Source: Gonapodya prolifera JEL478 (taxonomy: Eukaryota > Monoblepharomycota > Monoblepharidomycetes > Monoblepharidales > Gonapodyaceae). Taken from it: DNA of 64,000 nt. Numbering within the stretch: the stretch's first letter is position 1; the number at the start of each line of letters is the position of its first letter. Under the pieces are notes generated by a model. That model saw only the letters and a program-made list of their open reading frames with translations. It searched no databases and was not told the DNA's origin. The DNA lies in assembly GCA_001574975.1 (NCBI GenBank), contig KQ965746.1:381812-445811 (forward strand), in the 5' to 3' direction. Made by a program: the position numbers and the translations under genes. Positions 1 to 64,000 of this stretch are shown here, one piece after another.

Positions 1-2321
1 TCCCACCCTGCCGCCGCCGCGAGCATCAACGCCGTTCGACCCTCCTCATCCCTGGCTCCGACCAACCACTCGCGCCCGTCTTTGCTCGCACTTTTACCCT
101 TTCCTCCTCCCCCAGCCGCCCGCGCTCTTGCCGTGAGGACAGACACCATTTGGAGATCCCCTCTCCACGCCGCGTGGTGAAGCACTGTCCGCCCTTCGGC
201 ATCTGAGATGTCGAGGCGGGCACCTGCGGAGCAAAGTAAGGCCGCAATATCTGCGTGTCCCGCAATTACGGCTCGAAACAAGGGGGTCTGTCCTGAGTGG
301 TCGAGAACATCGGGATTTACAAGGTAGGAGCTAGAAGAGGTGGGCATCGACTCAGAGGCGGTTCTTGAGGGAGATGAGCCAGGGGGAACTCGAAGCTCAA
401 GGAGAACTGCAGTCACTGTGGTGTGGCCGGCACCGGCCGCGACGTGAAGGGCTATCAGTTCATTCTAACAGCGTTAATCGGATGTGGTGCAAAGGTAAAA
501 CAGTGCGTACTCACCCGTGGCGCCCTTCCCGTCACCTGCGTTTGGGTCAACGCCTCGTTCAAGACACTCCTCCTTTACCATTACCCTGACAGCCTGCACA
601 TGGCCCCTTTCTGCCGCCCAATGAAGCGGAGTTCGTCCGTGATTATCGCCCTTGTACCCTCGTGGCATTGACCGTCCCCCGCGTTTCTGCAAATCCCCTC
701 CTTCACTTTCTTCCCCCTTCCCATCCATCAATACCCCGACGCACCCTGCATGGTTCTTCGCAGCAGCATAATGCACCGCAGTCGCACCACCAGTTGCATC
801 TCCAACACCTGGATCGCATCCCAATGCAACCATCCTCGCCACAAGTTGTGCATGCCCACATACTGCAGCCCAATGAAGGGGTGTCCGTCCAGCCGAGTCC
901 CTCGCGTCCAAGTTGACGCTTTTGAGCGCGCACAACGCATCTACAAGAAGAGGGGTGTTGGCAAGTGCAGCCAAATGCAGAGCAGTCCGTCCCTCGTGAT
1001 CTTCGAGGTGAGCCAGTTGAGGGGCAATTCGTAGCACCACAATAGCGCAACAGGAATCATCCTCGACAGTCGCGCCAGCCCCCACACCTGCTCCAATGTG
1101 ACTCTGAGTTTGCGCTGACCAGCTCCTCGATCGACCATCCCCTGGTCCTCCCGCGGATGCAACACGCGATGCATGCCCACCACCTCGCCTCACACCTGCC
1201 GCCCAGTGGAACGCTGTTTTACCATCCGCATCGGTCGCATCAAGTCCGACCTTTCCCGTGCTCACTAATACTCCCAGTACCCGCGTCCGGTCCAGCGCAC
1301 ACGCGAGGTGTGCTGGAGTCATGCCTTGGGCATCCGGTAAGTTCAGTGCGAGTCGAGCCAGGTCACCCGTGGGGTGAGGAGAAGGCGACTGACGATGCGA
1401 CAAATGGGACGGTGCGGGAGATGTCGCCCCGGGACCACGGGTCGACACTCCCAGAGGCCCCAAGTGCGATCTAGATCGACTTCTGCGCCTCGCAGCAGCA
1501 GCAGCTGATGAAATCGAGACAGAGACTCTCCTCCCCACGCCTCGGGGCCACCTCCACCACCCCGTCGCTCCAATGTCACGTGCCGCAGAATCTCCACCCT
1601 GTGCCGCTTCCTCCACTGCCGCAATAACCTCCCGGAGGCATTCCTCGGCTCGTGATTCGTCTTCGCCCATGACGGCCAAATGTACCACTGTCCGGCCAGC
1701 GGCATCTGGTTGCAGCCATCGGACCCGAGGTCCGGCGGTTCGGCGGAGGGTTCGGAGTACGGTGTAATGACCAAGAAGAGCTGCCCAATGGGCGGGGGTA
1801 CGGCCGGTGGGATCAGGGAGGTTGAGGGAGTGTGTGATAGGAGGAAGGATGGATTGCAGAGGAAGGGGTGCTACCAGATCCGAGTTTTTGTTGAGATACC
1901 GACGACCTGCAACAGGGGAGCAATCGAACACACCTCGAATCACCACCTCTTCCATCCAACGCTTCCAACCACCTTCTTTCGCTTTGCTGCCGCCCAGGCT
2001 GGCCGCTCTTCGTCTCGCCACCTTGCCCTCCGCCTTCCCAGTGACCAGCACCGCAACGACCTCTTCGTGCCCACCCATCGCAGCGAGCGCCAGTGGCGTG
2101 CGCCCTTGTTCGTCGGGATGTTCGAGGAAGGGAGAAGCGGCGGAAGGGGAGAAAAGGAGGGCGGAGAGATCGCCGCGAGTGCACGCATGGTGAACGAATG
2201 TCGTGGTATAAGAGGGTGTAAGGGGAGGCGGTGGTGGGGTGGGTGGGTGGGTGGGATGGTACGGGAGAGTGGGCTGCTCGTAGAGATGGTTGGCACGAGT
2301 GAAAGGGATGGGAAAAGTTCG
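1..2321 (-). CDS. Ankyrin-repeat protein, 3' end off the left edge
   Basis: Many ankyrin units are visible, each with the G-R-T-P/A-L-H-x-A-A signature. The first unit (about 2120-2200, DEQGRTPLALAA) lies upstream of the first in-frame Met at 2078, so the true start is probably in an upstream exon; the frame is open back to a stop at 2322-2324. The first exon ends at 515. A 63-nt intron (452-514) with donor gtgagt and acceptor gatag joins GKGAT to ALHVAAGAGH, restoring an ankyrin unit. The next exon carries two or three more units and is still open at base 1. Low-complexity Arg/Ser inserts (about 1430-1560) separate repeat blocks. Ankyrin arrays act as protein-binding scaffolds. No second domain is visible, so the function is unknown. 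The repeat assignment is firm; the 5' end is not. Confidence 0.8.
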
Positions 2322-2761
2322 TTAGCCGCGCCACAGGAAACGTCTCAATCATGTGAAAGGGAATATGACAGTGCCCTCACAACGCCCCTATTGACATATA
2401 GTACTCTTTTACGTAGCGAATTCCCGTAATATGCTGGTTCCCTCGTTGATCGCACCCACAAATGCAAGTCGAAGCATGTGACTCTGATGAGCTGCTACAT
2501 GCAAGCCAGCACATGGAACCCGGAGTCCGTGCAGTTCCATGCATTCCAAAAGCCAGTATGTACGAGGACACCTTGAAATCTCGAGCATAGAATGCGTTCA
2601 CGTGTGTTCCATTGGTGTCAGGGTAAACCCTTGGAACCTTCTCGGCATCATTAAACCACGCGTTTTCTCCTCTAAACGTGCTTCATTAAGTGCCTCCACA
2701 ATTTTGCGGTGCCTTCCGCTTGGCTATAGATCTCCCGTGCCGTCTCCCACCCCCACCCACA
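2322..2761. other. Intergenic, no gene seen
   Basis: This stretch lies upstream of the ankyrin gene and probably holds its first exon and promoter. Only short, unconvincing open frames are present, and no RNA gene was recognised. Confidence 0.5.
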
Positions 2762-3415
2762 TCAACCCACCTCATCATCCACAAGCTTCGACGGTCGGGT
2801 TTCAGCGTCCCTCCTGAACCTTTCCCTGAGCACCTCTGCACCAAGTAAATGCGCTGCCTTCTCGAGGACGCCTCTTCGTAGTGCCCTATCCGGCGCTGTG
2901 CTCGTGCCTTCCAGAATCTCTCGCTCGTTTCCAGCGCGGCCAGCCGCGTCCCCCAAACCATTCGCATCATTTTCGCATTCCAAGTCATTTTCGGAGTCGC
3001 CTGCCAGCCTCTTGATGGTCATCGAGGAGGGAAAGGATGGAGGCACCAGCTGGACGGACTGAGGGGGAGGTCGAAACAGTCTGGACGGAGATATTCGCAG
3101 CCTCGCTGCCCGCGCCGTCCATTCTGTTGTAGTCTGGCGATGCGTTTCAGCCAGGCGTCCGGCGGTTTCGTCGCGTCTGAGTTTCTCATCGGTGCTCGTG
3201 CAACAAACATCGCGAACACTCACGCGCCGTCCTCGTGAATCCACGCCGGCGCCCCCGCCATCATCCTCGTATCCAACACTCGCGGGCACACCCGCGTGCG
3301 AAATCATGTAAAACCAATCCCTGGAATTCGGCGTAACTTCTTCACGGCTAAATTTGTTGTAGCACTGCGACACGGAGAGCTTTCGCTCAAAACGCAGCAG
3401 TACGCAATGGTACAT
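2762..3415 (-). CDS. Hypothetical protein, weak
   Basis: An uninterrupted frame of 217 codons starts at a real ATG (3413-3415) and ends in a charged, helix-rich segment (about 2762-3020). A donor-like gtgagt at 3218-3223 followed by ag at 3134 would remove 90 nt in frame, so a spliced form is possible. I recognise no domain. The neighbours are the ankyrin gene and the transposon. It could be a chance open frame. Confidence 0.3.
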   Translation of the reverse strand: MYHCVLLRFERKLSVSQCYNKFSREEVTPNSRDWFYMISHAGVPASVGYEDDGGGAGVDSRGRRVSVRDVCCTSTDEKLRRDETAGRLAETHRQTTTEWTARAARLRISPSRLFRPPPQSVQLVPPSFPSSMTIKRLAGDSENDLECENDANGLGDAAGRAGNEREILEGTSTAPDRALRRGVLEKAAHLLGAEVLRERFRRDAETRPSKLVDDEVG

Positions 3416-3681
3416 TTCTACGTTGTTTTCTTGTTCTCTCTAATCGACCTGGTTGCTCCTTTCTTCCGCCCGTCGGTCAATTTTGTTCACATGTCAGGGA
3501 CACACAGCCAACGCTCGGGAAGCCGACCAATGGAATAATTATATTGTGTGTGATCCAGAGCGGTAGGTCACATGCCAGCAGAATGTAAATTGCTTTCATA
3601 TCCCTGCAAATACTTCGTAGAACAGAATCCCGAGATATCTGGACTGAACGATTATACGAAATAAGGGCGTGTTTGGTACAC

Positions 3682-3702
3682 CTCTATAATTCAATTATAG
3701 AG
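3682..3702. repeat. Subterminal palindrome, outer copy
   Basis: A perfect 21-nt palindrome with a single central C: ctctataatt, c, aattatagag. It sits 17 nt inside the left end of the transposon. Confidence 0.75.
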
Positions 3703-3833
3703 CCTCAAAAAGTTCTTTTTTTGCCGAGATAGAGATAGAGGAATTAGAGAGTTTGGTGCAGCTCCATAACTGGGAAATAGAGAACTTGAGACTCTACAAT
3801 GCTCTATAATTCCCCAACAGGACCCATTTGGTA

Positions 3834-3858
3834 CCTCTATAATTGACAATTATAGAGG
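3834..3858. repeat. Subterminal palindrome, inner copy
   Basis: A perfect 25-nt palindrome built on the same ctctataatt core and preceded by ccatttggtac, closely matching the outer terminus (gtttggtac). The left end therefore carries two terminus-like modules about 155 bp apart, which could be a nested small element or a duplicated end. Confidence 0.7.
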
Positions 3859-3919
3859 CCACTATAAAGAAATTGTAGAGAAATAGAAAAAGAGGTTGGG
3901 GGCTCTTTTTTCAATCTAT

Positions 3920-5279
3920 CACAAAAGTGTTCAAATGTTTCCTATTGCAAAATGGCCACATTGCCCATCCTGGCATGCAACATCAGCAACCTTGACACCA
4001 AGGCAACTGCCCAGAATGCCAGTAAGACATCATGCTAGCTGGACAAGTCTGGAGCATGACCTGCTTCTCCTGGAATGCCTTGTACAGCAAGCCCAATTGG
4101 GTAAGCATGGTCAGGCTGGATTTAAGCCAGATGCTTGGGACAGTGCAGGGGCTGCCATAATGCCATTGCCAAAGTCATGTACAAGGTGGACCAAATTAAG
4201 ACTTGCTATCACCAGCTGCAGCAGATTTATAAGACATGGAAGCTCTCAAGGACAAGAGTGATTGGAGCTGGGACAGTCAAACCTGTTGGATTTTGGTCAA
4301 TGATGAAGTTTGGGACAAAGAACTTCAAGTGATGCTGTTCATTGATTGTTTTGTACCATGTAGCCCTGCCTCACCCACTCAATATAGGCCATCACAGAGC
4401 TGTAGTACTACTTATGGTAAGAAGGACAAGGTGTATAGGAGAGTCTGGAGTAGCTGTAAAAATGGGTACCCCCTGTGGGATATTGCCTGCAAGGTGTTCA
4501 AGGGTCAGTTGCAGCTGGCACCCATGCAGTCACCATCCACAATGCAGTGATGAAGGCACAACAGGAGCTTGCAGCAGGCAAGAAAAATGCACCAGCAAAG
4601 ATGCAGTTACTGGAGGAGGACGGATCAGATTTTGAATCATTTGATACTGCATCATGAGCTGGTGAGTCAATTTCAAAGTGATTTTGACTTACATTTAATA
4701 CTTTACTTCTGGTTTGTAGGTACACCGTCCCTCCCCTCTGTCTCATACTCCTTTGCAAGGAGGGATTCTGGGACATCAGTTGCATGCTTGGCATCCAGGC
4801 CAGAGTCCACCACCTCAATGCAACAGAAGCATCCACAGGCAACTGGACTCAGGATTGTGAACGCAATCAGAGGATTGGGGTTGAAGGTGGACCTGCTGAT
4901 GGAGGGGCTCATCAAACCTCCCTCCAAGCACACATGCTGCAATAATACCCTCCTTGATTTCAGGCTTGCTCTGAAAGTTGCACAGGATGATAAACTGGTG
5001 GACACTGATATGTTAATGGATGCAGCAGATATTTTTTGCAATAATAAAGTGGCTGTAGGGTTCCTGGAGCATGGGACATCAGAACTCTGCTTGCATTATC
5101 TCATCCAGGAGCAGGACAGGATACATGCAAAGGCAGCACATGGTGTGGGTGGACACAGAATGTTTGGAGTGCCTATGGGGGTTAATGTGAGCCATGGGAC
5201 GTTTGACACAATTGGGACAACTCAAAATGGACATGGACAAGCTGGATTTGGACAGTTCATGGGCACATTTATGATTTAA
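3920..5279 (+). pseudogene. Myb/SANT-like protein of the Harbinger element, broken
   Basis: Fragments in shifting frames rebuild a Myb/SANT-like DNA-binding region: ASWTSLEHDLLLLECL near 4040-4080, FKPDAW near 4120, a conserved block with IYKTWK then DKSDWSWD (4200-4290), and NDEVWD (4300-4320). These correspond to the W-T...L-L-E-L and W-D...DEVW landmarks of the accessory protein that helps Harbinger transposases reach the nucleus and bind ends. The distal part (about 4690-5279) is open and probably its C-terminal region. At least two frameshifts separate the blocks, so it is called a pseudogene. Confidence 0.6.
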
Positions 5280-5579
5280 ACGTGCAAAAACTATTCTTAT
5301 GTTGTATCAAACAATAACATATTCAAACATCAATGTATTCTATATGTTTAATAAATGTCCCACCCAAATTTCACTCACATCACCTGCCCTGCTTCCATCC
5401 TAATTCATCCTGGTACTGAGCCCACATATCCACTACTATAGTGTCCCAAAAAATGTTTGTGGTGTCATGTGCAGATTAATCACCAGCCTGCCAGTCCTCC
5501 CTATCCTCCCTGTGCACCCCCTCCCTTTGCATTTGCTTGCATTCAAGGCTTCCCTCACTGTCCCATTCATGTACCAGCT

Positions 5580-6973
5580 AATTGTCCATTGTTACAACTT
5601 CCATCCAAATGAAGTTGTGGAAAGCACAACATGCTATGATGAGCCTTGTCTAGACAGCAGGGGAGTACTGGGGCACAACATTGAGAATGGGGAATTGCTT
5701 CTTCAGTATGCAAAATGCATGCTCAATAAAGAGGGAGGAATGGTGGAGGTTAAAAACTTCTTTTGGATTGAATGGTCTAGAGGGGAATTCCAGGAGTAAG
5801 AATGTGCTTCACAACTTAAGTGAGCTGCACAAGCCTGTAATCTGCAGGAACGTGTATATGTGTTCAAATATACATAACAAGTTGTAATGTGCATGGAACT
5901 CACCTGCAGGAACATGATGCCAAACTTGGGGCATGTCCTGCAGGTGTGCACATCTAAACCTGCAGCCACAGTAGTGGCACAGCAGCTAATACCCAACACT
6001 CATACTACTCTATATATTCCACATTAGTGGATGTCAGTGTGACAGAATGCAGATTGGACAAAAAAAAACATTACAAGATCACTAACCTCAATCCAGCAGT
6101 TCCCTATTCCTTAAGGTGATACTGGACTGTCTTGTAAGGAGTGAGAAACTGCAAGGAAAGGGTGTAACCAGCATCTGTAAGCCAGAATTTACCCTCTGGG
6201 GTTGCAAAGTCCTGTCCAATAGCATTCTTTAGCACAAATCCATCAAATGCTAATCATTCCCATCCTGGGAATACGTAGCAGAACAGTAAGTCAAAGTTGA
6301 CTGCTGCCAGCACATTCCAAGTAATGTCCCCCTTCCTGTTCTGATATGGTACCTAGTCTCTCATTTGCATATATGCCAAGATGTGGGTACCATCAATTGC
6401 ACCAATGCAGTTGTTGAAAAATGGGTAGTATTTTTGGTTATTTGAAATGTGTGGGTGTCTAAACTCCATCCGTTGGCAGGATAATGCATTGAGGTGCAAG
6501 AGAGATGATGGCATGCAAAATAGTGTGGTAATAGTGGGAAAATGACCAACCAGAGTGTTTGAATTGTTCCAGTTGGTCAAATTTGGTTGTGCCTAACAAG
6601 ACTCATTGCAAGAAAATGAAGACTTGCCCACCAGTGGAATATCCCTGCCATCCTTCACCATTCCAATGTCCTGTAACTTTGCTACCAATAAATTGAAGAC
6701 AGTGGGTTCCATCCTGAGGATGCAACAGGCCCAAAATGGTGCACTTTCCTAAACCTCCCACACATAGTCCAATCCTGGCAGTACCAGGCCCCTTATCCTC
6801 TTAGTCGTTGCAATCAATTTTCTGAAGACAAACTGGAGGGCAATTGCCATTGTATAAATGGCAAGCACCATACAAGTTTGCACCCACTCCACTTGTGAAG
6901 ATTCTGACCCAGACAAGGAAGAAGTGTCCGATTCATCCATATCAGACATTGATTCTGCTTCTGGAGATGCCAT
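5580..6973 (-). pseudogene. PIF/Harbinger DDE transposase, broken
   Basis: Read on minus, an N-terminal acidic, Ser-rich stretch starts at 6973. It is followed by the diagnostic NNCIGAIDGTHI block (about 6380-6420, first catalytic Asp), then QNRKGDITWNVLAA (6310-6350), FWLTDAGY (6180-6200, second Asp) and IEHAFCILKKQFPIL (5690-5740, the Glu helix). In-frame stops follow MQMRD, FPGWE and YHLKE, and the frame shifts between blocks. Catalytic landmarks persist but the gene cannot make a full protein. It is convergent with the Myb-like pseudogene, as in intact family members. Confidence 0.75.
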
Positions 6974-7343
6974 TGGACCAAATTGGTGACTTGGTTGAAA
7001 AGAAAAAGTGGAATTGTTAACTCTGCAACTTTTTCAACAATCTCTACAATTATTATAGAGGGATTATTGAAATGGAGCGATTGTCTGGTTGGGCTCTATC
7101 TCTATAATATTTTGCTCTACAATAAGTCTGTTATAGAGAAATTATAAAGAGTTACCATATGTGCCTAAGATGTGGGACTGCCCCTTCTTGATCTTTCATG
7201 TGGGTCTCCAAAAGGAGTACACTGTCTACCGAAGACACATAAGACTGAACAGGCTTTGTCACTATTTCCACTCAGGAAGGGAGAAGGGGAGGTCGGCGAA
7301 CAACGAGCCGCTACTTTGGTCAAGGTTGCTCACGAAATCGGAG

Positions 7344-8271
7344 ATGACGACCACTCAGGTCCCCTCCATCGTCCTTCGGGTGAGACACAAATGGAGTTGC
7401 CTTGTTTATCTAGAACGTCGTCTTATCTTGCCGCTCCTCGCACTTTCCTGCCACTTTCCAACTTCCGAAACTTCGATCGGTCCCTCTCGAATCCGACAAT
7501 AGGACATTTTGGCAGCTGGCAAACCCACCTTCGATGCATCGACTCTATGGAGCACGCGTCCTGCCTTGATCATGGTCGTTCGGAGACCAGGATGATTGTT
7601 GTGTCGCGAAGAGGCGCTCGAACTTGCAAAATCGAGCGAATCCATCGAGAAGTATGTCAAACCCAACAACTCTGTCTCGCTCGTCGACCAGAACTAAAGT
7701 AGCTTATCCTGGTCCAGATATGCGGACATGGTCGCTGTCGTTCACGAGGTGGGTAAATTTTACAATGTTTCCAACTTCGATGCAAGCTGGACCTTATTGT
7801 GTACAGGAACGCGGCGCCAAAGATTTTGCAGAGAACTACTGGAAGAAACCCCTCTACGTGAGTCCATCCGATGCGAGTTCACAAGGCGGTTGTTTCGAAT
7901 CACGTGCAAATGTCAGCTCGACGAAGAGAAGAAGCTTTACGAGCTCGTTCAAGGCGGCAAGCAGAACTGGGCTTCCGTCTTCTCTCTCTTCAGCTCCGAT
8001 GTTCGCGCGAATCTCAGCAGAGCAAACGGAAAGGGAGTCGAGGGTAACCTCCAGGGAGAAGGCCGTTTGCTCGGAGGCTTGGCTTTGATCTCGACCAAGG
8101 GAGTGCACTAGTGAGTATTTTTCTCGGATGTATGTGGCCGGAAAGATGTTTTGGTGACAATTTGTGACATCGCAAAGCTCGTACGCTGAGAAGCACTTTG
8201 GAGACCACGCGCCAATGACAGAGGTGCTCCAGGCCGTCTCGGGCATCTCTGGAGAGGCGAGCAACCCTTAA
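7344..8271 (+). CDS. SelU/PRXL2-like thioredoxin-fold protein with in-frame TGA (predicted selenoprotein)
   Basis: Six exons: 7344-7379, 7503-7651, 7718-7748, 7807-7857, 7917-8110 and 8178-8271, all with GT-AG introns. They give 184 codons if TGA 7593-7595 is read through. Family landmarks run in order: ASTLW, then ALIMVVRRPG-[TGA]-LLCREEALEL, KYADMVAVVHERGAKDF, ENYWKKPLY, EEKKLYELVQGGK, GGLALIS and YAEKHFGDHAPMTEVLQAV. In the selenoprotein U / PRXL2 (FAM213, AhpC-TSA_2) family this first redox residue is Sec or Cys in a [U/C]xxC motif; here TGA is followed by L-L-C. Everything after the TGA is conserved and correctly spliced, which argues against a dead gene. Read as a stop, the protein would end after 42 residues. 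The likely role is thiol/selenol redox chemistry. It lies just downstream of the transposon. A SECIS element was not established. Confidence 0.85.
7593..7595 (+). other. Predicted selenocysteine codon (UGA)
   Basis: In-frame TGA in exon 2, directly after the RRPG codons and three codons before the TGT (Cys) at 7602-7604, giving a U-x-x-C redox motif. The call rests on position within the family motif and on continued coding for five exons; recoding itself cannot be shown from DNA. Confidence 0.75.
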
Positions 8272-9257
8272 ACACCCGTTGATCCGCAAAATCTAGACCG
8301 TGGGAACAATTTCGTCCTCTTGCTGCGAACCCATCTGTAATGAAGGTACCCCTGGACATTCACACCCATGATTCACAAACTCCCAACCTTTGGTGCTAGG
8401 GTAGGAAACATGCGGTGTAATGTAAAGCAGTTCACTGTGGTTGGTGGTACTTGAGAATCAAGGAGTGGTTTTGCGCGAGGGGTTAATGTTGTGACCGTGG
8501 CTTGAACTGAGCGTCCTTAAATAAACTCGATTTAATCATTACTACTGAGCAGCGGTGCTTTGATTCGGAGTTGGCGGTGATGAATCGTTGGTGGGCGTTG
8601 AAACAGAGATCCTGTCCGCTCGTCTCGTTCTTTCCAGGCCGTCCCGAACAGCTCAAAGCATGCATCCTTCTCGCTTCCTCTGTACAATAGAAAATGTGTG
8701 TCGAATTATTCGTGGAAGTTGTTTCTCAAATTAATGTCATGACCGTAGAACCATCAAATAAGCCACGTTTTCTGGGCTCGAAGTTAGGGCAATGGTGCAA
8801 TGGGAAGGTTATGAGTGCATCGCAGGGTCTGCTGATGTGAACGAGAAAGACAAGGACGATCGGAATCCGACAACCCACCGTTTTCCTAACCGCTCTCGCT
8901 TCAATGCACTGTTTGAATTCATCGACTGCGGAAGATTAGAGGAAAAGATGGGTTCGCCGATCCAATCGATTGGGTGCGGTTTTGACTTTTTACGTATCGT
9001 CGACGACCCTTCGGAAGAGTGTGGTGTGGGGAAAGGAAAACATCGACTGATTTAGATGACGTCGCGGTCGATGTGAAACTTCCTAATCTGGATGACATGA
9101 CGTGAAATATAGTGCGGCTTGGCAGCAAGTCCCTGCAATTGTCATCAATTCAGGCAGGCAGGTGGCAGTTTGAGCGATCGAACCAGGTGCATCCAAATAT
9201 CCCACGGCATCGCTCATCACACTCTACTGATCGTACCAGAACGCGCGTGGACTGACG
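8272..9257. other. Intergenic, expected location of a SECIS element
   Basis: Contains the 3' UTR of the SelU-like gene and the upstream region of the next gene. ATGA cores occur at 8340, 8368, 8580, 8739 and 8811. By eye none gives a clean SECIS (quartet, about 12-bp helix, apical AA). A stem pairing 8369-8374 with 8455-8460, enclosing 8383-8388 with 8439-8444, can form but does not match the consensus spacing. A structure program is needed. Confidence 0.4.
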
Positions 9258-12200
9258 ATGATGGCGCATGCGCAGAGGGGGCCGTCGCCTGTTGCGGGTC
9301 TTGCAATTCCCCGACAGGATGGCGTGCCACGACGATGGATCAAGAGCGATCGGTACCTAGCGCAGACGATGCGCATGTCATCGTTTGAATGCAATCGCGC
9401 TCGCTCGATCCCGGACTTCGCGAGCTCGGAGTTGGATGATTCCTCTCAGGAGGAAACGGAGTCGATCCCTCCAATCAAAGCATCGACGCGCGCAGCTCCC
9501 CCTATAGCACCGTTGCCAAAAGTTGAGGCGGCTCAAGCTTCAGCTTTTCCTTCGACTCCTCCATCTCAACCCGGTTCCACTCCTTTACCTCTGCCAAGTC
9601 CGACTCCTCCAATACTGCCTTCACCGTTCCCCCCAAACACTCAGTACGCAACATTCATCGTGCCTCTCCCACCTCAGACCAACCAACTCCCTTGGTACAT
9701 GCCTCCGTTCTCCCAGCTCGCAAGCTCTTTTCAATCAACCTTTCTGGACGCGATCTCTCGATATCCACACATTCAACCACATACCAACCTTCTTGTCGAC
9801 TCTAACCCGACTGTCAACCCTTACGCTCTCAGCTACAAACCACCGCTCCCCGGCCACCTTCTCCTTCCTCCTACTTCCTCTCTTGATGTGCTTTGTAGAA
9901 CCGCCGTCGCAACTCTTAATGAATCCGCGGCGCTTTTGAACATGCACAACGTGGACTCAGTTGATACGAATGCGCTGCATGTTCCGTTTGACAGCAATCA
10001 CGACAGATGGTCAAATCGCCAAGTACAATGGAACCCTCAAGCGCCCAATCCCACCCCAGAGGAACGCGGGGGAATGCACGAATATTTCCCCAATCATTAT
10101 ACTCAAAGTGAATCGCGCAGGGAGCTTCCATCCTATTCTCGAAGGAAATCATCCAAACTCGCACCATCGCGATGGGACGATGCCCCCTCTTCTACTCATT
10201 TCGACCGGGAACCGCAACGCGTCCACTCGAGGCATGAAAGCTCCTCTCTGAGAGGACATGTACCAGATCACCGTGGTATGCTATGTATTTACTGCTAATC
10301 TTCCAACTTGTTACCCTCACAATTCGTATTCTAGCTTCAATTCCGCCTCCTAAACCTCTTCTCCATTCCAAGACGGCACCTAATCTTGAGACAACCCTTC
10401 CCACTCGTTCCTACGATAGAATTGACCCCCTTTGCGCCGCCGTAGCCGCACGAATCGCGGAAATACTTGAGCCCGAAGGAGAAACCGTACCGGATGAACC
10501 GCTCCCCGTCATTGAACCTGTCAACCGGGATCAACCCCAATTTCGCAGACGTTTTCGGTCCCGCTCTTCTCGTGACGCTGCTTTGATCGCTGAAAGACGC
10601 GCCGAAGAGGTGCCCGTTCCTCCTGTGCATCAAGTCGAGCAAAGCAAGACTAATGAAACTGAACCGGCCAAAGCCAACCATCTCGGGTTCCCCCTTCTGC
10701 CACCACTTCCTAAAAAGCACGACCACGACGATTGCATTGACCACTTGCCTGCGGAAGTTTCTTCGCCACCCACTTTACAAACACTCAGTGCGTCCCCTAC
10801 GCCACCTACCTCAAAGACCCTTGCTCCGTCTCCTCCCGAACATTTCCGGAAGCCACCGCTACCTTACACACCTTACGCCACAGAGTTAAACAAACCACCG
10901 CGGGCAACGGATCACACTGCTGAGATTTTGATCTCTGACTCATCTATTGGCTCTGGTGCTGCTGAAGACGCACGTGCCTCTCACGTTGATGATAAAGCGC
11001 ACGAGAGATCGAGCGCCCAAGAGGACAGTGTGTCTAGTTGTCAACCTGAGGCGACGCTTGCCGAGTGGCCTCGAATAGGAGATAAAGCACACGAGACTCC
11101 GAGCGACCGACAGGAGGGACTGCTGAGCCATCAACCTGAGGGGATGTCGGGCGAGGCACCTCCAATTGGAGATCAGCCAAGGTCGTCGGGCATTCAAGTG
11201 CAAGGCAGTGATCGGGACTGGGAGCAGGAATTTAAGACCCGAGAATCTTCCATGCGAACCAAGTTGCACACCGCAGAAACTGAAGTTGACCAGGCGCGAC
11301 AGCGGCAAGAATTGGCCGAGAGCGCGTTGAGAGACGGGAAGCAAGAGTGGGAGACAAGAGAGCGAGACTGGGTCGCGAAGGTCGGAAAGGCGAATCGGGA
11401 GACTGAAGATGCAATGAACAAGCTCGAACATGCGGAGAAAAAGGAGAAGGAACTCGAGCAGTTGCTGGCTGAGGCAACTAAGAGAACCGAACTTGCGGAA
11501 AAGAAGGCTCAGGAAGCACAGGATGAAGTGCAGGTTGGTTGAATTTCGGCCCAGATCACATCTCAAAGGCCATCACGCTGATGACGTCGTTTCCCCTCAA
11601 TAGAACGTCACGGCATCTGCATCGAACCTGGCAGCAACCCACATGAAAGCAATCGAGACCGCTGAAGCCGCGCACGCTGCGGCTCTTGCGGCCGCCAATC
11701 GCGACTTCAATGAGCGAATGGTAAAGGCGGACCGTCGAGCTGAAATTGCCGAGGCGAGAGTCGGGGACGCCGAACGCAGAGTAGCCGAGGCCGTGCACGA
11801 GGTAGAGAAGGCGCAGGAGGCGGAAGCGGCGATGAAGAAAAAAGCGACCGACGTTGAAAATACGTTGCTGGAGGTGGAAGTGAAGACGAGGGAGAAGAGA
11901 ATCCTCCTCAAGGAGATGGATGCAAAGGTCAAGGATTTGACCAAGAAGCTGGAGCAGGAAAGCGGAGGTCGGAAGCTTGCGGAAGTGAGGGCGGCGGTTG
12001 CAGAGGCAGCGATCGAGGTGAGTATTGGGTGGTAGAATCGACGAATTGCATAGGGTTACTTTTTTTTTTCTGACTGCGGTCCCTTTTTATTCTGGAACTC
12101 AGCGCCGCGACATTGCCCTTTCCTCTCTCGCTGCCGCGTCGCAGAAGCGATACCTGGAACTCACCACAGTCTGGATGCAACTGGTGGAGCTCACCGACAA

Positions 12201-12924
12201 TCTCGTTTACGCTGAGCAGTACATCGAATGGCTTCAGAACGCCGGAAAAAACGGATCCACACGCATGTCGATGCCTGCCATGGCCGATCCGGGTATCTAT
12301 GGTGGTACGAAAAGGTCGCTGAATGGGCTGAGCATGGACTCTCGCGCGAGCGCCACTACCTCGAGGGGATCGGTGGTGTCGTCATTAATGAGCGAGCAAG
12401 ATTCGGGCCGAAGTGCAACAGGAACCGCAAGCCATATTGTCCCGGTCAATAGCGAAAATGAAGCAGGGGAGGGTGGTGACGCGATCTTCGCGGCTCAACG
12501 TGGAACAACAAGCGAGCGAGAAACGAAATCCACAATTTCACGGATGTCGTCGACGAGCGAGCGAGAACGTGAACGGGCCGCCGCCGACGCCGCTCCTTTA
12601 CCGACGTCTTTGTTTACCGTGCCAAGCAGCGAGTTTTCAGAAGGGAAAAGCAGCCGCAGCGATGGCACGCAGAGTCAACTGGAGATAAGCGCTTCCCACG
12701 GGAGCGTAAGAGGCTCGCAAAAGTGGGCCTTGCCGTCCAACTTGGCGAGGATGGGCTCCGGCACGCCGTCGATGTCCGACATCAAGGCCGTTAGTGGGAG
12801 GTTCCTCGAAATGCGAAAGAAGGACGCAAAGCGGCCCGCAAACAACATGCAATCCAACGATAGCGTGAATGTGATGCTGTCCAACACGTCAATCAAAGTT
12901 GTGGACTTTAGAACGAAACAATAA
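9258..12924 (+). CDS. Large proline-rich coiled-coil protein, function unknown
   Basis: Four exons: 9258-10275, 10335-11533, 11604-12017 and 12103-12924, joined by introns of 59, 70 and 85 nt with gtatgc, gttggt and gtgagt donors. The start at ATG 9258 is provisional. The first 350 residues are disordered and Pro/Ser-rich. A long charged segment (late exon 2 through exon 4 start) has heptad-like Glu/Lys/Ala/Leu runs such as EKKEKELEQLLAEA, typical of a coiled coil. The C-terminal part is Ser-rich. Frame continuity across all three introns is good, so the gene is real. I recognise no catalytic domain; a scaffold or cytoskeletal role is only a guess. Confidence 0.75.
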
Positions 12925-13471
12925 TTATTGCTCTGTTTTCACTTCCACATGACATGTAATCATCTTGATACCAATAGCAACTTGAGTCCTCCCGTAGCTC
13001 AATCTTCCAAGTCTTCTGTTCTGAAAGGTCACCGTCAGGCGTCCCCAACACATCCGGTGCATTTTATGTGTTCCGATATCCAACAGCGACTCCCGCACAA
13101 CCACCGGCATATACTGTACTTAGGGCGATATGCGAAGATCTCTGCGCATGAGGCCGACATTGGAACGAATGAGAGTGCTTGAAATGTCCCGGGATGTTCA
13201 AAAGCGTTCATGTTCTTCCTCCCTTCCAATACATGATAAATGATTTCCCACTGTTTTTCTACAACATGGTTTTTTTTGTCCGAGGAAATTCTGGAGAAAA
13301 TTCTCACGAAGTTGGCGCTGCAATGGATGAAGCGGCGCACTTCGGTGCCAGGGCTGAATTCGGGTGAAATTTTAGTTCCCGGCCGCCCGGATTCGCCCTG
13401 ATACCCTTAAACCGACGAACAACTCCCCGGACGTGTTATCCGACACAATCCACGGAAATCAACATCGAACC
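12925..13471. other. Intergenic
   Basis: 3' UTR of the coiled-coil gene and upstream region of the next plus-strand gene. No convincing coding or RNA feature was seen. Confidence 0.5.
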
Positions 13472-13972
13472 ATGAGCATCGCGTACAACGCAAACACAAC
13501 ATCGCTGCGAGACCAGAACTCCGTGTGGAGTGAATCGCCTCGTGTCCGAGAACTCACCGCTCAGGAGCACCGGTCATTCCTCCGGTTCTCGTTGTCGGAA
13601 CCAAAGAAGCCAAGGTTGGTGCATCTGCATCAGTTGAATAACAATCGCTCTGATGGCTTACCGGTCGAATTCTGCAGTCCGACTTGTGCGGAGACGAGTC
13701 AATCCTCCGTCGCCGAGTCACATGGATTTCCGACCCCTGCTACTCCAAACGTATCCGCCATTCCATCGGACATTGAGAAAACCGAGGCGACTTATTCTTC
13801 TACGCCAGTATCGCTCTCGTTCATTTTGCAAGTGGCGAGGAGGGGCAGCACTCAAATGGACATCAAGATGTCATCCGGGGGGAGGAGGGGAAGCGTGCAG
13901 AGGGAGGACAAGCGTGAACCTGGGAGGAGGGGCAGCATGCAGCGGGACAGTCGGAGGCTCTCTGTGTTTTGA
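13472..13972 (+). CDS. Small protein with a C-terminal RRxS phosphosite array
   Basis: Single-exon frame of 166 codons. The start is taken at ATG 13472 (MSIAYNANTT), the first ATG in frame. The N-terminal two thirds are polar and disordered. The last 55 residues hold four Arg-Arg-x-Ser motifs (ARRGST, GRRGSV, GRRGSM, SRRLSV), the last two residues from the C-terminus, spaced 12-17 residues apart. RRxS is the classical protein kinase A consensus, so regulation by phosphorylation is plausible but inferred. No known domain. It lies convergent with the epoxide hydrolase gene. Confidence 0.6.
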   Translation: MSIAYNANTTSLRDQNSVWSESPRVRELTAQEHRSFLRFSLSEPKKPRLVHLHQLNNNRSDGLPVEFCSPTCAETSQSSVAESHGFPTPATPNVSAIPSDIEKTEATYSSTPVSLSFILQVARRGSTQMDIKMSSGGRRGSVQREDKREPGRRGSMQRDSRRLSVF

Positions 13973-14200
13973 GATTCGGATTCTCACAACTCGAGGACAA
14001 TTCACAACACGTACCAGAGAACACTTGGACGCTATTGGCTACTCTCTATCACAGTATTCACATTATTGCTCGTATTTTATTGTATTACACCTGAACTGTA
14101 GTTGATTGAAATGCACATGATTTCCATGAGTCAGAACGCTTGTCCAATAAAGAGACTGAGATTGATCCTTTTTCACAGTAATCCACATTGCTATGCCCCG

Positions 14201-16084
14201 TTACAGTTTACTAACTTTCGCCCCGATGCCTATTTCAGTCAACCAACCCTTGAGAATCCTGTTGATCTCGTCCCGGTGTTCAACCTGCACCCAGTGCGCG
14301 CTTTCCTCAATATGAAGCATCTTGAGGTTCTTAATGTATCGCGGCATCTTCTTCGCCATGGAGGGAGACAGGGCTACAAGGTAGCAGTTGGTAGCAGTCA
14401 GTGCCAAGTTCAGGTAGCATCCCGCCCCGGGACGTCCAACACTCACCGGGATCTTTTCCTGCAGTCACCATGAGTGCTTGGTGGTCAATGCTATCAGGAA
14501 GTGATAGGTCGTCGTCGTGATTCATCTTGGCAAGACGGAAGGGGTGTTAGAATGGAAACTCCGCCGTGCGTTTCAAAGATCACACACTTTACGCGTCCGG
14601 TACCACGCCAGGCCCCCGTTAAAGCCTGCTCTCGTGTACGCCGCCACACTATTGGTTTGGGGGGTCCCCTCGTCAAAGTTATGAACTAACATGTGTGGCT
14701 CCGCGAAACGGCGACTTACTAATTGTCCAACTCAACCTTGGTGATCATCTTCGGGTACGTGATCTTGCTCATATCGACGCTGGTCACTTTGCGCTCCGGG
14801 TCCGAGTTGGGCGGCGTGGGCTCGTCGCGCACCCCACGCAGTGTGTATTTGAAGTAGGCCTCGACGTTGTCCTCGAGCAGTTTGTCGCTGCCTTTGCGGC
14901 AAAAAAATTGCTGGATGTTCGAGTGAATAGCATATGCATTAATGCGGTGAGGGTGTCGCATGACCGACTGCTTACTTGGTAGGCCTGCACACGAATTTGT
15001 CAGCGGAGTATGAGTAAAACAATCGATGGAAGTTGATGAAACAAATCTGAGTAAACTCACCCAGTTTGGGTATATCCGGACAAGGTCATCGACGGAAACG
15101 TAGGTTTTGTTCGGTGGGTTATAGTTGGTGCAAAGGGAGGCCACTAAAATCGGAACAAACGGAAACGCATTCATCAAAGCCTCCTGACGTGTCACAAAAG
15201 TCACTCGTTTCTTACCTGCAATCACTCGAGATGGGAAGTGCTGCGTGTAACGCCACCTGAAGTGTGCCCATAAATGAGCTCTCTGACGCCGCCACGGATG
15301 AAGCATGACCTGGCACTCACACGAAGAAACCGCCCCAGTCGTGTCCAATCATCACCACTCGTTTGATTCCCAACAGGTCCAAGAGTCCGGTGACGTCGTT
15401 GCAGATGTTCTGGGCGCAAAGGGGGAGGTTGATTCCGAAACAAGCTAAACGTTAGTACGGGGTAATACTCCAGCCAGAAAATCGACGCACCTTAATCCGA
15501 TAAAGTGAAAGAGTCTGCTCCGTGAACGACAAGTCGTCATGGGGAACGTACGGGCCTTTGGAGCTTTGTGGGGGAAATCTTATCTTGAGCACGATTCAAA
15601 AGGTTTTCCAAATTTTCAGGCAAGGGACCCACTCTCCGTATCCCCGGAAGTCTGGAGCTATGCAGCGGTACCCGATGCTCGAGAAGTACGCGACCTGGTA
15701 TCGCCATCCGTACCAAAAATCAGGGAAACCGTGAGCAAAGAAAAGCTGGGTATGTGTGAGAAAGGAAGAAGTTCGGGAGGATTAAATCGGCATTGTCGCA
15801 TAATCAATGGGGGATGGGGTAAGGTTGCGGTGTGCAACGATCCGTTTAGCTTCACGCATTTCTTTAATTTTGCGGGCATCTCAGCTCACCACAACGCCAT
15901 CTTTCGGTCCCTCGTCCACGAAATCTGTTCATGACGGAAGAAAAGATGTCGGAATGGAGGGAGCATGCCTACACGATCGCACGAAACCTCGTTCCGAGGA
16001 AAGGATTGACTCACGATACCGCTGATTGTTGGTGGTGAGGTAGCGGTGATTGTATGAATCAATCTTCAAGGGGTCGGGTGCCAT
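14201..16084 (-). CDS. Epoxide hydrolase-like alpha/beta hydrolase
   Basis: About twelve short exons starting at ATG 16082-16084 (MAPDPLKIDS) and ending at stop 14201. Landmarks in order: YHFVDEGPKDG, the oxyanion-hole HGFPDFWYGWRYQ (about 15680-15730), RGYGDSKGPY, the nucleophile elbow MIGHDWGGFF (about 15330-15350; Asp is the nucleophile), PNWAYQQFF, AAYTRAGFNGGLAWYR and the late ESAHWVQVEH carrying the catalytic His. This is the arrangement of soluble epoxide hydrolases, which open epoxides to diols through an Asp ester intermediate. A 9-nt exon (14976-14984, A-Y-Q) lies between clean acceptor and donor sites. No signal peptide is visible, so it is probably cytosolic or peroxisomal. The substrate cannot be told. 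Confidence 0.85.
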
Positions 16085-16537
16085 ATTGAGAAAGGGAGGG
16101 GGGGCGAATGGTGCAGCTGGAGTGAAAATTGTCGGAAAATTCTTTCCGACTCATCTATTCAGGTCGGCGGTGAGGAATGTAGGGCGTCTCTTTCACCGTC
16201 TACTGAGCTCGACGCTTTACTGTCTTTAGATATTTCTTCATTGGTTTGATGTTCGTGAACGATCCCGGTTGCATCTTGCAAGATTTCAAAAGTTGTGTAT
16301 TGCGGAAGGCGCGAAGGAAAAAGCTTCAGATTGCGCTTCAGCATTGAGAACAGGAATGTGTACAGAATTGACTCGTGAACGGAGAATGCATGATTTCCGT
16401 TTCGATTACCAGTTTGATTGATGAGGAACCAAAAAAGATAAACGAAGTCTTCATTTGTATGGAAAAAAAGGGAGGGAAGTTGAGTTGAGGTTGATCGAAC
16501 AAATCGCAAAGTTGAGGTGGCGCTGCCTTCCAGCCAA
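16085..16537. other. Divergent promoter region
   Basis: Separates the minus-strand hydrolase from the plus-strand SH3-PX gene. Open frames here are AT-rich and look incidental. No motif was recognised with confidence. Confidence 0.4.
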
Positions 16538-19500
16538 ATGTTGAGGGAGAGCGGCGAGCGAACCAACACTGCACCTGCCGCTGAAGATAGCGGTGTTGAT
16601 GCGAATCCAGTCGGACGTGTGAGCGATAGAATTGCGATGTGGCAGACAGGAGGAGGCGGTTACGGTTCGAACAGGGGCGTCGTTCCTGGGGCGCCAGCAT
16701 CTAGGGTCCCCAGACCACAAACTGGGGTAGCAGCGAGAGTTGTGTTTCCGCCAGGATCGACACAGGGGTACCAGCAACCCCAGAACTTGTCTGGGGCCTC
16801 GTCGGTGGTTCATCCTGGCAAGGTTGGTTCTGGAGGGGCAGGTACCCTGCTGGGCCCGAGCGCTTTCGCACCACCTGCCGCGAGGACTGGACCAGGAAAC
16901 GGCGGCGGGCAGGGTGGAGGTGGTGTTGTAGTCAACCAACCAGCCTTTGGCGAACCCCCACCAATCAGTCGAGCGGACTTTGGAAGAGACTCACACGAAG
17001 GAGAAGGACTTTCACCGCGTGGCTATCCTCCCGAATCAGGCGGACCCTCGCGATCCGGACGAACCGGTGCAGCTTCTGTTGAGACGTCGGAGGACGGGTC
17101 TGAACAAGAGGGTAGTGGAGACGAGAGCGATAGCCAAAGCCGGAGCGACAGCGGTAGTGAAAGAAGGAGCGAAAGCAGGAGTAGGAGCAGGAGCAGAAGG
17201 AGACATAGTGACAGCGAGACTGGTAGCGGGAGTGCGGAAAGTCAAAGCAACAGTGAGGACGGGAGCGAGGACGGAAGTGAGGACGGGACCCAAGACAGGA
17301 GCCGTCGTGGAAGCAACGACCGGAGCGACGATAGAAGTCGAAGTGGAAGCGAAGACGGGAGCATCGAAGGGAGTCAAGAGGGGAGCGACAACGAAGAAGG
17401 CTCCCAACGTTCAGGCGACGACAACGAAGAACATTCCTCGGACCAAGAAGGAAGTCAGGACGGCAGTAGCGACGAAACTGATAGTGAGACTGAGAGTGGA
17501 AGCGAGGACGGTGACGACGTTCCCAGCGCACCGCCTCGAAACCGAGCTTCGCCATCTGAGTTCCAGCAACCTCAACGACTGCAGCCTTCCGTTCAAGGAG
17601 AAATGTCTGCTGGCGCGACAACACCCCCTGCATCTCGACCGGCCTCACCAACTTCTCAGATTGTGTCTGCCATCTGGGCCGCCGCTGCAGGAGCAGGATC
17701 TTCTCCCCTTTCACCGCCGAGACAGCCTCCAGAATCATCAATACAATCTGCGATCACATCACCGAAGATCTACCCTGCCACCGGAAAATCTGCAATCCAG
17801 ACCACCTCCAACGGATACACTGAATATCACCTGCAGTCTCCCGCCGCGTTGCAGATTCCACTCTCTTCATCTTCATCCCCGCTTTCACCACCGATTTCGT
17901 CACCTTCGGAAGCCGGATCTTCGCGCTCCGGTGATCGACCTCGTAAGTTGTCCCTTCTTCAAGCGTCTAATGTTGACGACGATTGAGCTCTCTTCTAACA
18001 GGCGGGAATCAACCTCCATTAAACACCCAACCACGTTCTATCACTCCATCTGCCGTCCCTACGGGTGTGATGCCGTCCGGGTCAGTGGCGTCTCTCTACT
18101 CCAACGTTGATTCTCCATTCCCCACCCTTCCTCTCCCACCCGTGCCAGAAGCTCTTTCGCGGGAACCTCCCCAAGGCAGACCGCAAGGGCCTCGGCAGGT
18201 GGGGGGAAATCAAGGTCCCCCAGGTGCAGCTATGTACGCAGAAGCAGCTGACAATTATGACCCGCCGCAACCCCGTGGTGCAGCCAATGAGCAGAAGAGC
18301 CCACCATCTACCCTTGAGCGACCTTCGACTGCCCCGTCGCCGATCCCAAACAGATTGCAACAACAACCAGGTCAAACGCAGCCACTTCCACGACCAGAGC
18401 CATCTGCTCGGCAGATTGAGCGCGAGCGTGCTGAAAGAGCAGATCGCGAGCGAGAGCGACTAGAGCGAGAAATGGCAAAGGAAAGAGAAAGGGAAGCTCT
18501 GGGAATGGGCCGGGGTCAGGGTGGGCCCAATTCTGGAAGCCCGAACCGGCCAGATCCAAGGTATGCACCACCGCAACAACAGCAGCAACGATCGCCGCAA
18601 CAGGGACCTGGACCTAATCCAGCAGGACGACAGAATCAGGGGCCACAGCAGCAGCCAGGGCCTCAGCCTGGCCGGCCAAGTCAAGGCCAACCAGGCCCTG
18701 GAGGAAGAGGTGGTCCGCCTCAACAGCAACAACAGCAGCAACAATCTCCGATGCGTCCCCCTCAGCAAGGTGGACCTCCCAATCAGTATCCTCCAAACTC
18801 GCAATATCAACAACCGAGGCAAGGCCCACAGCCCCCTCAACAATCTCCAGCCCGTCAACCCTCTTCAGGACCACCACAATATCCGTCGCAACAACCTTCA
18901 TCGTATCAGCAACAACCGCCGCCTCAACAGTATCAACCGCCACAGCAGGGACAGGGCCCGTATGGTCCCCCATCTGGTCCAGGACCACAAGTTCAGCGCC
19001 CGGCCAACCAACCAGGGCCTCCACCTTCAGGAGCTCCCGCTGCGCAGAACCGTCCTCCCCAGAATCCCAATTTCCCTCCGCCTTATCACCCATCTCTGCC
19101 ACTACTGGTATATCGGCATCCTGCCCTTGCCACGACAGATCATCGTTCCGGTCCGGACACTTTGGGTGCGTTTGTCTCCTTATTAAAGGGGGACGAACTA
19201 TGGGTCCTTGAATCGGTCTGGGAGTGGCACTCTGAGGAAGCTCGTGAGGAGCGGGAACTGAGTCGAGAGAAACGCCGGCAAAAGGCTGCCAAATCTGGTA
19301 CCCCCGTCCCAGAAGAGCTTGAGGAACCAGAGGAGGCACCTGAGCCGGAGCTTGTGGATGGGCTCACAGCTGGAGAGTACAACGAGACCAAGTCTGAGGG
19401 GTGGCTGCTGGTAGTAACCGCCCGGGGGAAGAGGGGATGGGTACCTGAGGGAAAGGTTAAGGTGGGATGATGACTGCGATAATCTTAGCGCAATAACAAA

Positions 19501-21448
19501 GGTGCTCACCTATGTTCCTCTGATACAGCTTCTCCACAATCCAAACTTTCAAACAAAGCGACCTCGTCTTAAGAATCCACCGCCACCTGCCGAGTTCTAT
19601 AAGCCGTCTGGCGGACCTCCGCAAAAGGGATCAAATGAGGAGCCCGTTCGTTCAGGAGGAGGTAATCTTCCGGTCGGCCCCCGCAGCAGGTCGTCTTCGC
19701 CACCTCCAGCATCTCGCAGACTCACCATCTCGGCACCGAAGCCGATGGATCCATCCAACTTGCCACCAGAAATGAGGGCCCAGGTTGAAGCTATTCGCAG
19801 GGCAGCTGGATTACTGCCAGGTGGTGGTGGAAGTAAACAAGTTGGTTTGATCCCGATCAAAGATATCGAGAGGGAGAGAGAGAGGCAGGACGAACCAGCC
19901 AAGAGAAGGACGAGTGAAAAGCGACAACCGGAAAGAATGCCCGAACGGATGCCAGAAAGGACACCAGACAGAATGCAAGCGGAGCGAATGCAAGAGCGGA
20001 TGGGGGATCGGATACCCGAGAGAACACCTGACAGGATGCAGGACCGAATGCCCGAAAGGGGAGTAGAGAGGGTGCAACCCGAACGTGTCCAGGACCGTAT
20101 GCCTGAGCGGATGCCTGAACGCGCACCAGACCGGATGCAACCAGAACGGATGCAGGACCGAATACCCGACAAATCACAAGTGCGGGATGAAGAGGAATGG
20201 GAAGATATGGAAGCCCAGTCGAGTCAGATGGCGAAGAGGAAGGCAAGTGAGAAGCGGCCACCGGAGCCAAGAGAATTGCCTCCGACGATGGACAACCCAC
20301 CCAATCTTGCCAACGGTCCGAAGAGGAGACCCAGCCAACGGCGATATACTCAAATTGAATCTCCTGTTGAGGTCAGAGAAAGGGAGGATCCTGGAATAAA
20401 GAGGCGGCCAAGTGCCCGGAGATCAGAAGTGCCTGATAGTTCTTCTTCGCACCGACGGGAGCAGCGTGTATTTATTGCAGTCGGCGGTGGAGGCGCGAGG
20501 TACGCTCAACCTGGCGGCCCTCTTCGTGCATTGGTGAAGGTGGAAGCGCGGGAGCGGGAAGGGGTTTACATGGTTACACTTGCGTCATCGGTCACCCCTC
20601 CGACGACAGTTGCTCGAACTCCGCGTCACATGCAGCTTCTTTCTGCCTACCTCCGAGCTCGCCTACCATTTTTGGTTCTCCCTGCACCGCCGGCACTTAG
20701 CGGGTCGCGGAGGAATATGGTTGAGGCACGCCTTGCTACTCGTTGGGAGAGATACTTGACTCGAGTTGCCTCGCATCCTGTCGGCGCGGAAGACCCCGAC
20801 GTCGCGCGGTGGATGTCCAATCCGGACGAGGAGGCCCTGGAGACAATCGTGATGCTGGCGACAGAAGAGGAAACGTCTCGGAGGGCTGTTGATCCAGCAC
20901 GCGCTGCGGAACGTTGGTCCCGGTATCGGGCTGCGTTCCAAGGCGATACGCACAACGTGGTGCCGCCCAAGCCTGCTGTTGAGCGGATTGGGTCAGCCAT
21001 GGGGACTCTTCCAGCCCTCGCGCAGGTTCACAAGGTGGCGTCCAGGGGATTGGCAGAGGCCGCTGCGAGGCTGGCATTGGCGTATGATGAAGCAGCCGGA
21101 GGAATGGCTGTGGTAGGTGGCGGAGAGGACGGGGCGACTGCCATGGCTCCAGCTGTTGAAGCTGCGGCTGGTGCGGCTGAGTATTTCAGAGCAGCCGCTG
21201 CGCGAGCTGCTGAAGTGGAGTCCGACGAGGCGTTGGTAGAGCTTGCTGCGGAGCTTTCGCGAGGACTGGAGCAGGCGAACAGCATGTGCTCCTGGTGGGA
21301 GCGTGCAGACGTTTCGTCAGATGCCAAAGCTGTTGCTGCTGCTGAGGTTATGTACTTTGAGACGTGGGCGTGGGCCGAAGTGGGAAGGGTTGCCCGAGAG
21401 GGAGTGGGGTCGTGGGTTGGAGTTGCTGGAGGGTTGAGGCCCACTTGA
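16538..21448 (+). CDS. Giant SH3 and PX domain protein (sorting-nexin-like)
   Basis: Three exons (16538-17942, 18002-19461, 19529-21448) give about 1590 residues; the start is ATG 16538. The first third is Gly/Pro-rich followed by a Ser/Asp/Glu/Arg run (17080-17520). Exon 2 is Pro/Gln-rich, then an SH3-like segment (about 19160-19460: GAFVSLLKGDELWVLE, then GWLLVVTARGKRGWVPEG). Exon 3 begins with Arg-Met-Pro-Glu tetrapeptide repeats. Next comes a PX-like domain (about 20460-20820), with ARTPRHMQLLSAYLRAR, FLVLPAPP and WERYLTRVASHPV, matching the phosphoinositide-binding fold core. The Ala-rich helical C-terminus may correspond to a BAR-like region. SH3-PX-BAR proteins act in endocytosis and membrane bending. 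The PX call is moderately strong, SH3 weaker, BAR only suggested. Confidence 0.75.
17080..17520 (+). repeat. Coding low-complexity Ser/Asp/Glu/Arg tract
   Basis: About 145 codons made mainly of SED, DGS, SRS and EGS permutations. It encodes a highly charged disordered region in the SH3-PX protein and creates a long meaningless minus-strand open frame. Confidence 0.7.
19936..20170 (+). repeat. Coding minisatellite, R-M-P-E type tetrapeptides
   Basis: Degenerate 12-nt units encode Arg-Met-Pro-Glu, Asp-Arg-Met-Gln and relatives, about 18 copies in frame. Because units are multiples of three, length changes would keep the frame. Confidence 0.75.
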
Positions 21449-21844
21449 AGAGACTCAATGCACACCCATTTTAGTCTAAACTGGTGCTCGTATTTAACAA
21501 AGGGGTGAAGTGTGAACTTTGTAAATTTATCAAAGCATTTTGAATATCAGAGCAGTTCTCTTTTGTGCAGGTATTTGGATGGACGACGATTGAGGGATGG
21601 TTGGAAGGGAGCGGTGGGGAAACTGAAGTTGGCATTGATGACGTTGGCGCAAACATTTTATCTTTACTCGAAGTGGTCGTGAGTTCTTCGTGTGACCCAA
21701 AGAAAATTAGGAGGGAAAGGGCAGTACATTATTGTCGGGATATCTTCAGTGTTCGTTGATTTGAAGGGACGTCCCCCACGTTTTCAACACTTGCCCCTTC
21801 TTTTGTTTCGCCCCATCGCTGCGCTCAAACCGAATCTCCGCAAA
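21449..21844. other. Intergenic
   Basis: 3' UTR of the SH3-PX gene and leader of the next gene. The frame of the next gene is open back to a GTG at 21692 but the first ATG is 21845. Nothing else was seen. Confidence 0.4.
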
Positions 21845-22945
21845 ATGGAGGATCCATTGCCCGCGTTCCAGGAATGGGGCGACTCTCTGCGAACCCATAA
21901 CAAACGCAAACAGAGAGGTCCGTCACCCGGAAGCGACGATGACAGGGACGAATCCGTGCATCCCGGGCGACGCTCGGACGATTTAAGCGGCAGAGACATC
22001 ATCGGCCACCGATCCGGCCCGTCCTCGCCTGACGTGCGGATGCTCTCGCCCCCATCCGATCGCCCTGGACGGGGGAGCTCCGGGCAACCCAATCGTGTAG
22101 ACCTCTTGCACCCCCTTTTCCCCACGCCCTCGCATCAGGATTCGTCGCGATCCCGCCTCGTTTCTCGAACACCCTCGCCTTCACCCGGTCCTGCGCGTCG
22201 TGATGCCCTTTTTCCTCTGCCACCAGGTGCGACGCGTGCTGGCCTCTTGCGACCGCTCGCACCGTCCTCTTCGATGCCGGATCTTCTCGCTCCACGCCGA
22301 TCTTCTTCTTCGTCTCCGACGGGTGGATCGAAAAACCCACCTGTGAAGCGGCGGAAGGGTCGCGATGGCCGAGCTCGGGCAACCAGTCCAGGATCTGCAC
22401 CTCGATCCCCAGCAGACACGTTTAATCCTCACTCGGGTGGAGGTGGATTGTTTCCTGCTTATCGCCCCGTGGAACGATGGCTCCGATCACCCTCACCAGC
22501 CTCGTCCTTTCTCTCTGCTCCGGGTGAGACCTGGACTGGAATCCCCGCTCCATCCCCAGAACCACCTCTATACGAGGATCCCGAGGAAGAAGATGACTTC
22601 GACGGTGTGGGCACAACAGAGGGTGACGGGAACGACAGCACTCAACACGGGACTCCCGCATGGTACTACCATCCCCGTATCACGGTGGGCCAGGACTCTG
22701 GTGTAGATATGGACGACGACGTGTCCGCTGCGACTGAAGCGTATTTGGCAGATCGGCGTGAAGCTATCATGCCGGACTGGCTTGGAGAAGCAATGGACCA
22801 CAGAGCGAAATCCCCCTTCAATCTGGCGATCGAAGTCGAAATGATGGAAGATAATGATCGTGAGATGCTGTCGGACTCCCTGATGTATAGCTCCACATGG
22901 CAAACACCGACCGCGGGATCCTTCGTGGCAATGGACACGTCTTGA
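21845..22945 (+). CDS. Disordered Ser/Pro-rich protein, function unknown
   Basis: Single exon of 366 codons. The start is placed at ATG 21845 (MEDPLPAFQEWGDSL). The middle is Ser/Pro/Arg-rich with a basic cluster (PVKRRKGRDGRAR, about 22340-22375) that could be a nuclear localisation signal. An acidic stretch (YEDPEEEDDFDG, about 22570) and an ordered-looking C-terminus containing MPDWLGEAMDH follow. Codon use and length support a real gene. No domain is recognised; a nuclear regulatory role is a guess from the basic cluster. It is convergent with the UNC93-like gene. Confidence 0.65.
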   Translation: MEDPLPAFQEWGDSLRTHNKRKQRGPSPGSDDDRDESVHPGRRSDDLSGRDIIGHRSGPSSPDVRMLSPPSDRPGRGSSGQPNRVDLLHPLFPTPSHQDSSRSRLVSRTPSPSPGPARRDALFPLPPGATRAGLLRPLAPSSSMPDLLAPRRSSSSSPTGGSKNPPVKRRKGRDGRARATSPGSAPRSPADTFNPHSGGGGLFPAYRPVERWLRSPSPASSFLSAPGETWTGIPAPSPEPPLYEDPEEEDDFDGVGTTEGDGNDSTQHGTPAWYYHPRITVGQDSGVDMDDDVSAATEAYLADRREAIMPDWLGEAMDHRAKSPFNLAIEVEMMEDNDREMLSDSLMYSSTWQTPTAGSFVAMDTS

Positions 22946-23174
22946 TTCCAATTTTCTTTTCTACTTTTCTCTCTTGTATGATATGCTTCCAGGACTGTGG
23001 TGGTAGACACTGTGTTTCATAAGTGGTCTCAGCGATGCGATGATATTCTAGTCTCCCATCTGTAATTGTTAGTAATAGTTGCGCGTACATTTTGTTTCTT
23101 TCATTACCGCTTTTACATAAAGAGTGCTCACAAAACGTCACAATCCAAACTACGAATTGGCCCGTCATCAACTG

Positions 23175-26131
23175 TCAACCTTGCCGCCCATCATCGTCCA
23201 CTTCCCCTAGCCGGGATTTCCTGGTTACTTGACCTCTTCTTCCCGGTCGCTGCGGAGATTCAATGCTGGATAAAAGGGGACGGCTCCCTCCCCCGGGACC
23301 GTTCGGAGAATTTAAGCTGAACGACGCAACGCCCTGCGCCGTGAAGCTTCCACTCATTTGGGACGTGGCAGCAATAGACGTTGCCGTAGGTACCCCTGCT
23401 AGAAGGTTCATGGATCCAATATGCGTGGAATCCATTCCCACCCTCATGCTTTGAGCTAATGATCCTTTTCCGGGAAGTGTAGGTTGCCTCCGCGGTCCTT
23501 GAAACGCTTTCCACTGATTTTTTGTAGGTGATGCAGGATCAATAGCGCTGGCAGATCCATCGGGCGCGGAGAAGCGTTTCTCCGACGTCATCTTGAGTGC
23601 GCTGATGTGTGACGTCGCGACGCTGGCGCGGCGAAATTCCCCTCGGTCCCATCCCACCACCAGGCTGCTCGCCAAACTACTCGCCCTTGCGACATCGGCT
23701 GGGCCGAGAAGACCAAGCTTGGTCTCGCGGTGGGTGAGAACGTGGACGAGGTTCTTGGGTGACATGCCTGCAACACTGCCCGATAGGACACTGTCCAAAC
23801 CGGAAGCGCGAATGGCAGCGAGGGATTCCTTGTCCAGCCGGGGACGGGCTCGGGTCTGGATAGAATCTTCAGAACCGGTTTGGTTGATGAGACTAAGACT
23901 CGGTTCCTTGCCCGTTTGTACGGGAATCGCGTCACCAAGTATGTCAGGTTGAAGACCAGCAGCGAGTGCATGCTGAGCGTGCACATACTCGGTGCCAGTA
24001 TGGTACAGGATGACGGTGCAGAAGTAGAGAATGACATGGAGAATCATTGTCTGTAGAGTATCCAGAACGGGGCTGAGTAAGGCAATCAAGGCGTACCCAA
24101 GCTTAGCAAATGGAGTTTTAGTCATTCACGCAAAGTGATACTCTCTGGAATGGAAATCTTACACAGTAACAGAATCGATTTAGCGCATAGACAGATCTTG
24201 CCTCGTCAGCTGAGAACCAGAGAACAACAGATGCGTCTCGGACAGTCGCTAATTAATAATAACCATGAGTGACGAAAAAATGTGCATCCGCTGAATTAGC
24301 GTACCCATAAGATTATCAGCGAGCCCAAACATTGCACCATTGAACAAAAAGAGCCATTCCTTGGCACCCTCTGGAAGAATGAATCCAGATGTCCACGACC
24401 CACCCTCTTGACCCGCTAGATCCATAGTCATCACGCCGTAGTTGACCAACAGTGTGGCGGCGTGTACAGCCACCAGAGGCTTCCATCCTTGCCCGTCGAA
24501 GGCAGGTCCCGCAAAGTTGGACGAAATCCACCCGGCTGCCGCACCGCACAAGTTCACGAGGGGTATGTGCGCCGAGGCTTGTGCAACACCCATGGTGGAA
24601 ATCATCAGCGCCGAGAATCTCCCTCCTGATACGACAACCGAAACACCAAAGAGAAAGGGCCATGGCACAAAGAAACGACCCGGACGAGCGACAGCGACTC
24701 GAAAGATATCCGAGAGCCGGGATACCAGCGACGGCGTTGTGGAGTAGGCGTCTGGAGGTCGCGCGGACGGAGTGGCTGGCTCGGGGGATGTTGGCGATGC
24801 GCCCTTGTCGCTTTGGGGCTCTTCCGCTTCATTATCACTTTCTTCATCGTCGCTTTCCAGTTGTGGCGAGAGATGATGTGACACATCATCGTTTTCATTT
24901 GTCGGTGACGCTTGTTTTCCGTTCGCTTGGCCCTCTGTGAGCTTTGCGTACTCCCCTCCTCCGTTGCTGGCGCGCTTCCCGCGAGATGATTTGGCGGTCT
25001 TCAAGATATCCATCAAAAAAGTGCTGGCGCCACCGCCGTCTTTGGCTCCCTTCTCCTGGGGAAACGCTTCATTGGGGGAAGACTCTTCTTCATTAAGAGA
25101 GTCCACGAAGAAGAACATGAGGAAGCCAACGCATGAAATACAGAGCATGGTCCACAAGACCGAAACGAGGCCCAGTTTTAGACGGAAGAGAATGAGTGCG
25201 AGGATATTCCTGCAAATGCGAGTATGTCGTATGTGATTTAAACAATCAGTACTTCGCGCGTCGTGGGATAACATACCCTACTATTCCGTTGATTGTGAAG
25301 CTCTGGTAGAAACATTTGGTGAAGTATCCGGGGGATCCTCCTGCCAGAACGTACGCCCGGTTGACGTACATGCCCTGCTGAAACCACATTAAGCCAATGC
25401 CGAGCCCGTAAAGAACGGAGGAAATAATGTGAAGAGGAAGGTCTACGAGGGTTACCTTGCAAAGTTGGCAGTTGTGAGAGCGCATCGACAAAGGCTCAAA
25501 GCTGCGTTTCCTTCCTTACAGCAAGGATTCAGACTTACGGCAAGGATATAGAGAGGGAAAGTACCGGCAGCCAGCTGCATGGACCTCCTGGCGCCCCCTC
25601 CAAGCCAAAGGCACGCCGACGGTGCCAGAAGAGATCCAATGCCGAAGCTCGAGTTAAGCAGCGCGAGGGTGAGAAGACTGGTGCTGGATCCAAAGCACGC
25701 AGTTACATATGAGCCCGCAACGTTCCTAAGTAAAGACGTGGATCAGTTGGAAGAGCTGCTAAGTATTCGACAGTTTGCGCTCACATTCCCACGTAGCTGA
25801 CAGCATAGCAAGCTCCAACGTATCGCACTTTGCCTCCGAGTAGTCGCTTTTTCATTTCGGAGGGGTTCGTGTCACGATCCAAGTGTGGCTCCTTTGAAGA
25901 GAAGAATCCGCGAATTCTGCTCCACCAACCCCGATCCTCGCCATCATGAGACGGACGCGTGTCATCGTCCGAGTCCGCGCTTTTCCTTGAAAGAAGCGCC
26001 TCTTTGTCCTGTTCATCCTGAGCGACGCGTGCTGACTGTGAGAGGTCCACTGAACCATCAGAAGCAAGAGGAACGAGAGAGAACGCTGAGCGCACGGACG
26101 GACGCGTGCTGACGCGAGTGCTGGGGACCAT
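23175..26131 (-). CDS. UNC93-like major facilitator membrane protein
   Basis: At least six exons from ATG 26129-26131 to stop 23175. The first exon encodes a polar N-terminus with an acidic Ser/Asp segment. Following exons encode hydrophobic helices: SYVGMNVAGSYVT, the signature-like YGLGIGLMWFQQGMYVNRA (about 25350-25430), TINGIVGNILALILF, a central acidic loop with about 90 polar residues (24780-25080), then PGRFFVPWPFLFGV, WLFLFNGAMFGLADNLM, ALNRFCYCLGYALIALL and MILHVILYFCTVILY. A soluble Ser-rich tail of about 230 residues ends the protein. The glycine-rich LGxGxxxxWxxQGxY motif is typical of UNC93-type proteins in the MFS superfamily. The substrate is unknown. Intron donors gtgagc, gtaagt, gtatgt, gtacgc and gtaaga were used. 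Confidence 0.7.
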
Positions 26132-26720
26132 GCTGTGGGATGCGAGCAGGTGGGCCGACAGCCCAGGAAATTCAACACCAAATGGGCATCAATGGGTCAC
26201 TACGGTCGCCTACGAGGCGCAGTCACGCCACTTGTCGCTATGATCTATGGTAAACATCTGTCTGACACATTCACTCTCGATTACATAGACGATGTATCTA
26301 TGAATTTCGATTGCGTATTTGTGCGTTGAGGTCACTTTCAAAAGTTGTCGGATGAATGTGAAGCAAGACAATCCGGTTGGTCCTTCAGTTTGTGCATGCG
26401 GCTTCGGCTTTTACGTTGCTTGCCCTATTCATTTGCGTTCGTCGAGGTCCCTGACTACGCATTGTGTTTGGATCAATGAAAGCATTCCTCGCACACCGGC
26501 TTGTGTAGAGTGGTTTGCAAACGCACGAGTTTTAAAATTATGTGTAGTAATGAAAGATTTTATACCTGGCATGTTGTTTGGAAATCTCTGACCAAATCTG
26601 CTGACAAACCCCGGATCATTCCCGCTGCGGCGGGGTCAAAAGGTCCTCACGAGATCGTTGGAAATTTTTCAACACACCCAACACACCTCATTCTAATCTT
26701 CAGAACACCCATCAACTCCA
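26132..26720. other. Divergent promoter region
   Basis: Lies between the UNC93-like gene (minus) and the peroxiredoxin gene (plus), and must hold both promoters. No motif was recognised with confidence. Confidence 0.4.
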
Positions 26721-28293
26721 ATGGGTACGTACCACGCTCACCGCAGATGGACCATCACAACGCGGACGCGTCGCTGGCGTGCCCTCGATGGTCGTGTTGA
26801 TTTGACACTCTCATCTTCATCCACCATTTCCAGCTAAGGTTCAAGGTCCCTGCCCCGAGTTCTCCGCTACCGCCGTCGTCGATGGCCAGTTTAAGAAGGT
26901 GTCCCTCTCCGACTACAAGGGCAAATGTATGTGTCGCTCCTCCTCACATGCCGTTTTTCCATCGGCTTCCAACACGACTCCGCCCTTCGAATCCCACTCG
27001 AACCGCACGATCCCGTCTTTTTCGGCCTCGCTCACCCTGCCATCGACTCTCTGTTCATCAGACTTTGTCCTCTTCTTCTACCCCCGTGAGTCTTTGACGT
27101 GATTCTCATAACATTGAAGCCATCCGTCCTCACACACCCCATTTCTCAACTTCTTGCTTCATTATCCAGTCGACTTCACCTTCGTCTGGTGAGATTCGAC
27201 ATGTGAAGCGCCGGAAACCTTGGCGGTGACCCTAATCTCATTCGATCGACACATAGTCCCACCGAGATCATCGCCTTCTCTGACCGCGTTGAGGAGTTCA
27301 AGAAGCTCGGTGTCGAGGTCATCGCTGCCTCCGTCGACTCCGAGTACTCCCACCTTGGTATGTGATGGTGCTGACCATTTTAGGAGATCGCGCGCTCAAC
27401 AACCCACCCTTTCGTCAATTATAAAGCCTGGATCAACACCCCCCGCAACAAGGGTGGCCTCGGTGACATGAAGATCCCCATTAGTGAGTCAGCTCAACTG
27501 AGTGACGCCAGCGTTTGTCACAACATACTGCAACGGTGACCTTTATCTATGTTCAGTCGCCGACGTCACCAAGAAGATCTCCAGGGACTTCGGTGTGCTC
27601 ATCGAGAGCGAGGGTGTCGCCCTGCGAGGTACGCTCGCTTGTCACATTGACATAGCAACGGGATTTCACTCACACGACCATCCGGTCAGGAACCTTTATC
27701 GTTGACCCCAAGGGCAACGTCCGTGTTGCCATGATCAACGAGTAAGTTCACTGTGCTGTGGGAAGCACATCTCTATTCGGTACGCTAACGCTTCCCTTAG
27801 CCTCCCCATCGGCCGCTCGGTTGACGAGGTTCTCCGTCTGGTTGAGGCCGTCCAATACACCGACGTCCACGGAGAGGTAAGTTCCTCGTAAATTCGTCAG
27901 CCTCTCTACACATCTGACGCACAGTGTACCTCCCTTCGACGTCGTCATTCCTCGCACATCCCAATATCTACACACTGCATAGGTGTGCCCTGTCGGCTGG
28001 AAGCGTGAGTCATCAAACGGAGAGGGCGCCGGTGTACCTGATGTCGCCGCTGCCACGGAGTCGTCGCCGATGGATGTCGATGGGGGAGAGAGTTCGGCTA
28101 ACAGCGTGGTAGCGGCGGCAGGAGAGGATACTGTTTTAGGGAAACGCAAACGCAGACGGAAAAACTAATTTTGTTCGTGCACCGAATGCCTCCTCCTTCG
28201 TCCCCCTTACCAACTCACGCAGGCGGAGCCAAGACCATGAACGCTGACCCCGTCAAGAGCCAGGACTACTTCTCGACCGTCTACTCCAAATAA
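26721..28293 (+). CDS. Typical 2-Cys peroxiredoxin (thioredoxin peroxidase)
   Basis: Eleven exons: 26721-26724, 26834-26926, 27062-27085, 27170-27188, 27257-27357, 27427-27483, 27557-27628, 27690-27741, 27801-27876, 27983-28004 and 28223-28293. Together they make 591 nt, 196 residues, the normal family length. Landmarks: peroxidatic Cys in [31 protein letters not shown] (the GGLG loop), [13 protein letters not shown], resolving Cys in GEVCPVGWK and the C-terminal YF in [15 protein letters not shown] plus YF marks the eukaryotic type that is easily overoxidised by peroxide. It reduces peroxides using thioredoxin, in the cytosol judging by the lack of a leader. The first coding exon is only 4 nt (ATG G). 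The last intron (28005-28222) is unusually long and open; see the separate entry. Confidence 0.95.
28005..28168 (+). other. Open retained-intron tail of the peroxiredoxin gene with NLS-like end
   Basis: If the last intron is not spliced, the frame after VCPVGWKR stays open for 53 codons to TAA 28166-28168. The tail is Ser/Ala/Glu/Asp-rich and ends in [11 protein letters not shown], a classical monopartite nuclear-localisation-like cluster. It would replace the YF-containing C-terminus. The donor gtgagt and the acceptor cacgcag are both canonical, so splicing should also occur. Existence of the isoform is inference. Confidence 0.45.
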
Positions 28294-30808
28294 GCCGGCT
28301 GCCATAGGTGTACATTCACTGGAGGGTGAACATATGAGCGACTCGCAGGTCCCAGGATCTGTAGATCTTAGACTGATGTTATAGATTTGTTTGCCTCTCT
28401 TTTCTGTCCCCTCTCCGTTCATGCGAAATGCTCAACGCCCCTTGGAATCTGAGTCAATTACGCGTTAGTCCCAAATAATGACGACCCTGACTGATACAGT
28501 GGTCCAACCCAATCATATTTGAGTGGAATTGCAAGTAAAGTTCAATAATCGAATCAAGGCTAGCCCGTAAGTAAGTACGGTAACGCTCTTACACTGGCTT
28601 TATCGGGTGATACACTCAGACATTCATTTGCAATATCCACTAACAAGCGAAATAATAGTATACTAGAATAATTCTAGTATCTGGGGTTTCAATGGAACTC
28701 TAGCGTCCAATCTCTCCCTTACAACCAACTAAGCCTGACCCAACCAAACACACCTCCCAGCACTCTTGCAGGAACGTCGACGTGCAGGCAGCTCGTATCA
28801 AGTAACCGCCAAAGAAGCTCCTTCTCTGATCCAGGACAAGTTAACCACTTTTGGACTCGAGAACGTTTTCGCAAAAATGCAGAGCTGACTCGAATGCAAG
28901 AAATGCCAACCATTGTCTCCGCTTGGAAGCAATGGGGTTACAGAAGGTGGCACATCGTGGCGAGATTATCAAAGTTTGGCAGACGTTGGGGGTGGCCTTT
29001 TGCACCATCGCAGCAACAAGAAAGATGAGTGGGAGACTATTGCGTGACTCTTGACCGTCCTTCATCAGTGGCAGAGGAACATATGCTGACTCTTAAGTAG
29101 CTCCACAAGATCGGACAGTTACCATGCCTCGGAGTTTGTTCCAGTATTGCTGGGGTTGCTCGGTGGCTCAAGCGTGACTACGTACAAAAGGGGCGAATCC
29201 CCAATCCATATGAATACCGTAAAACATTCGTAAATGCAGACAGACGATATCGTATTGAACTTGTGATCAGTAATTTGCAAATTATGAAAAAAAGAAGGAA
29301 AGAATACACATGTTACAGCGATCTACAGATTTGACAGCACGAAGTGGAAAATTTTGATAATGTACGGGAATGTATATCCATTTGTTGTGCAACTTTTGGA
29401 AGAACTGCCGATTGCCAAAGGCCATTGCCGCTTCATGGGGCACTTTGGATCATGTCACTTCGTCAACGATCCTTCACCACCCCGAATCCCAATCAACACA
29501 CGCCCTGCCTCTCAATTGCTCGCCTCCGCCATTACTATTTCGCAATTCAGCGAGAGTACTTTGCGCGCTCCACTCTAGATGCTTGGCACATCTGGTCCCG
29601 CTCTCGTCACACTAACATGCGGGAAACCTCACCCAATCTCGTGTGAGCTGCCGAGATACATGCACGGTCCAAAAATCACCCGTGCAATTTCTGCCGCCAG
29701 CTGCGGCCTCAAATGGCCAATGCACTTCGAGACATAAAAACTGAACTTTTCTCCTTTCCTCCACAACCGCACAGTGAGTATCCAACCCTTCCTCCCCCAT
29801 CCTCCACCTGCCACCTGCCATCGCCCCACCTTCCCATCGCCGATCCCCCTGATGAAAACCGTCTGCAAAGTCATACGGGTCCAACCTCTCGTGACCCTTC
29901 CGTGATGACTCAATTTAAGTCGTTGAGGGACCGTCGAATGCTCTTCTTGGATGGGAGTGGCGATGGCTCGGCAATCGTGGACTGGACTCCTCCTCTCCCG
30001 TGTTGGTTCTGTTGGCGATTGTAGTCTCACCTTGGTTCCGTTCTGCCTTGCCAATTCTAGCCACCCCTCACTCCCACTCCTACCGTCCGGGGACTACTGC
30101 TGTTACCATCAAGGTACGTTTTCCTTTCGCGCCCAGAACCCACCGAAAGGAGACCCTCCGAGGGATTATACATCATTGCTGCGTTCTTACCGAACATCCC
30201 ATGTGGAATGCAAATATCACCCATAGAATCTGACGGACTTGTCGTCGCTTTTTGGTTGGTTGAGCGGCCGTGGGGCGTGGTGTTGACCGGTCTTTCATCT
30301 TGCAGGTTTCCGCTCTTCAGTAATCGTGGGACCTTGGCGACAGTCAGCTCGGTTGTTTATGTACTGTACTCCTGTTGGAAATATGAGTATGGACTACATG
30401 AGAATTTGTCCATTTTTCTGTCCATGGCGGGACCACTCCTTTCAACACACTTGCACCATTTGGGTGCTGGAGCATCCGTGGGCTTAACGAAGCGACCTTC
30501 ACTTCAGGTTTCCGCTCCCCAATATCGCCACCGTGTGATCATTCGGTGTTGCACTGTTCTCACGACAGTCGATGAAAGCTCATCACTCCAACGAGATTCT
30601 ACTCCACACTCTCCCCCAACTTTACTTCACAAGCAAACAAATGTATTTCTCAATATCAAAGCACTTAGCCCATCCAAAGCCGTACTTTTGCCAAACCGTA
30701 CTTTTCCCATCCACCCCGTCCCTCCAAAACCCACTCCTTCCTTTCCGACCCTCACCCAAGCTCTCACTCACTCTCACTCCCCCACCCCCACTCCCACCTA
30801 TCACCACT
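28294..30808. other. 2.5 kb without a confident gene
   Basis: Open frames here are short, overlapping and compositionally unremarkable. One plus-strand frame near 29996-30114 encodes a hydrophobic LLAIVVSPWF-type stretch followed by a donor gtacgt, which could be a secreted protein's first exon, but no continuation was found. A near-duplicate aggtttccgctc occurs at about 30304 and 30508. No tRNA or rRNA was recognised. Confidence 0.4.
28660..28680. repeat. Perfect 21-nt palindrome
   Basis: atactagaat, a, attctagtat forms a perfect AT-rich hairpin about 370 bp downstream of the peroxiredoxin stop. It may be incidental, a 3'-end element or a remnant of a mobile element terminus. Confidence 0.6.
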
Positions 30809-32148
30809 CTACTTCCACAACATCAACCCCAACCCCAACCCCAGCCCCGCCCCCCCGACTCCATACCCATACCCGCCTCCATACGGATACAGCGGGTCGG
30901 CATACACGACGGCGGGCTGTTGAACAATGATGGGCGGTGGAACCGGTTGCTGCACGACAACGGGGGGCGGCTGGGCGTAGTAGGGCGCTGGCGGGGGGTA
31001 GTACCCGCCGGGAGGCGGGGCGTACCCGGCCGGCGGAGGCGCGTATTGTTGTGGTGGCGGGGCGTATTGCTGTGGTGGCGGGGCGTATTGTTGTGGTGGC
31101 GGGGCGTATCCTTGTTGTGGGGGGGGTGCGTACCCGCCTTGACCGGGCGGTGGGGGTGCGTATCCGCCTTGTTGGCCCGGTAGTTGGGCATATCCCTGGC
31201 CAGGTGGGGGAGCGTACCCTCCCTGCTGGCCCGGCGGAGGCGCGTACCCGCCCGACGGAGGCAGCGCGCGCTTTTCGTCCTGGGGAGGTGCACCGTACTG
31301 TTGCTGCTGCTGCTGCTGGCCTGGTGGCGGGAGGCCGCGCTGGCCGTCAGGTGGGGGCGCGGAGTACTGCTGCTGCTGAGGTGGGGCACCGCCTTGTGGA
31401 GGGCCGTATTGCTGTTGAGGGGGTGCGCCGCCTTGTGGGGGCCCGTACTGTTGCTGCTGAGGAGGAGCACCGCCTTGTGGAGGTGGGGCGTACTGTTGCT
31501 GCGGGGGTCCTCCAGCTTGCGATGTTGGGGGGTAGTATCCAGAAGGCCTCTGTCCGCCCTGCTGCTGCTGCTGCTGTTGCGGGGGTGGGGTGTTGCTGTA
31601 GGGGGGCGGAGCGCTCTGTTGCGCCTGGGCCTGTGCCTGGGGCGGTGCCTGCTGGTTCTGCGCGTGCTGGAGGTGGTGGCTCTGCGGGTAGGGCAGTGGT
31701 TGTGCGGTTGCGGTGTCTTGTTGCTGGTCTGCAGTCATAAAGGGACAGACGCATCAGATTTGCATGTGCCGAAACAAACGGATACAGGGGGAGAAAGAGA
31801 AAGACAACGTACAGTTCGGAAGAGCGTTTGGCGCCGGCGGGCCGCGCGGATCTGTCCAAGTTGTTGCTGAAGGGGTCGCAATAAAGAAGAGGCAGAATGA
31901 GCCCCTGTCCCTGTCCCGCGCCCGGCAAGATAAGGACAGGGCACTCACTGTTCGATGATGCGTTGACAAAGTACCATCTGTTGTGCTTGTCGTCGTGGAA
32001 GGCCTCCCAGCTGCCGTTTGCGCAGTGGAGAGTTGCGTTGGTCGACTCCAGACTACACGCATCGGGGCTGCCAACGTCAGACTCACCCTGCAGGCAGCGG
32101 ACGCGGGTCGCCGTCGATGGAGGGGGCGCCTTTGACGTCTACCGACAT
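30809..32148 (-). CDS. WW-domain protein with Pro/Gln/Tyr-rich tail
   Basis: Four exons from ATG 32146-32148. The first reads [22 protein letters not shown] splice (gtgagt to cggcag) joins it to [20 protein letters not shown], and the next exon gives [11 protein letters not shown]. This is a complete WW domain (first Trp in LPAGWEAF, aromatic pair WYF, final WTDP) that binds proline motifs. The last exon (about 30809-31730) is a tandem array of G-G-Y-A-P-P-P and Q-Q-Y-G-P-P-type repeats, ending in a Gly/Tyr-rich [14 protein letters not shown] segment. The tail itself resembles WW/SH3 ligand sequence, so self-association is conceivable. Cellular role unknown. Confidence 0.8.
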
Positions 32149-32709
32149 TGGCGTGTGAGTCGGGTTGGTCGAGTGCTGAGCGGGGACTTCAGGTGTGGGC
32201 GGAAGGTGTTTAGCCTAAATTGCGACCCTTGATTGTTCGCACAGCCTCCACTCCAACTTAACTTAATTTCATTCAAGAACCCGGGAGATCCAGTGGGAAG
32301 GCCATGCAATCACCAACACTTTCCGCGCAGGACAAGTAAGTGACCGCCTCTTGCATGAATTGAAAAATGCTTTGTTCGCTTTGCGATCCCCAATGATGTG
32401 TCTCTCTTCTGGACCGGACATCTTCCCGAAACGTAAGATAGCTATTTGGGTGGAAAATGTCTAGTTCCCCTTGTCTTGGCAGTGCTGCTATTCTACATGA
32501 GCCTCCAATAATAGAGGACCAGCAGAATACTCCGAATGAAAACCCTTGGTTGTGACCGTCTTTATTCACTTCAGTGGGGGGATTTAATCGTGTGCTGCTT
32601 TCTCCATGAGTTGTGTTGCAAGAGTGTGGCCCAGCAATGTCAATTGCGAAGAAGAGATTGCTGAATCACAACCTCCCCGGGCAAACCTCTCAGTTTGCCA
32701 TCTCCCACG
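32149..32709. other. Divergent promoter region
   Basis: Lies between the WW-protein gene (minus) and MGM101 (plus). No coding feature was accepted. Confidence 0.4.
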
Positions 32710-34079
32710 ATGCGGCCTTCAGCTCTAAGTGGTCCCCTTCGCTCTCTTGCGGCGCTGCCTCGACAGACGTTCCAGAGGTCTCGTGTCGCTCCACGTCGAT
32801 GGGACGGACTCGAATCGGAAACCCGGCCGCGTCACCAAACAGTGAGTGTCGGTAGCTCATGCGTGATCGACTTTTTTGGGGGGAAGATCGAATAGAATCG
32901 CGTTGGGTCGAGCTATTCGTTGACGTCTGATCGATTACCCCGTTCTTCTTGCTCATGTATCGCCTTCCACGCGACAATTACCGTGACTTAAAATTGCTGC
33001 GTTCAACGTATTTACGATTCGCGATCTGGACGCAGCCGTTGCACCCCACCCGCCTCTTCCAAACGTCTGCCATCCACTTCAACAGCGCCGACTCGACCGG
33101 CAACAACTCCAAACCCCCACCACCCCCTACAAACGGGTCCGCCTCCGCCGTTTCCGGTGGAGGTGGGGCGTCTTCGGGCCCGGGGTCGCACCACCGGGAC
33201 AACATCTTCCAGTCCGACATTTCGGCGGCCGACTACCTGGACGACACCGAGGTCGTGTGGCGCGGGCCCGGGTTCGAGAGGGACCTGACGCAGTCGTTTG
33301 CGGGAGTCGCGAGGGAGAAGTTCCCGGACGATGTCATCAAGGTTCTCCTCGAGCCGTTGAACCCGGAGGACGTGGAGATTTTGCCCAGTGGGTTAAGTTT
33401 GGAGTTCGGATGGCACTTTTGCAAACAACGCCAACGCGTGTCCACGCCTGTACTTTGCCGCGTGACACCTCCTCGACAGGCGATGGAGTTCCCTACCTCC
33501 CCGAGATAAAATTCCGGCGCGTTCTCAACCGGGCCTTCGGGCCTGGCGCGTGGGGTCTCGTTCCTCGAGGCAAGCACACGCTCATTGACAAAACTCTGAC
33601 GAGGGAGGTGGGTACTGTGTGAAGCAGGAGAAGGTTCACCAGGTCCCGTCACCTTCCCCGACTTACGACTTCCTCTCGACCTTCATTGTGCGCTCTAGTA
33701 TGCTCTCTTCTGCATGGGCCGGTTTGTATCACAGGCACGAGGCATGATGGTGAGCTTGATAAAAAAAAAATACCTCGTCCAACTTCTCCACTCACCCGCT
33801 TGTCCTCGGACACACGCCATCATCCAGGAAGCCTACGACAAATCGCAGCTCCCCAACGCCACTGAGGGCGTGAAATCCAACGCGCTCACGCGGTGCTGCA
33901 AGGATCTCGGTATAGGCTCGGAGCTGTGGGATCCCGTGTGGGTGCGCGAGTTCCGCAAGACCCACGCGGTCGAGGTGTGGTGCACACACATGAAGACCAA
34001 GCAGAAGATCAGGCTGTGGAGGCGCAAGGATAGGAAGTTCGAGTACCCTTACGAGGAGGCGCGGGCGGGGTCGTTTTGA
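32710..34079 (+). CDS. MGM101: Mitochondrial genome maintenance protein MGM101
   Basis: Five exons: 32710-32841, 33036-33387, 33480-33607, 33699-33749 and 33828-34079, giving 304 residues. Exon 1 encodes an Arg/Ser/Leu-rich, acid-free start (MRPSALSGPLRSLAALPRQT), a typical mitochondrial presequence. The family core follows: LLEPLNPEDVEI, VPYLPEIKFRRVLNRAFGPG, WGLVPRG, ALFCMGRFVSQARG, ATEGVKSNALTRCCKDLGI, SELWDP and LWRRKDRKFEYPY. MGM101 is a Rad52-related, ring-forming single-strand DNA annealing protein of mitochondrial nucleoids, needed for mtDNA repair and maintenance. The Gly/Ser/Pro-rich linker after the presequence is probably disordered. One donor is gtgggt; the others are ordinary. 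Confidence 0.93.
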
Positions 34080-34284
34080 AGAAGGTTTCGGGGCTGGAGA
34101 GGAGAGTGGGGTGTTTTGAAAGTGGGCAACGGTGGGAGGGAAGCTAATCGTGCGTGATATGGTACGCCATTACATAATGAGAGAAACGTGAATTAAATTG
34201 AAGCCTTTTGCCATTGCAATTCCTTTCGGTTGGTGGGAGGTGCGGCGACTTGTGGCCATCACATTCACAACAAAAACAAAACCC

Positions 34285-36475
34285 ATGTACCGCCGCGGCC
34301 GCTCTCCTTCGCCTGGTCCCATCAGCAGAGGTCATTCTGGAGGAGCGCCACCTCGTGGCCGATACGACCGTCTCCCTCCCGGCCCCCCTGTACCGCTTCA
34401 AGTTCCCATGAGTGCCCCATACCACCCACCCTTTCCCGACACGTACCGAGACCGCGACATCTCACGAGAACGTATGAGACGAGACAGAGATCGTCTGGAC
34501 GAGAGGGACAGGAACGGGAACGGGAGACCTCGCCCTGCCCCCCCGCCCATGCCGGCCATGCCCATGCCCATGCACTCCCACCCCCAGGACGGAAGGATGA
34601 GGCGAAGCCCATCGCCGAGACGATCGCGAAGCCGAAACAGGAGAGTCGACAGCAGGTATGACAGGCCGAGAGGTGAGTTTTCGGTCGTCGAGAGGTGGGG
34701 GGCAGACGGTGAATAAACGGAATAGCCTCGTTCCGCCTGGAACTCCGAGGTCCAAGTGCTGTAAACATGGGCCTGCACGCTACTCGGACGTGAGAGCAAC
34801 CATCTTTCCGGCGTCTGGTCGTGTGGATGGGGTGTGTTGCCTCACTCCGAGGAGAGGGAAATGCGTTCCTACACATCAGAAAGTCACCGAGGACAGCGAG
34901 CACCCCGGACTTGGATTCATTCACGGTCTGTTGCGGGCAACAACACTCGTTGCATAACCCCTCCTTCGGGACCGGATCCTCCCTTCTCTTCGGCAACCTC
35001 GATAAGGACCAAACTTTTGTCCGATACACGTAAAGGCCGCGAATGCATTGAGGGACCTTGTTTGGACCAATGTGGAATTCGCCATGAACGGCAACGTCCT
35101 CCCTTCCTTTGCCCTACACCTTTGTTGCGATATCCCTTCTCCATTTCATCACCGCACCTTCAGCGAAAGTTCTGCGGCGGCGACTGTGCAACAGAAAGTA
35201 ACCTCTCTCTCTGCCTCCTCCTCCTCCTCCCACCTCTCGGCCCAACCCCTTTCCTTTTCTTTTCCTTATCACCTTTCCTCCCCTTCAAAATCGGAATCAC
35301 GCACTATCGACACACGCTCGTTCTTTCTACGATGGGACCCAACATTAGATGCACGAATGGACCGACCACCGTCGATGCCGTACGACTATCCACCACCGCC
35401 ACCACCAAGGCACAGGTCCCGAACCCGTTCTCGGTCACGCGAGTTTCGCGATAGGACACCTCCATACCCTGTGGGCATATACCCGCCCCATGGATACGCC
35501 TTTCCACCTGGTGCACTCCCACCTGCCGGGTTCCCGCCGTCAGGCCAGGGTCCGATACACATTTACGACTTAGCCAAGCGTGAAGGGTGGGACCGTGGAG
35601 TGGTCCCCACTGCGGAACCACCTTCAAGGTCCCGCTCTCGAGATCGAGTGATTCGCCCGAGGAGGTCGAGGTCGAGAATCACATCACGGAGTCGATCTCG
35701 TTCGCGTGATGTGGAGCGAAGGGTCCCTCTACCAAGGCGTTCCAGGTCTCGTGAACGCCGCTTCAGGTCGAGGTCTCCGAGGTCTCCAATGCCTGGCGCA
35801 CCTATGCGACTTCCACCCGGGTCATACGCTCCAGCGCCATATGAGGCGCCACCGGTGATGCGAGCAAGGACTCCGCCAGGCTACCCGCCCATTGCGCCGC
35901 CGGTCGCGTTACCGGTGGTTGCCGCCGGCCCAGTTGGGTCGGAGGGTCTTGTGGTGAGCCGTGATCATCGCGTAATCGAGCGCTATGTTCCTTCCTACTC
36001 TAAGATGCACGAGAACGACAGGGATCGTCCGAGGCCTCTTGATGAACTCTATGCGCGTGAAAAGGAACGAAACAGAGAGAGAAAGGGTGGAGAGAGGTCG
36101 AGAAGGACGAAGGACTCGTACAGGAGGTCGCGGTCGAGGTCACTTCCGCCGAAACCAAGGGAGCCCCGAGGAGGACACGACAGGACATCGGCTGCACCTC
36201 AGCCGCTGGATCCTGCCATAGTTGAGGCAAGGAGGAAAGAAAACGAGCGCCTTAGGGACGAAAGGGAACGTGCGAGAAGGGAGCGCGTGGCAGAACGAGG
36301 GTCAGCGGAAGCCATGAGCGTAGCGGAGCACCGCGAGGGAGACGATTTAATGGAGACCGAGGAAATCCTTCCCAATGGAAATGGCCTTCAGGATGACCAT
36401 GACCAGAGAGCGTCCTCGGTAGGCCGAGATGAAGAGGATGCATATGGTGGAATTACGTGGGATCAAGATGTGTGA
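34285..36475 (+). CDS. Arg/Ser (RS)-rich protein, probable RNA-processing factor
   Basis: Exon 1 (34285-34672) starts MYRRGRSPSPGPISRG and ends in RRSRSRNRRVDSRYD. A donor gtgagt at 34673 can join in frame to an exon at 35349 (acceptor cattag), continuing RMDRPPSMPYDY, then long RS dipeptide tracts (RSRTRSRSREFRD, RRSRSRERRFRSRSPRS). A charged C-terminus with KEKNR-like repeats ends in GGITWDQDV. RS domains are typical of splicing-related proteins. No RRM was seen. The joining intron would be about 676 nt, far longer than its neighbours, so two separate genes remain possible (the second from ATG 35357). Confidence 0.6.
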
Positions 36476-36612
36476 CGAATTCAAATTCCTAGCCATTTTT
36501 GTGGTACGGTGATCATAGATACATCTTATGAGTTCACCTAGCGGCTGAGGTGTCACGAACAATGAATACATGAAGTAAAGAGTTCTCCAACCTGCTACAA
36601 AATCAAATCGAC

Positions 36613-37719
36613 ATGACTCAAAATCCGTCCGAGGGTAATCTAGTAGCAAACGATGGTGAAAGCTTCGAGCCATCCGAGCTCGGGACAAAGCAACAGTGAG
36701 GAATCGTCGATCGATTGGAGAAAAGAAGTTCCCCTTGTAACTACACCTACATTATGCAGCTGGGATTCCGTATACGAGCGGGAAGTGCAGAATTACCGAG
36801 AAATTGGTGATACTGGAGAAGCTTGGTGTGTACAGAATCGAGGAATCCGAATGATGGTCTTCCAAACGTTTTCAACATGTGCCGGTGCTCCTGCAGGTTC
36901 GGAGAAGATGCCGTCGATAAAATGGTCTCATGGACAGTAAAAAATGTCGAAAAGAGCCATCGAATTATTGATCTTGGTTCGGGAAATGGACATCTTCTTC
37001 TTGAACTTGTAAGTGGTCGTGTTCGTGACACACGAGGTACCACGGTCAAGATTGATGTTTACCAGGCATCCGCGGGCTTTTTAGACTTAGTTGGCGTAGA
37101 CTATTCGGAAAATGCCGTGACTCTTGCTTCGGAGGTTCTCTCCGGTACAGAGTTACCCGAGGGGTCGAAGATCAGCTATCACGTTTTGGATTTGACACTT
37201 GATGTGGATGCTAAGGGGGAAAAATCTCTTTCGCCAGAGTTTCGGGGAACTTTTGATGTTGCGATGGATAAAGGCACGTATGATGCAATATGCTTGAATC
37301 CGGAGATACGGGAAGGAGAGGAAGCGCTTCGAGATAGGTTGGTGCTGCGATTTATAAGCTTGTCGAAAGCATTGGAAGCATTACCTCAATGTCGTTCAGA
37401 TACTTCCATGTCGTTGGTGCGGTTTTGAAACCGGACGGACAGTTTCTCATTACCTCTTGCAATTGGACGCAAGAAGAGATCATAGAGCAGGCGAAGCGTC
37501 ACGGTTCGTGTGTTTTTTGCATGCGAGTGTGCGGAAGTCGATTGATCTCTTCCCGAACAGGGTTCCAATACCATTCTCATGTCAAATACCCTACAATCAA
37601 GTTCGGTGGCGTAGAGGGACAGCGTATATGGTGAGAGTCGGCTCGCTCGTTGATTTGGAGAGTGACAACAGAAAACCAACTTGTTCTGTAACAGCACCGT
37701 GGCGTTCACAAAAGCTTAA
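36613..37719 (+). CDS. EFM4: EEF1A lysine methyltransferase, EFM4/METTL10 family
   Basis: Seven exons: 36613-36695, 36760-36825, 36897-37008, 37066-37337, 37400-37503, 37561-37630 and 37695-37719, giving 243 residues. Landmarks: PSELGTKQHWDSVYERE, GEAWFGEDAV, the SAM-binding motif IIDLGSGNGHLLLEL, VGVDYSENA, FDVAMDKGTYDAI, FLITSCNWTQEE and a C-terminal FGG. This order is that of EFM4 (yeast See1) / METTL10, a seven-beta-strand methyltransferase that modifies a lysine of elongation factor 1A. The 57-nt intron after LLLEL is open in frame, so unspliced transcripts would still read through. The call is strong; the substrate is inferred from the family. Confidence 0.9.
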
Positions 37720-37802
37720 TGTATGCCAGTAATTCTCATCGACGATACACCAAATTTTAATGCACATAAATATACCACGGACTTGCAAAGACTTTCGTCA
37801 GT

Positions 37803-40800
37803 TCATTCGTCATCCCAATCATTTAAGGTGTCTGGTTTGGGACCTTCATACTGAGGACCATCGTTGCCCTGGAACGCCAGGGACTCTGCATCGGCGTGAG
37901 GCACAAACGAAGCAGCATCCTGTTTTGGTGATGGAGGACCAAGGTCGTGTTCGATTCGTAGGGTCTTGGACCCACTTCGTCTCCTGCTCCCGCTCCTGGA
38001 CTGCCGTCCATGCCCACCGGGCTCCCTCCTTCTCGTTTTTCTCCCTCGCTCCTTAGCTGTCGAGGATATCTCGGAACACTCGGTTTGCGTTTCTTCCTCG
38101 AAAAGGTCGTCTTCCGCCCCTTCAGGATCGAAGGCGAGATCGTTGAGCTCACTCAATCGGTTTCTCGCAGCCTGAGAGCCTCTGCGCGCAGCCTAACGCG
38201 GTTTTAAGACAGTCAATAATGAGTCTCTGGGGAGGGTTCCAAAGGCAACCCACTTCCGTATACAAAGCCACCGCCTTCCTCAAGTTCTTTTTCATTCCCG
38301 CTCCGACCTCAAAGAGCGCTCCCAAATGGTAACCCGCGTCGACATGCCCCATTTTTGCCGCTCGCTCGTACCACACCTTGGCCATTCTCGGACTACGTTC
38401 GCACCCCAAACCCACTTCCCACGCCTGAGCCAAACGGACCATTCCATCCACATTGCTCAGCTCGGCGGCGCGAGTGTAGTGGTGAAACGCGCGATCATAG
38501 TCCGGATCCACGCCCAAGCCACGGCATAGGGCGTCCCCACAGCGAAGGTGGGATTCGGGATGGTCCAGCTGCGCACCGCGACGCAAGTGATGAAAGGCCG
38601 TTGTAGGGTTGCGGGGAATGATGGGGCCTGAGGGTGTTGGACAGCCGGAGGTGTAAAGAGATGCGAGGTGGAAGTGTGCAGTGGCGCTGGAGGTGCGTGG
38701 GAATGTTTTGGCGAGGGCTTCCGCGGATGGTGCAAACGACGATCTCACCTGTCTTTGGCCGCTGCTAATTGAAACAATCGTACCGCCTCCTCATAGTTCT
38801 TCTGCAAAATGCACACATGCCATGATCATCTGTAAACAGAGCACTGTGGACCCTTCTACCACTCACCTCCTGCAACTCCAACCACCCCAAATTACACGTC
38901 CCGCTCCCACTCCCTGCTGCGCTCGCCCTGGCGTACCAGTACTTTGCCGCCACTTCATCTCTCGGTACCCCCCTCCCTTCCTCATAGCACACCCCAACAC
39001 CGTTCATCCCATCCGCGTCCCCCAACTCGGCCGCCCTTCGAAACCAGCGTGCTGCCTCGGCAACGTCACCTCCCTCACCCCCCGCCCCCGCGTCGCATTT
39101 GTAGTAAACGGCTGCGAGACACGCCATCCCGCGTGCGGACCCCGCCTGGGCCGCGCGAAGGTACCACGAAGCGGCTCCCGTGGGGTCTGGAACGCCAGAT
39201 GGCGACCCACGTCCGGACTCCAGGAGTGACCCGAGCCGGACCATCGCAGGGGAGTGGCGGTGGCGGGCGGCAAGAAGCAACCAGCGGATGGTGGGGCTGA
39301 GGTTGGTGGTTGGCGGGGTTGTGTCGGGGTCGGCGAGGAGGGCGAGGGCGAACATGGATGGGGCCTGAGGAGCGGGATCGGGCGGACGAGGTGTTTGTAA
39401 AGAATAGGGCCAAATTGTTGAATAATGAAAAATCCGCACTCACGTGTCCACCATCGGCAGCTCTCCTGTACCAGTACCCCGCCTGCGCCAAATCCACATC
39501 TCTTCCCAGTCCTCGCTCATACATGGCTCCCAGCTGGTGCGCGGCGCGTGCGTGTCCGAAGCGGGCTGCGGCGACGTATCGGTTGTAGGCGGATGTGTAG
39601 GAGAGCTGGTATGAAGGGGGAGCGTTGCACGGTCGTTGGTGTTTGTCATGGTGTGAAGGTACACAGGGCCACTCACATCGTACCCGTCGACTCCGGTAAG
39701 GTACTTATCTCCCTGCGCTGCGATGGCGTCCGCGTGCTGGTCGTCGAGACATTCCCAATCAGGGCTTCCCTGTGCGACAGCGAGTTTTCCGACGTTGCGT
39801 GTGGCGAGGCGGGAGGAGGCGGACGAGTCAAGCGAGAGGAGGTGCGTGAGGTGCAGGAGCTTTGCGTGTGATGCGATGAGGTGAGCAATGGTTCGAAATG
39901 ATTTAGGCTGGAAAACCATGGGTGATGTTGCTGGGACTTACGAGGTCGGTCCAGTGTGTGTGAAGGTCCGAGAAGAGTCGGTCGAGTTTGCGTTGGAGCA
40001 CGGCGGGAGGTGTGAAGAGGACGTAAAGTGATGAGGATTGGATTCTGTTAGAAGACCGTTTTGAGTATATGGTAGGGAGCGTGTTTTTGCGTGTTTTCGA
40101 TCAGACATGAGAATACGAAATCCAATACCGCACTCACTTGTTCACTTTGCTCAACATGGCTTCTGTAGCCCCACGCATGCGCTCCAGAGTCCGCTGCATG
40201 GCTGCCAAGCTAGCTCCCGCTGCGGCGTTCGTTTGCGGGTCGAGCGTCGTCGGAGTGTGTCCAACGACCACTGTAGTGTCCGACGAGGGGGATGAGGGTT
40301 GGTGCGGAGAAGGAGAGCGGTGTCCAGGCGACGGTGAGCGTGATCTGTGGCGAGAGGTTGGCGAGGCTGGACGCGGAAGATCGGTTGGCGTGTTTGCTTT
40401 TGTAGAGTATACTCCGACTGGATGTGCTGGAGCATGATCCGCGGGATCCGCGGGATCAGAGCGCGTCACGCCTAGAACATGTCGCGTATGAGCTACGTCC
40501 GCCTCTCCCAGCCCCGTCAACCGTGTCGCAATCTCTGCCGCGTGCCCCCCGAATGCGTCTTTGAGGTCGTCGATGTTGCGCCACAGCCTCGCGCCCTGTT
40601 TCAGACGAGGGGCCACGAGCTCAACCGCAATAGATAGCTGTAGTAAAAGAGACTGGACGTCTGACACTGTCGTGCGGTGGAACAGGGAGCGTGATGCGGG
40701 TGGGCGTGGGATGACGGGCACGATGTGTTTCGGGTGCTGACGCTGGTGGTGGTACGGGTCCAGGTCAAAATGGTGACCGTGCGGGTGTGCGACGTGCAAA

Positions 40801-40889
40801 GATCGAAGCAAATGCGCGTCTTTGGGTGGCGGAGTCGGCGGCGGGCGTACGCGGGTTTCATCCGAGAGATCGGACACGTCGGCGTCCAT
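37803..40889 (-). CDS. SEL1-repeat protein
   Basis: About eight exons from ATG 40887-40889 to stop 37803. The N-terminal half is helical and His/Pro/Ser-rich with no known domain. From about 39590 onward SEL1-like repeats appear, each with the A-x-x-x-Y/L-x-x-A-A-x-x-G-x-x-x-A-x-x-x-L-G pattern: RYVAAARFGHARAAHQLGAM, YWYRRAADGGH, WYLRAAQAGSARGM, WFRRAAELGDADGM, YTRAAELSNVDGM, WYERAAKMGHVDAGYHLG and ALYTEAARRGS. The C-terminal tail is acidic then Arg/Ser-rich and ends NDWDDE. SEL1 arrays form superhelical adaptor surfaces; the fungal relatives act in chitin synthase activation or ER quality control, but nothing here decides between roles. Confidence 0.8.
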
Positions 40890-41589
40890 GTGCACGCGAT
40901 CGGCGCGGATGCGGTGGAGATGATATGAATCGCGAGGGGTTGGGGGAATGGAACGAGTCAGGAAGGGCGATCAATTGTTCTTCCTGTGCGAAGAACTAAG
41001 TATCGATCGCCCCGTATCATCCACTTTCATCATTTATCAGTGACGGAGAAACGGCGCCACGTAAAGCTCACACAGAATCTGCAGGCATCAACGCTCGCAA
41101 CTATATGTGGTCGGCTCACTCCACATCAAGACTGAGAGGAAGATCAATACGAATGTCTATAGGGCATTTCACGAAATTTATTCCTGGGCTGCAAGGCTTT
41201 AAATTGGAGAAAGAAGTAGCCTAGGGTGCGTCCGTGCAGTGAAAAGGTGAGAGTTACTTCCATATTTTGCCATGTCGATTACACATTCAAACGTGCGCAG
41301 ATATGAGAGGGTGTACTGCTGGAACAGGGGTCCATCGATTGGATGAAGAGGTTTTCCCTCTCTGTCATGTAATCAATGTTGCTTTGCCTCAACGTTTTCT
41401 CTCGCATTCACAGTCGATAACCATTTGAACTGGGCAATGAAAGCGATCCTCCGAAAAATTACGCTGCCCTCCCGCAAGTAGGCCAGGGATTTTAGTCAGT
41501 GGTTTGTTGACATTATCTTCGCCATCTTACGTGGTAGTCAAACAATAATGGAATACATTCAAAACTTAAAGTGCGATCAAATAAATACG
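40890..41589. other. Intergenic
   Basis: Promoter of the first SEL1 gene and 3' region of the kinase-SEL1 gene. No feature was accepted. Confidence 0.4.
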
Positions 41590-43802
41590 TTAGCTTTCTT
41601 TCAGCACCGCAAGCACCTGCTTTGCGCGGGTATTTCCCTGCTTTATGGCCTTCCTTAGCAACGCTTCTGCCTTCACCAAGTCCTTTGCGACACCCCACCC
41701 ATTCCCATAACATATGCCGAGATTACACTGCCCTTCAGAGTAACCTTGTTCTGCCGATTTCTGAAACCATTGCGCAGCCTTCTCAAGATTCAATGTCACG
41801 CCCTCTCCGCTCTGGTAGCACCATCCAAGATGACACTGACCACCTGCATGGCCTTGCTCCGCGGCTTTTCGAAACCACGTTGCAGCCAGCTCGAGGTCAA
41901 CACTCACCCCCCATCCATATTGATAACACAAGCCCAGCTTGTCCTGTACCAGTGCGTCACCTTGCGCTGCTGCCTTTCCATACCACTCCACGACCTTGTC
42001 TTCGTCCTTCGCCACACCCCATCCATTTGCATAACATGCTCCCAAGTTGTACTGTGCTTTGGCAAGCCCTTGATCCGCAGCCTTTTGGAACCACGCGACA
42101 GCCTGATCAAGATCCTGGTCAACCCCCGCACCATTGTAGAAGCAGACCCCGAGCTTATTTTGACCATCAGCATAGTTCTGCTGCGCTGCCCGCTTCCACC
42201 ATTTGACTGCTTCCGCAGGATCCTTCCTCACGACGTCGTCAAATCCAAAGTAGTAAAACTCGCCCAGGACCACCTGGGCCTGGGGGTAGTCGTTCTCCGC
42301 AGCCTTGGTGTACCAATTGAGCGCCTCAACAAGGTCCCGTTCGAGATGCCCGAGTCCATTTCGGTAAAAGAAAGCGATGCGTTCTTGGGCTTCAGGTGAG
42401 CCCATCTCAGCGACACGGGCAAACATTTGGGACGCGGTGTCCATGTCGTGGTTTGATGCCGCTTGTCGCGCCAATGCTAGCAGCTGGTTAACATCAACTT
42501 CAGGCGTCACGAAGGGTGTGGGTGCTGGCGTCGGGTCGGTGAGAGGCACGTGCGGTCTGAACCGTTTGCCAACGTGATATGACTATGTGAGCAACCACGT
42601 CTACGATATCGGCACACCTACACAAGCTCCTTTATCTCGCTCAATATGGTGTCAAAATCCGGTCGAACTTCGGGCTCCTGTGACCAGCAGCGCTGCATGA
42701 GGACTTCTAATGGTCGGGGCATGTGCGAGCCCGGCGGGAGAATGGGGCGGAGCTTGCCAGAGCAGATGTCGAGCAAGAGCGCTTCGCGCCCGGCGTCGTC
42801 GAGGTCGCTCAGTTGGGGGTATGGCGATTGGGAGGTCCATACCTGCGCGGGCGGCGGAACCACAAGGCGGAGAGGTGCGTAAATGGCGGGATTTGAAGGG
42901 TTTTCAGGTAGGCGATATTACGCACGACGAAGATTGCGATACCAAATGCGTAAACGTCGTCCTTCTTTGTGGTTCCTTGACCCATGAGTCGCTCTGGCGA
43001 CATGTACGCCGGAGTGCCCGAGCGAGACCCGGTGGTGGTGTTTGCATTTGACGAGTTGGCGAACGGGGTATTGGATTGTGTGTTCTCCGAATCGTTCTGG
43101 AGGTGTGAGGTTGTTTGGTTTGGGCCGCCAAACCAAACTAGTGCACTCACATGAAGGCTCCTCGCTAACTTGGACACCCCGAAATCAGTTATCACACCAC
43201 GAAGTTTCTTGTCCACGAGGACTTGGGCCGGCTTAAGGTCCGCGTGTATCACATCTTTGCTGTGCAGGAACGCCATTCCTTCCGCAATGTCCCGGAGCTG
43301 TACCGGTCAAACATGGAAAATGAAGGGTGGTTCTGAGAGAATGTCAAGTTTGGCGGTGACTCACGAGAACGAGCGTCTTCATGTGCCGTTCTGGGCCATG
43401 AGGGATCTTTGCGAGGAATGTCTTCGTGTCTCCGTTCTCGATGATCGGTGACACGAAACGCCACACAACCCCTTTGCGAATGAGGCCATAGAGGGGTAGA
43501 ATGCGCGGGTGAGAGAGGCTGTACCAGATTTCAGACTCGTTGTCGAAATCCTACATACATTCGTCGTTATCAGTGCGCAAGAAGGGTAGGACGTGATGAT
43601 GCGACGCAAACTTCACCGATTCACTGTAGTTTTCCGTGAAAGCCGTCTCTTTCACCGCGACGGGCACTTGCTTCAGCCATAGACCACGCACGACCTGCCC
43701 AAACCCTCCAACCCCAAGTATATCGTCTGAAACCTCGACGTCGCTCTCCTGGATCTCCCAGAGTTTGGGGATCGCAGCGTAACCGGACTTCTCGCTGCTC
43801 AT
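41590..43802 (-). CDS. Protein kinase fused to SEL1 repeats
   Basis: Several exons from ATG 43800-43802 to stop 41590. Kinase landmarks: glycine loop GVGGFGQVVRG, PVAVKE (Lys), HPRILPLYGLI, catalytic loop HADLKPAQVLVD, ITDFGVSKLA, TPAYMSPERL, DDVYAFGIAIF and CWSQEPEVRPDF. The order and sequence resemble tyrosine-kinase-like (TKL) kinases. The catalytic-loop Asn (usually DLKPAN) is Gln here. A splice at the end of the kinase joins in frame to SEL1 repeats (about 41600-42460), for example WYTKAAENDYPQAQVVLGEF and WFQKAADQGLAKAQYNLGAC, eight or so units. Kinase plus SEL1 is a known protein architecture in some fungi and protists, the repeats probably recruiting substrates. Activity is uncertain because of the Asn change. 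Confidence 0.82.
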
Positions 43803-44156
43803 CGCGACATCAATGCGATTAGCAGATATGAATATTGACTTTGGCCATTTTCAGGCAATTGCCGCCTTCGCCAACTTTACATGAAAGGTATCCATAACTA
43901 TTTCTTGTGGATTTTTCGGTGAATTGTCTGGTATATTGTGAAGGAAGTTCCTGCATTCTCCATCCACATGTTTTGTTTCCAAGTCGGAGGTTATGATTCG
44001 ATGGTGGGTGTTTGCCTCCAAACAAGAGCTCCTCATTGCCAGTAGGAGTTCATTTCATTCGAAATGGTGAAGACGTAAAGCATAAGGAACGAAGACTTTC
44101 TTTGGTAGTAGCGGCTCAAATGCGGGAGAACTGCAGTGAGGTGAAGCCCGATTCAA
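43803..44156. other. Divergent promoter region
   Basis: Short region between the kinase-SEL1 gene (minus) and the PITH gene (plus), so they may share regulatory DNA. Confidence 0.4.
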
Positions 44157-45751
44157 ATGTCGTGCACAGACGAAGCCCACAACCACGGCGGCGGCGGCGG
44201 AGGGTGCGTACGTGGGATACCATCGATCGCGCGGAGGCAACGCTCCATCCGCGGCTCCCAAATCCCCTGTTCACATACCCTTATCCAATTTCTGATTTCC
44301 CACCAGACACGGCCACTCTCACTCCCATGACCACGACCACTCCCACGACGGGCCGGACCGCGGCGCAGAGTTCACTCTCTTCAGACACATCGACGTGGAC
44401 AACGTCACGGCACTCAATGCCGACGCGACACCGCCGTCGGATGTGAAGACAGTGTTTAAGCCCTTGGATCAGAGGCTCGATGTGGAAAAGGTGAGAGTGC
44501 TAATGGGCGGGGGTGGCTTGGGTTTGGGGTATGTGCAGTGAATTGGTTACAAGAGGGCCAGGACAAGCAATTTTGCGTTTGGCAACTCTGCGTTTCGCTG
44601 TGGCAACCGGTGAACCGAACCGTCCTTGCGCTTCATGCGAGAACCCAAAGCGCCATGACCCTACTGTTCCCTCGCCTCCGCACTGTCACTGACCACTCTC
44701 CTCACATGCAGTACGTCGCCTCCGACGTAGACGACCAACTCATCGTACACATACCATTCACGGGATCCGTGCGAATAAAGTCGATATCGGTGCTGGGGAG
44801 CGGGGACGAGGCGCCAAAGGGAATGAAGGCGTGAGTGTGCGGTGCTTTGGGGGACGGGAGTTGGGTGAAGGATGCATTCGCGGAGAAGCGGAAGGTGGGA
44901 ACGGTCATATGGTAGCTGATTGAGTCCACTCCGGACTGTGGATGCGGCGTGGTAGGACGTGCTGGGAATCGATTGTTCAAGTTGAACGTGGTAGGACGTG
45001 CTGGGGGTCGAATGTTCGTGGTGACGTCGACACGCAGGCCACGTCCAACTTGAACATGGAAGTTCGACCGAATGGGGCATTACGATTGGTGGGCTCACAA
45101 AGGGGCCACGCGCGGGGCATGTTACGAATGGCAGGCGGCGGCCCTGTGCTGTAGGAATGGCCACCCCTTCATTCCCCGACCCCACTGACCCTTGCCCCGC
45201 ACCCGCACCCAGCTTCATCAACCGCCCCGACCTCGACTTCCCCTCGGCTGAGTCCACAACCGCGGACCAGGAGTGGGAAATGGTGCGACCGGAGTGGGCG
45301 GTCAGGGACGTGCCCGAGTACCAGACCAAGATGACGAAGTTCCAGGTGCGTTGAGCGTGGATGGAGGGGGGACGTGGCCGCGTGGTGGATTGCATGTATG
45401 GAAGGTGACTTAATATCACCCAACCCCCCACACCACCAGAACATCCGCCACCTGACCCTCTTCTTCACCGCCGCGCACGAGGCTGACACGTTACGGATCA
45501 CGTATATCGGGCTCAAGGGGGAGTGGTTCGAGGTGGGTCGGGCCAGCAAGGGGGTGGGGGGGNGGGGGGGGCTGGGGCTGGGTTTGCGTGCGTTGTGGCA
45601 GCGGACCTAACAAACACCAACCGGACTACATCTTCGACGACCCCCGCAGATAAAACGCGACCCGATCATCACGCTATACGAGCTCTCACCCAACCCTGCC
45701 GACCATGCGAAAGTCAAGAACGAGCTCGGTGTCGGGCACGGAGTCTCATAA
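44157..45751 (+). CDS. PITH-domain protein (PITHD1-like)
   Basis: Six exons: 44157-44203, 44307-44490, 44712-44830, 45213-45345, 45440-45532 and 45650-45751, giving 225 residues. The His-rich start (HGHSHSHDHDHSHDG) precedes DRGAEFTLFRHIDVDNVTAL, then ASDVDDQLIVHIPFTGSVRI, GSGDEAPKGMKAFINRPDL, FQNIRHLTLFF and DTLRITYIGLKGEWFE. This is a stand-alone PITH domain, the proteasome-interacting domain also found C-terminal to thioredoxin in TXNL1. No thioredoxin domain is present. The His/Asp-rich N-terminus could bind metal. One unresolved base (N) lies at 45563 inside the last intron, in a G run. Confidence 0.88.
44946..45060. repeat. Intronic direct and inverted repeats
   Basis: Within the third PITH intron, gtggtaggacgtgctggg occurs twice about 41 nt apart (about 44949 and 44990). 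Between the copies, gttcaagttgaacgtgg is matched on the opposite strand by ccacgtccaacttgaac at about 45040, so the segment can fold back. Confidence 0.55.
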
Positions 45752-45978
45752 TGTGGGGGTTAGGGACTTGGGACCAAGGGTGTGTGCTGGTGGCGTGACG
45801 TCGTATGTCGGTCGGACGGTGTACAGAATTTGTCGTTTGTTTCGGTAACCCTTGGGAAGGATTTTAGATTGTCTTGGTTTGGAACTTGTATTCCCGCCCA
45901 TTTTTTTGAGAAACCCCAATAATCGAAAACAATTGTCGAAACTATGCTGCTACCCTCCCCTCCAACCTCAAAACCACT

Positions 45979-47558
45979 TTAGCTAAACACGAACTCCCCG
46001 AACTTTCCGCCCCTCAGCGCCTCGACGCAGCCTTCAGGTAAGGGCCCGCGAGGGCGACGAACGTAAGTCACACGGTGAGTTGGGTGGGTGGGGTGAGGGG
46101 ATGAGTCTGGAGGTGCGGAGGGACATGGGGTGAGCGCCATGTGGGTTGGGGGCAGAAAGCAGATCCGTGCAAAGTTCCCTGGCACCTCTCCGTCCCTCTC
46201 GACCCACATCAGCTTCACTCTCACACCTCGCGACACACACAACACACAACGCCCGTCTTTCCTCGCATCCAAAAACACTCACAGCTCGTCACGCCATAGT
46301 ACCTGCACATCACGTGTCCCGCCAATCTCACGAACGGGTCGTCAACGCGCCAGGCCAGGACCGAGTCTGCGGCTGCAACTGCTGCCATGGTGGGTTTGGA
46401 AGCAGGAGCAGAAGAAGAGGGAGCCGGAGGAGGAGTTGATGGGACGAGCTCCCAACCGTCCTCGTCCTCGCTCGACGCAGAGGCCGAATAGGACTCGGAG
46501 TCAGATTCGGAGACTGAATCGGTCCGACGCGTCTTCCGTCTTGGCACGGGCGCCTTCTTCTCAATCGCACCACTGCCAACGCTGCTCCGCACGCTCTGCC
46601 CCTTGGCGAGAAACTCCGCCAACTGGTCCTCCATCGCCGTCACAGCGGCTCCAATCTGCGCCTCCATACGCCTCATCCCGCGCACGGCTGCTATGTCTTG
46701 CCTGCTGAGATTGTGCGGGCCAGGCGTCGGAGTCGGTGCGGGGTGGGTGCTGAGACCTCGAAGAGTCGGTAGCGATGGAAGCGTGGACAGCGCGTCAACC
46801 CGCCGCGCGAGGGCAGGGTCTGACGCGAGGATGGTGAATGCGGACGGCGTGTGCAGGTGGTTGTGTGCGCCGGGGGAGTAGTCGCTCGGTATGACGTCGG
46901 CTGAGGTTGGGTGTAAGGGGTGGTGGATGAAGTGGGCGTTCTGGGTGGGGCGGGGTGGAGAAGAAGGAAAGTTTAAGTGAGAAATGAAGGGAAGACGGGC
47001 GGCAGAAAAAGAGAAAGGAAGTCAGAAATATTGAAGATGCTAACAGCGACTGGGAAGCACAATGAACGGGCGAGTAGGAAAGTGGAGACACAGATCCTCA
47101 TTGACGAAACTTGAGTCAGCATACACACCGGGTGTGCATTTACAACTCTAAAATTTCTGAACCGGCGTTTCTGTGTCTCCTTCGTAAACACACCGTCACC
47201 CCCCTCGCCCACAGAAACCCCCACACCCACCTCCCACCGCTGTCTCCTACGCGACCCGATTCTCGAGCCAGGCGGGGTCTTCTTTGAAAGCGAGTTTCTG
47301 TGCATCTTGGGGTCCCACGAAGGGTTGTGGGGGACCACTGCAACGGGAGTCACTTTGATCACGGGGACGGACTGGGGGGACGTGCGAGGGACACGTGGAG
47401 GGAGAGAGGGTGCGGAGAGAAGAGTGGAAAGAGGGGATGCGAGATGGATGGAAGGGCTTGCGGTGGATATGGGGATTGGAGCGGGAATTGGAATTGCGGA
47501 AATCCCATCCAGAAAGCAGCACGCACACAGTATTGCCAGTCGAATCCTCGATCGCCAT
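45979..47558 (-). CDS. Hypothetical protein with acidic Ser tract
   Basis: Four exons assembled: MAIEDSTGNT from ATG 47556-47558; a basic exon ending KRRFRNFRVVNAHP (about 47130-47365); a long exon (about 46265-46940) starting NAHFIHHPLHPTS with HTPSAFTILASDPALARRVD and RRMEAQIGAAVTAMEDQLAE, then a Ser/Glu/Asp tract; and a final exon reading YVRRPRGPLPEGCVEALR to stop 45979. The frame joins at each splice. The RRMEAQIG helix looks like a short coiled coil. No known family was recognised. The first intron boundary is the least certain. Confidence 0.55.
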
Positions 47559-48164
47559 TCTTTTCTCGCTGCGCTTTTGCTTTCTTTCTCTCTGTCTGGG
47601 TGTGTGTGTGTCGCTATGCGCGCGTCCGCTGCTCGATCGCTGATATCCTCGTGACTCTCGCCAACTCGTGTGACCGCTGTGCCACACATGATTTCCAGAC
47701 TCCGATTTGGAGGGTGAAACTCGTTTAGCGTTTATCCGCGCTGTTTGTTTGTTTATTACGAAACTCTCTGACGATAAACCTTTCTGGAATGAATTGAGAC
47801 AAGTGATGAATTGGGACACGTAACACCTTCATCATCACCATCAAAAATTGAGGTCATTAGACACACCCCTCCGTTCCCCCCGACCATCTCCCCCTTGCTG
47901 CTCTATCAAAGGGACTTCGGTCTGATCCCAACTCCCCATATCTCATGTCTCGAAAGTCGTCTCACACAAGCATGTAAAGTCGCGATCCCTTCCCCTCGCA
48001 AAATGGCACATTTCCCAGTAGAAATAGGCTGATTACATAGAGATGAGGCGCGAAATGGCTCGAGGATCCCATGGTCATGTCGGTGGCCGCAGCCTGCACA
48101 TTCTTCGCCCCACAGTGCAGGTCACGGCATTCGCAGCTGCTGCTTGCTGAATGTTTTTTTGCCG
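47559..48164. other. Divergent promoter region
   Basis: Between the hypothetical gene (minus) and the F-box-like gene (plus). No clear feature was seen. Confidence 0.35.
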
Positions 48165-49741
48165 ATGGGCCAAATGTTCACTCGATCACTGCAGCTGCCA
48201 CGTCGACAGAGTACGGCTTTCCTTGTGGAGCTCTTGACCCGAATCTTCCCATTTCTCCCGCCACGGGATTTGCTCGCCTCTGTCCCGGCTGTTTGCCGCC
48301 ACTGGCGTGCAATTTTCACCAATGCACTCGACGAACAAGGCAGGGGAAGGTTCCTTTCGAAGTCCATCTGCAATCCAAGTGGGTGGCGGCCGACGTCCCG
48401 GACCTCACGTAGTTCCACAACGTCACCAGACTGGCAGGTTCTGGAAATAATGTTGTGGGACGCATTGTGGCAGGCACGGCGAGTCCCGGGGATTACTGGC
48501 CATTCTTCACCAGGCCGCGTGGGGGACTGGAAGAACTGGAGAGCTTTCTTTCCCAGCGCATTGCTTCTCCCAGAAGGTTCAACAGGTCCATTGGAGCGAT
48601 TGTCACGAGTGTGACTGTTTCAGTGCACGAGGTGAACAGGAGTGCCCCAAGTGCGGAGAGTCTGCTTCTCTGGCCACCCCCCCGAAAGATCGTGATCTGC
48701 GACAAGACGTGCCGACGTTGAAATCCATTTCTCATTCTCATTGCGACGTCGGTGCTGTGGAATGTGTCAAAGTTTTGGTTCCCAGTCAACGCCAAAGCGT
48801 TGTTGCTGTGGATGATATTGTAGCGGCGTTTCCAAATGTTTGCAATATGTGGTATGATTTTGGGGCACAACTGTGGAAGATTGCCGACCCGTACCAACGG
48901 GATGGGGATTCTGCGAATGCGAAACCCAACAGAACCCCCTCATCAGACGACTGCGCCCGCCTGGTGGTACAGTGCTTCATTTGGACGTGTGGGTGCTACG
49001 TCATTTTGTTGCGACGTTCCCCAACCCGGAGAGTCTGGGCACGGTGCGCGTGTGGGTGCGCGTGTGGGTGCGCGAACGCACCCCACCCTGCTGAAAATCG
49101 ACCACGTGGGCAAACCCTACATCGCAGCTATTCCTGGACTGTGCGAAGAGTTCTTGAACATGTATGCGGCGTCGTGGCCGACCTCCACCACCCAACCCTT
49201 TTCGCTGAGCTCCCTTCGCAGCATTCGTTGCTCGTGCGGCGACATCTTCTCCTTGTCTGACGAGCAGCAGGAGCACCCATCGGACTTGCTTGCCCTTCTT
49301 GCCACACACTGCTCCGCTATCGAGCGCGTGGACCTCGAAGCTTGCCGTATCGGACAATACCGTTGGCAGTGCCCCATTCACACACCGACAGACGCTATTA
49401 CTGGACTCGATCGCCAATGAAGCCGCAGCAGCGTGGTGGATGCTCTTAACCTGCTTCTGCCATCGCTGAAGAAAGTCCGGTTGTGTGCGTGGCGGCACGG
49501 TGAACGAGGGTGTGACCTTCCCGTTTGGGCAACGGAGCCGTTGCATGATGACGTGAAGCGCATCTTTGGGATGTTTGTGTGCGAACTCGCCAGTGGATTA
49601 ATGCAACGGGGCGTGAAGTTCGAGGACGAGGAGGGACATTTGGAGGAACAGGGTGTGGGATGGAGGTTGGAAAGTCCGAAAGCGAAAGTACTCGTTGGGA
49701 AGTTACGTGTTGCGCTGGGACCCCGCATTTGGTGGGATTGA
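48165..49741 (+). CDS. F-box-like protein, exon structure unresolved
   Basis: The frame from ATG 48165 (MGQMFTRSLQLPRRQ) contains an F-box-like block, AFLVELLTRIFPFLPPRDLL then VCRHWRAIF. Coding-looking segments then appear in different frames: ASPGDYWPFFTRPRGGLEEL (about 48480-48540), VVAVDDIVAAFPNVCNMWYD (48800-48860), LLKIDHVGKPYIAAIPGLCE (49090-49150) and DDVKRIFGMFVCELASGLM (49550-49610), ending at stop 49741. This suggests several introns, or frame damage, that I could not place cleanly. F-box proteins are substrate adaptors of SCF ubiquitin ligases. It may be a pseudogene. Confidence 0.5.
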
Positions 49742-50614
49742 ATCCGAAGCAGAAGCAGGGGTGGTGTCGTCAGATGAGTTTTCGGGAAGACCACCTTGGG
49801 GTCGTCATTGTTGCTCAATGATGCCTCCCCCTCTCTCACATTTTTTTGTACCCTTCCTAAGCCCACGTCACACTGGAATACGTTGTTATTTTTTTTTTTT
49901 TTTGACTTAATTCTGTAATGAGCAATTAAATTCACATAAAATAGACGCGCATTACGTCGGACGGATGTCAAATGCTCTCCTTCGAGTTGAACATCTCAGA
50001 CTGAACTGTTGATAATCTTCACAGACAATCACAACCAAACACGCGCAAGATCCTATGACACCTCCATTGACCGCGCTGGCACGACACAACCGGGTCAAGC
50101 GGAATTACATATCGCGCGGCTCCTCCACTGACCCGTCGGGTGACCTAATTCGTTATCCTCCTCGTGACTCCTCATCTGCACCAACCTGCTGTTCGAGATA
50201 CGGCAATGCCGCGTGCTTCCGCTGATAGTGGTCTGAGCCTGCAGTGTGAGCCCGTCTAGCGGCCGGAAGCTTCGACATCTGCTTCTCAGGTCCGTTGGGT
50301 TCTGGGCTCACTGGGTACCCAACCTCGACGCCGGCTCCAACACCCTCCCAAAGGCCCCAGACAGATAAACTCTATGAAATTTAACTCACCAATCCCGGCG
50401 GGAAGATGACGACGCCAAGACGAGCGTCAACAAGTTTACCCTGCCGACTTTACCCGTTTATCCTTCTTTGGCCGCCCGCCCGAGAATACCCGACATCTGG
50501 TTCCTAAAAAGAGTCCAACGCGGATTTCAGTGCACGTTTACTATTCTTTGGTGCAACGTTGCCCACCGCATGGGGATCGGCACTCGGTCGTGGGAGAGAA
50601 ATCGCGGGTGGATG
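49742..50614. other. Intergenic
   Basis: Contains a T-run near 49890-49904. No convincing gene or RNA was recognised. Confidence 0.4.
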
Positions 50615-52071
50615 ATGCCTCGGGGCACAATCGTCAGACCAGGTGAGATTCCTGTTCCTGTGCGCACCTCAGCGGACTCGGTGAAACCTCAGTTTCCGCT
50701 TCTGTTTTCACCATCGATACATCGATACTGGCTAAATCAAATGTCAATGCAGTATTCCTGTTCCTGCTCCTGCTATGCATCGCGCCTGCGTACTCCGTCC
50801 CCACGTCCACAAACACGACCGCATCAACGGCATTTTCAGCGTCTTTGTCACCAACTCCGATACCGGGAAATGACCCCGAAGCCGACTCTGATAACGCGTC
50901 CGACTTCTGGTTCTCCAACCCAAATCTGGCTAGCACTGTCTGGCTCGCCGGCGTGGCAGTGTTCTTTGTCTTATGTATCGCTGGTGGCGTCTTGATGTGT
51001 GCAGTCGGTGGTGTGAGACGATGGGTGGTGGGTATTGACTCAGCGTGTGGTAGGACCTTTTGGCGGCTGATACCCACCTTCTTTTCTCTACGCATGCGTG
51101 CACATCGGCGTTCGATGATGCACATCCTTCAGTACGCCCGAACTCACCTTGCCGCCCTGCGCACCCAAAACCGTGCCCTGTACCGCCACATCATTTTCAC
51201 GGGCGAGACCATCGACCCGCCGCCTGCATGGGATCCGTCTCCGACACGCCGCACACTGGACCCCGCCCGCCTGCAAATGTGGGCTGTGACGCGCGTGGCC
51301 TCGGGCAACGTCTCTGCACACCTCGCCAGCAAGGACCCAGACGCCGCATCGCCACCACCTCAACCACGGTCAACATCGGCGCGCCTCACGTCCCACGCAT
51401 CCATCCTCTCCACCCTCTCCACCCTCTCCACCCTCACGTCGCCCCCCGCTTGCCCAATCTGCCTGGACCCGCTGAGACAACCGGGCGTATCGGTGCGCAT
51501 CCTTCCGTGTGGTCACAGGTTCCACACAGAATGCGTCGACAGCTGGTTGGTGCGGTGGGCGGGCGTGTGTCCCATGTGTAGGCGGGACTTTACAGACGCA
51601 GACGCAAACACAGACGCAGGGGTAGCGGCAGGCGCGAGTACGGGTGGTGGAGGCAGAGAGGCACAAGCGGAAGGATCCGTCCCCCACATTGCGCCGCTGT
51701 CCATCGTGGCGCGGTTCGTGCACAGGCTGAGACTCCGGCGGGGTGGGGGTGGGACCACTAACGTCACGGTGCGAGCCGGAGACAGCGAGGGGCATCCGCT
51801 CGCTGAGAGAAGTGTGGAGACCGAGGCAGAGGCAGAGGCTGTGGAAGAAACAGTGGCGCAGTGTGCAGGGGCAGCAGAACCAGCGCGACTTGAGAGTGAA
51901 CCGGAAGCAGGAGCAGGGACCGTGGGGGAGGTGCACGCGGACGAACAAGTGGCGGTGGCGGAACACGAACACGAACAGAAAATCGACGCCGGGTGGGAGG
52001 TTGTTGGGCGACACAGTGACGCGGAAACGTCCGCGTTGGAGCACGAACAGGGTGAAAGGGGAGACGCGTGA
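50615..52071 (+). CDS. Secretory/membrane RING-H2 ubiquitin ligase
   Basis: Two exons (50615-50642 and 50753-52071) give 448 residues. Splicing creates a signal peptide, MPRGTIVRPVFLFLLLLCIA, ending near APAYS; the hydrophobic core lies across the junction and supports this start. A second hydrophobic helix, VWLAGVAVFFVLCIAGGVLM, follows (about 50940-51000), then a cytosolic region with the RING-H2 finger CPICLDPLRQPG, LPCGHRFHTECVDSW and CPMCRRDF (about 51450-51595), with all eight ligands present. The C-terminal 160 residues are Ala/Glu/Gly-rich. The architecture resembles membrane-anchored PA-TM-RING-type E3s without an evident PA domain. A short STL tripeptide repeat precedes the finger. 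Confidence 0.85.
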
Positions 52072-52190
52072 TGCAAATGCCAAATTTGAGTGTCGCGTGT
52101 GGTGCGGTCCGGCTATGGAGCGTAATTTTGTTCGAGTGACGCCATCACGCTGGTATTAATGTTTGTCGTCCCACAAATACGGTGGAGGCG

Positions 52191-52500
52191 TCAGACTCTC
52201 TGTTTTATAATTTCATTATATATATTTTGCAATACCACTTTAAATGCTGAAAACTTTGACGGATGACGTTCATGTGAGACATTCCGAATGATGATATCGC
52301 GAACCTGCACTTTGCCGTTCCCACCGATGGGTCGCGTTCACCGACCTTCTCGTTCAAACACCTTCTTTAATACTCTCCCAGTGTTCCGCTTACAAGCTCA
52401 ATTTCGGCGTCCTGCAGACAATGTACCACCTGCTTGTCAAGATCCACAAGCTCGACGTCAGTTCCAAACATGTTTGGTGCGGAGAGGTACGGGATTACGT
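52191..52500 (-). CDS. Possible terminal exons of an unknown gene
   Basis: A frame containing LSAPNMFGTDVELVDLDKQ (about 52430-52495) reaches a donor gtaagc at 52388-52393. It can join in frame at 52304 to VRDIIIRNVSHERHP and a stop at 52191. The last exon overlaps AT-rich DNA that could equally be untranslated. No family was recognised and no upstream exon found. Confidence 0.25.
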
Positions 52501-53654
52501 CGGAGTATGGGGAAGAATATGAGAGGGTATGTGAGCGGGGGAGAATAAAGGAGAGGCACTTTCTCCCTCGGCGTGGGTGGGTGGCAAAGCCGGCCGGTAG
52601 TTTGGGCGTTTGCATTGGGTGGTATGCAGGAGAAGCTTGAGCGGTTCCGTACGGGTTGAGCCGGGGTTTGGAGGTGGAACATGAATGGTCATCACTTTGC
52701 ATTTATTGAAAAATGACAGTGCTTTAGTCTGCAATGAGCCCCCTGCTTATCAATCAAGTTGCAGATGCATCATGTGCTCAACAACAATCATAGTATGGGG
52801 ACGGGCAAAAAGCGATCTGGACAAAATCAAGAAATACGACTGCACATAGAAAAGGCTGCGCGGGCGTTGTTTCGTATTCACAGCCTCCAGGCGTCGGTCG
52901 TCCAGGGAAGCCCAAATGGGAGGGGTTCCAGGCCCGCACAACCTCCCCCGGCGACGCGCTGGGGCTCCCAAGCTACGCGAGTACATGTTGATGTGCGTAT
53001 TAAGTCTGTGAAGATAACTTGAGAGTCGAGAGTCGTCATATGAGTGACGAGACGGAACCCCGAGGAAACACAGAAGGCACTAGGGTGCGCGCAGGAACGG
53101 CGTGAGACGAGTCATTGATGCGGTGAAGACATGCGTCAGCTCAATAAACATTGACCGCAGATGCTAGGAAGAGCGCAGACTCACCGAATGCTCGGGGTAC
53201 AACTTGCAGACACCTCCCGACACCTGCCGACACCTGCACGGAGACCTTGCTTACCTGCGTCGTCGCCGGGCGGCGCATCACTGGCCCTGGCACTTCCGCC
53301 GCTCATGCGACACTCCCTATGCAAATTGGACTCTTTATATTCGTTACATTCTTTTAAATGCAAACCTTACCATTCTACGCCTGTGACACTGGGAGTGTCA
53401 CTTCCGCGCCCGCAGAGAGCAGATAGCTTGACACGAATGTATCAGAATACAATACAGGGACTCGCGCTGTCCCTCGTCTCACCCTGACACGGTATCTGAT
53501 GCGGAAACCTAAAAGCCTATGCAACCCAACCACTCATTCACCTTCTACTGCGCCACTGCTTTGCCACCCTAAGGGCACGCTCCGACCCACACCTCGGTGA
53601 ACGGTAAGTTCGCATGTCGACCGTGACAGCGCCCTTCCATAATGCAGCACTTAC

Positions 53655-54530
53655 GCCATCCTCGATTTCTTGGCTTTCAAGCAAATCAATAACTGTTCGG
53701 TTGTCCTTAATTCTTGGCGGCTCCCCACACAGTTGTCGACCAATGGTTACAACGCCATTGACGAGATTGGCAAAAGTCACACTTGGATTCTCCTGAAGAT
53801 ACTTTGCGAGAATAAATGCCGCTTCTTGTTCATCACTTTCGTATGAAGGAGGAATCTCAAAATCGTCGTGTGATCCCTCATCGTTGTCACTTGCGATTTT
53901 TGAAATGGTATTCGTTCAAGTGGTTGTCGCAATTATCCATCTGATTCGTCACTAGGTTGCACATACACGTTCTCAAATTCGTAGACAGGCCACGGATGAT
54001 CGTCCTTCCGGGCAAGTTTAATGGAAGTGTGACGCATTGGCGGGCAGATGCACCAAATCACGTCTGTCTTTTGCGAAGAGATGGCGCATTTGGTCAGTGC
54101 TAACGGCACCGATGGACGATATGTGTGATAGAAGCCCAGAGAAGGTTGGTCACGAGACTACGGCTTTTTTTGACCACAGACGCCAACCTTGACCCCGCTG
54201 GGAAATTTTGAGAACGGGCATAGGAAAATGTGGGGTTGGAGAAGGTGATGGGCACGCTTCTGATGAGGGACCCCAAAAAGGGTGTGGAAGGGGACAGGTA
54301 GAGTGGGGGGATGACTGGAGACACAAACATAAAACTTTCTACATGCAACGGGGAAAGTGGGGCAAGTCGCGTGAGGCACGAGGGTCTGCAATTTTTGAGA
54401 AGATAACGTCGACCTTTCCAAAGTTGAGGTAGGGAGGTGCAGTAAAGACTTCAGCAGTACAAGTGTCTGCTCCAGCCTCAGTAGCAACGTCGATTCGTAA
54501 TAGAGATGGAGGGATGAGGATGGGAAACGA
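53655..54530 (-). CDS. Hypothetical multi-exon gene, ends unresolved
   Basis: Three coding-looking blocks in order on minus: LLRIDVATEAGADTC to KVDVIFSKIADPRASRDLPH (about 54350-54510); LGFYHT through KTDVIWCICPPMRHTSIKLA and DDHPWPVYEFEN (about 53965-54150); and, after a gtatgt intron, NDEGSHDDFEIPPSYESDEQ, EAAFILAKYLQENPS and NRTVIDLLESQEIEDG to a donor gtaagt at 53649-53654. Frame joins across the second intron are good. The start and the 3' exons were not found. It may connect to the possible exons at 52.2-52.5 kb. No recognised domain. Confidence 0.35.
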
Positions 54531-54639
54531 GTAGCAAGCGCAGTCAACACTCCATAATGCTGTTAGCACCACCTATCATGCTGGAGCCTGTAAGAGTATC
54601 TCTTGTTGCGATGTCATCCCGATGGAGGTAATTAATGAT

Positions 54640-55235
54640 GACAGTGCGCCAAAAAGTAGAAGAGATGTAGAGCAGCAAAGGGATGTGTTGTACGAAGATA
54701 CAGATGATGTGAAAGTGTACCGATGGTTTCGAAAGAACTGGAAGCTCTTGGCAGCGTCTGGTTCCCCCACTCGTGGTGAAAGGACATCACAGTGAAGTTG
54801 AGTGATGATGACGATGCGCCCAAAAAGGTAAGGACACGAAGAAAACGCAGGTTGGCATGGTGCAGAAATACAAACAAGCCACCTACGCAAACTGTTCCCA
54901 TTCAGACAAAAATAGTGGCAGGACAAGCATCAATTCAACAAAGTTGACGATGACGAGTCACCAAAAAAGGCAAGTCAGGCGAGACAATACAGGTGGAAGG
55001 GACACACAAATACAAGGTAAGGACACGCGCGCAGCTGCGCCCAAGTAGAAAAGAATGATGATGGTACAATCTCAATTCAGTTCAGTTGACGATGCCTACG
55101 TCACCCAAAAGGTCAAGCCAGGCGAGACGACACAGGTGGGCCTGGTACGGAAATGCTCCAAAGGGCCACGCACGCATGCAGCGCCGTGAAGTGAGGACTG
55201 GGGAGCGATGACGGTGCCTTCCCAAAAAGAAAGGA
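54640..55235. repeat. Degenerate direct repeats
   Basis: Copies of a unit of roughly 75 nt, centred on gttgacgatg, caccaaaaaggcaag, cgagac and acaggtgg, recur at about 54795-54870, 54940-55015 and 55082-55160. Partial copies lie near 54630-54660 and 55205-55235. Spacing is about 140 nt. The string aaggtaaggacacg occurs at two positions. Copies are diverged by eye to roughly three quarters identity. Confidence 0.5.
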
Positions 55236-55555
55236 GCGGGGAGCGTTTATTCAGGCGCATCTCGATCTAGTGTGAGGGTGGAGCGAGTTGCCGGCGGAAG
55301 GGAAGGGTGGAGTGAGTGTGGGAGTGTGGTGATGGGAAGAAGGAGAGTTTCTGATGGTGCAACAAAAGGCGAATTCGCAGACATGGCTACCACACCAACA
55401 AATAAATCTACAATCAGCTTCTTTACTTTACCCATGACTTCATTTTTATTCTGCAGAGACGGCAACTGTTGCAGCCGCGGTGAGGATGCAAGGGATGCAA
55501 GCTCGCTCGCAAAGACCACAGCAACCGTCTCTCCCCCTCCATCGCCCCACGCAGG
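55236..55555. other. Upstream region of lipoyl synthase
   Basis: Leader region. Open frames here are short and not accepted as genes. Confidence 0.35.
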
Positions 55556-58009
55556 ATGGCCACGCGCACGCCTGCACGCACCGCGCACACGCTGCACCGC
55601 ACGCTCACCCAGCTGCGCCACCGGCACTGCGCACCCCCTCTGCCCGCTGTGCCACTCGCTCACTCTCTCGCGCACGCATTCTCCACCTCTTCGCACTCCC
55701 ATGCCCAGGCTGCACCCGCACCCGCGCAGTCTCGCAGATCGGCAGATTTCGCACGCAGAGTCGCCGATGGACCCGACTTTGCCGAGTTTGTGCGAAACTC
55801 GTCGCAGAGGGGAACGGACATCGAAGCGGAGGAAGGCGACGAGGACGGCGGGGAGGTGTTGCTCGTCGAGAAAAAGGACGAGAGGAAGCTCACGGGCGCG
55901 GAGATTAGACGGAAAAAGTGCGTGGTGGTTGGTTGCGTCGCATTGCAAGAACTCGCCGTCTTCACCTATCGTCCCCGGGACCATCTTCACCCGTCTTCAC
56001 TCCCTTTCGCCCCATCTCATCCCCCAACCCACCCAACCCCACACACACCATCTCCAACGTCCTACTCCACTCCACTCCACTCCCCAGCCACGTCCGACTG
56101 CCGCCCTGGCTCAAGACGCCCGTCCCGCTTGGCTCAAACTTCCACCGCATAAAGCGCGACGTTCGCGGGCTCGGCCTCGCAACAGTCTGCGAGGAGGCAA
56201 AGTGCCCAAACATTGGAGAGTGCTGGGGCGGCAAAGATGGCACTGCGACGGCTACAATCATGGTGCGTTGGTTTCGGTGGGTGCGGGGGGGGGGGGGGGG
56301 GGCGGGGGGGGGCGGGCGGGGGGGGGGGGAATCTAAGAGTGAAAAAAAAAAGTTTAGAAACACCAGGAAAGTCTATGGTTATTGGAAGCAGCCCGTTCTT
56401 TCCCAAAGTCGATGTGCACACGCAGTTGTTGCTCAATGGGACCCAAGGTAGGGTGGGGGGGGGGGGGGGGGGGGGGGGCTGGACCGACGGAGGCCTACCA
56501 AGGCGGGAGGAGGGAGCCCGAGGCCTAAGCGGCGCTAGGCGCTGACCGAGGCTGTCGAGGATGGAGGGGTTTCTTTGGCACGGGACCGAGGGTGGACGAG
56601 GACCACTGGTCCTTGGAGAGGCCATGTCATGGAAGAGCGGCTGCTCACATTTCAGAAAGAACATCCACCGGGCGAGTCGTTCTTCCCATCTCAAACATAA
56701 CCTCCTCCTCTACCCTCCACACACCACCACCCAACAGCTCATGGGCGACACATGCACGCGCGGCTGCCGGTTCTGCTCCGTCAAAACCTCCCGCACGCCC
56801 TCCCCCCTCGACCCGCACGAACCACAACGCACGGCCGAGGCCGTGTCGCGGTGGGGGCTCGGATACGTGGTGTTGACGAGCGTGGATAGAGACGATGTGG
56901 AGGATTTTGGGAGCGAGCATTTTGCGAGGACGGTGGAGTTGATTAAGGAGAGGTGCGTGGGGGAGGGGGATGGGGGGGATGGGGGGGTGGATATGTGGAT
57001 GGTACGGGGTTGATGGGATGCAGAGAGTAGGCAGAGTTTGGATGGGGGACATGGTGGACATGGTGGAAAGTGTCAATGGGATAGGGACATGGGGAGGGTG
57101 GACGGTGTCGATGGGATGGGGAGATGAAGAGGGTGGACAGGCTGGATAGGGTGGATTGGGTGGATATCAGCTGATACGAGCAGTGACCGACATGCGGCAG
57201 TCAATGCAATCAGAACGGGAGGATGTCGAGGGTTTTGGGTTTCTGCTCGGGATGGATGGTCGCCACCAAGAAGCATCTCTCACACCTGACTCCAACTCCG
57301 ACCCCGCTCCCGAACCCCCCACCCCACCCCACAGATCTCCCTCCCTCCTCGTCGAATGCCTCGTCGGCGACATGCGCGGCCACGCGCCCCACATCCACCG
57401 CGTCGCCACATCCGGACTGGACGTCTTCGCACACAACCTCGAAACCGTGCGCCGGCTCACCCCCTCCGTGCGCGACCGTCGCGCGACGTTCGAGCAGTCC
57501 CTGTCCGTCCTGCGCGAGGCCAAAGTGGCAACGGAAGGAAAAGTCGTGACGAAGACGAGCTTGATGCTAGGGTTGGGCGAGACGGACGAGGAGGTCGAGG
57601 AGGCGATGTGGGAGGCACGAGGGGCCGGCGTGGATGTGGTTACGTTGGGACAGTATATGAGGCCGACGACGAAGCATATGAAGGTGCGTGGGCGGTGTGG
57701 GGGGGTCCGGGGGTTGTTCGTGGTGCCCACCAAATGTCACCGCGGTCACTCTTGCTCACAACTCTCACTCTCACCCCCACCCCCCCACCCCCCCTCCCCC
57801 AACACACACACCCTACACACTTTGCACCGCCGCAGGTCCACGAATACGTACACCCCGACAAGTTCGCGCACTGGGCCAAAGTCGGGCAGGACACGATGGG
57901 CTTCAAGTACGTCGCGGCGGGCCCGCTCGTGCGGTCGTCATACAGGGCCGCCGAGCTGTTCTTGGAGAAGGTCCTTAGGGGCGAGCGGGCGGAGGCGGTT
58001 GCGGTATGA
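55556..58009 (+). CDS. LIP5: Lipoyl synthase, mitochondrial
   Basis: Five exons: 55556-55917, 56088-56262, 56738-56952, 57335-57683 and 57836-58009, giving 424 residues. The Arg/Thr/His-rich, acid-free start ([20 protein letters not shown]) is a mitochondrial presequence. The family motifs are complete: auxiliary-cluster cysteines in [12 protein letters not shown], radical-SAM cysteines in [67 protein letters not shown]-like [19 protein letters not shown] and a late RSSY serine that ligates the auxiliary cluster. It inserts two sulphurs into octanoyl-protein to make lipoate for pyruvate and 2-oxoglutarate dehydrogenases. Introns 2 and 3 are long and G-rich. Confidence 0.95.
56284..56480. repeat. 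Intronic poly-G tracts
   Basis: Two near-pure G runs (about 56286-56330 and 56455-56480) in the second intron of the lipoyl synthase gene. They may form G-quadruplexes, and their exact lengths may be unreliable. Confidence 0.7.
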
Positions 58010-58136
58010 GGAGGTGGCAGTGGGACAAGGTGTGGCGAGGGTCGTGTGGATTTTGCAGAACAGTACATGCACACATGTATGAATGCCAAGTAATCTAAAG
58101 AATCGGCCGACGTGCCCGAACCCCATCGCCGCCAGG

Positions 58137-59369
58137 TTACACGGGGGGGTTGAAGTCCGTCTCGACTGCCGAATCCGCCACGCCATGAGTGAGACACACG
58201 TAGTGGAAGCGAAACGGGGCCGCGACTTACTGGGAGGTTCCAGGAGGGCCGCGTGAGACCCGACCACGATGGAGGCGGCGCCGACTGGACCAAGGTTTGG
58301 GGTGGTGTCGTGAGGGGTCGGTTCGGAGAGGACAAAGTGGGACCACTTACGGAGCCAGAATATCGCTGATCCGGCGCTGGAGATCCACAGGAGCGGGATG
58401 GAGACTGCACGAGATAGAGGGAAGCGGCGTCCCCACGAAACACAGTCAGACGACCGAAAATTCACAACCACAAGCACACGCGAACGTAACTCACTGAGCG
58501 CCAACCCGATCCACGCCTGCTGCTGTGTAAGCACGATGGGACGACCTAGGATGGTCACGGCCGTGGGTTGGTCCTGTGGCATCCGGACGGCGAAGTAGGC
58601 GGCGGCGAGGATGAAGACGATGGTGAAGAGGAGGAGGAGCTCGATTGGGGGAGTCTCTGAGGGGTGTACGTGGAACTAGGTTGTGGCAAGGAGCTCACGT
58701 TGGTCACGAGGGCGTAAATGAGCAGTCCCGCCACGACGAGGAGGTAGTTTGTTTGGTAATACACAAGGTTGACGCTGACGCGTGCCGACGTTTGGGACCA
58801 CGAGATGGGTTTGGAGAACCGGTTCTGGAGTGGAGTTGACAGACCATGGAGCGAACGTGAGTGCGAGCGGGCATGGAAAGGAGCGAGCGCTATGGAACAC
58901 TCACGCGATCAAAAAATTCCTGGTTGAGACAGCGGGTGGGATGGGGTGGCGAACAGGGAGGGGGATGGGGTGTTGGCAGGTCAGTGAAGCTGTGGGATCG
59001 TGGGTCCAGCATATGGGCTTTCCGAGCGCTCCGTATCGCGGCGTTTCACTGTCTTTATGACATTTGACAAGGTCTGGGTCGCGGGCGATAACATTGGCGC
59101 CTCCTTTGGCGACAGGGGAATCTGGCTACACGTCCAGCCACCACCTCCAATTCCATCGCCATCGTCTCTCCACATCCCGCAATCCGTTCCTCCAATCGCA
59201 CTCCGCATCCATTCCCAGGGTGGCCCAAGCGCTACGTGCTACTCACGCCCCACGGTCGCAGCTTGGACAGACTCTCGTTTTTGAATCGCTCTAGAGTCGC
59301 CATGTGCTGCTGCGAGACAAGCGACGTGTACGCATAGTTGGATGAGGACGAATTGGTCGACGGCGCCAT
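58137..59369 (-). CDS. PRA1 family protein (prenylated Rab acceptor, YIP3-like)
   Basis: Seven exons: 59369-59247, 58919-58905, 58824-58699, 58639-58495, 58404-58351, 58284-58231 and 58165-58137, giving 181 residues. Landmarks: SLSKLRPWGEFFDRNRFSKP, RVSVNLVYYQTNYLLVVAGL, the first membrane pair, then LLLLFTIVFILAAAYFAV, TILGRPIVLTQQQAW, SIPLLWISSAGSAIFWLL and the end HAALLEPPIETDFNPPV. This is the PRA1 pattern of two hydrophobic hairpins in Golgi/ER membranes, helping Rab GTPase membrane cycling. Exon 2 is only 15 nt (E-F-F-D-R), yet its residues are conserved in the family and its splice sites are canonical. Confidence 0.9.
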
Positions 59370-59540
59370 CGTGATGGGTGGTGGAAACGTGATGGGCTTG
59401 GTCGTTCGGCTGAACTATATCGATTGTGGCAACGTTTTTGCCGAATACGCAACGTCACTATTTAACCAGGATGCGGACTTGTTATATGTACACGAGTGGC
59501 CATAGAAATGCCGAGAAAATAACGTATCAACTGCTTCGCT

Positions 59541-61571
59541 TCAATCCGTCGTTGGCGACCCGGAATGCTTCCAAATCATCTGTTGATAGTCCCGCAAAGT
59601 CTCCACCTTCCTCACTGACGCTTTCAGGAGATGTTTGATGGGCTTTGAGGTGGTCAGATGAGACTTGATCATAAAAATAAATGAAAATACGGAGAGGAGG
59701 TAAACTCACGTCCATCAGCATGCACGCCTTCTGCCACGCCACCACACACGCAACAAACTTCCCCAAAACAGCCATTTCATCCGCCTGCCGCCTGACCTCT
59801 GCGAACGGAATCCCCGCAAGATCGTCGCACCCGTTCTCGCAACCAAGCTCCGTCTCAGCCAGCTCAACAGACTCGCTATTCACGGTCGCAAACTGCGCAC
59901 CCCACGGTGTTCCAGGCTGCGGCCGTGTCGAAAAGAGATTGATCAGCCCGTCGGTGCCGGAGAGGAAGGCTCGAAAGGCGAGAGACGGGGAGGCGTCAAA
60001 GGTCGTTGTGTCCCGACTGAAGAGGACCAGCGCAGCACGGAGAATACGCACAAAGTGGGCTGGAACGGGGTCAGGTTCTGCAATTGGTGCAACGCGGGGT
60101 TCGCCTGTTGCTGGGACGACAAGCGCAAGCCACTGGTGGAGCAGCGTTTCCGACCATCGAATCTGTCGCAACACTTCTGAAATAGCGCGGACCTTGAAGT
60201 ATACAGTGCAATAAGCGTCGAGAAGGCGTTGTGATGCGAGAGTTTGGTACTGCATCTGTATAAGGGTATTGACAAGTGAGCAGGCAGATTGCCACCCTAT
60301 GAGCACGAAATGACTCGAACCTCGAGAGACAGCGACGTCGACAACAGCCCCAGGTAGCGCCGCACTTCAATGATTACTGCAGCTTTGCACCTCTCCCACG
60401 CCTCCCTTGGAATCCCAGCGCCGCCATACACATCCACCGTCGCGAGGGCCTTGGACAGCACGTCCGGCAAGCGTTCGCCTCGCACGCCGATCCGCCGCTC
60501 GAGCTCCACGAGCCGCTTGCTGATCGCCATGAGATGTGTGAGTGTGAGCTGGGTGAGAAGTTTTGCCGAGACGGGACGGGAGAGGGATGCCAGAGTGCGT
60601 AGACTGGGAGGTGATCCGGAGGGCGGCGATGATGGGGTCGTGTTGGGTTCCGTTGGCGACAAGGATCCCGACGTGGGGCGTGTGGACGACGTGCCGCAGG
60701 GGTCAAGCGATTCGCTGATCCGCTCAAGGTTTGGGCAGAGCCGTGCGAGCTGGAGGAACAACGGGGAGCAGAGGGCAGGCAGTAAAGTCCCATCTGTTTG
60801 CGTGGGGCTCAACGAAACAGGTGAAGGACTTGTGGGCGAGCCCAGGGCACCAAAAAGGGCCTCGGTAAGCTGAATTGCAGTCGTGTCAGGGCGCGAGGGC
60901 GATTGACTACTTGTTGGTGAGCCATTCAATCCTGCACCCAAGGCTTGCCCCGGCGAACGGACTTCATTTGCCCGCAACTTCATTTCAGAGTTCTGCGATG
61001 TCACCGTGAGGACATTGAGAAGTACCGACATGAGCTCGCGAACGTCTCGTGACCTTTTGGGGCGAACTGACGGGAGTTCGTCGGCAGGAACAGTCGGGGT
61101 GACAGCGGTGCGCAGGGCCTCGCATCCGAAGCAGAGCGAGCGGACCAGGTGGCCCCGCCGAGGGAGTGTGCGCAATAGAAGGCGGAAGCTTGAGAGCGAC
61201 AAGACTGTAATTTTGCGGTACAGGATGCGAGAGGCACACTCGCTGGGAGCGCGGGCAACGTGGCAGACGACGAGCAAGTCGCGCAGACTCAGATGGGAAC
61301 AGATATGTGAAAGAATCTCTGGGGGTAAATCTAGCAGACACATGGGCCCCCGAGGTGTCAGCGACTCCGTCTCCTTGCTCTCCGGCGGTGCACTGCTGTC
61401 CACCAGAGGACTCGAACACCCTGGGCTCGGTTCATTTCGTTCATTGAAGGTTGTAATTCGTTGTTGCCCACACGCAATCAGCAGCGCAGTCCATACGTTC
61501 CAGTTGAGTTCATCGTAGAGATGGAAATGCCTCGAGAGCACGACAGCGAGACCCTGTGCCGTCCTTCCCAT
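59541..61571 (-). CDS. F-box protein
   Basis: Three exons from ATG 61569-61571. The F-box lies at about residues 77-115 (CLLDLPPEILSHICSHLSLR, DLLVVCHVA). A Ser/Pro/Thr-rich linker and helical segments follow (LTQLTLTHLMAISKRLVELE, WERCKAAVIIEVRRYLGLL). A 75-nt intron after SLSLE joins to MQYQTLASQRLLDAYCTVYF, then VRAISEVLRQIRW and AEVRRQADEMAVLGKF. A further intron (donor gtgagt, acceptor tcaag) gives the end LRDYQQMIWKHSG and stop 59541; without it the frame runs to 59527. It is a probable SCF substrate adaptor, with no recognised LRR or WD repeats. Confidence 0.75.
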
Positions 61572-62057
61572 TGTGAGATGCGAGGAAAGTGCACAACAAA
61601 GTCAAGGTGCATGTCCACAGTGCGAAGACGCTGGCGAAGATGTAAGCAGCGTGAGCGACACGAACATTCGGGAGCGACCAGGGAAACGAGACAAGAAAGA
61701 ATCGACATCGCAAGAGCGAGATTCAGTCCTTCCAATTAATGTGCCCCTTTGATTGTTGACCACAATTTGCACCTTCCCGCCATTTGCACGACAGCTCTAA
61801 TATGAATGACAATTTTACAATGTACAAGTCCCTTATATCCCTCATCATGGCCAAACGCATGCAAGTTTAGGCTTTGTTTCCGTAAAACAGCAGCTTCTCG
61901 ATCAGGTCGACGTGGGTCAACACCATCCGGCGGCAGCAGTATCGCTTCAGGTCGAGCGCATCAAGCGCTTGCCTGGGAGGCGACAGTGAAGAAAGAAAAT
62001 GGATGTCCATAGAATGGGGCGAAACATAATGGGTGAAGCAAGGCAACGCGATTCCAT
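61572..62057. other. Intergenic
   Basis: Upstream of the F-box gene and downstream of the small gene at 62.1 kb. No feature was accepted. Confidence 0.4.
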
Positions 62058-62448
62058 TTAAGTGCGAGGTTCCTCGGGCGAGAGGTCGACAGAGACGTAC
62101 CCCTCGCTGTAGTCCTCCTTCAAGAGCCTAAGATACGTATCCCATTTGTTGCCAATGACTGCAGCAGGGACCGAAGTTGGGGGAAGACGGGTGGGAGCGG
62201 GTTTAGCACGATCGAATGGAAAAACAGGGAGTCCCGAAGCGAGCAGCCGATGGAGCTGAGGAACCACGCTGTTCCGTGACGTTCAAGGTAGGTCTGGATC
62301 GTACTGACCTTTTCCGCAGGAGAAGCAGCGCTGCCAATGGTCAAGAAGTCACAGGTCCAAAACAGTACGACGTGGAACCGAATCAGCGACGTCAGCGAGA
62401 GCTTGATGTGAAAACGCGTGAGTGAAAACTTACCACAGGAATGATCAT
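62058..62448 (-). CDS. Small protein of unknown function
   Basis: Three exons from ATG 62446-62448: MIIPV, then (after a gtaagt intron) [20 protein letters not shown] with [11 protein letters not shown], then (after a gtcagt intron) [19 protein letters not shown] through [20 protein letters not shown] to stop 62058. About 100 residues with a hydrophobic N-terminal helix that may be a membrane anchor or mitochondrial signal. The frame joins well at both splices. No family was recognised. Confidence 0.55.
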
Positions 62449-62651
62449 GGCTGGTTCCGCGCTATGTCCGGTGCCGAACAAGTTTTCTCCAGACTTTCTG
62501 CGACAACCTTTGGTCACAACGTGATCACATTTATTGCAGTTTAATTGCACTTTCAACACAGCAGGAAGAAAAACATTATCAAAAGAGAACACCTATAGCA
62601 CTGGGAATTGATTGGGTTTTGCATCCTCCACCAGCCCGAGTCTTGTTCGTG

Positions 62652-64000
62652 TCATAGATCACCGTCATCGACATCTCCACCAAGGTCCACAAGAAGGACG
62701 AGTAGCCTGGGCGCCAGAACCCTGAAGGAAAGATGCAAATAGGAGTGTAAAAAGTTTGTCTTCACATCGTCTCCACACAAGGGAACTCTTCGACTTACCG
62801 GACTTTCCTCTCAGTGTCCCTCCAAAGCTGTGGAAGACCAGCGAAGACGGCCATCGCCCACCTATCAAGGAGGATTTGTCAACAATTGGATCCAAATCTT
62901 GCACAACATCCCGAGGAGCACTCACAGGTAATCTCCCAACACTTGAAACACCCAAAGCTTGAGCCCCAAGATGGAAAACGCCGCCAGCGCTGACGTGAAC
63001 CTGAACGCTGTCCGGTCTCCAAACCTATTGAATCCTCCCAGGACAAAGACGCTGAACAGCAATGCATCGTACCGCAGCCTCAGCTGGGACACCAAACGCA
63101 GCACCGCCACGACTGTCCACGCTGCCACTGTAAACGCCAGTGTGGCTGCCTTGAAAGCCCTGTATGCGAAACTCATGGCGTAGAACAGAGCACCCGTCAG
63201 GGCTGTAGGGAAGAAGGAGCTGAAGAGCAGCCCAAAAGGAGCCACGGAGAGGATCGACGCGATGACAGTGGGGTTGGGAGGGGAGGGCACTACGTTCTCG
63301 ACGACAGACCAGTCAGGGGGGAAGTCGGGTGGGGAAGGATGAACTTCGGGTCGGGGGAGGAACTCCTCAATAGCGAGCGCAGAGAAGATCATGCGCAAAA
63401 GTATGGAAAGACCATATGTGAGGATGATGTAGTAGGCGATCAGTGAGAGGTAGACGAGAAATTTAGCGGAGGCTGTGGATGCGAATGGTAAGGAGTGCAT
63501 TCGAAAGACACATTTGGAGGCGACTCTCACCCATGTTAAGCCCAAAGTACTTTCTTCTTGAGTAAAAGCTTAGACAGACTTCGCATTGGACCTTGGACAT
63601 GGTGTTTGGGCTGCTCTTGCGCCACCTCGTCAAGCAGTCACGGTGCACCCAGCGCGCTGAGCCCGTGCATGAACAGGGAGAAATCAGTGTCTCGGCGGAT
63701 TCGTCGGAGAGACAGATGCGGCAGGCTGGTTCCGACAAGATGGAGGGGGATGGAGGACGGTCAAGCGAGGTGCAGCCGACGTGGGACGAGCCGATACGCC
63801 GCACGGCACGAGGACGCGGATTATGGAGAGTGCTGTGCAGGGATTGGGCACTCTGGGAGCGCGATAGGATGGATTCGAATTCGAAGTTGCCGTTTGGTGT
63901 GCCGACGTCGCCCACGCTGGAGCCCCGACGGTTTCTCAAGTAGTGCTGCTTCTTCACCTTCCTGCGTCGAAACGACGGGCGCACGAAATCGTGCTCGTGA
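62652..64000 (-). CDS. Membrane RING-CH (MARCH-type) ubiquitin ligase, 5' end off the right edge
   Basis: The frame is open at base 64000 (HEHDFVRPSFRRRK). A RING-CH finger follows at about 63560-63740: CRICLSDESAETLISPCSCT, then WVHRDCLTRW and CEVCLSFYS, the C4HC3 order of MARCH E3s with a Trp before the second half. After a gtgaga intron come hydrophobic helices FLVYLSLIAYYIILTYGLSI, VAPFGLLFSSFFPTALTGAL and LAFTVAAWTVVAVLRLV. Two more introns lead to a hydrophobic end VLAPRLLVLLVDLGGDVDDG and stop 62652. Such proteins ubiquitinate membrane proteins. The N-terminus is missing. Confidence 0.85.

Follow-up and report, generated by a model that had tools for sequence, protein, structure and literature searches.

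A predicted selenocysteine codon in a SelU/PRXL2-type gene of the fungus Gonapodya prolifera, with a candidate SECIS element in its 3'UTR

Introduction

Fungi were for a long time believed to make no use of selenocysteine (Sec), and most of them have lost the parts needed for it. Earlier literature reports no selenoproteins in the fungi sequenced by that time, and as late as 2021 Sec was still described as unreported in fungi (PMC8559351). Sec in early-branching fungi is mentioned, after Mariotti 2019 (doi 10.1038/s41564-018-0354-9), in several later papers (PMC7435645, PMC10386755, PMC11378755, PMC10778597), and nine Sec-using fungal species are cited in the last three of them; seven of the nine are Harpellales according to PMC10386755, and SelenoH is described as common to Harpellales in PMC12611240. 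Fungal selenoproteins have therefore been in print since 2019, and the case presented here adds to a known kind. Like the known fungal Sec users, Gonapodya prolifera possesses both Sec machinery and selenoproteins. However, whereas Harpellales share SelenoH, the selenoproteins found here are SelU, SPS2 and an animal-type thioredoxin reductase, and the clear Rdx-type gene is a Cys form. Most fungal selenoproteins were reportedly found to be without consensus SECIS elements in the work of Mariotti in 2019. Each further Sec-using fungus is relevant to the question of repeated losses of an inherited trait versus a single loss.

SELENOU is described as widespread in algae (PMC7539508), and the vertebrate Sec-containing SelU belongs to SelU1 according to PMC3316567, in which the SECIS is described by a GA/GA core and an apical AA. 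The SelU1/PRXL2/FAM213 proteins of fish, birds, algae and some protists combine an AhpC-TSA_2 domain with a U/CxxC motif and a UGA at the first Cys, as does the gene examined here. Unlike the known SelU1 cases, the present gene belongs to a fungal host, whose genome also contains a Cys paralog. In the literature searched, mainly titles and abstract openings, a Sec-containing SelU was not reported for any fungus and no listing linked Gonapodya with selenocysteine; Mariotti 2019 may list a fungal SelU.

The SelU Gene and Its In-Frame TGA

The window, that is, the whole stretch of 64,000 nucleotides analysed (G000:C16:381812-445811), belongs to an assembly of 47.6 Mb in 207 contigs. The initial annotation had placed a six-exon SelU/PRXL2-like gene at 7344-8271 on the forward strand, and these coordinates proved right. 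The spliced sequence gives 184 residues in an intact frame, and all five introns follow the GT-AG rule. Exon 1 (7344-7379, MTTTQVPSIVLR) is followed by exon 2 (7503-7651), which holds the predicted Sec codon and the UxxC motif and was aligned to the solved structure 9us9 and to the Cys paralog; exons 3 (7718-7748), 4 (7807-7857), 5 (7917-8110) and 6 (8178-8271) complete the model, the last one ending in the terminal TAA at 8269-8271.

The TGA at 7593-7595 (+), codon 43, is the sole in-frame stop ahead of the final TAA. It lies in the context VVRRPG-U-LLCREEA, at the catalytic Cys position of the family, so that a [U/C]xxC active-site motif is present as RRPG-TGA-LLC. On its 3' side, 141 sense codons of family sequence continue unbroken, and the chance of as many stop-free codons after a genuine stop is about (61/64)^141 = 0.001. 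Moreover, the Pfam domain AhpC-TSA_2 (PF13911) was matched on residues 53-160, downstream of the TGA, with an E-value of 8.1e-17 and 62.1 bits (cut-off 27). The gene thus joins a UGA at a conserved redox position to conserved coding sequence beyond it, one of the features by which eukaryotic selenoprotein genes are recognised. Genes of this kind are likely to be cut short or overlooked by standard annotation.

Relatives of known structure place the codon at the same point. A solved prostamide/PGF synthase, PRXL2B (9us9), is homologous over residues 21-181 (E 2e-16), with a CxxC opposite the UxxC of the fungal protein and a Cys opposite the TGA, where Sec is predicted here; its substrate specificity is not to be inferred from this likeness. 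In a second solved chain, 9usa, Ser stands at both aligned Cys positions, which are probably the active-site residues. When the genome was searched with the SelU protein, six matches were obtained, four being exon pieces of SelU itself on contig C16 and two lying on contig C20. The C20 paralog, spliced by eye, covers the whole protein and reads RRPG-C-SLCREEA, with the codon TGC at the Sec position. The placement of the TGA between RRPG and LLC, already proposed from the letters of this stretch, is accordingly borne out by a Cys in both 9us9 and the paralog. The same genome search found no second Sec copy of SelU.

Sec Machinery in the Genome

The reading of UGA as Sec had been tied in advance to tRNA-Sec and eEFSec, the absence of which was to count as refutation, and both are present; all the machinery genes named for checking, namely tRNA-Sec, SepSecS, eEFSec, SECISBP2 and SPS2, was found in the genome. 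Two tRNA-Sec loci scored 74 and 72.9 bits, the gathering score being 47; the bit scores matter, since the same search matched all 14 prokaryote controls, five of them above the cut-off. ARAGORN likewise called both loci tRNA-SeC with anticodon TCA. SepSecS was found at two loci, and the C-terminal domain of eEFSec (PF21208) at one (97.5 bits; none of the 14 prokaryote controls). SECISBP2 is one of eight L7Ae matches and lies on contig C26, with 26.3 bits against a cut-off of 22.1; the best solved relative of its protein is SBP2 (7zjw, E 1.6e-11), the next being an L7Ae at 9.5e-4.

SPS is represented by one locus on contig C1, in three exon pieces that each reach at most 45.9 bits, under the family cut-off of 125. 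Nevertheless, the best solved relative of the spliced fragment is selenide water dikinase 1 (7.5e-36), and the gene reads KG-TGA-G, a GT-AG intron and CKVPQDD, with its in-frame TGA at the known Sec position (KG-U-GCKVPQ). SelU, SPS2, eEFSec and SECISBP2 were found at one locus each, in searches able to miss copies. PSTK is presumably encoded in the genome as well. As a separate observation on gene structure, the intron of SPS2 (L014, about 1011-1090, on C1) lies directly after TGA-G and parts the Sec codon from the next conserved Cys.

Other Selenoprotein Families

Three selenoprotein types were found in all: SelU, SPS2 and thioredoxin reductase. The last is of the animal type, with the C-terminus GC-TGA-G-stop, and occurs in two copies, on contigs C43 and C57; when its C-terminal piece is read with Cys in place of the TGA, it aligns with a solved thioredoxin-disulfide reductase through to the final residue (1.5e-20). 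The GC-TGA-G-stop pattern itself is mostly background, as it occurred at 13 places versus 11 in a reversed control, and two of the 13, all of which were translated, are thioredoxin reductase. Among GPx genes no Sec form was found, all five loci having Cys, and of three matches to the Rdx family, two belong to a single gene of the Cys form. The third Rdx match (L018), under the cut-off, was judged spurious by eye and rejected.

A search with the motif GATATGA returned 32 rows (8 in the control) at 30 distinct places, in 24 of which a helix forms on folding; three of the 30 are the known SPS2 and thioredoxin reductase sites. In eight of the 27 others, the surroundings were translated and read by eye, and no further selenoprotein was seen there. 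The presence of three selenoprotein types in one genome makes their SECIS elements comparable, so that the way in which UGA is marked as Sec in fungi becomes directly testable.

SECIS-like Elements of Thioredoxin Reductase and SPS2

In both thioredoxin reductase and SPS2, the 3'UTR follows a SECIS-like plan in which a UGA/GA core and a helix are combined with an apical AAU(C)AAA and one more apical helix; we take it to resemble the SECIS form with an extra apical helix. In the two thioredoxin reductase copies, TGAC is followed by a helix II of 12 bp, AAATCAAA and a long apical helix, the 3' strand carrying TGAA, and in a scan permitting long apical regions the score of this element was reached by none of 100 shuffles in either copy. 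Of the 38 paired positions compared between the copies (core included), 32 are identical, three show one-sided changes with pairing kept and three are broken, all of these in the apical helix. The SPS2 element consists of TGAA, a helix, AATAAA, a GGCC minihelix and TGAT; its score was reached by two of 100 shuffles in the same scan, and 3 of 27 motif-bearing sites elsewhere fold as well. In a stricter energy scan, thioredoxin reductase fell between the best and the fifth-best of 100 shuffles and SPS2 narrowly below the fifth-best, while stability against shuffles gave z -3.03 for the former and z -1.87 for the latter. Rfam models recognised a SECIS neither at these loci nor at that of SelU.

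A different structure was also noticed in the thioredoxin reductase transcripts: a 91-nt hairpin of -46.3 kcal/mol directly after the stop (L027:846-936 on C43, and at the same place in L029 on C57). Its z-score is -4.58, none of 200 shuffles fold as well, and the four changes between the copies all fall in loops; it is without the facing GA/GA core of a SECIS.

A Candidate SECIS in the SelU 3'UTR

A SECIS search had been proposed for 8272-8810, and here the outcome was divided: a candidate was found at 8493-8624 (+), but it is not stable beyond shuffles and has no Rfam match. It was obtained by descriptor and folding on the plan of SPS2 and thioredoxin reductase. Its core would place TGAA (8503-8506) opposite AGAT (8607-8610), with helix I formed by 8493-8501 and 8614-8624. 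In helix II, 8507-8516 would pair with 8593-8599 and 8604-8606, leaving a 4-nt bulge at 8600-8603; the apical AAATAAA lies at 8519-8525, and helix III would run from about 8526-8540 with 8576-8591, all on the forward strand. The candidate agrees with thioredoxin reductase in its core and 12-nt spacing, resembles it in the apical AAAU(C)AAA and is laid out much like SPS2.

The shared descriptor, TGA-N-(9..17)-AAT(N)AAA plus a helix, was settled with SelU in view. Over both strands of the window (128 kb), it gave 14 motif matches, eight of them with a helix, among which the SelU site was the best at -32.5, the next being -26.5. In 33 further loci (171 kb, both strands; a pattern-selected set from which SECIS-bearing and some overlapping loci were excluded, three overlapping pairs being left in), nine matches were obtained, three with a helix, the best of which reached -33.0 but lacked helix I. 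For a stretch of 540 nt, the expectation is about 0.04 motif matches, falling to about 0.003 when an equal fold with helix I is also demanded; the latter figure derives from 3 of 49 other sites (0 of 13 in the window, 0 of 9 in the further loci and 3 of 27 GATATGA sites) and is optimistic, since SelU was already under inspection when the apical motif was picked out.

Folding gave a less favourable picture. In the unconstrained fold, helices I, II and III form, and the G and A of the core pair with TC at 8610-8611, not with the facing GA. The candidate is no more stable than shuffled sequences (z +1.44, 188 of 200 folding at least as well), and a general scan, whose six listed rows do not include the reported core pairing, gave a best SelU score that 31 of 100 shuffles reached as well. 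A competing SelU site (TGA 8369, GA 8493) scored -34.1 in the energy scan, versus -32.1 for the reported one, the shuffle median being -33.9. In addition, T and not A precedes the core, and helix II is bulged. Because the candidate does not stand out from shuffles in stability and the SelU site was known when the descriptor was fixed, the call stays at moderate strength: 8493-8624 is probably the SelU SECIS element, by a modest preference.

Compared with the eukaryotic SECIS, the elements of thioredoxin reductase and SelU differ in an unusually long apical region (tens of bases, with helix III), and those of this genome in the apical AAU(C)AAA, in the T before the core in SelU and in the lack of an Rfam match. 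Compact canonical SECIS elements with a short apical loop gave no candidates in SelU and SPS2 in a first scan; in a second one, against 40 shuffles, SelU and thioredoxin reductase were ordinary, and SPS2 lay between the best and the third-best shuffle. A hairpin just 3' of the UGA was also considered as a recoding signal and rejected, as 94 to 402 of 1000 synonymous variants fold at least as well in SelU (four lengths) and 926 to 985 of 1000 in SPS2.

It is possible, although the odds lean the other way, that SelU, SPS2 and thioredoxin reductase share a recognisable SECIS subclass of this fungal lineage, in which the GA core and helix II are normal and the apical part joins AAU(C)AAA to an additional helix III that is often long. 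If so, fungal selenoproteins thought to be SECIS-less may carry elements missed by current predictors, and the mechanism would be the ordinary SBP2/eEFSec one and not an altered one.

Proposed Decoding and Alternative Explanations

Codon 43 of SelU very probably encodes selenocysteine. The product would be selenoprotein U, a thioredoxin-fold oxidoreductase of the PRXL2/FAM213 type with Sec as the first active-site residue, and its function is presumably the reduction of thiols or peroxides. The transcript would be translated through the UGA with insertion of Sec from tRNA-Sec, charged via SepSecS with selenophosphate from SPS2 and delivered to UGA 43 by eEFSec. A 3'UTR SECIS bound by SECISBP2 would direct this decoding, with 8493-8624 as the most likely element; the identity of the directing RNA is put forward on the strength of the shared plan. 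A different 3'UTR structure, such as Mariotti 2019 reportedly proposes for most fungal selenoproteins, might serve instead, a lesser though substantial possibility that is compatible with Sec insertion: the stability of the candidate is unremarkable, its core reads TTGA, it has no Rfam match, another SelU site scored better in the energy scan, and in thioredoxin reductase a further hairpin of high stability directly follows the stop codon. However, 8493-8624 shares core and 12-nt spacing with thioredoxin reductase, has a comparable apical AAAU(C)AAA, is laid out like SPS2 and is the top site of the window by the shared descriptor.

Readings without Sec have to account for the same codon. A recent pseudogene or null allele, in which the Cys codon TGC became TGA and the protein ends after residue 42, would require a single base relative to the paralog, which could itself cover the function; SelU turned up in a single Sec copy, whereas several other genes are present in duplicate, and this counts against the Sec reading. 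Nevertheless, such a lesion is improbable, as everything downstream is intact, with five GT-AG introns and no further stop, and, in a genome that has Sec machinery and two more selenoprotein types, the stop would have had to fall on the one codon for which Sec is known in the family. One base would also suffice for an assembly error at 7595, the true codon being TGC or TGT, but a hit on exactly that position in a Sec-decoding genome seems very unlikely. Least probable of all is a genome-wide reassignment of TGA, for example to Trp or Cys: a lone in-frame TGA would fit it, yet the Sec machinery is present, and each in-frame TGA in SelU, SPS2 and thioredoxin reductase coincides precisely with a known Sec site.

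Host and Genome Structure

The assignment of the host to fungi, made earlier from the letters, agrees with chitin synthase matches, although these exceed their cut-offs by thin margins. Chitin_synth_1N was matched partially at two loci (27.6 and 25.5 bits, cut-off 22), one of which presumably encodes a division I chitin synthase, as read by eye. From this same locus two typed fragments were searched, of which one matches Chitin_synth_1 at 25.6 bits versus 25 and the other matches nothing.

Several of the genes described above lie in collinear pairs, with identities of 87% for the tRNA-Sec loci, 89% for thioredoxin reductase, 84-96% for GPx gene pieces and 78-86% for SepSecS pieces. The contig pairs C24/C49, C19/C75, C43/C57 and C24/C147 are collinear and mostly 83-89% identical, with pieces from 78 to 96%. 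Because of these pairs, the assembly is taken to contain two diverged copies of at least these regions, which suggests a genome that is doubled, hybrid or very heterozygous, the copies being alleles or products of hybridisation or duplication.

Elsewhere in the window, four neighbouring frames at 41593-42549 (-), 474-2075 (-), 50845-52068 (+) and 60300-61571 (-) carry Sel1 repeats (seven matched stretches), ankyrin repeats, a RING finger and an F-box, and no selenium link was seen for these four. Within an AT-richer stretch upstream of SelU, 5802-6044 of the window is about 90% identical to sequences on C109 (L072, 243 bases) and C18 (L058, 58 bases), both within 6.4 kb of the contig start, and may be a dispersed or subtelomeric-type repeat. 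Outside the window, L057 (C17:166270-167400, -) reads by eye like the C-terminal portion of what may be a peptidylarginine deiminase, an enzyme that one would not usually expect in fungi.
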